Assembly: GCA_003116975.1 (NCBI GenBank)
Contig: BGKB01000062.1
Location: forward strand, 310,001 to 374,000
Source of the DNA: Aurantiochytrium sp. KH105
Lineage: Eukaryota; Sar; Bigyra; Thraustochytrida; Thraustochytriidae
Reading direction: 5' to 3'
DNA: 64,000 nucleotides
Shown here: positions 1 to 64,000 of the stretch, in pieces
Numbering within the stretch: position 1 is the stretch's first letter
Layout: each line of letters opens with the position of its first letter
Program-made: the position numbers and the translations under genes
The notes under the pieces: model-generated
What the model saw: the letters and a program-made list of their open reading frames with translations, nothing else
The model's database searches: none
What the model was told of the DNA's origin: nothing

Positions 1-455
1 CGAAAGAGCGCCAAGACACGAGCGCCGCCGTCAATCTCTTGAAAGGCCTTGTAGGCGGCCGGGTTCATATAGATGGAGTTCACGAGGCAAGTGACGCCCT
101 CGACGCTGGCCACGTGACCCACGCTCGCTTGGTTCTCGCCGGCACGCAAATATAGTTGGAGTGCTGGGCCCTGCGCAAATGCTTCGCTGCCCTTGATCCG
201 CGTGCGCAGGTACAGTCTCGCTACGCGCAAGATCTTGAACAGGAGCTCTTTCTCCGCGCTTTCAAGCGCCGCCCCCTGCGCCTTGTCCAGCAGCCGCTGG
301 CCTTCCGCCTGCACCTCTGCGCAGTCGCCGGCCACGGCCGCCGCGTCGCCCAGGTCCACGTCGCCGTCGAGCTCCGCCTCCGCGGTCTGCGTCCCGGGCC
401 GCGCCTTCGACAGGGCCTCGAGCCTGGCGGCCGTGCGCTCCGCCCTGGCCTCCAT
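1..455 (-). CDS. N-terminal fragment of an unrecognised, probably helical protein
   Basis: Reading the minus strand from the ATG at 455-453 gives 151 codons without a stop, running off the window start, so the gene is partial. I do not recognise the family. The visible part begins with a charged Ala/Glu-rich segment (residues 1-60), followed by a hydrophobic-patterned stretch (about 68-151) containing LLFKILRVARLYLRT and IYMNPAAYKAFQEI. That patterning resembles armadillo/HEAT-type or SIN-Cdc14-like helical repeats, but this is a guess from composition. I chose the first ATG; upstream in-frame sequence is open but low complexity with no earlier ATG nearby. The gene is divergent from the CSC1-like channel gene and shares a 445-bp promoter region with it. 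Confidence 0.5.
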   Translation of the reverse strand, partial: MEARAERTAARLEALSKARPGTQTAEAELDGDVDLGDAAAVAGDCAEVQAEGQRLLDKAQGAALESAEKELLFKILRVARLYLRTRIKGSEAFAQGPALQLYLRAGENQASVGHVASVEGVTCLVNSIYMNPAAYKAFQEIDGGARVLALF

Positions 456-900
456 CCTCGCGCGCGGCGCGCTGCTGCTCCTCCTCCTCGCGCGCGCTCC
501 TCCCGCCGCCCGCGCGAACGTTGTTTGGGTTTGCTGCCCTGCCCGAGCTCGCTTTTCGTGCACGTACTACAGACAGATCCTCCTTCCTGTCTTCTTTACT
601 GTTACTGGTTAGTTCAAGATTCTTGCTATTCTATAGTATAGTATACTATACTATACTATAGCATACAATCTCTCGCTCGACTCCGCCGTTGAAGCTGCAG
701 TGTGTCCCAGCGGCATTCTCCACTGAGGCCGCGGCCGCGCAAGTGCGGCAAACGGCGGCGCAAGTGCGGCAAACGGCAGCGCAAAGGCAGCGAACCCGCG
801 CGGAGGACTGCGAGGAGGCTCTAGCAGCAGAGCTCGTTCGGGGCGGCGGCGGCGAGCGAGCGTCCGCGCACGCGGCGGCGGAGCGCGGCGCGGGAGCGCG
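456..900. promoter_or_regulatory. Shared bidirectional promoter region, no gene
   Basis: This 445-bp interval separates two divergent start codons. It holds an AT-only palindromic stretch at 631-661 in otherwise GC-rich DNA, and a short tandem repeat at about 739-785 (unit roughly GGCAAACGGC(A/G)GCGCAAGTGC). No coding frame is supported. A promoter role is inferred from the layout. Confidence 0.45.
631..661. promoter_or_regulatory. TATA-type palindrome between divergent genes
   Basis: Repeats of TATAG/CTATA form a near-perfect inverted repeat centred on GTATAC at 641-646, with nine paired bases on each side of the centre. Because it is self-complementary it offers TATA-like sequence on both strands, which suits a bidirectional core promoter. 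Function is inferred. Confidence 0.4.
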
Positions 901-3900
901 ATGGTGGACCTGGCGGCGGCGGCGGAGGCGGCGGCCAACACGGGCACGCCACCGCCGACGATGACGCCGCCCGACAAGTCGCAGGTGGAGGAGTCCCTGC
1001 TCCTGTACGGCGGGCTCGTGGCCCTGTCGCTGGCGCTGTACTCGGTGCTGCGGAAACGCTGCTCGCGCGTCATGATACCCGCGGCGAAGCACGGCGACGT
1101 CCCTGCGTCGAGAGAGCTCGACGCGTACCTGCTGGCCGATGGCGCGAATGGCGAGAAGCCGCGCAACAACGGTGGCGAGGTCTCCACGCCCCCGCTGCGC
1201 CCCAGCGAGGTGCGCGGACACGGTCGCGGCCGCGGCCGCAACCGCGACCGGCACGACCCTCGCGACGAAAACGCATGCGGATGCTGCAGCTGGTTCACGA
1301 GTTGCAAGGCGTGCGGGTGTTCTGGCAGCCTCGCCTCGCTCGACATGTCGTGGTCCTGGAAGGCTCTTGCACTGCGCGAGCGAGATCTTGTGCGAATCGC
1401 GGGGCTTGACGCCTACATCTTTTTGCGCGTGGTGCGTTTCTGCTGGGCAGTCATGACCGGGTATGCGGTGGTAGCTCTTGTCTTTCTCATTCCCGTTTAC
1501 CTTGGGCAGCCAATGCCCGCACGTTGCAAATCGGTGTGCGAGTCCCAAGCCTCGGCTCACCACAGCGTCACGGCGGACCCGGATGACCCGTGGGATGCGG
1601 CAAGCTGTATCTGTAGCGACATTGATCGGGCCAGCATGGCCAACATCGCCGCTGGATCGAGCGCGCTGTGGACGCCGGTTCTTGTCATGTACATCTTTAC
1701 CATGTCGACACTTTGGGCCACGAGTGTAGAGTATCGCGCCATGGTCAGGATCAAGCGGCGCTACTGGAGTTCTGCGCCCCCAGAGGCGTACTCTGTTCTT
1801 GTCGAACATCTTCCTCCACGTCTTTGCGACCGGTCGGGTCGACTTCTCTACGAGTACTTTGATCGTGTCTTTCCAGACCGCGTCTTCGCAGTGAGCATGG
1901 TCGACACAGGCACTGACTTGAGCCGTCGTCTTCGAGGGATCGGCGTGCAACGGAACAAAGCCCTTTGGAAGCTCGAGCACGCCACGGTGGACTACTACCG
2001 GGCGCAGAAACACGTCCTGGCGCCGCAACAGGGGTGCTGCGGGGATTCTTGCTGCACGAACAGGAGCTCTTCCAATGGGTCAGCAACCAGCAAGGCGCTC
2101 AAATGCTGGCACTCCCTGATGTACTGCGTAACGTGCGGGAAGCTCCCGTATCCTGATGCCTCGCAAGTTCGCCAGATGCGCTCGCACGTGGAAAACCTCG
2201 AGGAGTCCTTGGAGGATCTGAATGCAGAGTTTGCAATCGCACGGAATGAATATCATCAGTTGTGCAATACGGTGGGCAAGTTTTCGGCGACGAACGGTGC
2301 CCGAAGAATGGACTCTTTTAAGTCGTTTGGATCTTTGACGGACAGCCTGGACGAATCGTTTTCGGTCCTCGAGCGTGGCCAGACTGGCGGCGCCTCGGTG
2401 GCTGAGCCGCCACCGAGCCCCTCGCGGCCAGACAAGAGCAAGTTCTCTCCTTCGGGGGCCGCCGTCGATGAACAGTCAAATGGCGGGGACGACGGTACGG
2501 CGACGCGTCTGCTTCCGCGCGATGAAGATGCCTTTTTTTCAAGCGCCTTTGTGACCTTTCGCACGCTCAAGGCAAGCACGGTTGCGTCGCAAACGCAGAT
2601 CGACGATAAGTCGGACATGCGCGTGGTGCCTGCTCCTGAACCTCTCGATGTGGCATGGGACAACCTCGGCATGACCACGCATGAACGAGTGGTGCGTCGT
2701 GCTGTGACCAAGACAGTCTTTTATCTTCTGGTCGTCTTTTGGGGTGTACTCACGTCTGTGGTAGGAGCAAGTACGTCAACGCCTGCGCTTGCGCGGCAGA
2801 TTCCGGCCATCAAGAGTTTGCTGGAAAAGTATCCGCATCTAGCTGGGTACATGGACATGCTTGCGCCTCTGGTTCTGGTGTCCTTGGTTGGTGTGGTGAA
2901 CCCGTTGATGAGTCTTTTGGCACGCTTTGAGGGCCGGATCTCGGAAAGCGCAGCGGACAAGCGTGCAATGGAAAGGTACTTTATCTTTCTCGTCGTCCAG
3001 GTCTTTCTGTTTTACAGTATTGCAGGAACAGTCTTCAAGACGCTGGTTGAGATTTTGCAGCAACCAAGCCGAATTGTGAGCACGCTGGGGTCGAGCCTGC
3101 CGCGCAATGCTGCATTTTACTTGCAGTTTGTGGTGGTGAAGCTGTTTTGGATGCTATGTTTTGAGCTCCTCCGCGTGGCAGATGTGATTCTGGCGCTTTT
3201 GCGGCGATTGGTGGCAGGCCTGCCTCGCACAGAGCGCGAACGTATTTCTCTCTTTTGCGGATGTTTTGAGTTAACGTACCCGGGGCCAATAAGCATTCCC
3301 TCCACGCTCTCGCAGGTCCTGCTCGTGTACTTTATCTCGATCGTGTACGCGGTCATTCAGCCGCTCATTGTGCTTGTAGCCTTTTGCTTCTTTGCACTTG
3401 CCAACGTGTGCTACTCGACGATCTTGACAAGCGCCACCAAGCAGATGTACGACAGTGGAGGTCGATTTTGGTGGAATTCAGCGTATCGCTGCATCGTCGG
3501 CGGCCTCGTCACTGCCCAGCTCACGCTCATGGGTGTGATGGTCATCAAAGGGTCGATTGGCATGGCAATTCCTCTTTGGTTTTTGGTGTTTGGGACGATC
3601 TTTGTGGCTTACAAATTAGAGGCCCGCTACGCAACGCTGGTATCGACACTACCAATGCATCTGGCAGCGGAGCTTGATGAGATCGCGTCAGAAAACACTG
3701 TGGAGGTCCGACCTGCATTGTGGCAGTACGGTTCCAAGACGTTTCCTGGAACTGAGGGTCCCGAGGCGTTCTACAACATCTTGCGACCCTCTTCGGCACG
3801 TTCCCAAGCCGCCAGTGCCCCGGCGCAACACGTGTACTGCTTTGACCACCCCGTGTTGCAGGAGCAAACAAGGGTGAAGCCCTTTGAGCTCCGTCGCGCC

Positions 3901-3933
3901 CCCTCGTCTCGCTACGGCACACTTACTCCTTAG
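901..3933 (+). CDS. OSCA/CSC1/TMEM63-family osmosensitive cation channel
   Basis: This 1,010-residue protein has the architecture of the OSCA/CSC1/TMEM63 (DUF221) mechanosensitive cation channels. An N-terminal membrane segment (about 25-45) is followed by two more in the RSN1_TM region (about 175-205 and 255-285), a large cytosolic PHM7-type region (about 290-590) and a multi-helix RSN1_7TM block (about 600-900). Diagnostic stretches include AYSVLVEHLPP, SSAFVTFRTLKAS and PEPLDVAWDNLG. In the family these are stretch- or osmotically gated channels of the plasma membrane or endomembranes. Two cysteine clusters stand out: six Cys at 126-140 and seven at 379-412, both predicted cytosolic, so lipidation or metal binding is possible. 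The Ser/Pro-rich stretch at about 475-545 looks disordered. The ATG at 901 was chosen; an alternative in-frame Met lies 20 codons later. Confidence 0.92.
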   Translation: MVDLAAAAEAAANTGTPPPTMTPPDKSQVEESLLLYGGLVALSLALYSVLRKRCSRVMIPAAKHGDVPASRELDAYLLADGANGEKPRNNGGEVSTPPLRPSEVRGHGRGRGRNRDRHDPRDENACGCCSWFTSCKACGCSGSLASLDMSWSWKALALRERDLVRIAGLDAYIFLRVVRFCWAVMTGYAVVALVFLIPVYLGQPMPARCKSVCESQASAHHSVTADPDDPWDAASCICSDIDRASMANIAAGSSALWTPVLVMYIFTMSTLWATSVEYRAMVRIKRRYWSSAPPEAYSVLVEHLPPRLCDRSGRLLYEYFDRVFPDRVFAVSMVDTGTDLSRRLRGIGVQRNKALWKLEHATVDYYRAQKHVLAPQQGCCGDSCCTNRSSSNGSATSKALKCWHSLMYCVTCGKLPYPDASQVRQMRSHVENLEESLEDLNAEFAIARNEYHQLCNTVGKFSATNGARRMDSFKSFGSLTDSLDESFSVLERGQTGGASVAEPPPSPSRPDKSKFSPSGAAVDEQSNGGDDGTATRLLPRDEDAFFSSAFVTFRTLKASTVASQTQIDDKSDMRVVPAPEPLDVAWDNLGMTTHERVVRRAVTKTVFYLLVVFWGVLTSVVGASTSTPALARQIPAIKSLLEKYPHLAGYMDMLAPLVLVSLVGVVNPLMSLLARFEGRISESAADKRAMERYFIFLVVQVFLFYSIAGTVFKTLVEILQQPSRIVSTLGSSLPRNAAFYLQFVVVKLFWMLCFELLRVADVILALLRRLVAGLPRTERERISLFCGCFELTYPGPISIPSTLSQVLLVYFISIVYAVIQPLIVLVAFCFFALANVCYSTILTSATKQMYDSGGRFWWNSAYRCIVGGLVTAQLTLMGVMVIKGSIGMAIPLWFLVFGTIFVAYKLEARYATLVSTLPMHLAAELDEIASENTVEVRPALWQYGSKTFPGTEGPEAFYNILRPSSARSQAASAPAQHVYCFDHPVLQEQTRVKPFELRRAPSSRYGTLTP

Positions 3934-4154
3934 GAAACGAGGCGAACCAAATCGAAATTTAGCAGTGTAGCAAAGCACGCGATACAAACAGTCTTGTTTC
4001 AAGTAACTTTTTTTATACCAATGTTTCTTCGCTTTCAATGTTTTCTTCTCTGACTTTTTGATTGTTCGAATGGCTTTCACTTTCATTCCACTCTAGGTCT
4101 TCTTGCTCCTATTATTTTCCTCTATTCTTGCGCAGCGTGAAGAAGCAAGCATCC

Positions 4155-4203
<49 letters not shown>

Positions 4204-4214
4204 TACTACTGGTT
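3934..4214. other. Convergent 3' intergenic region with (TTTC)n tract
   Basis: This is a short region between two convergent genes. It includes a (TTTC)n microsatellite at about 4155-4202 that abuts the 3' end of the TPR-Aha1 gene. No gene is seen. Confidence 0.6.
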
Positions 4215-5513
4215 TTATTGAATTTTTCGAAACTCGACTGCCCATTTGTTGAGAGCCTCGTTGACCTTGGCAAGAAGACCAGACTTGGTATCCATGAGCG
4301 TCTTGGAGATCACCGCCTGGTTGGCACCGGCCTTTTCGCGGTTGCTCCAGCGAAGCTCGGCCTCGACGACGCCATCGGAAGGGTCGCCAGACACTTCGTC
4401 GGCCGAGACATCCGGGAGGAAAATCGTGCCCGAGACGGTCTTGCCGAGGCAGGCAACGGACCAGGCAACATCCAGACTGTAGTCAAACATGTGGCGCTTT
4501 TTGCCACGCGTAAATGTGATGGAAGCGTCACCATCGATATTTTTCAGGTCAGTGACCTTGAGGGTTCCGGACTCAGCGTCGCCGTCGCTATCGACCAGCT
4601 GCACGGGGCACGAGAGACTCTCAAGATACTCTTTGAGCTTTGGCTCGGCCCATTTGGACATAGGACGTTCCTCGAATGTACCACCATGGTTCCAAGCAGA
4701 TGCACCTTTGCTCGCAAGCTCTTGTTCCTTGGCCAGGATCGCCTCGGCTTCTTCGCTGACCTGCTTGGGTTTGTTGTCCTTGAGCATTTCCTTTTCTTCT
4801 TCGGTGAGCTCGCGGTTGAAAAAGGTAGTCTTGCGGCCGTCCGGCAGCGTGCGGTATCCGCGGAGGCTGAGATCGATCTCCCCGTCCTTTTCTGAGGACG
4901 AGGACTTTTTCTTGGCAGCGGCGGCCCCGGAGGCTTGGTCCTTGGAGACCTCGACGATGCGCTTGGAGACGACCTTGTCCTTGGCAAGTTCTGCCCGCTC
5001 CTTGGCCTTTTGTTCTGCCTCGGCGGCCTCGCGCTTCTTCTTTTGCTCGAGCTTTTGGCGGCGCTCGGGCATCGCCTTGATTTCCTGTTGCGCAGCCTTG
5101 TTGTCGGGCTCGAGCTCGAGGATCTTTTCAAAGCGTTTCTGTGCCTCGTCGAGCTTTTCGAGACCGACCTCGGCCTTACCGGCGCGGAACCAGGCCTTGG
5201 TCCACGAAGCGTCAAGCTCGATGGCGGCCTCGGCATCCTCGAGGGCGTCCTTGAAGCGTCCCATCATGAGGCGTGCCATGGCACGGTTGCCAAAGAGGGC
5301 CGGAATTTTGGAGTCATGCTCGATGGCCTTGCTGTACAGGACGTCGGCCTCGGGGAGCGACTTTGCCGAAAACGCAGCATTACCGCGGCGCTTGAGCTCG
5401 TCGACGAGCCTTTGCCGGGCCTCGTCCGAGTCTGGCGCCGCGTTCAGGACGTCGTTGTGTTGGTTGCTCGCGTAGAAGGCCGCCGCGCCGTTGTTGGGCC
5501 CGCTTTCGCCCAT
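4215..5513 (-). CDS. TPR-Aha1 N-domain Hsp90 co-chaperone
   Basis: This 432-residue protein starts at the ATG at 5513; the frame is open further upstream but low complexity. Residues 36-145 are three TPR repeats with a complete carboxylate clamp: K41, N45, N76, K106 and R110. Their spacing (4, 31, 30, 4) is exactly that of HOP TPR1 (K8, N12, N43, K73, R77), so binding to a C-terminal EEVD of Hsp70 or Hsp90 is expected. A charged coiled-coil-like stretch (146-190) and a conserved-looking GYRTLPDGRKTTFFNREL segment (219-236) follow. Residues about 285-425 resemble the N-terminal domain of Aha1, the Hsp90 ATPase activator (SKWAEPKLKEYLESL, then SITFTRGKKRHMFDYSLDVAW and GTIFLPDVSADE). The predicted role is a cytosolic co-chaperone stimulating Hsp90. 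The gene is convergent with the CSC1-like gene. Confidence 0.85.
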   Translation of the reverse strand: MGESGPNNGAAAFYASNQHNDVLNAAPDSDEARQRLVDELKRRGNAAFSAKSLPEADVLYSKAIEHDSKIPALFGNRAMARLMMGRFKDALEDAEAAIELDASWTKAWFRAGKAEVGLEKLDEAQKRFEKILELEPDNKAAQQEIKAMPERRQKLEQKKKREAAEAEQKAKERAELAKDKVVSKRIVEVSKDQASGAAAAKKKSSSSEKDGEIDLSLRGYRTLPDGRKTTFFNRELTEEEKEMLKDNKPKQVSEEAEAILAKEQELASKGASAWNHGGTFEERPMSKWAEPKLKEYLESLSCPVQLVDSDGDAESGTLKVTDLKNIDGDASITFTRGKKRHMFDYSLDVAWSVACLGKTVSGTIFLPDVSADEVSGDPSDGVVEAELRWSNREKAGANQAVISKTLMDTKSGLLAKVNEALNKWAVEFRKIQ

Positions 5514-6495
5514 GCTTCCTTCGCTCTCACTCGCTCGTGAGCACAGCAACCTTTTCGCGCCGTCCGTCCGTCCGCTCGCTCGTCCGTCGCCGCTCCCGCG
5601 CCGTCCGTTCTGGCTGCAGCTGTGCGCGCCGAAGACAGAACAGAAGAGAAGAGGTCTGCTTTGCTTGCCGCCCTCGAGCGTCTCTCTCTCTCCTGGGCGG
5701 CACGTTTTCGCGAAAACCTGCGCGTCGCGCACACCTATGTCCTCGCGCAGACCCCAGTGCGTACCGCCGCTCCTGTCGCGTTGCGCAGTCTCCGAGCGGG
5801 TTGCGCGGTCCGCCGGAAGGCGGCTGGCTGCGAGCAAGCGAGCAAGCAAGCAAGCAGGCAAGCAAGCAAGCCTCGAACTCCGCGCGCGCCGGCTGGTCCT
5901 CGACGCGCCCGAGCCCCGCGCCGCGCACGCCCTCGCGCTCGCAGCGGGCCCGCCGAGGTCCCCGCCCCGCCTCCGTCAGGCTCGACGCCGGGCTCGGCGC
6001 AGGCTGGGGTCGCGGCGGCTGGAGAAGTGGAGGCGGAACCGACTCGACGACCACGAGGGCGACCTCCTCGCTCGCCGCTCGCGCTCGCAGAGAGAGGCAA
6101 GAGGCGGGGCCTTGCTCGCCAGCGCGTACGTGCGGAGAACTTGCGGAGAGGAGAGGAGAGGAGAGCTCGCGGGTTTTGTAGAGCGAGCGTGCTGGACGCG
6201 GCAGAGAAACGTGTGGCTTGGCAGCGCAGCTTCGCTTGTGGAGTGCAGAGCTTTTTTTTTTTTTCCTCCTTTTGGGGTTGTAGAACGCTTTACTTCTTCG
6301 ACTCGACTGCCCTCGTCTGCGTGTTTGCTGGCGCGAAGAGGCACTACGCTTGCAAGACCTTGGACTGACGTGAACGTACGACGCCGAGTGTAGACATCCA
6401 ACCGCGTGTCGTTCACACGAAGCTCGCGCAGATTGTGCATAATAGCGCGGCAGTCCGTTGGGAAAAAAAAGTAAGGGACAGAAAAGGAAAGAAAG
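5514..6495. other. Divergent promoter region, low complexity
   Basis: This is 982 bp between the divergent TPR-Aha1 and NF-YC genes. It contains an (AAGC)n-like tract at about 5831-5872, a (GGAGA)n stretch near 6145-6166 and a poly-T run near 6251-6264. Several frames stay open here only because of GC-rich low complexity; none looks like protein. It probably carries both promoters and 5' leaders. Confidence 0.5.
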
Positions 6496-7023
6496 ATGAA
6501 CTACAACATGAGCATCAACCACCCGATGGCGCGTACGCAGGAGTTCGCCCAGATGGTAGCCAAGCTAGACGAGCTGTGGAAATCGCAACAGGCAGAAATG
6601 GAGTCTCTTGGCGCCGGCTCGAAGCAGGATTTTAAGCACCACAATGACCTTCCCTTGGCCCGTATCAAGCGTATCATGAAGTCCGACGAAGACGTACGCA
6701 TGATCAGCGCAGAGGCGCCTATTCTTTTTGCCAAGGCATGCGAACTCTTTATTTTGGAGCTCACGGTACGTGCGTATGCCTTTTCAGAATTTCACAAGCG
6801 CAACGGGCTTGAAAAGGAGGACATTTTGCACGTGCTCGAGGCGACGGACATCTTTGACTTCTTGGCTGAGGTGATCATCAATCATCCCAAGGCAGGTGGC
6901 GGCGGCGGCAGTGGTGCGATCATGGGTGGCGCAACTGGTGCCTCTGCTTCGGGCTCCTCCGCGGCCATGGGCAATGGCGCGGGCGCTTCTGGTTCAAATG
7001 TCAAGCATGAGCATGTAGAATAA
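6496..7023 (+). CDS. NFYC: NF-YC/HAP5 subunit of the CCAAT-binding factor
   Basis: This 175-residue protein has a histone-fold domain at about residues 54-130. It carries the NF-YC signature LPLARIKRIMKSDEDVRMIS followed by AEAPILFAKACELFILELT, closely matching animal and plant NF-YC and yeast Hap5. In the family this subunit pairs with NF-YB, and the dimer recruits NF-YA to bind CCAAT boxes in promoters in the nucleus. The N-terminus (FAQMVAKLDELWKSQQAEME) also matches the conserved helix ahead of the fold. The C-terminal 40 residues are Gly/Ala/Ser-rich and probably disordered. The stop codon lies inside an AATAAA hexamer (7019-7024), which could also serve as the poly(A) signal. Confidence 0.95.
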   Translation: MNYNMSINHPMARTQEFAQMVAKLDELWKSQQAEMESLGAGSKQDFKHHNDLPLARIKRIMKSDEDVRMISAEAPILFAKACELFILELTVRAYAFSEFHKRNGLEKEDILHVLEATDIFDFLAEVIINHPKAGGGGGSGAIMGGATGASASGSSAAMGNGAGASGSNVKHEHVE

Positions 7024-7321
7024 AGATCAAATATCGCAACTTTGTTTCATCGTGATCGCGAAAAGATCTCCGAAGTCACCACGTGTACTCGACGCGCGAT
7101 GGTGTGTGTCGTGAAAACGCCAGGATGATCATCACTTTGCGTGTCGAGACTGAGAATCATGTCGCCAGCAAGATGTCAGGTCAAATAGTTGTGAATGACT
7201 GGCTTCGAAATGATTTTTGCAAGTTTGGAAATGTAGATGCTTGGACCCATGAGAACAAGGTATCCACGCAACGAGACAGCACAACCTTTTCATTTGTTTC
7301 GATTTTTCGAGAAACGCACGA

Positions 7322-8010
7322 AGGCTTTCCATGAACGACTTTGTTCATACAGCTGTCAGAGGATCGTTCTGGTGATGCTTCGACAAGCAAAGGGGCATCT
7401 TTCGACGACTATGTTCAAACGGCTCTCATCGAAATTCAGGAAATGATCGTCTTGGCGGTTCCGCGTCGTGCATGAAGCTCAGAGAGCAGTTCTGCATTGG
7501 CAAAAAGTTGACGGCTTTGCGCTTCCATGCATCCCATGTAGGTTGTGCTTAAAGAGCTGTCATGAAAGGCCAGAAATTTGTTGTGTTAACGCTTTCATGC
7601 ATCCATTGACGACCAGGATCACAAGGTCAACATCCAAAGCCAAGAATTCGTCGACTCAACGTTTTTCGTGAAAGAAAGGCATTCATGAACAACTATGCTC
7701 AAGTATCTGTCGCAAAAGGCCAAAGGATGGTTGGACCAGCGTTTTAGCAACGTGCACGGAGGCATCTGTGCTCAAGCAGCCGGGTCAGCTGGCAAGACTG
7801 ATGTATTGAACCGCGTGTCAATTAGTTCTTTCAAAGCAAGCCTGAGAAGCCGATGTCCGCAACTGGCATGGGGCCCATCCGACAATGGCTGTGATGAAGC
7901 AGCTGTCAAGGCCCGCATGGATCGACTTACGTCTCAGATTTGAAAGCAATCGAAAGATTGTTGTCCCAGCCAGGGTTTTCGCGACGCGCATGGAGGCAAC
8001 GCAGGCTGCT
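7322..8010. repeat. Decayed tandem array, unit about 70-110 bp
   Basis: Related but heavily diverged blocks recur at about 7322, 7392, 7510, 7675 and 7881-8010. Shared pieces are CATGAACGACTNTGTTCA, AGCTGTCANGAAAGGCC, GATTGTTGTNCCAGCG and TTTTCGCGACGNGCATGGAGG, in the same order. Spacing varies, so this looks like an old minisatellite broken by insertions and deletions. Found by eye, so unit borders are approximate. Confidence 0.4.
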
Positions 8011-8452
8011 CCATCAGATGAAATGGGCCGGGCCGCCTCGCCGCGTGCGTCGTTGCCTTGCGCGTCAAACGATGAAGGCAAAAACTCGTTTGCGCATTCG
8101 TGGTGGCGAGCTCCAATTTCTGGCGCGCGTCCCCTTTCTAACGCAGCAAACGATTCGCCCTGCACGAAAGCAAGGATTTCCGAATCTCCGGAAAAATGGG
8201 CATGCGCGCAAAGTAGTAGCTGGGCCGCGATGCGTGGTGTCCTACCTCCCTGAAGGAGAATCATACGAGCGAAACAGCGCTTACTATAGTTACAACCCCC
8301 CCTCCCCTCTCTTCCCCTCTTCTCCTTTCTCGTCCTCCTCTTTTATCTCTCATGGCACGCTTAACACTGTAATAAGGCCAAGCAAATTTGGGCGTGCGCC
8401 CTATTCTGGTCGGCCAGCCTCCCAAAGCGTTTGTCCCGACGTCTCATGCACG

Positions 8453-8771
8453 GGTCGCGTGCAGCTCGGCCGCAAGGAATTCCGGGGGCCGCGACGGGGA
8501 CGCCGACCAAGTATTTGAACGCACAGTCGTTTTGCCAAAGCATTTATGCAGAGCGAGATTTTCAGCCGTGGCCATGGTGGCTGGTCGCGTGCAGCTCGGC
8601 CGCAAGGATGCTGGATGGGATAGTGTCCCCGACGAGCCCGCATGTATGTAGAAACGAAAACTAATGCAAATGAGCCAGATTCATTTGTGTGGCACGAATG
8701 AAAACATGAATGCTGGTGGTTGGGGAGGGGGAGGGGAGGGGTCCAGGTCGCGTGCCGCGCGGCCGCAAGGA
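8453..8771 (+). repeat. Three spaced copies of a 26-bp repeat
   Basis: Copies lie at 8453-8478, 8583-8608 and 8746-8771. The first two are identical and the third has two mismatches. The core is GGTCGCGTGCAGCTCGGCCG followed by CAAGGA. Weaker similarity continues about 20 bp further (GTCC...GACG), suggesting a longer original unit with a spacing of 130-163 bp. Confidence 0.7.
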
Positions 8772-9360
8772 TACCAGAGTCCGTGACGAGGGCCTGGACG
8801 AATGAGCACAGAAACCCTGAGCTTGGTCGGTGTTCCGAACGTGCGGGAGTTGCGCGACGCTTCTCTCCTGCGCTTCCTTGGCTTCGCTACGTCCTCGGGG
8901 AACCAACGCGGCGACCGGGGATGCCGGCCAGCACTGCCGGATGGATGTCGGTGCTCGCTCGCAACTTTCAACAATCAATCTCGCCTGCACCACAGGCTGG
9001 AATTTAGGATAAGAGAGCAGCCAGCTCATCTCTTGAGATTGGTTGGTTGGTTGGTGGGTTGGTTGGTTGCTTCGTTGAAGCGGTTCAAGGAGACGTCTGC
9101 CTGACTGGTACAGCAAGCCTCTGCCAGCAGCGGTGGCGGCCAGCACCGGTTACGGAGAACAGCGCTCTGCTGTGGGGGAGATCGGGGCGCCATATTGATT
9201 CGCGGGTAGACAGGGGCACCGACCAGCTCGATCTGCGGGGGGGCGCTGTGGGCGACGTGCTGGGCGACCTCCGCGACGCACGGGCGGCGCGCGCCGAGTA
9301 CGGCCCGGCTGGCCTCGGCCGCCTCGCCTTGGAGTGCAGTGCAGTAGGGCGGGGCCCGAC

Positions 9361-9392
9361 CACCGACCGACCGACCGACCGACGGACGGACG
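9361..9392. repeat. (GACC)n/(GACG)n microsatellite
   Basis: This is a run of ACCG tetranucleotides passing into ACGG. It lies in the gene-free block; a similar tract occurs at about 12644-12668. Confidence 0.85.
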
Positions 9393-9670
9393 ACGCGCGC
9401 CCTTTTGCCTCGGCCTGGCCGACTGCCTGCGATCAAGCAAGCGAGCGAGCGAGCGAGCCAGCAACGCGAGGAAAATTTGCTTGCTTGCAGCAGAGGTGGC
9501 TCTGTTCATGGCTGGTCACTGGCGAGAATGTCCTGGCCTGTCTGGCGCTGGTTCTTTCTCGACAGAGCCAGCCAGACCTACTGCTCGACCTGCAATCAAC
9601 GAGAGAAAACTCCGCTCCGCTCCTTATCGTCACGGTGCCTTGATTGATTCATTTATTTGTCATGTGGGCC

Positions 9671-9723
9671 CAGCCAACCAAACCCAACAAACCCAACCCA
9701 ATCCAACTCAACCCAACCCAGCC
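9671..9723. repeat. Imperfect (CCAAC/CCCAA)n tract
   Basis: This is a C/A-rich imperfect pentanucleotide repeat. It looks superficially telomere-like but is interstitial and of the wrong unit. Confidence 0.8.
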
Positions 9724-9984
9724 CATGGCCAGGCATCAATTATTCTGCTGCTCGCTCGGCCTCTGACCGCTGTGGCCGCGGGCAACTCCCTGTTATGACT
9801 GACTCGCGATGCGGCCCCGGCCGGCCGGCCGCGGAAGCAGAGTCGCGGCCGCCACCGATCACGGACCATAAATCAGCAAGCAAGCAAGCAAAGAAGTCAG
9901 GCGGCCCTGCATAGGTCCATCCGAACAGCTATCTGGCGAAGGATCCTCGAAGCCTGGCTGGCCGAGCAGGGAAGAGTGGCGGCA

Positions 9985-10003
9985 GCTGGCCGGCCGGCTG
10001 GCC

Positions 10004-10037
<34 letters not shown>

Positions 10038-10040
10038 TGG
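9985..10040. repeat. (GGCT)n microsatellite
   Basis: GGCC/GGCT tetranucleotides run uninterrupted for about 50 bp. Similar tracts lie at 10634-10671 and 62326-62363. Confidence 0.9.
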
Positions 10041-10633
10041 CTAGGGCCGTCGCTGCAACGCTGGAGATGCCGGAAGCCGGGAGAGCAATCGATCGAAGGA
10101 AGGGTGCCAGTGCAAGCTTCCGTTCCGGCCGGGCGGCTTCACCGATAAACGCATTGTTTTGGGGCGGCTAGCCTTTCCGTGCGTCGTTTGCTGTATACGC
10201 GCTTCGCAGGCAGACCGAGCCAGCTTTTATTATTTTCGCGATCAGTCAGTGCAGCGAGCGAGCGGGCTGGGCTTAGCGAACGGCGACTGGCTTGCAAGCA
10301 CTCAATTCGGCTGGGGAGGGTCACCGAGCGGCCGCGACGGACAAATCCACCTGCCAATCTATCTATCCTTGGCAGATGACCTATCGAGACCAACAATCAA
10401 CGGGCAACTGTAAACTGTCACCGCTGGGATCTCCTAGCTTGCGAGTTTTTTGGAGGTGCGTCCAGGCACCGTTGCCACTGGTGGTTGTGTGAAGCTCTTC
10501 TTTGCGGCTGCGGCCACCAGGACCATCACGGCTACCATCACGGGCACCAGGACCGTCACAGTCACCGCCTCGACCGCAGGGAATAAATGAATGTATAAAT
10601 TGGGTGGTCTTGCTTGGACTGATTTGTCCTCGT

Positions 10634-10634
10634 A

Positions 10635-10671
<37 letters not shown>
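10634..10671. repeat. (GGCT)n microsatellite, second tract
   Basis: About nine tandem GGCT units. Confidence 0.9.
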
Positions 10672-11344
10672 TGTTGGTGAAGCTCGGATGCTTGGCTGCT
10701 GCCTGGGTCGGCTGGCCGACTGATGCGGCGCCAGCGAGACTTTACAATCTCGCTCTCGTGCGTCAGTCGCCATCAAGCGGGCCGCCGACCACAGGCGACG
10801 GAGAAGACGGTGATGAATGGTCAGCAGCCCCCCCGCCCCCGCAGAACATCCCTGACCTCCCACACCTCTATCCCCAAACCACACCATTTGAAAACCGTGA
10901 CTGGCGTTGGGTTGGGACGCTTGAGAAGGGCCTCTTCTTCAAGTTTTTCTGCTGCAAATGAATGCAGTGGGACGCGGAGCGAGGCATCCTCGACACAGTG
11001 CGCTCGGGACCTCGCTCTTTGTGGCGCTTCTCGTGCGCGTCGTCGTGGCTTCGCGCCGCCTCGTGATTCATGCGTTTTTTGGCGTCTTTCTGCGGTGCGT
11101 CGCGTCGAGTCATCGAGTCTTTTGCAATAGCTTGCTCATTTCTTTCTTCTCCCGACTGCCTCGTGTTTCATTCCTCCTTATCTCGTTTGTCCTCTATCAC
11201 TGCACGCGTTTGGCGGTGCACCGTGCACGGGCGCATGCTAGTGAGCCTGCCTCGCACCTCCTGGACTCCATTTTTCAGTTTCTTTTGCACATCCTGGACA
11301 AGGCTTCACCGCGCGCGCCTCGCTTCTCACCGCGCCGAGGCGGA

Positions 11345-11373
11345 GCGTGCGTGCGTGCGTGCGTGCGTGCGTC
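11345..11373. repeat. (GTGC)n microsatellite
   Basis: About seven tandem GTGC units. Confidence 0.9.
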
Positions 11374-11564
11374 TGCGTCCAGCCGTTTCCGTCTGCGTCT
11401 GGCGCCGGAACGGCGCGGTGCGGTGAGGATGTGGAATCGATTTCGGTGCCAGCCTCTTCGCTTCGCCAACCAAGTGCCAGCGCCAGCGCCTCGCTTAAGC
11501 TACCAAGTGCCAATCAAGGCGCAGCACGTACCGGCAGCACGCCACATATTTGTCCGTCCGTCTA

Positions 11565-11566
<2 letters not shown>

Positions 11567-11644
<78 letters not shown>

Positions 11645-11668
11645 CGGTCAGTCTGTCTGTCTGTCTGG
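11567..11668. repeat. (TCTG)n microsatellite
   Basis: This is the longest clean microsatellite in the window: about 19 tandem TCTG units, a short interruption near 11642-11650, then further units. Confidence 0.92.
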
Positions 11669-12777
11669 CTGTTAATTAGAAGGCAGGTCTTTCACGCAGT
11701 GGAGGGGGAAAGAAAAATGTTTGGTTGATGTTGGTGAGTCGATTTCTACTTCAGCCATCGGGGCCACACGAGTGAGTATGAATGAATGAAGGAATGAAAT
11801 GAATTCCGTCGACGGACCCGGCAGGAGCGGCGATTGCTTGCCGGATCATTTGCGCGAGGCTGGGGAATTGCGCTTGATCAAGCTGGCGCGATGCGGCCGA
11901 TTGGGTAACATGCACTTCTGCACACTGATTGCCCCGCTAGCCCGCAAAAGTCGGCTGCCGAGAATGGTCTCCATCAAGAGGCGGTGGCGACGCAGAACTT
12001 GCTGGCTGGTCGCATTGGCTGGGTGGTGTGGCTGGTAGCTGTGGTTTGCTTTGCTTTGCGCCACAGCGCGTGCACGGCGGGACTGGGATACTTTACCCTT
12101 GAAAGTACCGGAGAATGGCGGTGCGAATGCCTGGCCCGTGCAACCCAGACGCGACGCGACGCGATGCGACGCGACGCAATGCGATAGGATGCACCCCGCC
12201 TTGTGTCCTTGGGCTCCTTTCAACTTGCGCTCACGCCACGCCAGGCCTGGCTCGGCTGATCCGCGTCGCGGTGATCCTCTGCTAGGTAGAATTTTGCGAG
12301 CGGGAGCTAGGAGTGGAGCGAGATTCTTCATGCACTGTCGAATTTATTCGTCAGCAAGGCAAGCCGGGACGCTCCCCGCCTGCTTGATCTCGCTTGCTGT
12401 TTGCTTGCTTGCGTGCTTGCTTGCTTGCCCCGTGACCGACGCGCCGCGACTGGCCCTCGCGCGAACCCCTCTCTTCCGTCAAGCACGTCTTCAGTGCCAG
12501 TGCGTGCCGCGGCCGCGCTGCCTGGGAGTCCCCTCTCGTGCGACACGGTGACCACGCCGTGCCCTGCCGTGACATGCGGTGCCGTGCCGCGCCACTCCAC
12601 GCCTCGCCGCGTCCCGCTGTACCGCACCCGACGAAACGAACAACGACCGACCGACCGACCGACCGACGAACGCGGGCGCGTCGCAGACACCTCGCGCCGC
12701 GCCGCGCGCGCCGCCGCGTGCCGTGCGTGCGTGCGTGCGCGCGCGTCTGGGCCCACCCCGTGCGCCCATCCAGCCCC

Positions 12778-12779
<2 letters not shown>

Positions 12780-12820
<41 letters not shown>
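12780..12820. repeat. (TTTC)n microsatellite
   Basis: About ten tandem TTTC units, decaying into GGCTTTC variants to about 12850. Confidence 0.9.
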
Positions 12821-12821
<1 letters not shown>

Positions 12822-13224
12822 GGCTTTCAGGCTTTCTTTTCTTTCTGGCTTTCTGCTTCTGCACGCAGTTGCTCTTCCCCGCCGTCGCGCCACTGTGGGA
12901 CAGCTGCCGCCGCTCCAGGCACCGTCGCTGCGGGCGCGGCGCCGCGGCGTGTGGGGGCAAAGAAGTGAGGTCCAGTGCCGGAAGCTCCGCCGCGTCCATA
13001 GACAGACGCGCACCACAGCCCGCACGCGAGCGGGCACGACAAGCCGGCCAGGCAAGCACGCACGCACGCAGCCAGAGCCAGGGCCAGCGCCTCCCGCCCG
13101 GCCTCCTGGCACGGCCCCTGCGGCCGGTGCCTGGCTGCGCGGCCGGCCGCCCCGCGAGGGGTCCTCGCGGGCCAGCCGCGGCTGCCAGCGGCCCACGGAA
13201 GCGAGAAGCTGCAGCGCGAGCGAC

Positions 13225-13251
13225 GATCAATCGATCGATTGATCAATCGAC
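13225..13251. repeat. GATC/AATC palindrome upstream of GFAT
   Basis: The 20 bases at 13225-13244, GATCAATCGATCGATTGATC, are a perfect palindrome, continued by another AATCGA. Very similar sequence occurs at 19594-19619 and 63636-63668, each time in a gene-free interval. Confidence 0.7.
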
Positions 13252-13650
13252 TGACGGCCGCGACTCGCGTAGAACTGGCGACGGACGACTCACTTGCACG
13301 CTCCCCCCCCCCCTGTGCCTACCAGAGAGAAATCCCAGCGACGAGAGCAGCGGCGCCTCTTTTCCCTTTGCTTCTTCCCTCACGGCTTGACTTGGGCCCT
13401 CTCTCCCAGGCGGACGGCCGGCACGCGGCGGCGGCAGCTCCAGCCAGCAAACTTGAAACTCGCTCACTCGCACGCACGCACGCCCGCCCGCCTTCAGGAC
13501 GCGAGGCCGTGAGCAGAGAATTACTGCACGAGCAGAGTAGTAGTTCAAGCAGCGAGCGGCAGGCAAGCAAAGCAAGCAGGCAGCGAGGTCGAGCCGAGTC
13601 AAGGGCTTCTCGCGAGTCTAGGGGACAAACACAAACAAAAGAGAGCAACA

Positions 13651-15714
13651 ATGTGCGGCATTATCGCCTCGCTCATGGCCGGCGACCAGACGGTCGCCGT
13701 GGCCCTCGAGGGACTTCGCCGCATGGAATACCGAGGCTACGACTCAGCTGGTGTCGCGTGCATCCCGAATCTCGAAAGGACTCTCGAGGTAGAGAAGAAA
13801 AAGGGCAAGGTCATCAACCTCTCCAGCGCCGTGGCTGGTCGCCCCTCCTTCAAGGACGCCAGCGTCGCTGTCGCACACACCCGCTGGGCCACCCATGGCC
13901 CGCCCACCGACCGCAACTCGCATCCGCATTGCTCAAACGACAACAAAATCGCCATCGTCCACAATGGCATCATTGAGAACTACCAGCAGCTCAAGGAGGA
14001 ACTCCAATCCGTCGGCTACGACTTTGTCAGCGACACCGACAGCGAGATCCTCGCCGTCCTCATTCGCCACCAGCAGCTCCAGGATCCCGAGCTCCCGCTC
14101 GAAGCGGCCGTCAGCCTCGCTCTCGCCGAGTGCAACGGTGCCTGGGCCGTCTGCGTCATCGATGAGGCCAACCCGGACATTCTCGTCGGCGCGCGCAAGG
14201 GATCTCCCCTCATCCTCGGCCGCAGCCGCGATGGCCTTATGCTTGCCTCCGATGCCACCGCTGTGGCCGGCATCGCCGACGAGGTCATCTACCTTGAGGA
14301 AGACGACGTCGTCACCTGCACGCGCGAGCCCATCTCCGGCGAATACTCGTACTCGATTGGTTCCATGGCCGACCACCACTTTTCCGACTACAGCTCTGAC
14401 AGCTGCGAGTCCATCTCTTCCGGTACATCGAGCGAGTCCAAGCCGTCCCTCGAGTCTGTCACCTCGGAGGGCATGCTCGGCAACCGCCCCATCGCCGCCC
14501 GCGCGCGCTCCATGAAGAAGCTCTTTCGCCGCTCCACCTCAACGCCCCGCGTCGAGCGCAGCCCTGTCCAGCTCAACATGAAGGTTGAGACCATCCAGAA
14601 GAACGGATACAAGCACTTCATGCTCAAAGAGATCATGGAGCAGCCCAAGGTTCTTCGCGAGTGCCTCCGCTCGCGCATCAACGAGCAGACCGGCTTTCTT
14701 CAGCTCCCCTCCCTCGACAATGTCATGGACCGCATCCTCGCTGCCCGTCGCATCATCATTTGCGCCTGCGGCACCAGCTGGCACTCTGGCCTTGTCGGCG
14801 AGTACCTCATCGAGGGCCTCGGTCGCATCCCTGTCGAGGTCGAGTACGCGTCCGAATTTCGCTACCGCTCCCCTCTTCTCTTCAAGGACGATGTCGTCAT
14901 TGTCACGTCCCAGTCCGGGGAGACCGCCGACACCCTCGAGGCTATTCGCATTGCCAACAAGGCGGGCGCGCTCACTCTTGGCATTGTCAACGTGGTTGGT
15001 TCCTCCATCGCTCGCGAGACCAGCGCCGTCGTCTACCTTCAGGTTGGACCCGAAATTGGCGTTGCCAGCACCAAGGCTTTCACCGGCCAGGTCCTGGTTC
15101 TCACCATGCTTGCCGTCATTCTGGGCCACCGCAATGGCAACATCACCGATGCCGAGGCTCTCGACTACGCGCGCCAGGTTCAGGAGATCCCCGACAAGGT
15201 CGCAGAGATTCTCACCCCTGAAAACCTCGCTTCCCTCAAGCGCCTTTCCGCATCTCTCCGCTACGCCAAGAACTTTCTCTACCTCGGTCGCGGCTTCAAC
15301 TTTCCCGTTGCTCTCGAGTCTGCGCTCAAGCTCAAGGAAGTCAGCTACGTTCACGCCGAGGGCTACCCGGCCGCTGAGATGAAACACGGTCCCATTTCTC
15401 TTATTGACCAACAGATGCCTGTCTGCGTCATCGCACCAAAACGCCACCACGAGGGTAACTACGAAAAGGTCCGCTCCAACATTCAAGAGGTTGTCGCTCG
15501 CTCTGGCAACGTTATTGCCATCACGGATGAGGATGGCCGTGCCGATCTCGCGACGCTCGCAGAACACGTCATGGTTGTTCCCTCCACCGCCGAGTGGCTC
15601 TCCCCGCTGGTGTCCTGCATCCCGCTGCAGCTCCTTTCCTACTGGATCGCCGACTACCGTGGCTGCGAGATCGATTCACCGCGCAACTTGGCCAAGAGTG
15701 TCACTGTCGAGTAA
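13651..15714 (+). CDS. GFA1: Glutamine:fructose-6-phosphate aminotransferase (GFAT)
   Basis: This 687-residue enzyme catalyses the first, usually rate-limiting, step of the hexosamine pathway: glutamine plus fructose-6-phosphate to glucosamine-6-phosphate. Cys2 of MCGIIASL is the glutaminase nucleophile, with HTRWATHG and NGIIENYQQLKEEL typical of the class II amidotransferase domain (1-about 240). Two SIS domains follow (about 365-500 and 535-670), with CGTSWHSGLVGEYLIE, SQSGETADTLEA and HAEGYPAAEMKHGPIS. The C-terminus PRNLAKSVTVE is the conserved family end. A Ser-rich insertion of about 65 residues (about 245-310) lies between the two halves and contains LFRRSTSTP, with S295 in a basic context, suggesting phospho-regulation. 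The ATG is fixed by the nucleophile Cys. Confidence 0.98.
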   Translation: MCGIIASLMAGDQTVAVALEGLRRMEYRGYDSAGVACIPNLERTLEVEKKKGKVINLSSAVAGRPSFKDASVAVAHTRWATHGPPTDRNSHPHCSNDNKIAIVHNGIIENYQQLKEELQSVGYDFVSDTDSEILAVLIRHQQLQDPELPLEAAVSLALAECNGAWAVCVIDEANPDILVGARKGSPLILGRSRDGLMLASDATAVAGIADEVIYLEEDDVVTCTREPISGEYSYSIGSMADHHFSDYSSDSCESISSGTSSESKPSLESVTSEGMLGNRPIAARARSMKKLFRRSTSTPRVERSPVQLNMKVETIQKNGYKHFMLKEIMEQPKVLRECLRSRINEQTGFLQLPSLDNVMDRILAARRIIICACGTSWHSGLVGEYLIEGLGRIPVEVEYASEFRYRSPLLFKDDVVIVTSQSGETADTLEAIRIANKAGALTLGIVNVVGSSIARETSAVVYLQVGPEIGVASTKAFTGQVLVLTMLAVILGHRNGNITDAEALDYARQVQEIPDKVAEILTPENLASLKRLSASLRYAKNFLYLGRGFNFPVALESALKLKEVSYVHAEGYPAAEMKHGPISLIDQQMPVCVIAPKRHHEGNYEKVRSNIQEVVARSGNVIAITDEDGRADLATLAEHVMVVPSTAEWLSPLVSCIPLQLLSYWIADYRGCEIDSPRNLAKSVTVE

Positions 15715-16090
15715 ACTGCTCGTTTTGCGCGCCATCTCGTCCCGAGACAATATCTGTATCCCCTGTTCCCTGTTCAAGCCCTTTGTAGTTTTTCCCCCTC
15801 TTCATCCTATGAATCTGAATCTCTCTCTCTTTTTTCCTCATCTATTTGGGCCTATCCTTCTCCTTGCACCGCGCTCCACGCGAGAAAGAGATAAGGCGAT
15901 CGATCATCATGCGCAGCAGAGTTGACTGTGATTTCCAATGACGCCAGCACAAAGACAAGTTTCTTTTGGAATTCACAGTCAGGCCGACCAAAAAACAACA
16001 AGCAAACAAACAGAAACGATTGCAACAATGACGAGATCGCGAGCAAGGAGGCTGAATCTTCACCTTGTGGTGCATTCGACAATGAGTCAA

Positions 16091-16142
16091 GGCTCCTCGC
16101 ACAACTTCAAGTGTGCGGTTCCTCGCACAACTTCAAGTGCGA
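16091..16142 (+). repeat. 26-bp tandem duplication
   Basis: Two adjacent copies (16091-16116 and 16117-16142) share the core CCTCGCACAACTTCAAGTG and differ at three bases. Confidence 0.85.
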
Positions 16143-16708
16143 ACGTCCATGTATTTATTTTCGGGTAACACAAGAATTGCTCTCCTTTGCAAGCTTGCAA
16201 CAAATGCAAAGGCGCGTCTCTTTTCGCACTTGTCAATTTTTGATGCGATGTGTTGCGTTGTGTTGGCCTAGAGTTGTCTTGTGTGTGTGTTGTTCATTTT
16301 GATTTTAATTAACACGGAGTTCGCGAGTAAAGTACCACCTGGCCTCTCCTTCTCCGAAGGCCTCCTGGGCATCAGCCCTGTGCGGCTTTGCTTCGATCCG
16401 CGCGCGGCTGCGGCAGCGTGCCCGCGCCCCCGAGGGAGGACGCCGGCCGGAAGGGCGCGGGCGTGCGGGCCGTCCCTGCAAAGTTGCTTCGGCCCGGCAA
16501 AGACCTGATCAGCAGCTAATCATCAGCAAGCATCTTAGGGAACAAGCAGGCAGAACCGGGACCTGCGAGGCCCTGGGCGGGCGAGCGGGCCTTGCGGAGG
16601 CGTGGAGGGCGTGGCAGGCCATGGACGTGCTGCATGGACGGGGTAGAAGAGTTGGATTGGCGCAAATGCATCTTAAAGATCTTCGTTTATCGTTACGTCT
16701 GGGGTCAG

Positions 16709-16709
16709 N
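16709..16709. other. Single ambiguous base (possible assembly join)
   Basis: A lone N lies within GGGTCAG-N-AGACTGC. The other lone N in this window (25835) marks an unresolved overlap, so this may also be a join. I see no obvious duplication around this one. Confidence 0.6.
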
Positions 16710-17172
16710 AGACTGCGGCAATCGACGTTTCTCGCCGGTGGGCGAACGGTCGACCAACCGATTCGAAAAAAAATTCAAAGCCGGAGGGGTCTAGGTGCCG
16801 ATTGGCCTTCGCAAAATCATGTATTTCTCTCGTGGACTCCGTGTTAAATTAATAATTTTCTCAGCTCAGCCACTGTGGACTCAACGAACAAAAGATACGA
16901 GAGTGTGACAGTCAGCAGCGAGCGTGCAAGCACGAAATACATGCGCTAGCCGCCAGCCTGCCTGCTTGCCTGCCTGCCGCGAGCACGCAAGCGCGAGCGC
17001 ACGCAAGCGCGCTCCTCGGTCCTGTTGCCGCCCTGTCCGCTCACCCTGCGCGCCGCGTCAGAGCACACACGCGCGCACGCCCGCACGCCCGTTTTCCCCG
17101 TTGGCGCATCCGAAGCGCCGCGACGGCCGAGCAGCGAACCGAGGGAAAAAGAAGGGCACGAAGCTCGCAAGC

Positions 17173-18606
17173 ATGGGCACGGTGACCACGCCCGACGGCA
17201 AGGAGTTTAGCGACCCGCGCGAATACAGGCGGTACCTGTTCGAGCACTATTACAGCTTTCGCAACCGGAGCGATGAGACGCTCACCAAGGTCCCCGGCGA
17301 GGTGAACGGCGAGGAGTTCCATCTCGATGGACTCACCGACTGTACGGTGACCATCCTCGACGTGACCAATCGCGTCGTCGTGTCAGACCTCACCAATTGC
17401 CACGTCTTTCTCGGCCCCTCCAAAGAGTCCGTCATGCTTCGCAAGTGCAAAGACTGCACCTTTACCGTGGCCTGCAAGGACCTTCGTGTGAATTCCTGTA
17501 GCGAGTGCACCTTGCGCGCGTTTACGCCAATGCCCGTGCAGCTCGACGACTCCCACCACATCAAGGTTGGCACTTTCAATGGCGCCTACTCGGGTCTCAC
17601 CTCGCACTTTCAGGCTGTCGGACTCGACGCCTCCCAGGGCGCCGCCGTCAAGGTCAAGGATTTTAGCGAGCGTGACAAGGAGCTGCCCCAGCCGCACTTC
17701 CAGCAGCTTTCCGCATCAGATGAAGAGACCCTCGGTCCGTGGGAGATCCAGCTCGAAAACGCGCAAGGGCCTCCGGAAAACCCGCTCAAGCCAACGTGCG
17801 ACCCGGCGCCCCCTCCCCCGTGCCCGTTTCCCATCCCGGATCCCCACGCCACCTTTGAGGGCCCAGATGCTAGCAATGCTGCTGCCTCTGTTGCCTCTTC
17901 TGTCGGCGATGGCAGTGGCACCGCGGCTCCGTCAGAGGCGCAAGAATCGTCCCAGTTCACGCCGGAAACCTTTGAAGACGACCCGTTCGGTTCGTCTGAT
18001 CGTGTCGAAAATGCCGAACAGCCTGCAAACGCTGGCGAAGCCCCCGTCGATGACTTCTTCGCCCAGGAAGACCCGCAGCAAATCCAGCATCCAGAGGAGC
18101 AGGCACAGTATCAAGATTTTGGTGCCCAGCCCGATGCGGCGCAGATCCCCGCCGAGGCTCCCTACGCCCCCACGGAGACAGCCGCAACCACCACCCAATC
18201 ATCCGAGGCCGCTCCTGCGCCATCCTCGTCAGACTTCATGGCGGACTCTGACGAAACGGACGCTCGCGAAGCCTGGGAGGCTCAGTTTGCGGAGCGTATC
18301 AAGGCCAAGGATCAGGAGGCCGCAGAACTTCAAGCTCAAATGCAAGAAAAGGCCGATGAGGAGCTCGATGAGCTTTACGCTGAGCGCACCAACAAGAATG
18401 CCATTCGGTACACTTCAAACCGTGAAGCTGAGGGCGCTCTACTCCAAGAAGCCGAAGACAGCGCCGTTTCAGACGAAGATGCGCCCAACTGGGCTCGCAT
18501 TGTCTCCCTCATTGACATTAATGCAAAGGACAAGTCGGACGAGCTGAACCTTGACCGCATGAAGAACCTCATTATCCAGCTCAAGAACACTACAAAGCAA
18601 CAATAA
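17173..18606 (+). CDS. XRP2/TBCC domain-clathrin light chain fusion
   Basis: A single uninterrupted 477-residue frame joins two families. Residues about 52-170 match the TBCC/C-CAP beta-helix, closest by eye to human RP2 (XRP2), the Arl3 GAP: TVACKDLRVNSC here against TLACQQFRVRDC in RP2. The arginine-finger position is kept (R105), but the catalytic Gln of QQFR is replaced and the later Glu (RP2 PIIE) is Leu in PVQL, so GAP activity is doubtful. Residues 190-360 form an acidic, Pro/Gln-rich linker with an AP-2-type DPF motif (270-272). Residues about 362-477 resemble the clathrin light chain heavy-chain-binding helix and C-terminus (WARIVSLIDINAKDKSDELN, then LDRMKNLIIQLK, against CLTB WEKVAQLCDFN...LRSVLMSLK). 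The start at 17173 was chosen because the upstream frame is low complexity. The stop lies within AATAAA (18602-18607). Confidence 0.85.
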   Translation: MGTVTTPDGKEFSDPREYRRYLFEHYYSFRNRSDETLTKVPGEVNGEEFHLDGLTDCTVTILDVTNRVVVSDLTNCHVFLGPSKESVMLRKCKDCTFTVACKDLRVNSCSECTLRAFTPMPVQLDDSHHIKVGTFNGAYSGLTSHFQAVGLDASQGAAVKVKDFSERDKELPQPHFQQLSASDEETLGPWEIQLENAQGPPENPLKPTCDPAPPPPCPFPIPDPHATFEGPDASNAAASVASSVGDGSGTAAPSEAQESSQFTPETFEDDPFGSSDRVENAEQPANAGEAPVDDFFAQEDPQQIQHPEEQAQYQDFGAQPDAAQIPAEAPYAPTETAATTTQSSEAAPAPSSSDFMADSDETDAREAWEAQFAERIKAKDQEAAELQAQMQEKADEELDELYAERTNKNAIRYTSNREAEGALLQEAEDSAVSDEDAPNWARIVSLIDINAKDKSDELNLDRMKNLIIQLKNTTKQQ

Positions 18607-18744
18607 AATCCATTCCTATATTTTGAAGAAAAAAAAATGGGCGATTTCGTTGGCGCCTGCCTGGCTAGTTTGTCATCATTCGTTGTTTTATCTCTTTTTC
18701 AACGTTACCTTCAGCCAAAGGAACCTGCGTCGACTCTAAAAGAC

Positions 18745-19500
18745 TCATCGCTGCTTCTTTGATGCCGCTGGAAACATCGCCGTGCCAAGGAAAACGCCAA
18801 CGCCCGATCCAAGGCAGAAACCCGCGAAGGCGCCGTACACAATGGTGGCGGGCCAGGCCTGCCAAGGTCGATCCCAGTCCAATGGGATGGGCAGAGCGCC
18901 CAGCCACGCTCCAGCCAAGGTCCCAAACGCCTGAGCGAGCAGAATGCGGTCCACTGCCGTCTCACTTTGTAAGTTGAAAAAGAAATCAGCGAATTCGTGG
19001 CCCATTGCACTTGCATCAGATGATCGAGTGGATATCCACGCAAAAGGAGTCACTGCAAGATTTGCTAGAAGTGCTGCGCACAGGAATGTACGGCCTGCCA
19101 TCCTACGTAAAGGCATACATGTGTTAGGTCATCATGGTAAATGGTCCACAACAAGCACGAAGTCTCCACGAATGTATCGTGCGCCAAAATTTACTTACTG
19201 TACGAAGGGTGCGCCAAAGAGCACCAACACCGCATGCAAGATACATGTCCCTGCGACTTGCGTTGCGATCGTCTGCACGATAAACGTGCGCGCCGTTTCG
19301 CCGCTCTTCGCATACCCAGCGTGTCGCGGCCAGAGCCCATAGAACCAGCAAGCTCGCGTCAACGTGACCAGAAAGACCGCCACCTCCAAATATTCCACAG
19401 GGTTTTCCTCGACGGCATGGCCCAGCAGCACGCGCGGCGCCAGCGCCACGCTCGCCGCCGTCCACGCCGCGTCTCCGCCCGCCCACGCCGCCGCGCGCAT
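18745..19500 (-). CDS. PIGF: PIG-F, GPI ethanolamine-phosphate transferase stabilising subunit (two exons)
   Basis: Joining exon 1 (19500-19199) and exon 2 (19102-18745) gives 219 residues, the same length as human PIG-F. The hallmark GAWLGALPIPLDWDRPWQAW is near-identical to the family signature, and HAVLVLFGAPFVQ followed by MAGRTFLCAALLA lines up across the splice junction with human HVIFVLYGAPLIE and LALETFLFAVILS. PIG-F is a multi-spanning ER membrane protein that partners PIG-O and PIG-G in adding ethanolamine phosphate to GPI anchors. Hydrophobic segments are visible throughout. The ATG at 19500 was chosen as the first Met of exon 1. The gene is convergent with the clathrin fusion (138 bp apart) and divergent from the helicase-like gene. 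Confidence 0.93.
19103..19198 (-). other. 96-bp spliceosomal intron in PIGF
   Basis: On the minus strand the donor is CA|GTAAGT and the acceptor is TTTACGTAG|G, with exon phase 2/1 restoring CAG. Exon 1 read through the donor hits TAA at once. Splicing keeps the frame and gives a correct-length PIG-F. It is the only intron I can demonstrate in this window. Confidence 0.9.
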
Positions 19501-20090
19501 CTTCTCGTTATAGGCTCTTTGCGCTTGCTCTCGATCGTTGCTTTTTGTACCACAGAGGTCCTACAATGAACTTCGAGGCCGCCGCGCATCGTGACATCGA
19601 TCGATCGATTGATCAATCGCCCTACGCAAATCAACATCGGGCAGCGCGAAGATGCAGACAGCGCAGGCCGCGAGATGACCGGCCGCGGTAGCCAAGTGCG
19701 ACGCTCGCGCGGTCGGCAAAGCATGGCAGGTCTTGACTGGCCACGACGCGCCAGGTCGAGCTATTAGGCTCACTCGGAGTGACCGAGAGCGAGTCGAGAG
19801 CAAGATGAGAGCGAAGTCGAGAGCAAAGGTGAGAGCGAAGTCGAGAGCGAAGTGTGAGACAAGTCGAGAGCAAGGTGAGAGCGCACTCTCAAATCGTGAC
19901 ACGCGCGGACACCACGAACTTCGCGAAGAAGCGAGCACCATGGGCCGATGCAGACGAGCAAGCAGACCCGCAACCTCAGACCGGAAGCGAACGTCAGACC
20001 AAGCCAAGTACAAGCCAACCCAAGCCCACCCAAGCCCAAGCCCAAGCTCACGCCCAAGCCCGCCGACGACGGACTTCAAGGACAAGCAAG
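19501..20090. other. Divergent promoter region, PIGF and helicase-like gene
   Basis: This is 590 bp with a GATC/AATC palindromic cluster (19594-19619), a purine-rich tandem repeat of roughly GAGAGCGAAGTCGAGAGCAA (19784-19885), and a CCCAAG-type repeat (about 20016-20060) just before the helicase start codon. The frame is open through the last two repeats, but they encode low-complexity sequence. Confidence 0.55.
19784..19885 (+). repeat. Purine-rich tandem repeat (GAGAGCGAAGTC)n
   Basis: About four to five imperfect units of 20-24 bp containing GTCGAGAGC and GTGAGAGCG lie in the promoter or leader of the helicase-like gene. Confidence 0.75.
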
Positions 20091-23000
20091 ATGAACCCAC
20101 TCACGCATGCCAAGTACATCATCAAGGACATCATCAACAACAACCACGACGGCACCAAGCTCGTTCGTGACCTCTTCCTGAGCTACAAGAGCGATGGCAG
20201 CGCGCACGAGATCTTCAAGAACGCTGAGAGCTTTCGCGATCTTCTTGACGTTTTCCGCCTACTCAACGAGGAAGGCAGACTGCATGAGGTTGACCAACTT
20301 CTCGAGGAGCTCGGCTGCGATCCGAATCACCGTCGAGCCAAACGTAGAAAGGCATCTGAGCGATCCGACGTCAGTCCTCGGAGCCCTTCGACGCCTCCGG
20401 CCCGAGTGCTTTGCTCGCCCGCCAGTTCGACGAGGATTTCTGATGACACCAGCACCAGAGCCTTCCTCTACGCAGATGATGAGAATCCTTCGGCGCCTCA
20501 GAGTCCGAGCTCTGTCGACGATGACAGCTCGACACTTTTCGACTCCGACAAGGAGTCGGTTGCCAGCGAGAGCGATCTTGAGTCGATCGACGATGCTGAG
20601 GAGAAGGAAACGGACATTGAGCCCGGAACATTAGCGACTGCTTTTCACGGAACCTACTTTGCTGGCCTGACGTGGAGTTCCGTAGCCCAGAATGCCTTCA
20701 CCATGAAGCTCCCTGACTGGCCCAGCTCGATTCCTACCATCTCTCGCATGGGCGAGCTTCTCGAAGCGCCCAAGACCATCGAAGCCGTCATTCTTCTCCG
20801 CATCGCTATCAAGCTCATGGAAGATGATTTTGAGGCCCAAGACCTGGTTAACATTGACGCTCCGGTCTTCGAAGAGTTCTGGAAGCGCGGCCGTGCAGTC
20901 TGCACTTGTATCATGCAAGGCGGGAAAACGCGACGTGCCATTTTCCTTCGCGGCCTCGTCCATGCCGGCGTTCACAAGAAGCACGCAGTCGTACTCGCGA
21001 ACGGCATGTCCGTTGCCTACAACGACATGCTTTCGTCCATGAAGGATCTGAACTCCGAGTACCAGCTCAAGATTCCCGAGAGGATTCGCAGAATGAATTT
21101 GTTTCTTCCCAAGACCAAGCTTTTCCTCGGAACAAGACTGAACCAGAAAAAGGGTTTCGATGAGCTTGATCAGCGCACTACAAACCAGGTGCACTTTAAC
21201 ATCCGTCTGTCGAACGTGCGCGCGCTCGAGTCGCTCTCGACGGCGTTCAAGGACCGTATTGACTTCAATTCGGACAACACGCACCTCATCCTTGATGAGT
21301 CACATGAGGCGCTTGGCGGTCGGCAATTCTCTACGCGGCTCCGTGAACAGCTCGTTTGCTGGAAGGACGTTACTTTGGTGACGGCCACTCCCGAGGCGCA
21401 ATTTGTTGTGCCCGAGCTTTTGGGGAACGCCTTCAGACATGTCAGCATCCTCCCTCGGCCTGGGTACTATCTGTATGGACCAAACGAGGACGAGCCGAGG
21501 CAGGATGAAGATGACGTTCTCGTCGTCAACTACGATCCTATGCTGGCAAACGCCGACCCCAACGTCTCGGCAGACAAAATGACCATGCCTTTTCCGCGCG
21601 AGTACTTTCCTCTTGTGAAAAAGGGCCGAAAGCGCAAGGGCTTCGATGAAGAGAAAGAGAAGGGAGAGACCGGAGCCAGCGCGGTCGAGCCCTCGCCGTG
21701 CAGCGTGCCGGATGACGCCGTCTTTGCGCTCGACAAGATATGCAGAATCAAGCGCTCTTTCTTCTGCATCGTTCTAAACAACCACATTGGTCAGGATTCA
21801 AAGGAAAAGAAAAAGTCCATCAATGTGGGCCATGGCGCCATTGCGAAGTGGTTCATGCAGCAAGCAAGTGTGCGCGGGAAAACGCTGTCCAAGGAGAAAG
21901 ACATTCGGCCTTCAGTGGTCACGTACACCGTATACCAGTACTCACGCGCCTCGAGCGAGTTTGGTAAGCCGCGTCTTTTCTTCAATGAAGCATTTATGAG
22001 AGCAATTGCGCGTCTGGCCCCCGACCTGGACGAGAGTGGAAAAAAGGAGAAGAGTCCAGACGAAAATGGAAAGACGAAGTTTGATATTGTGGATCTGATC
22101 AATCAGGTCCTCACGGTGGATCCCGGACGCTCCAACGACCGCGTGCTCGTGACAAGTAAAGCATTTGAAAAAATCATGGAACATTTCGAGCAAGCATCGC
22201 TGGAAGCAAGGGCAATCTACAAGGAGACACCCCCGCGAGATGGTAGCCCCTTCATCTGCTATCGGGACAGACGACAGTGCGGCAGAGAGCTCAGGACATT
22301 CTCGCTGCAGCTTCCACGGCTTGAGATTAAGGCTGTGCTCAGCATCGTTCGTTTCATTCACGAATCCAGATTTGAACCTCAAGACGAACAAAACAAGCCC
22401 AAGTACAACTATGACACCGCTCCTTTGCAGCTTGCTGTTTTCGGCAACACTCTGCTGAAACAAAGCGTCAATGTCGAATCCAAGTGTCGTCAGCTACAGT
22501 CGACTCACCTCGTGTACCTTCGCAAGCCAGACGAGAGTGTCGATCTCGTTCGCCTTCTTCAAAAACTTGGCCGTGTTGACCATGGTCTCACCAATAGTCC
22601 TTTTTACAAGAGTGCTTTCGGAGGTGAGGAGGATCCGCACGAGCGTCGTCCAACGGTGATGATGCCCCAGCAGTACATTAATTTGGTGCTGGAATCACCT
22701 CGGAGGCAGCGCGAAACTGCGGAAAAAGGGCACAGGGCTCTTATGGACTTCTTCCGACGTGTCATGTTCATGTCGACGAGAAAGTCGACGGTTATGAGTC
22801 TCGCCTGCCCAGAATTTAAGGCTGCAGAGGCCGACGCCCACGCCAAGGCCAAAAAGGAGTTGACGGCTGCTGATGAAGCATGTGACCAGCTCAAAACCTG
22901 GATTAGACGTGGACCGCCCGAGTTCAGAAAGCACGCTTCGGAGATTGCCAAAGCAATTGCCGATCAGCTTGTTGAAGTCGGCAAAGGTGAGGAAGCCGAG

Positions 23001-23123
23001 ATTGACCTGGAAGGACTTATCGAGATATTCGACAACGGAGTCCATGCTACACAGGCAGATGATCGGGTGTACAGATTTCTTTGTAACGCTCCGGAGCTCC
23101 CTCCTTCCCTCTTGCAGTCGTAG
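20091..23123 (+). CDS. Divergent SF2 helicase-like protein, orphan
   Basis: This 1,010-residue protein starts at the ATG at 20091; the frame is open upstream but repeat-encoded. Superfamily 2 helicase-like motifs are in order. Motif I is MQGGKT (275-280), with the GKT of a Walker A but no classical GxxxxGKT. Motif II is DESH (402-405), motif III is TATP (431-434), and a motif VI-like QKLGRVDH sits at 824-831, where canonical helicases have a second basic residue. Spacing between III and VI is much longer than usual. Residues 75-175 are acidic and Ser-rich. The N-terminal 70 residues (NPLTHAKYIIKDII, then DVFRLLNEEGRLHEVDQLL) look helical. The MQGGKT/TATP combination recalls Z1-type and type III restriction R-subunit ATPases and helicases of large DNA viruses, but I cannot assign a family. 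Nucleic-acid-dependent ATPase activity is plausible. Confidence 0.7.
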   Translation: MNPLTHAKYIIKDIINNNHDGTKLVRDLFLSYKSDGSAHEIFKNAESFRDLLDVFRLLNEEGRLHEVDQLLEELGCDPNHRRAKRRKASERSDVSPRSPSTPPARVLCSPASSTRISDDTSTRAFLYADDENPSAPQSPSSVDDDSSTLFDSDKESVASESDLESIDDAEEKETDIEPGTLATAFHGTYFAGLTWSSVAQNAFTMKLPDWPSSIPTISRMGELLEAPKTIEAVILLRIAIKLMEDDFEAQDLVNIDAPVFEEFWKRGRAVCTCIMQGGKTRRAIFLRGLVHAGVHKKHAVVLANGMSVAYNDMLSSMKDLNSEYQLKIPERIRRMNLFLPKTKLFLGTRLNQKKGFDELDQRTTNQVHFNIRLSNVRALESLSTAFKDRIDFNSDNTHLILDESHEALGGRQFSTRLREQLVCWKDVTLVTATPEAQFVVPELLGNAFRHVSILPRPGYYLYGPNEDEPRQDEDDVLVVNYDPMLANADPNVSADKMTMPFPREYFPLVKKGRKRKGFDEEKEKGETGASAVEPSPCSVPDDAVFALDKICRIKRSFFCIVLNNHIGQDSKEKKKSINVGHGAIAKWFMQQASVRGKTLSKEKDIRPSVVTYTVYQYSRASSEFGKPRLFFNEAFMRAIARLAPDLDESGKKEKSPDENGKTKFDIVDLINQVLTVDPGRSNDRVLVTSKAFEKIMEHFEQASLEARAIYKETPPRDGSPFICYRDRRQCGRELRTFSLQLPRLEIKAVLSIVRFIHESRFEPQDEQNKPKYNYDTAPLQLAVFGNTLLKQSVNVESKCRQLQSTHLVYLRKPDESVDLVRLLQKLGRVDHGLTNSPFYKSAFGGEEDPHERRPTVMMPQQYINLVLESPRRQRETAEKGHRALMDFFRRVMFMSTRKSTVMSLACPEFKAAEADAHAKAKKELTAADEACDQLKTWIRRGPPEFRKHASEIAKAIADQLVEVGKGEEAEIDLEGLIEIFDNGVHATQADDRVYRFLCNAPELPPSLLQS

Positions 23124-24198
23124 ACGAAAGATTCTAAAGATTAAATACTATACAACTACATCGCGTGAGGCATCGTACAAACACTGCGGTTGAAGTGTAT
23201 TCGATGGAAACCCAGGCGCAGAATGCCTTCATCGATTGTACTTGGCACATTGCTGCTTGCCGTCTTCTTCAGTCACCGTCATACCCACTGCCACTGTATT
23301 CCGGTACACGTGCTGGCACACGGGTACAGTCAGCCGAGTCCCCAACCATCTCATGCTTGTACACTCCCAACGACGTCCAGCCGCCCTGCGTGCACGCACG
23401 CGGCCGCAGCTGCTCTCCGCCTTCGCCTCTGCAAGCTGCTTTCCAGGTCGCCCTCCCTGCTCGCGGGGCTTCTGGTCCTCTTCCTTCCCTGGGCCTCACC
23501 TGGCCTCGCGTGGCCTCCCGGCGAGGCGAGGCGAGGCGAACCGGGCCGCGCGTTCGCGTTTGCGCCACGCGTGGCGCAAACAGCTGCAGCAGGTTCTCTT
23601 CCGACGAGGGCTCCGCGAGGTGCCGCAGCGCGTTGAAGACGATTCCGGGTGAAGATCAGCGCCGGAGCTGCAGCTGCATGCTGCTGCAGCTGCATGCTGC
23701 TGCATGCTGCTGCATGCTGCTGCATGCTGCAGATGCTCGCACCCGCGTGCTCGCAGAGAGCGCCGCGAGCCCGCGCCGGCCGGAGGGAAGACCCGGACGA
23801 GGGCGGCCTCGTCCACGGTCTGCAGGCGGGCGCCGGAACTCGCGACGAATCTGGCGCGAGAGCGGCCTCGGAATGCGTGCAGGCAGGAATCCAAAATGCG
23901 CGGAGGGAAGATACAAGATAGAGACGGGGATCTGCCACCACTGCGTGCTGCAGCTGCTCTGATCAAGCGCGCTGGCCAATCTCGATCTTCGATCGTGCGA
24001 GCGCGGCAGAAAGAGCGGGGCAGAGCAGAGCGGAGCAGAGCGCTATCCAACTAACTGCTGCGAGGCTCTGGCGCTGGACGTCGCGCCGAGCAGGTGCAGG
24101 TGCAGGCGCAGGCGCAGGCGCGCGGAGGGGGCGCGGGCGGCGCGGCAGAGCCCGATCGAGCGGTCGATCTGCGCGAGGCACGCACGCACGCACGCGCG
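23124..24198. other. Intergenic region with CTGCATG repeat
   Basis: This is 1,075 bp between co-directional genes. It contains a CTGCATGCTG repeat (23667-23731), a GCAGAGC run (about 24020-24042) and a GCAGGTGCAGGCGCAGG run (about 24093-24122) close to the Ca2+-ATPase start. No gene is supported. GC-rich open frames here are low complexity. Confidence 0.5.
23667..23731. repeat. (CTGCATGCTG)n tract
   Basis: Imperfect units of CAGCTGCATGCTGCTG include overlapping PstI/SphI-like palindromes (CTGCAG, GCATGC), so the tract is itself strongly self-complementary. Confidence 0.85.
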
Positions 24199-27100
24199 AT
24201 GGGGCAGCAGCAGCGGGATGAGGAGCGCCCGCTCCTGGGCAGCGGCAGCAGCAGCAGCCGGCACGCGGGCGAGTACGGCCTGGAGCAGCGCGGGAGGAAC
24301 GGCGAGAACGGCGGCGGCGGCGGCGGCGGCAGCGCCAAGGTGAAGAATGTCTCGTACCCGAAGAAGGAGGGGTACGAGATGTCTCCGGAGGGGCTGGGGG
24401 ACATGGTGGCCCATGCGCAGTTTGGCTTCGTCAAGGCGTTCGGAGGAACCAAGGGCGTCGCCAACGCACTGGGGTGCGATGACCCGTCGCGCGGACTCGG
24501 CGAGAACTTTGACTATGAGGACCAGCGCGAAAAGTACGGGTCCAACGCCGTAGAGCTCCCACCAAAGCCAAACTTTTGCATGCTGCTTTACGAGGGCCTC
24601 CAAGATATGACCATCATCATGTTGATCGCATCAGCCATTGTGTCCCTCATCCTTGGCCTGGCGGTAGAGCGGGACTTCCAGCACGGCTGGATCGAGGGCA
24701 CAAGCATCCTCGTTTCTGTCATGATTGTCATCAACGTCGCAGCCATCACCGACTACTCCAAGGAATCCGAGTTCCGACAGCAACAGCTCGATCTGGACAA
24801 TGACAAAAAGGTACAAATTATTCGCAGCGGAGACTCCAAAACCGTACACCCCCGCGAGCTCGTGGTGGGTGATATCCTGCGTCTTGCCGTCGGCGACATC
24901 GTCCCTGCCGACGGTCTGCTCCTTGAGGGCACAGACATTAAAATGGACGAGAGCGCTCTCACCGGCGAAACCACCCTCTTGGAGAAGGGCGCCTTCCGTG
25001 CAGATGCAGACAAGCCCGCAAACCCTTTTATTGTCTCCGGAACCAACGTAATGCACGGCTCCGGTCGCATGCTTGTCGTTGCTGTGGGCCGATACAGCAT
25101 GCAAGGCAAAATTCTCGCCCGTCTTCGCGAACAGGGCGATGACACACCAACGACCGCGGACGACGATGCCCAAGGCGAAGGAGACATCGAGGAAGGTCGT
25201 GCTAGTGATGACGAAGTCAAGAGCGGCGGCGGCTGCTGCGGTGGGGCCTCGTGCAAAGCATGGTGCCGTGAATTCTTCACTTTTGGCAGCGGGCAAGAAG
25301 GCGGCGACCTCATGGAGAAGCTCGATCAACTTGCGGTGGATATTGGCAAGGGCGGCATGATCGTTGCAGTCATTGTCTTTGTCGTCATGCTTGGCAAGTG
25401 GATCGTGGAACAGTGGATCATGGGTGGCGGCTGCGACGACTTTACCAGCAGCAAGACCTGCGCTGACCAGTGCACCTGGACCGGAGACGCTTGCGAGCGC
25501 GTCTGGAGGGCCGGGGATCTTGCCACAATCCTTCGCTTTTTCATTACGGGCATCACTGTCCTCGTTGTTGCCGTGCCCGAAGGTCTTCCCCTCGCTGTCA
25601 CCCTCTCGCTGGCCATCTCGATGCGCCGCATGATGCGCGACAACAATCAGGTCAAGCACATGGACAGCTGCGAAACGATGGGCAGCGCCACTACGATTTG
25701 CTCCGATAAAACGGGAACTTTGACAGAGAACAAAATGACCGTGATGCGTGCCATCATTGGCGGTGAATCATACGCTTACAAGTCGGGCGACAAGGATGTC
25801 TCAAGCCTCGCGGACGTCTTGAAGCGCGAAAAGGNATCATTGGCGGTGAATCATACGCTTACAAGTCGGGCGACAAGGATGTCTCAAGCCTCGCGGCCGT
25901 CTTGAAGCGCGAAAAGGTATCCAAGCCGCTTCTTCGTCTCTTTGGGGAAATCTCCATCCTCGACTCTGCATCAACTTCCCGTGCCAAGTGCAATAACGGC
26001 GAGTGGGAGTACGAGGGCAATCCTACCGAGTGTGCTCTGCTCAAGCTCTCAGCACAACTTGGTGATGACGCCTCACAGCTTCGCTCATCGTACGCCGAGG
26101 AAGGCTCCGACTTGGACTGGGGTGTCTCATCGGTCCCTTTCAGTTCGGAACGCAAAATGATGTCCTGGATTGTACGCCTCAAGTCCCCTGCAAGCAATGG
26201 CAGCAAGTACCGCCTCTTCACCAAGGGCGCCCCGGCGCAGATTATGGCCGTCTGCAACAAGGAAGCCATGCAAAAGGGTGAAGAATTCGAAGCCAAGTCG
26301 CTTGACGACAGTGCTCGCAAGGAGTACGACATCACCGTGGAGGAATACCAAAAGGCTGGTATGCGGACGCTGGCCCTCGCCTATCGTGACATTAAGGACA
26401 AGCCCAGCGGCGGTTGGTCCGATTCCAAATCGGGCGATCTCGAAAAAGACCTCACGCTCGTGTCCCTTGTGGGCATCGAAGACCCCCTGCGCGAGTCTGT
26501 GCCGGGCGCCATCGAGACCTGCCGCCGCGCCGGCATTGATGTGCGGATGTGCACTGGCGATGCTCTCACGACTGCGGTTGCGATCGCGCGCCAATGTGGC
26601 ATCCTTCGCGAAAAGGACTTTGAATCAGAAAACAAGCCCAAACCTAATTTCGCCATGACCGGCGCCGAGTTCGACGAGCGCGTGCACATCAAGGACTCCA
26701 AGAAGGAAAATGTACGCCGCAGAGTCTTTGATTTTGAAAAGCACGAGGCTACCGAGGCCATGGCTCCGCCGTTCAAGCTCGACAAATCGGGCAACAAGAT
26801 CATGGATCAGAAAAAATTCGACGAGCTCTGGCCCACACTTCGCGTCCTGGCGCGCTGCCAGCCCGAGGACAAACTTGCTCTCGTGCGCGGGCTGCGTGCC
26901 AGTCGTGTGTTTGCCGACAAGGCTCGCTGCAACCGTCTCGTACGCGAGCACGACATTCACATCTTTCCAGATTATCAGGTAGTTGCCGTCACGGGCGACG
27001 GCACAAACGATGCTCCTGCTCTCAAGAGCGCTGACGTCGGGTTTGCCATGGGCATTGGCACCGAAACGGCCAAACAGGCATGTGATATCATTCTCCTCTC

Positions 27101-28142
27101 TTCGAGTTTCGATGCCATCGTCGCTGCAGTATCCTGGGGGCGCAACGTTTTTGACTCAATCGCCAAGTTCATCCAGTTCCAGCTCACTGTGAACCTCGCT
27201 GCCATCATTCTTGCCGTTGTCGGTGCCCTCAGCTATAACGAAAGCCCGCTCAGCGCCGTGCAAATGCTTTGGATCAATCTCATCATGGACAGTCTCGCAT
27301 CTCTGGCTTTGGCGACCGAGCTACCGACCCCGGAGCTTCTCGAGCGCCCGCCGTACGGAAAGCACCGCGGCGTCATTTCGCGCGTCATGATTTTCAACAT
27401 TTGCGGACAGGGCCTCTACCAGATTGCTATTCAGCTGACGGTTCTCTACTTTCCGCAAGTTCTCCCCATGACGCCCCCAATCGAGTACGAGCCCAAGTCC
27501 GCCTCAATGCATTGGACCGTCTTCTTTAACATCTTTGTCATGCTCACCTTTTTCAACGAGCTCAACGCGCGTCGTCTTCAGTCGGTCGAAATGCTTCGTA
27601 CTACATGGTCCGAGTGGAATGTCTTTTCTGGCATTTTCAAGAATCCTCTGTTTGTTGGTATCGTCGCCACCACCGTCGTCGCCCAGGTCGTCATTGTCCA
27701 GTTTGGCGGCCTCGCCGTCAATCTTGCCAGTGGCGGTCTCTCTTGGCAGCAATGGCTCGTTTGCGTCGCCATTGGTGCTGGTAGTCTTGTGTGGCAGCTC
27801 CTCATCAACCTTTTGCTCGTGCTCACGACCTCCAAGGAGGAGGACGAGAACGAGAACGAGTCTGCCAACGACACCGACTCGCGTTACGATCGCTCCGCCT
27901 CGGAGATCCATCGTGATGCCCTCAATGCCTGGGACCGCGTGCGCATGGACATGCGCTACGGCCGCATCTACGCCCGGGCATTTAGTCTTCCTCTTTCCAA
28001 GGGCGTCAATCTGCGTTCTCTGCAGAGTAATCGGCACAACCGCAAGCACCGCCTCTTTGCCACGAGCAAGTCTTCCGAGGCTCTCCACGAGAGCTATCGC
28101 CGCATCGCACGCCAGCTTTCCTTCGAGTTCTCCTCCAGCTAA
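24199..28142 (+). CDS. P2B-type (PMCA-like) calcium-transporting ATPase
   Basis: This is one gene interrupted only by an assembly duplication (see 25753-25917). Counting that stretch once and dropping the N gives 1,287 codons, a whole number. The protein has a short Gly-rich N-terminus, M1-M2, an actuator region with MDESALTGETT, the M4 motif PEGLPLAV, phosphorylation site DKTGTLT (D503), the nucleotide-binding domain (SSERKMMSWIV, LFTKGAP), the hinge GDGTNDAPAL and C-terminal helices with WINLIMDSLASLALATE. The family pumps cytosolic Ca2+ out of the cell or into vacuoles using ATP. The C-tail (about 120 residues after the last helix) is basic and Ser/Arg-rich (DSRYDRSASEIH, RRIARQLSFE), a plausible calmodulin-binding autoinhibitory tail. 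The start MGQQQRDEERPLL was chosen; an upstream in-frame ATG at 24094 adds repeat-encoded residues. Confidence 0.93.
25753..25917 (+). repeat. 82-bp duplication flanking a single N: assembly artefact
   Basis: Positions 25753-25834 and 25836-25917 are the same 82 bases except for one substitution (GAC against GCC), separated by one N. The net 83 extra bases shift the frame inside the Ca2+-ATPase. This is what results when two contig ends that overlap are abutted with an N instead of merged. The single difference may be allelic or a sequencing error. Confidence 0.9.
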
Positions 28143-28594
28143 GTCCTGTTACACAAGCAAGCACCTTTAGTAACCATCTTTTCCATCAACATGTTCAAGC
28201 ACCCACCACTTCTTCCTCTACGGCCACCGCCGTTGCGTTTCCTCGCGCGCGAACTCTTCTTTCGTACGTACCTCGACTGCTCTCAGAGTGTGCGCTGGCA
28301 CGACGGCACCTGGCAGTCTTCCTCTCCCGCGGCCTCTTGATCGTGCCACCCGCCCGGGTCATTCGCCCCGCGAGCAATGAAATCTCGCGCAAAACCCCAA
28401 CCCGCCTCGGCCGCCGCCCACGCGACGCGCGGAGACTCGGGGTGATCGTCACCTGCGCCAAGCGCGCAGCGCTAGCGACGGCGGCAGAAGCTGCGCGGGT
28501 GAGCGAGTGGGCGCCCGCATCGCATTGCATCGCATTGCATTGCGAGGGCCCAAGCCGTTCTTGTCAGAACGCGCGGGACGAGACGACCCAAGCC
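28143..28594. other. Intergenic region, Ca2+-ATPase to GH36
   Basis: This is 452 bp holding the 3' flank of the Ca2+-ATPase and the leader of the next gene. A small (ATCGCATTGC)n run lies at about 28518-28545, 50 bp before the start codon. No gene is seen. Confidence 0.5.
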
Positions 28595-31066
28595 ATGGAG
28601 ACGTGCTCGCCTGCGCGCCTGCACGCCGGGCCGGAGGGCTTCGCGAGGGTCGCCTTCGACGCGCCGGCGGAGAAGACGGTCTCGCTGTTCGTCGAGGCAT
28701 TCGTGACGCGCCAAGACGGGGACTCGGGCGTCGTCTCCACGGCGCGACTCGGCGAGGTCGAACAAGCAAGCGAGGGGGGCGTCGAGTTTCGGGCAAAGGA
28801 CGGCGATGACACGGGCGACCTGCTCAAACTCGACCCTGACCGCGGCCTGGAGGTCTGCACAGCCGGCACCAATAGAATCCGACGCGTTGAATTGCGAATT
28901 CGGGAGGCCTCCTCGCTCGAGGAGCATGAGATGGGAATCAGCGACAGCAACTTGACAATGTCCAAGGTTTTCACGCAGGGCTACCAGACGTGGAACCTGA
29001 GTGCAGCGCATCCTGTAGATGGAACGCGGCAGAAATCAATTGCGAGCAAGTTCGGGCTCTCTGGCATGTTCCAGGATACAGACAATGAAGCATGGCGCCA
29101 AAAGGGCAGAGGTGTCGAGTCACATGGCTTTCTTGTCGTGCAAAGCGAACAAGCAAACGCAACGTCAGACGACACGTCGGCCACTCCTCCCGCTCTTTGG
29201 CTCATTGGAGGGACATCGTGCAGACGGGGCGTCGTCTCTTTTTGGGTAAGTCAACAATGGCCCGGCACGGGCAGAGAGCCCCAGAATCAGGTCAGATGCT
29301 TTATCGACTTTGGCATTCCCGGCGTTCAAAGCAGCGCGCAGGAGGATTTTTGGATGGCTTCTGCCGGCACAACGCAGGCTCTTGTCGAGGAGTTTGCGCA
29401 ACGCGTCCAGCTCGTCCAGGACATGGCTGCAGGAGACGCAGCGCTCGAGCTTGCTTCCCCCCTTCGCGAGCTCGGGCGCGCTCCTGTAGGCTGGGGAAGC
29501 TGGTACGAGTACTACGAAAACGTCACCAGCGCAGATGTGGACACGGTACTCACTGCAATTACTTCTGATGAGGCCGTCGCTCGATCAATCGACGTCTTCC
29601 AGCTCGATGATGGCTTCCAGCTCAATACGGGCGACTGGCTACAAACGCGAGCGGCTTTTGGCGAAGAAGAGCTTGCCCGTGTCGCGCAGCGAATTCGTAG
29701 CGCAGGATTCGCCCCGGGACTCTGGATTGCCCCGTTTCTCGTGTCCAAGACATCGCTCGTCTACCGTGAGCACCCGGACTGGGTCTTGCGTAATGTCAAA
29801 TCTGGTAAACCTGTCGTCGGTCACGTCAATCCGGCCTGGAAACGTCGCAAAAACGGTAGCTGCAAGAGTTCGATCGCGAGCATGGTCATGTACATTCTTG
29901 ACCTCAGTATTCCCGAGGTCCTCGAGCATCTGACCAAGACCTTTCAAGAGCTTGCCAAAAATTGGGCCTTTTTTAAAATCGATTTCTTGGCAGCGGGCAT
30001 GCGCGAAGGTCGAAGAAGGTATGCAGCCGACCAGACGCGGGTAGAAAGTTATATTGCAGGGGTCAAAGCGATCCGTCGCGGGATTGGCCCGCAGTCGTAC
30101 CTTCTTGGCTGCGGTGCGCCTCTTCTTCCCTCGGCGCAATCGGGCGTCTTCGACGCCATGCGCGTCTCGTGCGATACCGCAGAACGATGGCTTCCGGGTC
30201 GCGAGCGATACCTTGTGTCTGACTGGGCCATTCCGTGCTGCCGGAATGCACTTTGGGGCAGCATGACGCGCTACTTCATGCATGGAACACTATGGAAACA
30301 CAGCGATCCAGATTGCCTTGTGCTTCGGCGGGCCGGCAGCGTCATCACGGGGGATCAAGTGCGGACCCAGGTGACGATTCTCGGTCTTACGGGCGGCCTT
30401 CTCCTCTTTACAGACAACATGTCTACCTTGGAGACGGACCGCAAGGATCTTGCACTAGGTGTTTTGCCTGCGACACCGCTACGAGGTGCTCCAGTCGGAG
30501 ATGTCATGATGCCTGGTCTTCCGCCACGGGCTTTTGCGGTGAATGATCCTTTGAACCCGGCACTCCATGTTGCTACAGCCTTTGTCAACTGGACAACTTC
30601 TCGAGCCAAAATTACAGCCAAGCGTGACATGTTTGATTTCTGGCACTTGCGTCGCTATCGTGTTGGAGATGTTACCGAACTCCGTCCTCACGGCGTCTGC
30701 GCTGGCCAGATGGCAGCCGACGGTGCTTTTTTTATCGGCACAACCATACATCTCACTGCGCTCGCAGACGGACGCATTGTTCAGGAGGTCATTGACGATC
30801 AAGCGTGGCGAATCTCAGGTACAGACCAATTCGCACGTAAATCGGGCCTCCTTATTTTCGAAGGTACACCCGAAACGCTCTCCATCTCAGATTACTCTGG
30901 CCTTGAGATTCCAAAGGATATCTTTGCAATAGCAGACACGAATGGAAGCACAAGCGCCGTAGAAATTTGCATTGTGTCGGAGACGTGGACTCTTGACATC
31001 ATTCAAGAGGGCTCAGTCCTGAAGAAAGAAAGCTTGTCGCCTACTGCGTCTTCGCAGTCGCTCTAG
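28595..31066 (+). CDS. GH36-family alpha-galactosidase-like glycosidase
   Basis: This 823-residue protein has the GH36 (clan GH-D) layout. An N-terminal beta-sandwich region (1-about 300) is followed by a catalytic barrel with VGWGSWYEYYENVT, VFQLDDGFQ and LWIAPFLV. The probable nucleophile is D463 in FFKIDFLAAG and the acid/base D527 in MRVSCDTAERW, both matching the Thermotoga maritima GalA pattern (KIDFLFAG and RIGPDTAP). The C-terminal 150 residues are a beta-rich domain. The expected activity is retaining hydrolysis or transfer of alpha-galactosyl groups; raffinose-synthase-like specificity cannot be excluded. No signal peptide is visible from the chosen start (METCSPARL), suggesting a cytosolic enzyme. 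The frame is open upstream but is GC-rich noise. The 3' end overlaps PIG-W by 26 bp, tail to tail. Confidence 0.88.
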   Translation: METCSPARLHAGPEGFARVAFDAPAEKTVSLFVEAFVTRQDGDSGVVSTARLGEVEQASEGGVEFRAKDGDDTGDLLKLDPDRGLEVCTAGTNRIRRVELRIREASSLEEHEMGISDSNLTMSKVFTQGYQTWNLSAAHPVDGTRQKSIASKFGLSGMFQDTDNEAWRQKGRGVESHGFLVVQSEQANATSDDTSATPPALWLIGGTSCRRGVVSFWVSQQWPGTGREPQNQVRCFIDFGIPGVQSSAQEDFWMASAGTTQALVEEFAQRVQLVQDMAAGDAALELASPLRELGRAPVGWGSWYEYYENVTSADVDTVLTAITSDEAVARSIDVFQLDDGFQLNTGDWLQTRAAFGEEELARVAQRIRSAGFAPGLWIAPFLVSKTSLVYREHPDWVLRNVKSGKPVVGHVNPAWKRRKNGSCKSSIASMVMYILDLSIPEVLEHLTKTFQELAKNWAFFKIDFLAAGMREGRRRYAADQTRVESYIAGVKAIRRGIGPQSYLLGCGAPLLPSAQSGVFDAMRVSCDTAERWLPGRERYLVSDWAIPCCRNALWGSMTRYFMHGTLWKHSDPDCLVLRRAGSVITGDQVRTQVTILGLTGGLLLFTDNMSTLETDRKDLALGVLPATPLRGAPVGDVMMPGLPPRAFAVNDPLNPALHVATAFVNWTTSRAKITAKRDMFDFWHLRRYRVGDVTELRPHGVCAGQMAADGAFFIGTTIHLTALADGRIVQEVIDDQAWRISGTDQFARKSGLLIFEGTPETLSISDYSGLEIPKDIFAIADTNGSTSAVEICIVSETWTLDIIQEGSVLKKESLSPTASSQSL

Positions 31067-32507
31067 CTTCGCGAGAGACCAAAAATCGCAAAGCATGCGC
31101 TGGTTTGACACGTTGACGCAGGCAATAGAGACCATACGCCACAGCAATTACCGTAAAGAGATAAAGGAACAGAATGTTCACCGCAAGCTCGTTCTCGGTG
31201 TCGAGAGTCCGTACATAAAGGTTGCAGGCGCCTGTGAGAAGATTTGCCAAGAGAAAAACGGCAATCTGGTTGTAGTTGATGGCTTCCGCAATGAGTCCCG
31301 GGCTCGATCCGAGGCACAGAGGAGGCGGCAAAGCGACTTGCAGCAAGAGCACTTGCGCGAGAAGCTGCTGCGAAAGAGCAAGTGTCCACAACACATACCC
31401 AGCATTCGCAAGCCGTCTCGATACGGGTCCTAGCCATGCGGTCGAACATAGCGTTCCCGCGTAGAGTGACGCGGCGCACCAGAGGTGATACCAGATGAGC
31501 GCGCCAGGGGTACTGTGAGCATTTCCTCCCTTTGGCGGTGCATGAAAGCGGCCCAACTCAATGCCCAGAGAAAAAAGTGAAAGGTTACCGATCACGCTCG
31601 TCAGACCCTCCTTGTTCTGCGACAAGAGATTGTCGCGCGAGGAATGCAAGACCCATGCTTCGAGGCCGCCTTGCGATAGTAGCACTTGATGGAGCCCGAG
31701 AAGCATCAATCCGACCAAACCTGGACGCCGCACCAAACAACGAGGCAAACATGCACCATAAAGGACGCTACTTCCGAGAGAGACAGCTGCTAGCGTGAAG
31801 AAAAAGTTCCAATGCAAGCCATATTCCGAAGCGTGTTCTTGATAGTCTACGCTTTTCGTAAGGGCCAAACGCGCAAGACCAATCGTCACTAAGACTCCAG
31901 TTGAAGAGATTGCGCGCCACATCGTTAGCTTGAGCGTCTCGTACGAGCCATCAAGACCAAGAACGATTGCATTGGAGACAACGAAACCCCCGACACCAAC
32001 GTCCATGAGTCCCGTCCCATAGGTTTCCGTCTTGGCGAAACGTCGTGGAAAGACAGGAAAGTCGACGGCTAGAATTGCAGTGCATGTCATGAGCAAAAGG
32101 CCTGAGCGGAATGCAGTCACGTGTCCGGCAGCATGCTCCGTGTCCGGCGCCTCCTTTTCTGTTTCAAGCTTGCGCCAGCGGAGGAGCACACCTGAAGCGA
32201 CCGTTGCAACAACGAGGCCCAAATGATCTACGAATTTACTTGATAAGGCTCTGGTCTCCAGCGTCATGCTCAATAGGAGCGGTGTGACAAGGCAGCAGAA
32301 CTCCACGAGGAGTCTTGCTATCGACTTGCTTCCTCGCAGCTGAAGCGCCCGCACCGCAAGGTCTGCGAGCCAAAGTCCCACTGGAACTACGGTCACGACC
32401 AGAGCTACTTCGAGCATCGATGTCCCTTCGAGTCCGCTGACAAAGGCCTCTTTCCGCGCGCGATAGCTTAGGCCGTCCTCAATCATCGGCGCGCCCTCGG
32501 CCTCCAT
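31041..32507 (-). CDS. PIGW: PIG-W/GWT1, GPI inositol acyltransferase
   Basis: This 488-residue multi-spanning membrane protein matches PIG-W/Gwt1 along its whole length. Diagnostic blocks are KEAFVSGLEGTSMLEV near the N-terminus, ILAVDFPVFPRRFAKTETYG with TGLMDVGVGGFV, and SVDYQEHASEYGLHWNFFFT; human PIG-W has nearly the same text. The enzyme acylates the inositol of GlcN-PI on the ER lumenal side, a step needed before mannosylation of the GPI anchor. I count roughly twelve to thirteen hydrophobic segments. The first ATG (32507) was chosen; a second Met at residue 8 is closer to the usual family start. It is convergent with, and overlaps by 26 bp, the GH36 gene, and lies 634 bp downstream of the BEACH gene on the same strand. 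Confidence 0.96.
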   Translation of the reverse strand: MEAEGAPMIEDGLSYRARKEAFVSGLEGTSMLEVALVVTVVPVGLWLADLAVRALQLRGSKSIARLLVEFCCLVTPLLLSMTLETRALSSKFVDHLGLVVATVASGVLLRWRKLETEKEAPDTEHAAGHVTAFRSGLLLMTCTAILAVDFPVFPRRFAKTETYGTGLMDVGVGGFVVSNAIVLGLDGSYETLKLTMWRAISSTGVLVTIGLARLALTKSVDYQEHASEYGLHWNFFFTLAAVSLGSSVLYGACLPRCLVRRPGLVGLMLLGLHQVLLSQGGLEAWVLHSSRDNLLSQNKEGLTSVIGNLSLFSLGIELGRFHAPPKGGNAHSTPGALIWYHLWCAASLYAGTLCSTAWLGPVSRRLANAGYVLWTLALSQQLLAQVLLLQVALPPPLCLGSSPGLIAEAINYNQIAVFLLANLLTGACNLYVRTLDTENELAVNILFLYLFTVIAVAYGLYCLRQRVKPAHALRFLVSREARATAKTQ

Positions 32508-33141
32508 GGTGTACGCGGCCGTGCGCGCAGTCTACTTCGTGAACCGGAATGCTCTGTGGTCAAGCACGAAAGTTCAAGTTTTGCCATCCGCAACCGGATC
32601 CGATTCCACCGACCACGATCAATTATAAATAGAAAAGAAGAAACCGGAGCCAGTAGGCTGTGTTGTGCGAACGATACAGGGAAGCGAAAAGAAACTCGTG
32701 CACGTGCGAAACACAGACGCGACGATGAATGTTTTTAATGGGTTTTACAAGCAGTGGTTCTAAGCCATTCCGCGTGTCGGCCCAGGGGCGCTTGGTGATT
32801 TCGACTCTGCTTGCCTGGTGCGCGTGCGCGAGGAAGCCAAGCAGAGAGCCGGTGGGCCTGTAGTAGGTGGGCTTTTGACTGACCTCCTGGTCACAAATGA
32901 TTACCCTTTCGGTGTGCGACCATTCTGATTATCCGACCCAAGACGCATGGCGCTTGCTTGCTTGATGAACAACGTGCGACGAAACTACGACGCGGAGTTG
33001 CGATGATGCAACATGGCTCAGCAGCCGGTATACAATCTTGATCGTTTTTGTACACAACACATCTATCCGCAGATTTCATCTGCCTCTGTGGCTCTCACGA
33101 ATGAGACAACTAAAGAGTAGAAAATCTTGCAGTAAGGACGA
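32508..33141. other. Intergenic region, PIGW promoter and BEACH gene 3' flank
   Basis: This is 634 bp of unremarkable, moderately AT-rich sequence between two minus-strand genes. No gene or clear repeat is seen. Confidence 0.5.
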
Positions 33142-36100
33142 TCAAAATTGCTTAGAGTCACCAACATGAAGAACGCCAAAACTGCCATCACCAAAAGACA
33201 CAAGAAAGCGATGCAGTGGCGCTGCGTCCAGCGCTGTGATAGACGTCGGTTTTTGCGCGGACGGCGCGGTTTCCTGAAGAAGCTCCATCGAGTGCGCCCT
33301 GAGCACCAAGACCGTGGACCTCTCTGTCACACAAACGAGTAGTTCGCCATCGAGGGAAAATGTAAAGTAGAGCAAATTCACCGGCGAGACATAATCGCCA
33401 AGTTTCCGCCCATTCACAGAATAAGATATTAGCGACTGCGTCGGCGCATGCCATACACAGATGGAAGGGGTCAGCGAAGGCGCGATACCCACCCACAGCG
33501 CAGAAGTCTTGTCCACGACCACGGCTGGGCCGTTGCCATCACCCGATGGATCACTGGCCGAGCTTCCCGCAGGAAAGTCTTTGTCGACATTGTCCCCATC
33601 AGCAGCTTTCGGCGCTGTGAATCCCAAAGAACGCACGTAGTTGGCCTGCTCAAGCGTATGCACGATGCATGTCCCGTCGAGGCTCGCTGACACCACGAGG
33701 TCTAACGCAGCGCTCACGGCGATGCTCGTCACCGCGTCATCATGCCCGAGCAAAACGTTGTCGAGGACCAAGGTCTCGCGGTGCACTCTCCACACAAAGA
33801 CGCAGCAGTCTGCTGATCCTGTCAATACGTAAGCACCGTCCTCCGAAGCAACAACGCACGTCGTCAAGTCCGTATGCATTTTGAAGACTTCATCCTGACT
33901 CAACTTGCTGTCTTGACGGCGCACAAAAGGATGCCGAGGAGGAAGCGAGCCAAAGAGCACGCTCCCATCAGCGGTCGGTGCCCAATCAAACGTTGACACA
34001 CGGAACGAATTGTCGTATGAGCCAACAGCCATCATTCGTAAGAGATTGCGTGCGTCCGCTGGAATCTCCGATGCTCCAACAAGTGCTTTGACGGGCCCGG
34101 AAACGCCCGCAGACGTGTGACTGGACGACATCATATTCACTGCTGGCAAAGGCGACAGCAGCGTCGCGTCTGCGGACGCAGCTCCTGCCATCGACGATGA
34201 CGTCGCGCCTACAGAACTAAGTGCTACGGACGCCGTCGAGGGTGAAGTTCCAGGGAGCGAAGGCGAGGTGGAAAGTGATGATGGTGAAGGCGAAGAAGAA
34301 GACGAAGAGGAAGACCCCGTTGCCCCATTCATTTCACCGTAAAATGCTGGCGCTGCACCTGGGGACGCAGACAGCATCGCTCGCGTGTGCTTGGAAAGCC
34401 GCGCACTCTTACCTGGTGTGTGAGGCCCCAGCCCTTGGTGGCCTTCACGCGTCCCACCATCAACAGAGATTGCGGCTGCAACGGCGCCAGCTACACCGTG
34501 CACGCTAGGGGTCACTCGACGCCCATCCAAAAGACCACGATCAATGAGACCTGCGTGAGTGACTTTGTCCCTGCAGAGACCCGGAAGACAAACAAAGCCT
34601 CCCCACTGCCGCGCAGCGCCGAACGTAAGCTGGTATCGCTCAGCACGGAGGCCCCCGACTTGGCCCAGGGTCTCCCAGGTCGTGAAGATCTTTGCTGGAT
34701 TCGCAAACTCCCGTTTTGCAGAAATAATGTACACCATGACTGCAATTTGACGTTGTGTGACCATGAGAACATGTCGCACGTCATATTGCCGACCCAAATG
34801 CTCAATGAGCTCGTAGCGCTTGTTGCCTCCTAAACCGAATGGTATGAGCGAGGACACAACGCCAATATTAAAGACGGGCGAAGACCATTCAATTGGATCG
34901 TCTTTGAAGGATGGTTGCCGAATTAAAGTCTGAACCCAATGTGCACTATTGCACTTGGCTGCAGTAGGAACGTCGCCGTTGCTGATGCCGCGATACATTG
35001 GCAAGCGCTTGCGCCGTTGCGAGTGGGGGCGATCAAAGAGCACGGGCGGACTTTGACCGTATTCCTCTACCATTCGCTGCACCGTGCGATGCAAGTCCGG
35101 TCGCACCCGTTCAAGATAGTCGAGATCGACCGCACCTTCATACATGAGGTGAAAGTATACATTGACCGCCTCCACGGCCTCTGGGCCTTGCTGCTTGTTA
35201 CCGAACGTGAGATCGATCCAATGATGCAAGTGAGACGAAACGTGAGTGCTTTCCAAAGCGTCGCGATTCTTTCGAATAAAGTCTTCTGGGGTTTTCGCCC
35301 ATGGCGGCAGAATGACATCGTCAATGCGGGTGCCGTCCTGCTTGGTGCCCAAGTCAAAACCAGCGCTGTTGCGAAGGAACTCGGGATTGCAAAAGAACTC
35401 TGGCAGCAACTCTCGAGGACTCACTCGCGTTGCAAAGTCGAACGCCATGGCAATAGAATCGAACTGACGATCTGCATGGTCGAAGCGACCGCCTTGGAGC
35501 TGAATGTGCAACGTTGTAAAGGGTTCTAGACGCAACAGATACCATAGCACGGATCCGCGTGAAGAATAGTGGCTTCCAAAGTGCCATGGTGGGCCTTGAA
35601 GAACATTCACGTCGCCATGTTTTTGTTCCTGCAGTTGGCGATCCTCAGCGCTGCTCAACAATGGCCAGCGAAATAGACCCCCTTGGGAAGAGGTTACCGG
35701 CGAGATATTGCGGTAATCTCGCGTCGAGTCTTCGAACTTGCTGCGGAGCTCACTTCGCTTTGCCTCGGTTTGTGCACCAATGGGAAAACGAAGGTCTCGA
35801 AAGGATTCTGGTTTCTCGAGATCAATCTTTTCCGACGTATAGTCTGCCAGGACCCAAGGCAGGACCGGATATTGGGCCAAGTCAGAGTATGATCTTCCTG
35901 CAAAGTCGTTAAGGATCATCAGGTACTCGAGGTTGGAAAGCCGGCCCTCGATCCAGGCCTCCTGTGCACCCGAACGCGCGGCGCGCTCTGATGGTGTCCA
36001 CGATGCGTCTTCCTGCTCAATAAGCCGACCTAGGTGCTTGGCGGCCACGTTGCAGCGGTCCGACCCGCTGCTAAAGTCGAAAAGGTAGCTTTTGCGCTCC

Positions 36101-39100
36101 GACGTGCCCGTGAATATCTCGAGGCCGGTCCAGCGCATATTTACGCGCCGCCGCTGTACTCGGCGGACCTGCGACAGAAACCAGCGCTTGCCCACGCCCA
36201 CAGCGCCATCCGCTCGGTGTTCGCTCTGGTCGCGCATGAAACGAATAAATGTATTGAAAATTTCAAGCCGTCCAGGCACCGATCCCATCGGGGCAATCAA
36301 ACATACGTCGTCATGGAAGAGAGCTTCCCCAGCCGAGGCGCGACGCTGATGGCCCACGGGCCGTCTCGGAGGTGTCTTGGGTGCCTCGAGACTTCGTGTT
36401 GACGTTTCATCGAGGGCATGCGTATGCTTCAGATCGGACGAGCTGTGTTCAAGCGGGCGTTTTGCAAGTGCCCCACTCGACACCGTGACACCAATCGCAC
36501 GCGCTTCTTGAAGTTCACGAAAAAGATTCAGCCTCGAACCGGCCTCAGACTCGTTCCGCTCGTGCATTGCATGGCGCTCGCCGCCCGCATCCTGGCTTGA
36601 GGCTGAACCAGCATCCTGGCCACTCTTGTTGCTGTCAGGGACAGCCTTGGATTTGGCCTTATCCATGAGACGCGACGGCCGAGATCTTGAGGAGGCCTCG
36701 CGATGATCATTGGCACTTGGATTAGCCCGAATTTTAAGGCGAAGTCGCGTATGGGAGGTCTCGCAGACGTCGAGCTTGCTGAAGCGAACATCGCTCGAAC
36801 GGCCTTCGCCCCACGTTCCTCGTTCGTGCGCCACCTGCCGGAGGACGTTGGACCACGTTGCAAGAGCGTGCTTCTCCCGCGTTTTCGAGATGACACTTTT
36901 CTTCTCACGCTGGCGGATTTCTCTCCGACGCAATTGCGCCGTATCAGCACGAAGCTGCCGCAACCACCGCGCAACATCGCGATCTGGGCGATACGTTCCG
37001 GAGCCTAGCGCTTGAATTGACACGCGCGAGAGCCTGCGCGCGAGCATGGAAGCTGGCGTTTCACCTGTTGGGCCACCGCCAATGAGCGCAAGCGCATTCT
37101 CCTCACGCTGCATCCGAGCCTTGCAGCGCGCGGCAAAACGAGACACTACATCAGGCACGTCGATTCGCGAGCTCAGGTCGGGGCGAGGGTTCGCAGTAAG
37201 GGATTCCTTCAAGGCGTCCATTTCCAAAGCCATGTACCGCAAGGAGTCTACCGTTAGCGAAGCCTCATGGTCGAGCAAAAGGGAAAGAGCCGATAGTGCG
37301 CGCTCCAGCTCAACGCGAGCGGGAACTTGGGTGCCCTGTGGCGCACGCAAGCATGCTGCAGGGACTGCAAGCAACATAGTAATGACTGGTGTCTGTAACT
37401 CGAGACGAAGCACACAGCACTTGCAACGGCAATTCGTAGGATTGTGAACGGCAGCTCTCCGGGTCGGCTTCCCAGAGCCGGACTTGTCGTTCTGTTCTGC
37501 GCGTAAAGTGGGTCCGCTTGACGCCCCTCCATAAAGATTCGCATCGTGTGCTCTCGGCCCAAACGACAGAGGCGAGACGTCGAGGTCATCCAAGACCGCC
37601 AAAAGATTGTAAAACGCTTGCATCCAGAGATCCTCGGGACCAACCTCGCCTACGCCGGCACCACCATAATGCATTCCTGCAAAGGGATGCGGTCCCTCCG
37701 GAAAGGGTGCCATGGATGCAGCAACGACCCTGGAAAGGAGGGTGACCATATTATGCCCAATCGTCAGCTTGTCGTCGGAAGACATGGCCCGGAGCCTCTC
37801 TCTGGATTTTGCAACGGCGCTGAGGCTAACAAGAGCACCAAGGTGCCGCCTCACAACAGACGAGGTTTCCGCAGCGTCCAGCGCACGAAAAATCTCGAGC
37901 GTTCCCTCCAGCGCAGTGGGCCCTGCAAGAATTGTCGCCTTGGACAAAGGCCTGCGTGCTGCGTCCGTCGCAATTTGCAAAAGATCTTTGCAATGCACAA
38001 AGTCAAAGATGGTTGCCACACGCGTGAAACACGCACAAGGGCTGCCATCGTTACACCTGGAAATGGTGGAACAGACAGCCTCAACCAAATGCATTTGCCA
38101 GTGTGGTACTTGCAAGAATGCCTTCCAGTTATCTTGTGATTGAACGAGTCCCCAGAGCTCATTGAGGCCGTGCTGCTTGCGGGGCCCGCAAGACAGCCGC
38201 GCAACGACCCCAGAGAGGAGAACTTGAAGGGCTTTAGGGAAGCCCAAGCTTCGCTCTTGACCACGCCATACCACTGCAAGATCGGCAGTCTTTACGAGAA
38301 GAGCATTCAAGCTTTCCTCGTGGTGTTCCCACGCGAGGTCTCGTGAGGCCACCGAGCCTGCCAGAACGGAGGCCATTGCAGTCCAAGTGGACGCTAGTTG
38401 CTGTGTTTGAAGGGCCTGTCGGGAGCGTAAGATACGAAAGAGTTCCAGAGCCGCAAGCACTGTGGCCCGGTCTTGCGAGGCCATCAGCGCAATAAGAACG
38501 TCCGCGGCAACATTACGTACGCGTGCGGGCGAGCCTTCTTCCCAACCCGAAGAAATCGAGGACTGCGAGTTCGCCGAGGCCACAGAAGAGGCCTCGTCGG
38601 CGCTTTCTCCGAGACCATCATCCTCAACGGGAATTTCTATGTTAAAGCATTGGACCACAAATTTAGCCTCGATCCTTGACAATACGCAAAAGCTATTGAG
38701 CAAGGGGGCGAGCAATGGGGCGTCCAAATGGACGCTGCACATGAGCGAAACGAGTGCCATGATTTCGCCGCCACTCGCTCGCAATACACGCATATTTTCC
38801 ACGGCCTGTTGCAGCATATTAGTCAGCTCCAGAGAGGTTTCCGTGCCGAGTCGCCTCTCCATTGCACCTGCGTCCAATACAGACGTCATATCTGTCCATA
38901 ACGCCCGCGCCTTGTCGCGCGCAGAGGCTCCAACGAAGAAGCTTTCGCCGCCGTGGCTAGCGGAGACATCACCGCTCGCTCCCGAAGAATGCCGGTCTGG
39001 GACGACCGGAGGCAGCGAGGGCAAACTCGACGCAGGAAAGGCGAGTGCATTCCCCTCTTCATCTATGACAGGGCTCGATTGCAAACCTTGCAGACCTGGC

Positions 39101-42100
39101 GTCAAGGGGCTCACAGGTTCCAGAGCCATACCTGCGAGCGAAACCTCGGAAATTGGGTCAAAGATGACGCTACGTGACATTTTCGATCCCAAGCGCTCTG
39201 CCGGGGTCTGCTTCCGGGCGTCTCCGTCGCTCGATGTCTGATTCGAAGGCTGCGAGGCTACGCCCACCACCACAGGCCGGGACCTACCGACAAGTTCATC
39301 AACAATGAATGCAACGCCAATAAGCGAACGAAAGATCTCGGGTCGGTTCGTGCAAGCGCGACGGGCCGCCTCCACCATGGGGCCTGCGAGATTTGTTGTA
39401 TCTGATTTTGCCCAAATATCTGCGCAGAGAATGACCTGACGGACACCTTGTTTAAGAAGGACCGGGTCGTTCTCGAGCCTGCCCACCAGGTACTCGGCGC
39501 CAAGCAAGGTGTCTGGGCCAATGCAATCGGCAGAAAGGCGGCGTAACAAATAAGAAACAACTGCGAGGCCGTCCGAGAGCAGCGAGCGTGCGGCGACCGA
39601 TGCGCGCCCGACAGATACGAGCTTGCCAAGAAGATGCAGAGCACAACCGGCAAGCGTGGGCCCACCCTCAAGGGCTAACAAGGGGAAAACAGCTTGCATC
39701 CCCCCAATGGAAAGCATGGCTTTGCGCGCGCCTCGTTGCAGGCAAACACGGACGCCCTCGTCCGCAGTCTGTGCTGCAAAGGGGCGCCTGCCCAGAAAGA
39801 GTGAGGAAGCATGCCGACTCACATCCATGAATACTTTGCCTTCGCGCGCCGAGGCCCGCTCGTCTAACTCCAGAGCAACATGATTGTGCCGCACGGAAGC
39901 CAGCTTGCCCGTGTAGAGAGCTTGGATGTCTGAACTCGAAAGCGCGGCAGCCCAGAATTTGATTGCGCTCAAGCACCCATGCAAGGTGCAACCCATGTCT
40001 GCGTTTGTACCGATTGTCCACGAAGACAGCCCAACGCTTCCGAGCGGGATGCCGCAACGCCCTTCCTGGCGCAGCCGAGGTTTGCCATTTATGAAAATGG
40101 AGGCATAGTCCTGCGCACTGCCGGCGAACAGCCCCGTTGGCTTCTCGCGCGATAATACGAGGGCCACATGATACCAGCGCGCAGGCTGAATCTCAGAAGC
40201 AGCGGGATAACTCCGTGTTTGCCCCCGTGTGCGAATAGCTACAGTCAGCGTGCCATGGTCCACGTAAAATCCCACGCCCTCCTTGCGAGATCGACTGCAG
40301 ATTTCGAAAAGAGTCGCGTTCGAGTCTGTTCCATGCAAAAGGATCCACGCCGAGAAGCTGAGACTGTCCTTGCTGGGCCAGGGTGGAGAGAATGAAGCAT
40401 CTGCGGACGGAGACGTGTCCGCGTCAACATCAGGATTGTGCTCAAGATCAAGGCTTCCTGCACCTGGAAGGGACATTGAAAAGTTCACACGAAGGCCGCT
40501 CTGCACTCCTGCAAAGTAAAAGAAAGAGCGCCCACGCTCAAAGACAGAGTTTACAGTACGTGCAAGGTCAGCGACGAGGTTCGGCTGCTCGGACACGGTC
40601 CAAATTTTCCGGAACAGAGCCTTGAGCTGGCGCACCGAGGTTTGTGCGCAAGCGAGAGCGGCCATGATCTGCAGAGCATAAAGTCGAGATTCGCTGTCCA
40701 TGCGCTCGATGCGCGCGAGTAAATGCAGTACGAGAGGCTGCTGCAGAATAACGAGCGCCGAGGCATTTACGCCGGACTCGATATAGTCAAAGGGGTCCAT
40801 CTCGGCGACCTGGGCGTCGACGCCGCCATCTTTGAGTGCAAATTCCGGAAGATGGAATCGTGTACCCGGACTTTCATCTTCGTCATACAGAGTGCTGATT
40901 TCTGATTCGCTGCTGTTCTGCAGCAAGCCCTGATCCTCGCTAACGCGGCGACTTTGGAGTGCGCATACGAGTCCGCGCAGCACGATAAGAGTCGCGCGAA
41001 ATAGGGTCGGATATAAATCTTGGGCGTGGAGAAGGACGACCACAACTACGTCCATGGCCTTGGCATTTAAAATCAGTTTGCTTCCCGCTGGAGGAAGGTG
41101 GGCAAAACGCCCAGTTTTGGCGTAATACGTGAAGGCTCGCTTCCCGTCAAACACCATTGCTAAGGCAGCGGAGAGCGCGCTTGCGACATCAGCCTCAGAG
41201 TGACAAGTTTTCACCAAGAGCGGCCCAAGGTCCGCGTACAAGGCAGCGGTTTGCGGACTCATACGAACGGTTCGGTTGTGCGCCAAAAGGCGAGTGAGGG
41301 TGCGCATCGTGTGAAGTGCAACTAAGCAACGCTGTTCCCGGTCTGGGCACGCGCTAACAAAGTGAAGGAGGTCATCCACGAGACTGAACTCGGTCCATAA
41401 CGTAGCGATTGTCATCGATGCCGCCATGGAGGCGAAAAGATCGTGGAAGAATTCGACCTTTGTTGCATACGCTTCTTGTGGTTTCGCTTTGTATTCGCGA
41501 TCAATCTCATCTCTGATGGCCCTCAAAAGCTGCCGAGCCTCTGCGTGATCGAGGAGGTGATGCCACAACACTTTGAAGATGTTTGCAAGCGCAGGACTCA
41601 CGGCTGCGTCGTTACGAATGCCTCGCCGAGCAAGCATTGCAAAGAGATCGCCTCTGACAGCTTGACTCAGTGTGCCACCCGTACGAGCTTGGTGGAGAAT
41701 AGCATCGAGGATGGCCCAGGCGCAACACTCCATCGCCCAGGGCAAGGGCGGAGACCTCTGCAGCCCGAGAATATCGAATAGCTGGCCGATTCTCCGGTCG
41801 CCGAGCGTCGGTGCTTCGCCAATGAGCATGGTCGCCGTGAGAACGACGAGAGCCTCGCTGGATCCAACCTTGGAGCGCACGCGTTCGTGGAGCTCTGGCA
41901 TGGTGGTGCACGCAGCATGAAAGAGATCGAGACGCGAATGGGCGTCGATCGACTTGAGCCATTGCTGTTTGATGGCTAAATCATCGCATTGCGACTCGAA
42001 GACAAAGCGGGGATATTGTACAAAGACTCTGTCTAAATTCGTGTCGAGGCGACGAAGTACGATAAAGAGAGCACGCTTGAGCTTGCAAGAAGACGTTGCA

Positions 42101-43449
42101 GTTAACTTGTCGACAACGTAATCAGTGGCGTGTTCCCGGAGAGTGGGATCCATTACATTCGAAATGAATCCTTGAGTCACAGCGAGGAGGCCTCGGTCAT
42201 CGCGACGCGCTCTGGAGTCCAAAGCAAAGGTGCCGTCGACCGCGAAGCAAGTCATTGCGCCGACGCATACGTCTGGGACGGTGGCAACATAGCGTGAACA
42301 TGGGTCGTCATCCCAAGGATATGAAGAGAGTTCCTCGCAGAGCACACTGCAAACCTGGTGCACTGCAGTTTTGGTGAAGGCGCGCAGCATAAACTTGCTC
42401 GAGTATAGCGTTGATACAGCGGCTGCCGAAATGACAATGTCAGCGTGGGCTCGAGCGATTGGGCTAGAAATGATGTCGACAATAGCGTGCGTCTCTGTCT
42501 CCATATCTTCAAAAATGCGTGCGAACACCGACGAGCAGCCGTGGAATTTGCGCGAAAGGTAAAGCGCGGCCCCGTTGGCCTGAAGAGCAGCATCGAGCGT
42601 GCACGAAAGCCAGGAAGAATCGGTGTTTAGCACGAGCAGATTCCACACACGATGGACAGTTTGAACAAGAACGGGAAGAAATTGTGATGTGAGCACCAAA
42701 TAATAGTCTGCGCCTTCTGGTTGAAGATCTGGCTTGACGCTGGCGAGGTCGAGACATCGCCAGTCCCCTGGAAGGCAACTTGAGCAGCAAAGCTCGCACA
42801 CGGCGAGAACTAGCGTGGCGGCTTCGCGCTGGCGAGCGACCGAACTAACCGGGAAGCCTTGGCGTTGGCTTGAGGTTGTTCTTGTTTTTGCTGCTCCTGC
42901 TGCTCCTGCTGCTGTTGACGAGGGAGAGTCGCCTACATTCGCAAAGCCATCTTTGAGAACAGCATCAAGAAAGAGCGAAGCCTCCTGTAAAAGGGAACCT
43001 CGAAGCGTTTCGGGAACGGGCCATGAAAAGTGCAAAGCAATAGCGGTGGCGACCTGGCAGATACTTATCGTGTCCTCGGTCCCCTTGCTGCCTTTGAGCA
43101 TTACAAGGAGAGCTTCTCCGAAGACAGCATGGACACCCACCGCACAGTCTAGCGTCGCGGCAGCGTTTTGCAATTCTTCTTGGAAAGCAAGCGATTCAAT
43201 CCCAGACGCTTGCGCATGTTCAAGAAGTTTACGTGTCTTTTCGATGGCAAGGGATCTGTGGAAGGCCTCAATCTCTGAGAGCTTGGCCTCAGAGATCTGC
43301 TCGCGATTGCCGAACCCGTCTCGTCTCTGATGCTGCGAGCTCCCGCTCCCCCTGCGCGAGGATCTCCTACCGCTCCCGCCGCCGCTGGTGCCGTCGCTGG
43401 TGCTGCTGCCGCCAGCCCCAAGGTCGTCACGTGAGCGCCCCTGGCCCAT
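33142..43449 (-). CDS. Neurobeachin/LRBA-type BEACH-WD40 protein
   Basis: This is a giant intronless frame of 3,435 residues. Domains in order: long helical ARM/HEAT-like N-terminal region (about 60-1000); concanavalin-like lectin domain (about 1020-1190; DSLSFSAWILLHGTDSN, then WYHVALVLSREKPTGLF); another helical region; PH-BEACH (about 2365-2480); BEACH (about 2490-2780; WIEGRLSNLEYLMILNDFAG, YPVLPWVLADY, FGSHYSSRGSVLWYLLRLEP, LPPWAKTPEDFIRKNRDALE); a Ser-rich linker (about 3040-3090); and C-terminal WD40 repeats (about 3170-3435; YVLTGSADCCVFVWRVH). The order is that of neurobeachin, LRBA and Dictyostelium LvsA-type proteins, scaffolds in vesicle trafficking and membrane-protein sorting. 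It is divergent from the acidic orphan gene, with a promoter region of about 1 kb. Confidence 0.95.
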   Translation of the reverse strand: MGQGRSRDDLGAGGSSTSDGTSGGGSGRRSSRRGSGSSQHQRRDGFGNREQISEAKLSEIEAFHRSLAIEKTRKLLEHAQASGIESLAFQEELQNAAATLDCAVGVHAVFGEALLVMLKGSKGTEDTISICQVATAIALHFSWPVPETLRGSLLQEASLFLDAVLKDGFANVGDSPSSTAAGAAGAAKTRTTSSQRQGFPVSSVARQREAATLVLAVCELCCSSCLPGDWRCLDLASVKPDLQPEGADYYLVLTSQFLPVLVQTVHRVWNLLVLNTDSSWLSCTLDAALQANGAALYLSRKFHGCSSVFARIFEDMETETHAIVDIISSPIARAHADIVISAAAVSTLYSSKFMLRAFTKTAVHQVCSVLCEELSSYPWDDDPCSRYVATVPDVCVGAMTCFAVDGTFALDSRARRDDRGLLAVTQGFISNVMDPTLREHATDYVVDKLTATSSCKLKRALFIVLRRLDTNLDRVFVQYPRFVFESQCDDLAIKQQWLKSIDAHSRLDLFHAACTTMPELHERVRSKVGSSEALVVLTATMLIGEAPTLGDRRIGQLFDILGLQRSPPLPWAMECCAWAILDAILHQARTGGTLSQAVRGDLFAMLARRGIRNDAAVSPALANIFKVLWHHLLDHAEARQLLRAIRDEIDREYKAKPQEAYATKVEFFHDLFASMAASMTIATLWTEFSLVDDLLHFVSACPDREQRCLVALHTMRTLTRLLAHNRTVRMSPQTAALYADLGPLLVKTCHSEADVASALSAALAMVFDGKRAFTYYAKTGRFAHLPPAGSKLILNAKAMDVVVVVLLHAQDLYPTLFRATLIVLRGLVCALQSRRVSEDQGLLQNSSESEISTLYDEDESPGTRFHLPEFALKDGGVDAQVAEMDPFDYIESGVNASALVILQQPLVLHLLARIERMDSESRLYALQIMAALACAQTSVRQLKALFRKIWTVSEQPNLVADLARTVNSVFERGRSFFYFAGVQSGLRVNFSMSLPGAGSLDLEHNPDVDADTSPSADASFSPPWPSKDSLSFSAWILLHGTDSNATLFEICSRSRKEGVGFYVDHGTLTVAIRTRGQTRSYPAASEIQPARWYHVALVLSREKPTGLFAGSAQDYASIFINGKPRLRQEGRCGIPLGSVGLSSWTIGTNADMGCTLHGCLSAIKFWAAALSSSDIQALYTGKLASVRHNHVALELDERASAREGKVFMDVSRHASSLFLGRRPFAAQTADEGVRVCLQRGARKAMLSIGGMQAVFPLLALEGGPTLAGCALHLLGKLVSVGRASVAARSLLSDGLAVVSYLLRRLSADCIGPDTLLGAEYLVGRLENDPVLLKQGVRQVILCADIWAKSDTTNLAGPMVEAARRACTNRPEIFRSLIGVAFIVDELVGRSRPVVVGVASQPSNQTSSDGDARKQTPAERLGSKMSRSVIFDPISEVSLAGMALEPVSPLTPGLQGLQSSPVIDEEGNALAFPASSLPSLPPVVPDRHSSGASGDVSASHGGESFFVGASARDKARALWTDMTSVLDAGAMERRLGTETSLELTNMLQQAVENMRVLRASGGEIMALVSLMCSVHLDAPLLAPLLNSFCVLSRIEAKFVVQCFNIEIPVEDDGLGESADEASSVASANSQSSISSGWEEGSPARVRNVAADVLIALMASQDRATVLAALELFRILRSRQALQTQQLASTWTAMASVLAGSVASRDLAWEHHEESLNALLVKTADLAVVWRGQERSLGFPKALQVLLSGVVARLSCGPRKQHGLNELWGLVQSQDNWKAFLQVPHWQMHLVEAVCSTISRCNDGSPCACFTRVATIFDFVHCKDLLQIATDAARRPLSKATILAGPTALEGTLEIFRALDAAETSSVVRRHLGALVSLSAVAKSRERLRAMSSDDKLTIGHNMVTLLSRVVAASMAPFPEGPHPFAGMHYGGAGVGEVGPEDLWMQAFYNLLAVLDDLDVSPLSFGPRAHDANLYGGASSGPTLRAEQNDKSGSGKPTRRAAVHNPTNCRCKCCVLRLELQTPVITMLLAVPAACLRAPQGTQVPARVELERALSALSLLLDHEASLTVDSLRYMALEMDALKESLTANPRPDLSSRIDVPDVVSRFAARCKARMQREENALALIGGGPTGETPASMLARRLSRVSIQALGSGTYRPDRDVARWLRQLRADTAQLRRREIRQREKKSVISKTREKHALATWSNVLRQVAHERGTWGEGRSSDVRFSKLDVCETSHTRLRLKIRANPSANDHREASSRSRPSRLMDKAKSKAVPDSNKSGQDAGSASSQDAGGERHAMHERNESEAGSRLNLFRELQEARAIGVTVSSGALAKRPLEHSSSDLKHTHALDETSTRSLEAPKTPPRRPVGHQRRASAGEALFHDDVCLIAPMGSVPGRLEIFNTFIRFMRDQSEHRADGAVGVGKRWFLSQVRRVQRRRVNMRWTGLEIFTGTSERKSYLFDFSSGSDRCNVAAKHLGRLIEQEDASWTPSERAARSGAQEAWIEGRLSNLEYLMILNDFAGRSYSDLAQYPVLPWVLADYTSEKIDLEKPESFRDLRFPIGAQTEAKRSELRSKFEDSTRDYRNISPVTSSQGGLFRWPLLSSAEDRQLQEQKHGDVNVLQGPPWHFGSHYSSRGSVLWYLLRLEPFTTLHIQLQGGRFDHADRQFDSIAMAFDFATRVSPRELLPEFFCNPEFLRNSAGFDLGTKQDGTRIDDVILPPWAKTPEDFIRKNRDALESTHVSSHLHHWIDLTFGNKQQGPEAVEAVNVYFHLMYEGAVDLDYLERVRPDLHRTVQRMVEEYGQSPPVLFDRPHSQRRKRLPMYRGISNGDVPTAAKCNSAHWVQTLIRQPSFKDDPIEWSSPVFNIGVVSSLIPFGLGGNKRYELIEHLGRQYDVRHVLMVTQRQIAVMVYIISAKREFANPAKIFTTWETLGQVGGLRAERYQLTFGAARQWGGFVCLPGLCRDKVTHAGLIDRGLLDGRRVTPSVHGVAGAVAAAISVDGGTREGHQGLGPHTPGKSARLSKHTRAMLSASPGAAPAFYGEMNGATGSSSSSSSSPSPSSLSTSPSLPGTSPSTASVALSSVGATSSSMAGAASADATLLSPLPAVNMMSSSHTSAGVSGPVKALVGASEIPADARNLLRMMAVGSYDNSFRVSTFDWAPTADGSVLFGSLPPRHPFVRRQDSKLSQDEVFKMHTDLTTCVVASEDGAYVLTGSADCCVFVWRVHRETLVLDNVLLGHDDAVTSIAVSAALDLVVSASLDGTCIVHTLEQANYVRSLGFTAPKAADGDNVDKDFPAGSSASDPSGDGNGPAVVVDKTSALWVGIAPSLTPSICVWHAPTQSLISYSVNGRKLGDYVSPVNLLYFTFSLDGELLVCVTERSTVLVLRAHSMELLQETAPSAQKPTSITALDAAPLHRFLVSFGDGSFGVLHVGDSKQF

Positions 43450-44506
43450 GTTTTTCCGTCAAGGGAAATAGGGATGGAGCGCGCCCTTTTCACGTAGCCC
43501 ACCTTGGCGCGCCCACCCCCGCGGCAGGCGGCAGCCGCCGGCGAGCGAGAGAGGGTCTCGCCCACTCGCGACCACGGCCGAGCCTGCTGTGGCCCGGCCT
43601 CACGGAGCAGCCCGAGCCGCGCTCAGGGCTCGAGCCGAGTTCGGGTTCGCGCGTTTGTTTGTTTGTTGGTTGTTTGGTTGTTTGCTTGCTTCTTCGGTCG
43701 TTTGTTTCTTTATATAGGCCTACTGTAAGATTACCGCCCAAACAGTGGATTATAGCGGCAGAAAGTGGGCAATGGATTGTTTGTCGACTTGGTGAAAGGA
43801 CTCTTCGACTCTTTTCTTTTGCTTTTACAACGGCGAAAGTCACGGCATGAGGAGGAGGGAGGAAGAAAAGGAGCCATCTAGAACTCGCGATCTTGAAGCG
43901 TGTAGCGGTGGTGGCGGGAGCACTCGCAAGGCAAAGAAGAAGACCAAGGCGCTCATGGATCTTGTTATCCTTGCACACATATGCGCGGTAGTCTGACTCT
44001 GTTCGTTCTTTAACGAGCTCACCACCGCAACCTTCGAAAGCACCAGAAGAGTCAAGTTATCCTCGTGTCGCTCGCATGGACATCCTTTTTGCGGGAGAGG
44101 AATCGAACAAAGTACGAAGCTGATCCTACATGCTGCCTTATCTTTCCCTGAGAATTTGGGCCAAATGTTGCTAAAACTGGGCCAAAGTGAAATAAGAGAT
44201 CCGTTGATGACCTCAAGTGCCACAGTGCAGTGCCAGCGGCAGTAGCAGGGAGCCTGCGTCATATTGTGCATCAATCGTCAGCATCATCATCCCTGCCCGG
44301 GGAGTGGCAGCGAGCGCCATTGCGCGCGAGTCTGACTCATTCTCACGCCATTACTGTAGTTGACAAACGTTGTCGTGCGACACAGTGAGCATGCTGGCTT
44401 GCTCGTAGGCTCACCATTTGCGAACGAGAACACGCCGTCACAGAATCTATCTTACGCGCAAGAGCAGGGCGAAGAAGATTGAGGCGCGAGAAGCAATAAT
44501 ATAGAG
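43450..44506. other. Divergent promoter region, BEACH and acidic orphan genes
   Basis: This is 1,057 bp. The BEACH-proximal third is GC-rich, with a GTTT/GTTG-rich stretch (about 43653-43710), and the remainder has ordinary composition. A minus-strand frame of 144 codons (43840-44274) has no recognisable features and is left out. Confidence 0.5.
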
Positions 44507-45865
44507 ATGATTGGTGGTCTTTGGACTAGTGATGAAGATTTTGACGTCCGGGCCACCACAATGAACCCAAGAAAGGGCTTCGAAAAATATGGCGGTCGCC
44601 TCGACGAAGACAGCAGCAGCACCGACGAAGAGGAGTCGAAAGAAGCTGGTGCAAAGAACGTGAAGAACTCTGGTCATTTCGTAAGCATACTCAACGTTCT
44701 CAAGAACAATGCTCAGACTAAGCAGAAAGCACATACATTAAAATTGCATGCTGATACTGTCGCATTTGACAACAGCACAGCCAACGTCGAAGCTAAGAAC
44801 GAGGAGTTCAGCAAGGGAGTTCATGTATTTACAAAGGCCCCATCGATTATATCTTTTGCAGAGGAAGCTGACAGCGAAAACGATGCGGCGAGTACGCTGA
44901 TCCATGAACAAGAGGACGCAGAAATGAAAGAACCTGGTTCGAGGAGATGTTGGGAATACATTTACAACTCAAGCTCCAAGAAGCCACTGATTTCAAAAAG
45001 ATCTCGCGGTGCACCAACTGCATTGAGCGAGACGAAAATCGCAGACGAAGAGGACAGAATCTGGGCCCCTATTGGCGAAATGAGTCGTCTCATTCGTTTC
45101 AAACGAGATGGTACAATTGAGGTGCACGTGGAAAATCGCTATGGTGGACAGCGCGAGGAGAAGCAGAGCCACACTTCTGACGCGCAGTTGGCGTCTCGTC
45201 TTGCGGGTGCACGTCGATCAATTGAAGAACTCGAAGAGGACGTCGATGAGCCCCTTCGTATCATTCGCGAACAAGACGAGTATCAGCAAAAGTTGTTGGC
45301 TAAGATCCGAGCACGTCTCAGCGTACGAAGAAGTCCTTCCATGAGCGATGCAACGAAAAGCGATGGTGTTCAGGAAAAGGAAGCAGGAGAAAAAGAATCA
45401 GCAAGTGAGATCAAGGGAACATCGAGGCCGAAACCCTCTTCCGTAGACTTGGCTTCGCGTGGCGCCGAGGTTGCCATCGTGAACAAACCACAACGAGCGA
45501 AGGAGCGCGTTCTGCTCTTTGCCGATTGGCTCGCACGTGCAGACGCAGACGCAGACACCAACACAGACGCAGACGCAGACACAGACACAGGTTCTCAAAC
45601 AGATGCGAACGTAGACTTGGACCAAAAAAGGGGAACGAAGAGCTCAGAAGATGAAGAGGTCAAGGCGATGAAGAGATTCGAACCTGAAGCTGAAGTGGAG
45701 GTTTTGCGCGCACAAGTCGAGCGTCTGCGCGCCAAGCTTCGTTCTCGAGCTCTTGAACTGCACGCGAGGCCCTTCAAAAACGGCGAGACTGTGGACGAGT
45801 TGCTGAGCGATGCCCAGCGTTTCGGACTTCGCGCCTTGCAGCGTTCTCGCCGCGCCAGTGCATGA
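44507..45865 (+). CDS. Acidic coiled-coil protein of unknown function
   Basis: This is an uninterrupted frame of 452 residues that I do not recognise. It is hydrophilic and strongly charged. The N-terminus (MIGGLWTSDEDFDVRATTMN) leads into an acidic Asp/Ser stretch (33-47). Two segments look coiled-coil-forming, about 225-275 (SIEELEEDVDEPLRIIREQD) and about 392-425 (EVEVLRAQVERLRAKLRSRA). Between them, residues about 344-370 are a Asp-Ala/Asp-Thr dipeptide run encoded by a GACGCA hexanucleotide repeat. There are no membrane segments or signal peptide. Base use is less GC-rich than in neighbouring genes. The start could also be M19. It lies upstream of the D-amino-acid oxidase gene in the same direction and divergent from BEACH. 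Confidence 0.65.
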   Translation: MIGGLWTSDEDFDVRATTMNPRKGFEKYGGRLDEDSSSTDEEESKEAGAKNVKNSGHFVSILNVLKNNAQTKQKAHTLKLHADTVAFDNSTANVEAKNEEFSKGVHVFTKAPSIISFAEEADSENDAASTLIHEQEDAEMKEPGSRRCWEYIYNSSSKKPLISKRSRGAPTALSETKIADEEDRIWAPIGEMSRLIRFKRDGTIEVHVENRYGGQREEKQSHTSDAQLASRLAGARRSIEELEEDVDEPLRIIREQDEYQQKLLAKIRARLSVRRSPSMSDATKSDGVQEKEAGEKESASEIKGTSRPKPSSVDLASRGAEVAIVNKPQRAKERVLLFADWLARADADADTNTDADADTDTGSQTDANVDLDQKRGTKSSEDEEVKAMKRFEPEAEVEVLRAQVERLRAKLRSRALELHARPFKNGETVDELLSDAQRFGLRALQRSRRASA

Positions 45866-46520
45866 CCGGAGTCGGTGGGCGAGCCCTCCGACGTTCTCTT
45901 TCCTCTATCACTCTGCTGCTGCTGGCATGCCCTGTGAATTGAAGGTATCGTTCGCATCGATGTCGACCGACCGTCTCCCACTTCCACACCTCGCGGATTG
46001 CTTCGCTCGCTCACAGGGCGCGGGTTTCGCCTGCGTTTGCTCCTCTTCCCGCCCCGCCTGGCGTTCCCTCGCGTTTCCGCGCCATGCCTGCCTCGCATTT
46101 CCGCGCCGCGCCGCGCAGGCCCGACCAGCCCGGCCCAGCGCAGCGCAGACTCGCGCAGACTCGCGCAGTCTCGCGCAGGGCAGGCTGCTGCTGCTCGCGG
46201 ACGGCGGTCTCGCCGCCTTCGTCCGCGCGCGCGGGCTGTTCTCGCACCGCCGCCGCAAGCAGTTTTGGTTCCTAGTTGCCGTGAGAGGAAGCGATTTGTG
46301 CGCTCCCGGCAGGCAGCGTAGTATACTGTATTGTCGAGTGTAGCCTAGTATACCAGCTGCTTTGGGCCTACAGTGTATGCGTACATACATATACATACAT
46401 CCCATGGGCGGGTTCCTGGCCGCTGCGCCGCGCCAGGGAGGGAGGGAGGGGTCCCGGCGCGGACTCGGGCGCGGCTGTAGGCGCGCGGTAGGCCCGGCTA
46501 GGCCGCGAACGCGCGGAGCC

Positions 46521-46616
46521 CTCTGCTCTGCTCTGCTTTCTCTGCTCTGCTTTCTCTGCTCTGCTCTGCTCTGCTTTCTCTGCTTTCTCTGCTCTGCTTT
46601 CTCGGCTCTGCTCTGC
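46521..46616 (+). repeat. (CTCTG)n/(CTTTCTCTG)n array
   Basis: This is an array of CTCTG units with CTTTCTCTGCTCTG variants, 152 bp upstream of the oxidase ATG. It is complementary to the CAGAG-rich tract at 46688-46730. Confidence 0.85.
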
Positions 46617-46687
46617 GCCAAGAAAGAGTGCAGAGGAAAGCAAGGCGAGAAGCAAACCCGGAAGGACGGAGGCCCTGGCGAGCCACG

Positions 46688-46730
46688 AGCAGAGCTGCGA
46701 GCAGAGCAGAGCAGGGCAGAGCAGAGCAGA
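46688..46730 (+). repeat. (GCAGA)n tract, inverted partner of the CTCTG array
   Basis: GCAGAGCAGAGCAGGGCAGA and flanking units are reverse-complementary to the array at 46521-46616 across a loop of about 70 bp. If transcribed, the two tracts could pair into a stem in the 5' leader. Confidence 0.8.
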
Positions 46731-46767
46731 CGCAGGGGAGCACGAGCGAGGAGAAGGAGGCGAGAAG

Positions 46768-47856
46768 ATGCCGCGCGGGTGGAACGACTCGGGCAATGAC
46801 TTCGTGAAGAAGCGCGCCGTGGTGATTGGCAACGGAGCGCAGGGCCTCGCGGCGGCGTGGAAGCTGCTGGACACAGGCATGTTCGAGGTGGAGGTCGTCG
46901 CCGACAAGGCCGGCCTCTCGCCGCCGAACGCGCTCTGGGAAATCCCGCCGTACAATGTGCAGCCCGAAGTCCTCGTCACCAAGTGGGCCAAGGCCACCTT
47001 TGGCGAGTACCTGTCGATGCGCGAAAGCTTTGGCGAGGATGTCGGCGTGTGCTACCCGGTGCCGCTGTACGCGCTGACGCGCAACGAGCTCCCGGGCGAC
47101 CACCCGCAAAAGCACAACCTCGCAAACTACCGCCACGGCCCCGAGGTGCTCAAGGAGGAGATTCTCCAGCGCGCGACCGCAGGGACCGCCCACGAGATCT
47201 ACAAGGACGCCGAGGCCTATGATACCATTACGGTGAACACGCGCAAGAACTTTGCGTGGCTGCGCAAGCGGATCCAAGAGCTTGGAGGACGGTTCTCGCG
47301 CGTCGAGCTCAAGGACCTTAGCGAGGCGTGGACGGTCGGTGACCGTGGCAAGGTCGATCTCGTGGTCAACTGCACGGGTATGGGTGCCTATGACCTCGCC
47401 AAAGACAAGGCCGTCAAGCCCATCAAGGGCCAAGTCGTGCACGTGTCCATGGATGAGGTGCGTTGTGCCATGTCTGATTACGAGTCGCGCTCGTACGCGA
47501 TTCCTGCGGACGGGGAGTGGCTCGAAGTGGGCGGAACTTCCGAAGAGGGCGTGTGGGACCGTGCTCCGGACCAGGCCATTCTCGACGACTTGGTCAACCG
47601 CGCCTCTGAAATGCTTCCGCGTCTCAAGGAGGTCATGAAAACGGATGATGCGGACGTCTGGACGGGCTTGCGCCCGGGCCGCGAGGGTGGCGTTCGTTTT
47701 GGCATTGACAAGTCGCGTGCCAAGGGCGAGCCTGTGGTCATTCATTGCTACGGCCACGGTGGTGCTGGTGTGATTACGAGTCTTGGCTGCGCCAATGACG
47801 TTGCCGCTCTGGCCATTGACGCCCTGCAGATTATCCAGTCCAAGTCCAAGCTTTAA
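46768..47856 (+). CDS. Peroxisomal D-amino-acid oxidase (DAO/DDO family)
   Basis: This 362-residue FAD oxidase has an N-terminal dinucleotide-binding motif AVVIGNGAQGLAAAWKLL (residues about 17-34) and the family blocks LVVNCTGMGA, GLRPGREGGVRFG (with the substrate-carboxylate arginine) and HCYGHGGAGVITSLGCAND, equivalent to HNYGHGGYGLTIHWGCA of mammalian DAO. It oxidatively deaminates D-amino acids to 2-oxoacids, ammonia and H2O2. Whether it prefers neutral D-amino acids or D-aspartate cannot be told from sequence. The C-terminal tripeptide is SKL, a canonical PTS1 signal, so the enzyme should be peroxisomal. The ATG follows the purine-rich leader and is the first Met of the conserved region. 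Confidence 0.94.
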   Translation: MPRGWNDSGNDFVKKRAVVIGNGAQGLAAAWKLLDTGMFEVEVVADKAGLSPPNALWEIPPYNVQPEVLVTKWAKATFGEYLSMRESFGEDVGVCYPVPLYALTRNELPGDHPQKHNLANYRHGPEVLKEEILQRATAGTAHEIYKDAEAYDTITVNTRKNFAWLRKRIQELGGRFSRVELKDLSEAWTVGDRGKVDLVVNCTGMGAYDLAKDKAVKPIKGQVVHVSMDEVRCAMSDYESRSYAIPADGEWLEVGGTSEEGVWDRAPDQAILDDLVNRASEMLPRLKEVMKTDDADVWTGLRPGREGGVRFGIDKSRAKGEPVVIHCYGHGGAGVITSLGCANDVAALAIDALQIIQSKSKL

Positions 47857-47977
47857 GAGAATTGTATGATGATGTGACAAATGCACAAACGTCAATACAG
47901 ATGGCAAATAGTAAATGGCAAGAGGCTGCGACTCGAATCGCCCGTCGTGGAAGAGGACGGACTTTCTATGACCACTT

Positions 47978-48014
<37 letters not shown>

Positions 48015-48105
48015 CGTCACCTCTTCCAAAATATAAATGACACACACACAAACAATCTTTCTTGTGATTTCTTTCTTTTTAGAGACGTATTTATTCAGGA
48101 CGTGT
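47857..48105. other. Convergent 3' region with (CT)n
   Basis: This short spacer between oxidase and aminotransferase has a (CT)n microsatellite at about 47972-48013. No gene is seen. Confidence 0.6.
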
Positions 48106-49386
48106 TTACAACTTTTTGCGTGCCAGCTCACAGAGAGCGCGAATTCCGCGCTCAATTTGCGGTCTCGAGGTCATTGCAACACTAAGGCGTACAGACGAGG
48201 CGCAGCGCGCCATCATTGTCTCGAGCTCTTGACGTACGGCCGAGGACGCGGGTGTCGCCACGTTCATGACGCAACGGTTGCCATGCACGAGAGAAAGGCC
48301 GAGCTCTTCGCTGGCACGAGCAAAGGCTGGCGACGATGTATCGGACCAGGGGCCTTGGAGCATTGCAAAGTAACCACCTCGCGAACGCTGCCAGAGACGC
48401 AGGTCCACGTCGGGACTGTTACTGACAGCTTCGTCAATACCCTCGACCAAAAGACTCATTCGCTCGCCCAGCTCCGTGCGCAGCTTGAGCAAGTGCGCGT
48501 CGACAAAGGCGCGATCGCGGAGTAGCTCCGTGACAAGCATGCTGCTCACAGGATTGACGCCTCCACCGCTGCGCACGCTGCCTGCCTTGGCAAAGACACT
48601 CTCGAGTACTTCTGGCGCGCCTTGGACCCAACCAAGACGCAAACCAGGTGCAAATATTTTGGAAAACGATACAAGGCTGAGCACTCTTGCACTCTCTGCC
48701 AATGACGCGCCATGTGGCATAACAGCGGTGTTGCCAAAAGTCAATAAGTTGTATGGCTCGTCCAGAATGCAATGCGTCTCGTAGCGATCGGCAAGACTAC
48801 CGAGGCGACGCATCTGCTCTTGATCGAGTTCTGCCCCTGTTGGGTTGTGAAAAGTTGGCACCATGTAGATGAAGGCTGGCGGGGCAAGCCCATTTCGAGC
48901 GCGCGTCGCAAGTTCGTCCTCGATGAGATCCACGATGCCGTCTGCGCCGCGCGGAATGCCGACAACGTTGACGCAGCCAGCATCACGCAAAATGTCCTCT
49001 GCGAGAAAGTACGAGGGTACCTCCACAAGGCAATCGCGTCCTGCATCGCCGTGAAGGTCGACGTTGCGCCTGACAAAGGACTGCGCGAGCACCGCAAGAG
49101 CAGAGCTCGTCCCCGCGGTGGCCATCACCTCGAGAGGGCTCACGGGTACTCCCAGATATTCTGACGCAAAGGCCGCGACCTCTCTTCGCCAGGGTGAAGG
49201 CCCGCTGGAGAGCCCGTACTGCATTGCCATCGGCGTCGTGGCAATCACCCCAGCCGCCGCGCGCTGCACGGCCGCCGCGAGCTCCGCCCGGGGCAGCAGG
49301 CCTGCATCGGGCTGGCCCACGGCGAAGGGGACCGCGGCGTCCGCCGCATCCACCACGCCCTCTCCAGACCAGAAGTCTGCCCGCAT
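48106..49386 (-). CDS. PLP-dependent class I/II aminotransferase
   Basis: This 426-residue fold-type I aminotransferase has AVPFAVGQPDAGLLP near the start, MQYGLSSGPSPWRREVA (substrate/PLP loop), MVPTFHNPTG, ILDEPYNLLTF (PLP-ring Asp/Tyr), and the Schiff-base lysine K243 in SFSKIFAPGLRLGWV. It resembles the branch with LysN/2-aminoadipate aminotransferase, yeast YER152C and MocR-associated enzymes. The amino-group donor cannot be assigned from sequence. The product ends ARKKL, which is PTS1-like at the last two positions but lacks the small residue, so peroxisomal targeting is not claimed. It is convergent with the D-amino-acid oxidase (249 bp apart) and divergent from ATG2. A low-complexity GNASGNASG-type stretch precedes the gene on the other strand. 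Confidence 0.9.
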   Translation of the reverse strand: MRADFWSGEGVVDAADAAVPFAVGQPDAGLLPRAELAAAVQRAAAGVIATTPMAMQYGLSSGPSPWRREVAAFASEYLGVPVSPLEVMATAGTSSALAVLAQSFVRRNVDLHGDAGRDCLVEVPSYFLAEDILRDAGCVNVVGIPRGADGIVDLIEDELATRARNGLAPPAFIYMVPTFHNPTGAELDQEQMRRLGSLADRYETHCILDEPYNLLTFGNTAVMPHGASLAESARVLSLVSFSKIFAPGLRLGWVQGAPEVLESVFAKAGSVRSGGGVNPVSSMLVTELLRDRAFVDAHLLKLRTELGERMSLLVEGIDEAVSNSPDVDLRLWQRSRGGYFAMLQGPWSDTSSPAFARASEELGLSLVHGNRCVMNVATPASSAVRQELETMMARCASSVRLSVAMTSRPQIERGIRALCELARKKL

Positions 49387-50342
49387 GCTGCCGCGGCCAG
49401 GCGGCGCCCCGCTCGCGTTCCCGCTCGCGTTCCCGCTCTGCGCGCAGCGCCGCGATGCCTTGATCGCGTCTGCGTCCCGCCCGGATCTCGCGCGCAGCCG
49501 TCCCGCGTCATCTCCGTATTGTACTGCACGCGCGCAACGCGCGAAAGAGAGAGAGGGGGGGAGCAGAACGGTTGCGCCGGTGCGGTTTCGGCGGTTTCGA
49601 CGCCTGCTCGCTTCCGAGCGGGGCTGGCCCTACCGTTCTGCGTAGCCGGCGTCTAGGCCGCGGCGCATAAATTTCCAGGGCGCCGGCTGGCTTGCTTGCG
49701 CGCTCTTTCTCGCGCCGGAGAGACGGAGTCTGCGGCGCTTTGGCCCACTTGCGCGGGCGCATAGCGCACTTGCGCGCGGTCTCGGCAAGTGGGCCAAACC
49801 TGCCTGGCAGGCGGGCGAGATGGAAAAGGAAAAGAAAGAAAGAAAGAAAGAAGGGAAGGAACAGAAGGCGAGAAAAGGAAAAGGAGGGAAGCCGAGGATG
49901 CAGAGAGGAAAGGAAACGGAGTCGGGGCGACGACGCGGAGAGCGCAGCGCCCGGCGCAGAGAGGCCGCACGCGGCGGGAAACTCGGGCTGCGTCTGCCTG
50001 CCTGTCGGTCGGTCTGCGTGCCTGCGTCACGCTCGCACTCGCCTCGGGCGGGATCTGTCGAGCTCGCGGCGCTGATCATTCAATCAAACACAACAACACA
50101 CCTTTGCTGCCCGCGAGCCCGTACTGCGAGCACGCCAGCGAGCGAGCGCGCCGATCGCGAACGGAGCGGAGACGCGTCGTTGCATTCGGGTTCATCACCC
50201 TAGGAAAGAGACGGAAAAGGGGCCACGTTAGCTGACGGGCCGGCTGTCTGGGCCGCGGAGAAGGAGTTGAAATTCTGGCGCTCGAGCGAGCCTCGCCAAA
50301 CTGGCCTTCACGAGCGGCTGGACGAGCAAGCATCGCGATGCG
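49387..50342. other. Divergent promoter region, aminotransferase and ATG2
   Basis: This is 956 bp of GC-rich sequence with a purine-rich (GAAA)n stretch (about 49818-49880). Open frames on both strands are Arg/Ala/Ser-biased and unsupported. It presumably holds both promoters. Confidence 0.5.
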
Positions 50343-53300
50343 ATGTTGCAAGCAGTTTTAAGCCCACTTCAACGGGTTTTTGATGTTCCCTTTAAGCGCG
50401 TTGTCACATTTGCACTCAAGTCTAGTCTGGGGAGGTTCCTCCAACATGATCTCCACTTTGAGCAGTTCTGTGTCAGCCTGAGCAGCGGACACGCAGAGCT
50501 GCATGATCTCGAACTTGACACGGCAGAGATCTGTCGTGCCCTCGGCGCTGAAAACCTACCCTTTGAACTCGTCGCCGTTCGCGTGGCCTTGGTCCGTGTC
50601 GAAGCATTCGGCGGCGATGACGAGGGCCTCTTTGTGCATCTGTCCGGCGTCGAAATCCACATCAGCCCACGCAAAGCGACTAGCGCGAAGGTCCAAGCAA
50701 GCAGCGCAAAACATGGTCAAGAATCTATTGAGAGCTCCGAAGGGGCATCCGATGCCGAAGCTGGTGTTAAGGCATCGAAACGACGGGAAGAAAAGGCCAG
50801 CGACAACGCAAGCACTGCAGCGGCACTTGCAGGACCAGTAGCGACAAAAGCTCCTCCCGCCGATCTCGAACTCGAGGATCCGGACAGCGACTACGACGAT
50901 GCGCTGGAGACCCCTCGAGACTCTGAGCTCAGCCAGGCTGCGCTCGACGGTCTCAACACGCTTGGACGCTGGATTGAAGAGTACGCCGCGGGCCTCCGTA
51001 TCGAAGCTGTGGAAGTCTCGGTCCATGTGAGCCTTGCGCCACCCTCTGACCACGTTGACGCAGCCAATAGACCTGCGCGCGTTATCGTGCGTTGTCCACG
51101 TTTGCTCTTTGGCGGGGCTGACCCGGGACACGGCGCCACCCGACTTGCGCCTCTTTCTCCGCAAGAAGACGGAGTAGAGCGTTCTGTCCGACTCGACGAG
51201 GCCTTTGTATATGTCCGCAACGAGAGCACAAAAGACGTCTCCAACACGGCCGACTCGTGTGACGAGACCTGCATCGCACGGATCAAGGAGGGCGCAACGG
51301 CGCTCTTACGAACAGGCAAGCAAAATGAAGTCAAACTCACAGTGCCTTCTGTTTTGGCCGTCGTCGATCCCACGGCGTGGGCCTCTCTTGTGGAAGTGTC
51401 TTCCGCATTCGGAGTCGAGCACGAGGAAGATACGTCTCCGTTTGCTTCGCAGGAGAAAGTTGGCGCTAAAGCACCTTCAGCGCCACTGTCGTCGGAACAG
51501 GGCTCTGAAGATGATGATGCGGATTCTGCTTCCGATGGTCTCGAATTCTTTGACGCGGACGATGGCACAATGGTGTCACTTCCCGAAGATCTCGAGGCGA
51601 GAAACGCCAAGGAGCGCGACGTTCTTGAGGGCTGGGACAGCACTACGGGTAAAGGCGCGAACAATAGTGCAGCGGCGATAGGAAGAGGAGGAGGCGCAAT
51701 TTCCATGAGCGGAGAGTATGGCTCTCTCTCCATCAAGGTTGTTCTCAGCAAAGTTCAGATTGAGCTCTTGTATGGACGTGCACGGCCAGACATATTGGGC
51801 GAAAATCCGCTGCGGAGCGCTCTCAACCTCTGGCACCCCCAGAGTTCGGATGGAAGTTTGCAGACTTCGAGTTCAGACGCCCTGCTTTTGTCTCAAGTCA
51901 ACGCGGCAATTGATCAGGATTGCGCGTTGACACCCTTTTCTGAGAGGCTCGTTGTGCGCGTGGAAAATTCACAATTTACGGCTGCCCTTGCAGAGCACGG
52001 GTCCAGCCTTCATGCAAACATAACTGTACAAAGTTTCCGTGCGCTCGAACTCTTGATGGACAATCCGCAGCGAGAGGTTTCCCGTGGCGTCTCAAGTTCT
52101 CGAGGAAAGGCGTCAAGATCAAGTGGCGGCTCTTGCTGCTTGCATTTGGTCCTGGACATGCAGCCTGCCGAAGACGAGGTTGCCTGTCACGTTGACCTTG
52201 TGCGGGGTAGCTCCATGGTTGTACAACTCTCTGCTTTGGCTCTGAGTTGGGATAATGGTATGGTTGCACACCGACTAGTGGCCTATTTACCCGAGCAAGC
52301 TCACAGGACCGAAGATGGGACAGGTGCAAATTCCGCCGAAGAGAAGACAGAATTCGGCGACACTGAGAACAAAGTCCAATCTAGCGAGCAAGAACTCGAA
52401 GCGGACGACTTCCATCTCCGCGTCGTGACGCCTCGGGCTCTCATCATCCTGCGCGTTCCCCATGCAGAGTCTCCGAGACTACATGCACCTGGTTCCCGGC
52501 GTTGGCTCTCCGAGGCCATGGTCCTGGACATGACGGACGTAAGCGTGCAAACCGGTGCTGCCGCGCGTCTGGAACTGCAGTCTGCGCCCTCTCTGCTCGA
52601 AGATGGGACCGGCGGTGACGCTGGGGGCGAAGCGTTTTTCGAACAGGTCGATGCTCTTCGAAGCATTGGATGGAGTCTCGTGTTTGACTTTTCGCGCGTG
52701 CGAGCTGTCGTGGACCGTGCTTCGCCCCAGGTTCTATCGTCCGAACTTGCTCCAGGGGAGGCAGCTCGTTTTCTCGGCAATGGTGGCATGAGTGGGACCA
52801 ACGATGATGACGAAACCGCCTGGGCTCTCGTCGTAGACGGTTCGCGAGAGGGCGTCCGGACGCCGCGTTTGACCATGAGTGTTCGACGTGCCTTTTCAAG
52901 CGCCTTGCAAGCCGAAGAAGCCGCATCGGGGGCCTTGCGACTCGCCCGCAAGTCACGACGCGCCTTTAAGCGACGCGTCCATCAGCGGCGTGCCCCAGGT
53001 GAAGAAGGTGGTGCTGCCGTGGATCCTGCTGGAGACCACGGTTTGGACAAGGACCAGGAACCACCCTTGTACGAGGTCATGGAAGCGGTGTCCACTCACG
53101 GATTCTGCACGGCGGATACGGCAGTGCGTCTCGTCTGTCCCGATGCGCTCATGTCGATCGACAAGGTGCAGTACCACAGCTTGAACAATGTGCTACAGCT
53201 TGTGCTAGGTAGTGTGCCTTCATTCACACGAGCTGTTGCTGAAGATGATGCCGGTAGTGCCAGTGCACGTCCCGAGAAAGATGATGGGAAAAGCCCCAAC

Positions 53301-56300
53301 CATGAGCGCAAAGAAAATGTGCCCTCCCCACGTGTGTCTGAAGTGGCGGCAGCGCGTGAAGAAGAGTCGAGCGCACCTGTGCAAGACTTTTGGGGCGAGA
53401 GTCCTAGCGGCTTTACTGGAGACGCGTTTGATTCGAATCTGGGATCTGCTTGGAACCTGGATGATGATGCCGAAGCGCTCGGTCGTGCCGAAGTTTGCGG
53501 AGTGGTGCTCGGGTCATCTTCGAGCACATTTTTCCAGCTCTGCAGTCGCGGGGGCAAGGTCGCCTTGGTGGGTAGTAAGCATGCAGACTTTGAGCTTGAG
53601 TACTCTGGACTCGAGCTTACCATGGTGGACTCTAAAACAATGGCGGAAGCTCAAGACGTGACGCTGCTCGAATCGGGAGAACCAATTGGATATGGCGAGG
53701 AAGCGCTACGGCCTATTTTACATAGCACCAAGTGGGGCCGGAGCGCGTCGTCGTCCCCGCTGTTACAAGTGTACATGGACGCTTCCTCTACCCAAAGCAA
53801 AGAAAAGGAAAGCAACGTCTTGCACGTTTGCGTGGACGGCCTCACGCTGCAGGTCTTACCTCAATCTACATGGCTTCGCAAACTTGCGGACTTTTTGACG
53901 AGCGCTCCACCTTCTAACGCTGTAGGAGCGGCTCATGTTGTTGGTGAAAAATCGGCAGCATGGGACGGCGGCGGCAGCGGCGGTGGGAGCGCGCCCGTCG
54001 TCACATATACGGAGGTGACGGTGGAATTTTTCGATGCTGTTCTCGAGTACCACAGCGGAGAACGGCCACAAAACATGGCAATTGCAGGACTTGGCATGGT
54101 GCGCATGTCGTCCAACGTCGCCTCGCCGAGCGTGCAGGACCAGCTCTATCACCTGACTGCGCGTGATTTGGCGCTGTACATTTCCAACGAGGCCCCTGCG
54201 GAAGATCCGAATCAGTTTGCGTGCGGGGCAGATGCGACGAGCCCGTTTTCCTCGATTGAGGACTTTGTGGCCTCGATGCTTTTCGCCAAAGTGGCTTCGC
54301 TCGATATGCTTGAGCTCTTCATCCGGAATCGATCCTCGGGCGGCACGACGCATGCGACACGTAAGCAACGTCCTACCTCTGCGGACCGCGATGTCAACCC
54401 TGACATCGACTATGAGGTGTCGGTGCCCAATATGTCGCTGTATAGCTGCACAGATTCGTTTTGTACGTTGGAGGCTCTCGTGCATGATTTTGCCGTGGAG
54501 CTTAGTGGACGGTGCGGTGACGATCCAATGGATGACGAAGACGCTGTACCTCCGGGTGCAAGGGCACAAAAGGGTCTTGCAGGCGACAATGCAATTCTAT
54601 TTGAGACAGGAGAGAGACCAAGGGTGGCAAGCGCAGAAGATGGCATCTCAGCCGCGCCGGCACCAACAGCAGCGCTGAAAAATTTTAGCGAGGACGTGAC
54701 GAAACCTTCGTCTGCGGGTACGTCCACATCAAGTGCGCATAGTCCTGCCCCTGCCCCAGCGACGAGCATGCGCGATGACGAGCGTACTGCATCGGAGTTA
54801 CGGAACTCATATTTGACGGATGGCGTTCCAGATGACCAATTATCGGGGCCTCAGCTGCGCAGCAGGCATGCGGATGGCCAGGATCCGGATCCTGACGCGA
54901 TTTTCGTGGACGGTTTCTATGCTGTTGAGCAGGTGAATGTGATTTCGGCTGCATCGGCCGCCGCCAAGGAAGCCGCCAGCAAAGAAGAAGAGGAAGAAGC
55001 TGTCGGAGGTAGTCAGACGCGAGGTGGTGGCGCTTTGGGGCATCAGGAAGCCGCAGGAACGTGGTTTCATGTAGACGATGACGAGGAAGATGGCTTTACT
55101 GAAGCTACAGTCAGGGAAGGAAACAAGGGCTCGCTGACAGCGATGGGCGCCGAGTTGCTGATGTGGGGCGACCCGAACTCTGACAACCTCGAGGAGATGG
55201 AACTCGATGAGTGGCCTTCGGGTCCCATGGGCGAGAAAACACGCGCGCAGTCATTCGAGGAAGAGGAAGCGGAAGAGCGTCTCGCAGAAGCACAAGTTGC
55301 AGAGGATACGAAGCGCGCGGTACGGGAACAAGAGGAGGCCATTGCGGACTATGCGAGTTTGTACAAGCGTGAGTTTCCCGACCAGGTCATTCATGCAAAC
55401 AGCGATGCTGCAGTTCTCGAGACCAAGTCGGTGCGACAGCGTAGAGGAGCGAATGATTCAGCCGAAAGCGATGCATCGCAAAATGGATGGTACGAGGACA
55501 CAGGGGTCGAAATGTATCCGCACTATATGGGTGTTCAATTTGAAGCCGGGCCGGGGTCTCACGTCCCAACTGCGGAGGCGCTCGCGGCGCGCATGGAAGG
55601 TCGTGCGAGTTTGCGTTCGCGGGTGGCCCGATGCACGTCACGAGTTGTTGTCCGCGACATGTCTGTTCGCTGGTGCTTGTTTGGCGGTTGTGACTGGAAC
55701 TCGACGGCAAGCACCGTGGCCGCTTCGCGTCTGGCACGTTCACGCCAGGCGCGTCGAAGGGCCGCGCTTCACCCAGGTCAAGCCGATAAGAGTGTTCATA
55801 CGCATGACAAATTTGGCGCAAGCAGTCGTGACGCAAGCGAAGGGATGCCAGCAGGCGAGAATTGCTCGGCTGAGGAGGAAGAGCAGCAGAAGCAGCAGCA
55901 GCAAAAAGGAGGAACGCCAACGAGCTGGCGTCGTGAGCGACATCGGCTTGCAGGGCGGCAGAACGATCGCAAGCTGGAAGTTGTTTTATCTCACGTGACA
56001 GCGCTGCTGACCGCATACGACGCGCAGGCCGTTGCGGGCCCTTGCATTGCACAAAGCGTGGCCATTGCCGTTCGCGACTTTAGCATTATTGATTTGCTTT
56101 CGACTTCGGACATTCACACAATGGTCGGAGAGTGGATGTCGGATGCGCAGCACCCGCGCATTTCGGGATCTTCGATGCTTCGCGTGGCGCTCGACCACGT
56201 GGAGGGGGGGTCGCGCGACGCTCTCTGTGTCCGCGCAAGTATTCTACCTGTCAAGGCGAACCTGGACCAAGACTCGTTGGAGTTTCTTTTGGCCTACCTC

Positions 56301-57392
56301 GGCATGCGGGTAGGTGCGGATGATGCAGCCTTTTCGCAGCCTCGCCGAGATGGCGTTGACCGCAGCGGGAACGAAGGCGATGCAGACGAGGATGCTTCAT
56401 CCAGCTCAAGCGCTTACTCTGAGGCTGGCCTGGATGAGGGTTTGATGCGGGGTCTGGACGGTGATTCGACGTCGTCAGAAGGCTGTCTGACCGGAGAGGA
56501 TGCCGACATTGTGCTGGTGGAGAACACGGACTGGTTTATTGAAAGCGCAGACGTGCGCGCATTCAAAGTGAAGCTGGACTATCGGCCGAAGCGCTTCAAT
56601 ATGCAAGGACTAATGTCTGGCGATCGCTTGGCGCTTGTGAATCTTTTCGCTTACGAGGGGCTACAGGTGTCCTTGCGGCGCGTGGAGCTGGAGTCGATTC
56701 GTGGTGGATGGCGTGAATTGTGGGAATACGTACTAGCGTCATGGTTGCGAGATGCGCAGCGGCAGCGACACCGATGTTTGGCAGGAGTCTCGTTTCCTCC
56801 CATCAATAAGGTGGCGACCTTGGGCTCAGGGTTGACGAACCTTGTGCTGATGCCCTTGGAGCAGTACCAAAAGGACGGTCGTGTGGTGCATGGATTGCGA
56901 CGCGGCACTGCTTCGTTTGTGCGTACGGTGGCCATCGAAGCGCTCGGGACATTTTCGATCGCGGCGCAGACGGCGCAGATGCTTTTGGAGCATGCGCGAG
57001 ACGTTCTTTCGCCTCTGCCTCCGGGGGCTGAATTTGGCGGCCGACGCTTGGTCGCGCGCACTGGGGCGGAGCGCGAGGGTGGAGATGCGAGTGCAAGTGC
57101 AGTACCGCCTCTGAATATGAAGGAGGGCCTGGAGCGTGGTGCAGACAGCTTCACGCGTGAGGTGAAGCGGGCTGCATTTGTCCTTGTTGCGCTTCCTTAC
57201 GACGAGCTTCAGCGCACGGGGCCGACAGCGGCTGTAAAGTCGGTTCTTCGGGGTGTCCCAATCGCTGTGATTCGGCCTTTGATTGGGGCCACTCAGGCCA
57301 TGTCCAGCACATTAATGGGGATTCGCAATTCTGTGGATCCAGATGCACGTGCGGAGGAGGCGCAAAAGTACAAGTCGCATGCGAAGGGTTGA
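50343..57392 (+). CDS. ATG2: Autophagy lipid-transfer protein ATG2
   Basis: This intronless frame of 2,349 residues has an N-terminal chorein-type segment (1-about 110: VVTFALKSSLGRFLQHDLHF and following) typical of VPS13/ATG2 bridge-like lipid-transfer proteins. The conserved ATG2 C-terminal block is at about 2055-2230: ENTDWFIESADVRAFKVKLD, YRPKRFNMQGL, LVNLFAYEGLQVSLRRVEL, LGSGLTNLVLMPLEQYQKDG, RVVHGLRRGTASFVRT. In the family ATG2 tethers ER to the growing phagophore and transfers phospholipids, working with ATG9 and WIPI/Atg18. Central regions are acidic and Ser/Glu-rich and look disordered (about 110-200, 360-460, 1000-1060, 1400-1600). The length is in the usual range. It is divergent from the aminotransferase and convergent with the poly-Q/N orphan. 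Confidence 0.95.
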   Translation: MLQAVLSPLQRVFDVPFKRVVTFALKSSLGRFLQHDLHFEQFCVSLSSGHAELHDLELDTAEICRALGAENLPFELVAVRVALVRVEAFGGDDEGLFVHLSGVEIHISPRKATSAKVQASSAKHGQESIESSEGASDAEAGVKASKRREEKASDNASTAAALAGPVATKAPPADLELEDPDSDYDDALETPRDSELSQAALDGLNTLGRWIEEYAAGLRIEAVEVSVHVSLAPPSDHVDAANRPARVIVRCPRLLFGGADPGHGATRLAPLSPQEDGVERSVRLDEAFVYVRNESTKDVSNTADSCDETCIARIKEGATALLRTGKQNEVKLTVPSVLAVVDPTAWASLVEVSSAFGVEHEEDTSPFASQEKVGAKAPSAPLSSEQGSEDDDADSASDGLEFFDADDGTMVSLPEDLEARNAKERDVLEGWDSTTGKGANNSAAAIGRGGGAISMSGEYGSLSIKVVLSKVQIELLYGRARPDILGENPLRSALNLWHPQSSDGSLQTSSSDALLLSQVNAAIDQDCALTPFSERLVVRVENSQFTAALAEHGSSLHANITVQSFRALELLMDNPQREVSRGVSSSRGKASRSSGGSCCLHLVLDMQPAEDEVACHVDLVRGSSMVVQLSALALSWDNGMVAHRLVAYLPEQAHRTEDGTGANSAEEKTEFGDTENKVQSSEQELEADDFHLRVVTPRALIILRVPHAESPRLHAPGSRRWLSEAMVLDMTDVSVQTGAAARLELQSAPSLLEDGTGGDAGGEAFFEQVDALRSIGWSLVFDFSRVRAVVDRASPQVLSSELAPGEAARFLGNGGMSGTNDDDETAWALVVDGSREGVRTPRLTMSVRRAFSSALQAEEAASGALRLARKSRRAFKRRVHQRRAPGEEGGAAVDPAGDHGLDKDQEPPLYEVMEAVSTHGFCTADTAVRLVCPDALMSIDKVQYHSLNNVLQLVLGSVPSFTRAVAEDDAGSASARPEKDDGKSPNHERKENVPSPRVSEVAAAREEESSAPVQDFWGESPSGFTGDAFDSNLGSAWNLDDDAEALGRAEVCGVVLGSSSSTFFQLCSRGGKVALVGSKHADFELEYSGLELTMVDSKTMAEAQDVTLLESGEPIGYGEEALRPILHSTKWGRSASSSPLLQVYMDASSTQSKEKESNVLHVCVDGLTLQVLPQSTWLRKLADFLTSAPPSNAVGAAHVVGEKSAAWDGGGSGGGSAPVVTYTEVTVEFFDAVLEYHSGERPQNMAIAGLGMVRMSSNVASPSVQDQLYHLTARDLALYISNEAPAEDPNQFACGADATSPFSSIEDFVASMLFAKVASLDMLELFIRNRSSGGTTHATRKQRPTSADRDVNPDIDYEVSVPNMSLYSCTDSFCTLEALVHDFAVELSGRCGDDPMDDEDAVPPGARAQKGLAGDNAILFETGERPRVASAEDGISAAPAPTAALKNFSEDVTKPSSAGTSTSSAHSPAPAPATSMRDDERTASELRNSYLTDGVPDDQLSGPQLRSRHADGQDPDPDAIFVDGFYAVEQVNVISAASAAAKEAASKEEEEEAVGGSQTRGGGALGHQEAAGTWFHVDDDEEDGFTEATVREGNKGSLTAMGAELLMWGDPNSDNLEEMELDEWPSGPMGEKTRAQSFEEEEAEERLAEAQVAEDTKRAVREQEEAIADYASLYKREFPDQVIHANSDAAVLETKSVRQRRGANDSAESDASQNGWYEDTGVEMYPHYMGVQFEAGPGSHVPTAEALAARMEGRASLRSRVARCTSRVVVRDMSVRWCLFGGCDWNSTASTVAASRLARSRQARRRAALHPGQADKSVHTHDKFGASSRDASEGMPAGENCSAEEEEQQKQQQQKGGTPTSWRRERHRLAGRQNDRKLEVVLSHVTALLTAYDAQAVAGPCIAQSVAIAVRDFSIIDLLSTSDIHTMVGEWMSDAQHPRISGSSMLRVALDHVEGGSRDALCVRASILPVKANLDQDSLEFLLAYLGMRVGADDAAFSQPRRDGVDRSGNEGDADEDASSSSSAYSEAGLDEGLMRGLDGDSTSSEGCLTGEDADIVLVENTDWFIESADVRAFKVKLDYRPKRFNMQGLMSGDRLALVNLFAYEGLQVSLRRVELESIRGGWRELWEYVLASWLRDAQRQRHRCLAGVSFPPINKVATLGSGLTNLVLMPLEQYQKDGRVVHGLRRGTASFVRTVAIEALGTFSIAAQTAQMLLEHARDVLSPLPPGAEFGGRRLVARTGAEREGGDASASAVPPLNMKEGLERGADSFTREVKRAAFVLVALPYDELQRTGPTAAVKSVLRGVPIAVIRPLIGATQAMSSTLMGIRNSVDPDARAEEAQKYKSHAKG

Positions 57393-57720
57393 ATTTAAAT
57401 TTTTCCAAAAGAATGCACGAAAGTATTTTCGATTCTGTGTTTCGTTTTCGTTTTGCATTTTGGGAACGTGTGACAATGGATCCAGGCTGAGTGGTTGCGA
57501 GGCAGGAATCAAGTGCTAAAGCGTTTACCTATTGAATGAAGTCTTTGAAAGTTGCACCGTATTGAGGTCAGTCAGGCAGTCAATCAGTCAATTAATCAGT
57601 GTTCAGATTCGTCTTTATATGCTTTTGGAGGTGTATGTGTAATGTATGTATGTATGTATGTATGTGCATGTGGCCGACGCGCGTCCGAGGTGAGAAATTT
57701 CTAGCGACTACGATGTGTAT
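57393..57720. other. Convergent 3' region with (GTAT)n
   Basis: This is 328 bp of AT-rich spacer between ATG2 and the poly-Q/N gene. A (TATG)n microsatellite lies at about 57643-57666. No gene is seen. Confidence 0.6.
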
Positions 57721-59858
57721 TTAGTTGTTGTATGGCTGTTGCTGCTGTTGCATATTTGGCCACTGCGAAAGGAGGGCGGCCATTGCGTTTGCATTGAATG
57801 CTGGCGCGTTGGACCCGGTCGGGTTGCCAGAGAAATTTCCCTGAAGGCCAGCGAAGGAGGGGCTGTTGTTGTTATTGTTTTGATGCTGCTGAGCAAGAAT
57901 TGCCTGCAGTTGCGTGAGAATTCCGTAGTTAGCCGCATTACCTGGTTGAGGCGAGGACTGCGCCCAGGGAAAAGAGGCGTTGTTGTTGTTGTTGTTGTTA
58001 CTGTTGTTGTTGTTGTTGTTACTGTTGTTGTTGTTGTTGTTGGACGCTTCGGTGCCGTTTGAGGGCTGAGACATGTTTTGAGCGCTAAATGACGCGAGAG
58101 CGGCTGCGCCTTGCTGCAGACCCGAGTTGCTGTTTCCGAAAGCAACAGCTTGTTGTTCATTGGTCGTTTTGCTGGATTCTCCACGGGCCTTGGCAGCGTC
58201 CGCGGTCAAATCACCGGCAGTCTTGCGCGGAGGCGATCCCGAGGCAGACTTTGCATCGTTCGCGTTCCTCTGCACTTGCATGTGCTGGAGAGATGCGAGG
58301 ACTGGCGCTGGAATGGTACGCTCGTTCTTGTTGGCGTTGGAGTTCTTGTTGTTGTTGTTGGAGTTACTTGTCTCTTCGACGGTTGTCTGCATCGCACTGC
58401 CGGGGCGTTGCGAGGCAGGGAGCGAAGTCGAGGCAAAGTTGTTGGCCTTGTCGCTGTTGGAGAGGGAAACAAGAAAATCGCTGAGCATGGGATTGTCCTG
58501 GAAGGAAGGAGGTGTCTGGCCCTGCTGCTGGTGCGAGGATGCCGCTGCTGCCGCTGCAGCGACGGCCGCTGCTGCGGCCTGAGGGCCCGCCGCCAGCGAG
58601 TTAAAGTAGCCCCCGATGGGCTGCGCGGAGAAGTTACTCTGGAAAGATGAAGGGAAAAAGGGCTGCGAGACATTGTGCTGTGGGTTGGACTGCTGCTGTT
58701 GGCCGGAAGAAGCCAAGAACTGCTGATAATTGGCCATTGCCGCTTGTGCGGCGTGCGCCTGCTGCTGCTGTTGATGCATGTGCGAGTTGAACTGCGACAT
58801 CATAGCCATGGCCGAGTGTTCCGCGGATGATCCGACAAAGGAGGACCTTCGCTGGTTGGGGAAGTTCTGCGCGGCGGCGAAGTGCTGCTGGGCAGAAGTG
58901 GACTCTGCGGGAGCGGACGATGTGGATGCGCGGCGATGGAGCATGGGGTGCAAGGGGCGCGAGACGGTGTTGACGTCTTGGCGCCAGGCAGAGACGATGC
59001 GAAAGTGGGGCGAGTCCTTGATGTCAACGCAAATGTTACGGTCATCGAATACATAGGCCGTGAAGGCGTGGAGCTCCGAAGTGGTGTACTTGTTTTGCTC
59101 GCAATGATACCTCCACTTGCGTGGGGGCATAAAGTCGAAGACGGCCATGCCTTCGGCCTCGTTGTACTCTTGAAAGGATGCAAAGACGACGCGCGAGACG
59201 TCGAAGGAGGCCGTGGAGGACTTTGCGCCCATCTCAACGAGAGGCTTCTCCCTGACTTTGCGGAAGCGGCCCATGAGGTGGAGCTTGCGTGCGGCCTGGG
59301 CGTTGGGGCAGCGCAAAAAGACGGTGATGGGGAGGCCGCAAAAGCTGCGTTCCTTGTGCTCGGGTGCGCAAAAGGGAAAGCAACGCAGGTTCTTGTGGCG
59401 GGTGCGGACGTAGGACGGGTGCCAGTTGGTTTCAAGGGCGAAGCGCATTTGGCTGTGTCCCTGGGGTCCGTTGCCGTGGTCCATGACGCGGGGCATGGAG
59501 TTGAGAAAGCTCTTGCTGGACTTGCGTGGCCTCCGCACGGTGGCGTCCGAGGCGGACTCTGCGTCGTCGCTCTTCTCATTTGCTAGCGTTTTCCCCCCGG
59601 GCGGGTCTGAGGAGGCGCGCTTGACGGCGCGGCGGTCGCCCTCCTCCTCGTCGTCGTCGTCCTCGTCTGCGCGCTCGTCGTCGTCCACCTCGGGCTTGCC
59701 GTCGCGCTTGCGGTGGGCGAGTTTGCGCTTGCGCGCATTAGGCTCTCCTGCCCCGCGCCGCTGCTGCTGCTGCTGCAGCTCCTCCTCCTCCTCCTCCGAG
59801 CCTGAGCTGGACGCTGCCGACTCGTCGTCGCTGCCGGCCTTCTTGCTGCGCGCCGCGG

Positions 59859-59890
<32 letters not shown>

Positions 59891-60105
59891 GCCGCCATCG
59901 TGTCCATGGGGCCGGGGCTGCTCTGCTCCTTGCTCTCCTCCTCCTCCTCCTCGGCCTCGCGCCACTTCTCGGCGGCGCCTTTCAGGTTCTGCGGGATGTT
60001 GATGTTCTGTGGTCCTTGCCGGGACTGCGCCGCCTGCTGCTGCGTCTGCTGCCTTTGTTCCTGCTGCTGGCTGCGCTCGTTCTTGCGGCTCGATACCACC
60101 GCCAT
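57721..60105 (-). CDS. Poly-Gln/poly-Asn protein with a conserved-looking core, unknown
   Basis: This is an uninterrupted frame of 794 residues that I do not recognise. The N-terminus is Gln-rich (10-35), then Glu-rich (50-60), poly-Ala (70-90) and poly-Glu/Gln (103-115), followed by a strong basic cluster, ARKRKLAHRKRDGK (about 124-137), that looks like a nuclear localisation signal. Residues about 200-405 are different: balanced composition, aromatics and cysteines (LRCFPFCAPEHKERSFCGLP, ITVFLRCPNAQAARKLHLMG, FDFMPPRKWRYHCEQNKYTT, AFTAYVFDDRNICVDIKDSP). They look like one globular, beta-rich domain. The C-terminal half is Gln/Ser/Ala-rich with three Asn runs (about 686-710). This layout suggests a transcription or chromatin regulator. 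That is inference from composition. The start is the first ATG, at 60105. Confidence 0.7.
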
Positions 60106-60397
60106 TCTGCGGCAAACGCTGCCTGCGCTGGTCCCTCGCGCTGCTGGCGCTGCCTGCTTCCGTGTCTGGCTGCCTGCCTGCCTTCCTGCCGGCCTGTCTG
60201 CCTGTCTACCTGCCTGTCTGTCTGCCTGCCTGCCTGCTTGTCTGTCTGCCTGCCCGCCTGGGAAGGTGGTTGCAGGTTTGTTGTTTGGTTGTTTTGGTGT
60301 TTGCTTCTTGGTCGTTTGCCTCTTTGGCTTTTTCTTTTCTTTTTCCTTTTTCTTTTTTCTTTTTTCTTTTTCTTTTTTTTTTTTTTTCTTTTTTTTC

Positions 60398-60411
60398 NNN
60401 NNNNNNNNNNN
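60398..60411. other. 14-N assembly gap in a T-rich tract
   Basis: The run of Ns is flanked on both sides by TTTTTTC-type sequence (about 60305-60440). The true tract length is therefore unknown, and the gap probably reflects failed assembly of a long homopyrimidine run. Confidence 0.95.
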
Positions 60412-61260
60412 TTTTTTTTCTTTTTTCCTTTCTTCCTTTCTTCGGCCGCCGATGCGTCTGTCTGCTTTGTTTTTTTCTTTTGTCCTTTAATCGCTCGCCC
60501 GCTTGCCTGCCTCGGCTCGGCTCGGCTCGGCTCGGCCCGACTCGGCTCCGCTCCGCGACCCGGTCGCACGCTCTGGCGGCGGCCCGCCTCTTTCTCCTGC
60601 TTTCTGCCCGCCCGCTCCCTGGCCGCGCGCTGCCGCTCCTCCAAAGCGCAGCGAAGGCGGTTTGCCGCCCCTCGCCCCGCCCTGCCGTCCCTCCTCTCCT
60701 CCCAGGAGGGAGGGAGCAGGAAGAGGAAGCGAGCCAGGGGGCAGCGCAGAAAAGGCAGGAGAGGGGGTAAGAGAGAGGCGCCGGCTGCGGAGGCGGGGCG
60801 CAGAGATGGAAGCGCGCGCCGCGGCGGCGGATCAGCGAATCGAGTGAGGCAGGCGGGCAGGCAGCCAGGCAGAGACCGGGAGGGAGGGAGGGAGGAGGGA
60901 GGAAAGAGGCGGTTGCGGCGAGTGCAGCCCGTGCGGACGCGCGCGGGCGAGCCTGCAGCGAGGGCTGGGAGAGGAGGCGAAGGCGTGAGCAAGGGGAACC
61001 GTCCGTCGTCGCCGAGGGGCTGCGAATCATCATTCTCTCTCTTGCTCTCTCGCAACAGCAAGCAAGTGCCAGAGAAACAAAGAAAGAAAGAAAGAAAGAA
61101 AGACGCACGTGGGAAAAAAAAAATTCAACGCAAAGTCTCAAAAAAAAAAAAGAACAGCGTGCCAGACACTCGGAGAGAAAAAGAAATTGGTGAAAGAATG
61201 AAAGAAGTATCAAAAGTTGGAAGCCCTAAGCTGCGGGAAGGTGGACGCCCGTCCCGGGAG

Positions 61261-61344
61261 GACCGGAGAGAGCGTGAGCTGCTGGCCGTCTGTGGGAATG
61301 GCATGGTGGACCGGAGAAAGCGCGAGCTGCTGGCCGTCTGTGGG
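61261..61344 (+). repeat. Tandem duplication with 48-bp period
   Basis: Two copies of a 36-base block (61261-61296 and 61309-61344) share GAGCTGCTGGCCGTCTGTGG and differ at two positions. Confidence 0.85.
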
Positions 61345-62325
61345 GACGAGAATTCTGGCCTTTTCTTTCTTTTACTTTTTCCGGCGTTCTTTCCTTCATT
61401 CCTTCTTTTGTCCACTGGCGAGTCTTTCAGAGAAAGATGATTTTCGTTCGGCCGTCTCTCGCGCGTTCTCTCCTTCTCTCCTTGCTCCACTTCTGCCTCC
61501 TTCCTTCCTTCCTTCCTTCCTTCCATCCTTTCTTTCTTCCTTCGTTTCCACTGTAAAATGTATTCTCCCCTCTCTCCTCCCTCCCTCTCACCTTCTCTCC
61601 CTCCGGTCGCGCGCGCGCACGCGCTCGCTCTGCTCCTCGCTCTTCCTGCTCCGCTTGGCATGTCACGCTTTGGGACACGAGCCTGCCGCAAACGGTCTCC
61701 GCTCCCCTCTGGCCGCCGTTGAGCGCCCACCCGCTGGCCTGCTGAGGAGCGAGCGCCTCGTCAGCGCGCTGCACTGCGCTGCAGGCCCCGCGCTGCACCG
61801 CCGACGCCTGTCGGACGCATGCACGCACGCACGCACGCACGCACGCAATCCGCGAGTGGGGCCTCCCTCGCCTTGCCCTGCCTCGCCTTGCTTTGCTTGC
61901 TTGGGGTGCAGAGGAGCAGGGCAGTGCACCGCAGGCGGCCGGCGGCAGCACGGCTAGCCCAGCGAGGGACTGATCTGTCCTGACCCGCCCCGCGAGCCGG
62001 CGAGTCGGCGAGCAGGCGAGCCGCTTCGCGCCGCCTTGGTGGCGTCTCTGTCTGTGTTCGTCCTCAAGACTCTGAGAGACGACCGCAGTCTACAGCTGGC
62101 ATGGCTGTCAGACTCGCGACCATCAAAGCAAGCAAGCAAGCAAGCAAGCAGAGGCAGCCAAGCAGCCAAACAAGAGACAGACAAACAGACAGGCGGGCCT
62201 CATTTGGGTGGTGTCCGTCCTCCTGGCAGTAGGTCACGGTGGCTGTCAAGAGTCGTCGCTCACATCTCTTGCAACGTTCCTCGGCTGCTCTGCTCTATTC
62301 TTTTTCGCTCTCAAGCCAAGCTGGT

Positions 62326-62362
<37 letters not shown>

Positions 62363-62363
62363 A
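62326..62363. repeat. (GGCT)n microsatellite, third tract
   Basis: About nine GGCT units are followed by AGGGC, as in the tract at 9985-10040. Confidence 0.9.
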
Positions 62364-63635
62364 GGGCGGCTGTGGCGGCTGTCCCAATCCTGGAGATCTT
62401 GGCGAGCAGTGCCAGCGCAACTCGCACCTAGGGTCGTCCCGGCCTCAAGAGTCCAGTCTCCTCTTCCTCCTCGTCCATCCAGCCACACAAGCTGCTCCTG
62501 CTGCCGCTGGTGCTGGCCGGTGAGTTCTCAGCCAGAGCCAGCGCAAACGCCAGCAAGCTAGGCACCCAGACAGCCAGCCTCCGACCGCGGCCAATCAGAA
62601 GCATTGCATGGGTTGCCTCTCCAAAACATACTATACACGAATGAAAAGGCGACAAAATGCCAGGCAGGCAGGCAGGCAATCAGCTGCTCCCCAACCAACC
62701 AGAAGAACGTGAGAGTGAATCAACCACCAACGAAATGACTGACCCTGCATGGACTGGGCGAATGCGTTTGTTCGGAGCCCACTCGCCACGACAGCCGCCA
62801 CTGGCGCTTGAGACCTAAATTAGCTTCAGACATCTCACTCTCACAACTCGCGGCATAACCGGTCGCCGCCATTCTTCTTTGGGTTCTTCTGTCCGAGCAA
62901 GCGGCAGCTAGCTGGCTGTTGTTGCGATCAACCTCGTAAATCCTGCCTTCCTGCCTGGCTTCTTCATTTTCGTCAGCCAGTCGCATCGCGCGCGCGCGAT
63001 CTAGCTGCCTCGATGCACAGAAACAACGCGCAGCTGCAGCAACCCACGTGTACTTGAGCGAGGCCCCTCTTGTCTTCTTCTACCGCAGTCTTTCTTTCCT
63101 TTGGGACAGATAAAAAGACTCTGCCTCTCAAAACAACTCGACAACTTGCATCATCCACGATCTTTCGCTCTTCCCTCTCATGCGCCGACACTCGCGCGGA
63201 CCAGCCTAGCACGCGCGCCTTCGTGGGAAGGGAAGGCTTTTGAGGCTTCTGCGCTGCCGTTGTTTGGCATGGCGTGGCGCTTGCCGCTGTCCTGCGTTGG
63301 CGAGTCGCCCTGGAAGTTGGCCTGATCAGACGCTGTCTGCCAGCTGAGCTCTCTGGCCAAACGCGAGATCTGCTGCTGGTAGATGGATGGGCAGCTTCAT
63401 TAGCTATCTATTTTACTTCCAGTTACTGTTAGCTGAAGAGGGCTCGCTGTCGCTGCAGCAGTGCAGCTGCAGCTGGCGGCGGCATCGCAAACGCGAGCCA
63501 AGCTGGCGAGACCAACGTCACCCGCCACGCGTTGCGCTCACTTCCCTTCTTTTCTTTCCTTTTTTCAATTCTTTTCAATTCTTTTCATCTCATCTTATTC
63601 CAAGCAGCTGCAGCCTGACAGATTCCCTCCCTCGT

Positions 63636-63668
63636 GATCAACCTATCGATCGGTCAATCGATCGATCT
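63636..63668. repeat. GATC/AATC cluster, third copy
   Basis: A TGATCAACC...ATCGATCGGTCAATCGATCGATC cluster resembles those at 13225-13251 and 19594-19619. Confidence 0.55.
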
Positions 63669-64000
63669 TCCGTCCATGATCCGCGCCCCAAGCTCGTGGC
63701 CTCCAGCCACCCACTCCACCCCACTCCTCTCCACCCCATTCGACTCCACGGTACTGCCGCCGCACCTGGCTGGCGGGCCGCCCGGCGATCTGCACTGCAG
63801 GTCAGGCCGCACCGAGCTAACTCACGCGCTCGCTGCGGCGCGCGCGCACTCGTTACGCGGTCTCTGCGACGCCTCACGCGCTCTCCGCGGCCTCACCTCT
63901 GCCTTCCTCCCCGCAGTTCGATTCGCATCGGTCTTTCAGACTCTCTCAGCGAGACTTGTTGTGTCACTCTCTCGATGGGAGGCCTCCGCTCCCCTCTCCT

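Follow-up and report, generated by a model that had tools for sequence, protein, structure and literature searches.

Organization of the fusion gene and its surroundings

The window, a stretch of 64,000 nucleotides of contig BGKB01000062.1 (C62) of Aurantiochytrium sp. KH105, carries at 17173-18606 on the forward strand a single-exon gene that translates to 477 residues, with the terminal TAA as the sole stop and the ATG in the context gcaagcATGG; the same frame is present on a second contig, C52. The genome searched (G000) comprises 76 Mb in 367 contigs. An earlier note on this DNA had read here one uninterrupted frame linking an RP2-type TBCC domain to a clathrin light chain (CLC), and both the translation and the Pfam profiles bore this out. 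The search with NCBIfam profiles returned no family, and that of the window with Rfam no match.

The TBCC part, including an N-terminal header of its own, starts near residue 7 and the CLC homology near residue 267. The header (PDGKEFSDPREYRRYLFEHYYSF, residues 7-29, 17191-17259) is common to the two Tudor-TBCC paralogues of the genome, and P7, D8, G9, K10, F12, D14, E17, Y21, E24, Y27 and F29 are invariant in all three aligned sequences. The RP2-type TBCC domain, assigned by Pfam and by a PDB sequence search, covers about residues 21-182 (17233-17718; Pfam core 47-164) and includes, by alignment with RP2, R105 at the arginine-finger position (17485-17487; RP2 R118) as well as D103 (17479-17481) and D125 (17545-17547), which stand for Q116 and E138, respectively. 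A proline/alanine-rich linker of residues 183-266 (17719-17970) connects the two parts; its start continues a PxPH...W...NP tail (residues 172-204), in which P172, P174, H175, W190, N203 and P204 are invariant in the fusion and both Tudor-TBCC paralogues. The CLC N-terminal region, residues 267-360 (17971-18252), contains FEDDPFG, with its DPF at 17980-17988, and DDFFAQ. It is followed by the heavy-chain-binding helix predicted from homology, residues 361-430 (18253-18462; Pfam, PDB alignment and shuffle test), and by the CLC C-terminal motif NWARIVSLIDINAK...LDRMKNLIIQLKN, residues 431-477 (18463-18603; alignments and shuffle test).

Ten long frames of the window were scanned with Pfam; seven carry domains of ordinary cellular proteins, i.e., an RSN1-type channel, a GFAT-like enzyme, a P-type ATPase, a melibiase, GWT1, a BEACH protein and an aminotransferase, and three carry none. 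The BEACH frame, at 33142-43449 on the reverse strand, is uninterrupted over 3435 codons and has BEACH, PH-BEACH, neurobeachin and concanavalin-like domains, a neurobeachin-type gene in one exon. At 16309-16847, some 330 bases before the ATG of the fusion, lies an insertion of about 540 bp that has 12-base terminal inverted repeats (TTAACACGGAGT / ACTCCGTGTTAA) and one N inside and is absent from C52; it looks like a short non-autonomous DNA transposon.

The second copy and selection on the frame

Over 1434 bp, the fusion on C52 (L018, 5897-7330) and the window copy show 31 substitutions and are free of indels. Across the roughly 30 kb that were compared, the two regions align collinearly in six BLAST blocks at 90-96% identity, and most families searched in the genome come in pairs. 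C52 is probably the other haplotype of the window region, with a recent whole-genome duplication as the alternative. The absence of indels from the frame contrasts with 11 gap events in the 3′ flank (to 20000) and 18 in the 5′ flank (from 16000), the latter count coming from a poor alignment, since this flank holds the insertion absent from C52.

The substitutions in the frame comprise 23 synonymous and eight nonsynonymous changes (pN/pS 0.10). When substitutions were placed at random over the whole frame, 22.2 nonsynonymous codons were expected against the eight observed (P 0.0002, the floor of the 5000 random-placement trials). For codons 183-355, which span the linker and the CLC N-terminal region, 13.8 nonsynonymous codons were expected from the 19 substitutions and seven observed (P about 0.001); the bare linker (codons 183-258) has three among eight against 5.7 expected (P 0.05). 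In codons 1-182, the TBCC part, none of the seven substitutions between the copies is nonsynonymous.

That two genes are read together here by chance, through a read-through frame, a missed intron or an assembly error, is extremely improbable. The case is made from DNA only, and the splice-site screen covered GTRAG donors, of which the fusion frame has none; however, the 477 codons run without a stop, the same join is found on two diverged contigs without indels, and the linker-region substitutions are biased to synonymous ones. Furthermore, the only in-frame Met codons 3′ of the TBCC domain are 356, 390 and 463, so that a separate CLC gene, with its first Met at residue 356, would be left without its own N-terminal region. 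The indel-free frame on C52 and the synonymous bias, including that of the linker region, thus argue against a misassembly, two genes or a hidden intron. Read-through, a hidden intron and misassembly had each been considered as candidates and were ruled out by the second copy. The fusion is real and is kept by purifying selection. A hidden intron, a misassembly and failure against the CLC profile, which the earlier note had named as outcomes that would speak against it, were each looked at and none was found.

The RP2-like TBCC domain and candidate GTPase partners

The Pfam TBCC profile (PF07986) matched residues 47-164 with an E of 1.6e-26 and 92.9 bits (cut-off 24.8), and in the PDB sequence search the XRP2 chains 2bx6 and 3bh6 matched residues 21-170 with an E of 7.8e-23, as compared to 1.9e-14 for TBCC. 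The domain had been described as an XRP2/TBCC fold at about residues 52-170; the RP2 type holds, but the extent has to be revised, as the Pfam core is at 47-164 and the module begins near residue 7. In RP2, a human blindness protein, a Gln and a Glu assist the arginine finger in catalysis, and F177 has a role as well. Alignment with RP2 showed that R118 and F177 are both kept, as R105 and F164, and that Q116 is replaced by D103 and E138 by D125, in agreement with the earlier claims that the arginine finger is retained and the assisting residues are lost; the change from Glu to Asp is, however, a conservative and mild one. R118H is reported to lower the affinity of RP2 for Arl3 (PMC3124502), and the arginine is reported to be required for RP2 function in trypanosomes (PMC3879569).

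Searching the genome for the TBCC family gave 12 matches, which we read as six genes in pairs, with TBCC proper among them. By alignment, Gln, Arg and Glu are all kept in four of the six (L022, L028, L026 and L030), and none of the three is present in L032, which we take to resemble TBCCD1; among the five genes with the arginine finger, the fusion alone is without the assisting Gln and Glu. The TBCC_N domain (PF16752) is absent from the fusion and present in the separate gene L026 according to Pfam. In a midpoint-rooted domain tree of 11 rows, 10 of them different, two very long and that of L029 trimmed, the fusion groups with the Tudor-TBCC paralogues (support 80/85), and this group joins human RP2 and L030, an EF-hand TBCC protein (support 90/97), apart from TBCC proper, both relevant forks being unstarred.

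The Tudor-TBCC proteins (L022/L025 and L028/L029) share with the fusion the header PDGK.F.D..E...Y..E..Y.F and the PxPH...W...NP tail, but they have Tudor repeats in place of the light chain and keep Gln and Glu. The larger of these genes (L022 2696-9997 on C33, second copy on C47) is open for about 3000 codons and has many Tudor-like repeats (GTRVTAKLKGWKQAYPGVIKAVKNGAYKIVFDDGEV) around the RP2-type TBCC domain, and a smaller Tudor-TBCC gene is found on C18 and C11. In L030 (1112-4957, reverse strand, on C120, second copy on C136), in which Gln, Arg and Glu are kept, the TBCC domain is accompanied by a long charged tail and by weak EF-hand matches that stay below the curated cut-offs; the protein may start with MGSEGA.

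Compared with RP2/XRP2, the Arl3 GAP of structures 2bx6 and 3bh6, the fusion has the same TBCC domain with the equivalents of R118 and F177, but it differs in the Asp residues at the Gln and Glu positions and in having a light chain as its C-terminal part. Its N-terminus, MGTVTTP, compared by eye with the acylation consensus, has Gly2 and Pro7 but no Cys3, and a Pro at position 7 may break the N-myristoylation consensus. The C-terminal NDK-like domain of XRP2 gave no Pfam match in the fusion at E up to 1, and RP2 architectures are reported to vary between organisms, the NDK-like domain not being universal (PMC3879569).

Candidate partners for such a domain are encoded in the genome. The search for the Arf family gave 126 matches, a mixed superfamily list of which 13 short stretches were read. 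L045 (P0002) is Arl3, the best eight of its 67 PDB matches being Arl3 chains with E down to 1.3e-73, and L042 and L043 look, by eye, like Arl1 and Arl2. The GMP_PDE_delta family, that of PDE6D and UNC119, is represented by two genes in two copies each. A cluster on C49 (380611-393106), with matching places on C90, comprises at least four Arf-like genes; of the four read on C49, an apparent intron interrupts two and is absent from the other two.

The presence of Arl3 and of PDE6D/UNC119-family genes, together with the kept arginine finger and an Asp that could partly substitute for Glu, would be compatible with an active Arl3 GAP on clathrin that performs the RP2 function proper on coats and ends UNC119/PDE6D cargo delivery there. 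We consider this decidedly unlikely, since the Gln is now an Asp and the other RP2-like genes, with their Q and E, could serve that purpose. Less so, but still unlikely on balance, is that the protein is a real second light chain whose TBCC domain does not bind a GTPase and acts as a structural or tubulin- or membrane-contacting head, making this isoform sterically distinct from the ordinary light chain. D103 and D125 at the positions of Q116 and E138, where the four other arginine-keeping genes have Q and E, are in line with this reading, and with the assisting residues changed the contact to the GTPase may be lost altogether; yet R105 and F164 are kept, and the lack of nonsynonymous substitutions in codons 1-182 argues that the domain is constrained. 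Binding of a GTP-loaded Arl2/Arl3- or Arf-class GTPase appears to us the most likely activity of the TBCC domain; with the arginine finger kept and Gln and Glu now Asp, a GAP of weak or re-tuned activity, or a binder of the effector kind, is more likely than a full RP2 GAP.

The clathrin light chain part and its predicted place on the coat

The Pfam profile Clathrin_lg_ch (PF01086) matched residues 292-474 with an E of 8.6e-16 and 59 bits (cut-off 22), and the two copies in the genome gave 63.1 and 64.4 bits with it. Similarity to solved clathrin light chains in the PDB search was weak by itself, with E values of 0.15-0.98 against the whole protein and 0.053-0.33 against the CLC part alone. 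Since the second half of the fusion is compositionally biased, a shuffle control was run. Residues 361-477 scored 153 against the ordinary CLC of the genome, 10.7 s.d. above the windowed-shuffle mean of 55 (s.d. 9), and none of 1000 shuffles reached this score. The same held when residues 361-430 were compared with the stretch of human CLC in 1xi4 (score 89, 0/1000) and the C-terminal 47 residues with the ordinary CLC (score 77, 0/1000). Against the 1xi4 stretch, which stops short of the C-terminus, these 47 residues predictably did no better than shuffles, their score being reached by 612 of 1000 windowed and 740 of 1000 full ones. A chance coiled-coil similarity, also considered as an explanation, was ruled out by the shuffles.

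The earlier note had seen in the protein a CLC C-terminus only, at residues 362-477, and had assigned the DPF motif to the linker. The light chain is a true one, but it is full-length, with homology from near residue 267, and the DPF belongs to its N-terminal region, not to the linker: alignments showed this region to be the counterpart of MAEEDPFGF in the ordinary CLC, both copies of which have this stretch and a second DPF, and of the CLCB stretch FGFFSSS...AFLAQQ. The DPF of the CLC N-terminal region may be an AP-2 ligand. The adaptin ear (PF02883) was found in two genes, each in two copies; the alpha-adaptin platform profile (PF02296) had no match in the genome and was silent in the controls too, so that its silence is not evidence of absence.

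The four matches of PF01086 in the genome correspond to the two copies of the fusion and two copies of an ordinary CLC. The gene model of the latter, made from DNA, has one intron (L021 4972-5121 and 5222-5782) and encodes 237 residues; its ATG is preceded, 17 codons upstream, by an in-frame stop, and the protein starts with MAEEDPFGF. In the second copy (L020), exon 1 is 97% identical and encodes the same first 50 residues, followed by the same GTAAGT donor. The CLC part of the fusion is about 30% identical to the ordinary CLC across 219 aligned columns, and judged by its sequence it is an old paralogue of that gene and not a recent copy. As a separate ordinary CLC is retained, the fusion would be an extra isoform and not the sole light chain. 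The clathrin heavy chain is a single gene, a 1702-codon frame in two copies (C26 and C252), which accounts for 14 of the 16 matches of PF00637; the remaining two, on C33 and C47, fall in frames of some 1200 codons that may encode other clathrin-repeat proteins.

Like human CLCA and CLCB (PF01086), the fusion has an N-terminal FG/DPF region, a heavy-chain-binding helix and the motif W..R..L.D.N....L.R....QLK, but it carries about 266 extra N-terminal residues with the TBCC domain. Of three Trp in the helix stretch of human CLC, the fusion retains the first and has M390 and L401 in place of the others; the ordinary CLC has M and F at these two positions. As both light chains deviate at the same two positions, binding to the heavy chain is no less plausible for the fusion than for the ordinary CLC.

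IFT46 is present in two copies in the genome, which suggests that the organism is probably flagellated at some stage. Together with the report that RP2 acts at the basal bodies of trypanosomes (PMC3879569), this would fit a TBCC protein that acquired its coiled coil from a light chain and has its site of action apart from clathrin, the flagellar base being one example. Such a role is improbable in view of the completeness of the CLC part, with its N-terminal DPF, helix and C-terminal motif, and of its match to the human 1xi4 stretch, which at 16.9 bits is no weaker than that of exon 2 of the ordinary CLC (11.2 bits).

The reading that we prefer, with a probability of about 0.5, is that the fusion is a second, specialised light chain that enters coats with its RP2-like domain displayed; this domain would probably bind an Arl/Arf GTPase and have lowered or altered GAP activity. 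The C-terminal 211 residues, a predicted complete light chain, would, as we infer from the homology of the family, bind the single heavy chain along its hub and proximal leg and replace the ordinary light chain in a fraction of the triskelia. The N-terminal beta-helix of the RP2 type would thereby be set on the coat surface via the flexible Pro/Ala-rich tether, and the clathrin coat would be a new address for an RP2-type module. Address modules of RP2 are reported to differ, with TOF-LisH directing it to basal bodies in trypanosomes and N-myristoylation serving in mammals (PMC3879569). The TOF-LisH-TBCC protein of Trypanosoma brucei resembles the fusion in having a lineage-specific module fused next to the TBCC domain that, in T. 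brucei, addresses the protein, and differs in the module itself and in its address (PMC3879569).

More tentatively, the fusion could make the coat responsive to a small GTPase by sensing which nucleotide Arl3, Arl2 or an Arf carries on the membrane that is budding; assembly, disassembly or the release of lipidated cargo would then be coupled to GTP hydrolysis directly through the lattice and not through adaptors. We class the protein among the clathrin light chains, as an isoform bearing an RP2-like domain, and not as RP2, because the assisting Gln and Glu, when looked for, were found to be replaced. Why cells have light-chain isoforms is an open question, and this genome keeps an ordinary light chain together with a second one, fused to a domain of a GTPase-interacting type and under purifying selection. 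If the TBCC domain binds an Arl or Arf protein, the fusion would physically and directly connect clathrin with the lipid-cargo system of Arl3 and RP2, and would serve as a natural means of probing what light chains do.

No description of a fusion between a clathrin light chain and a TBCC domain was found in the open-access papers searched, and domain databases such as InterPro may list the architecture. In the accessible portions of the respective texts, a proteome study of Aurantiochytrium mentions clathrin once, in a reference, and TBCC not at all (PMC12221091), PMC4501334 mentions clathrin twice and the light chain not at all in its main text, and a study of TBCC in Phytophthora capsici does not mention clathrin (PMC11595192). 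The collections of viral contigs, phages and genome contigs, which are viral or prokaryotic and thus silent on eukaryotes, gave no relative.

As a minor observation elsewhere in the genome, PfaA-like matches include a divergent pair on C72 and C155 and, taken with the general character of the genome, would fit a thraustochytrid. The best of these matches reaches 930 bits, under the profile's cut-off of 1010; of 14 control genomes, 11 also match this profile, all of them below the cut-off.
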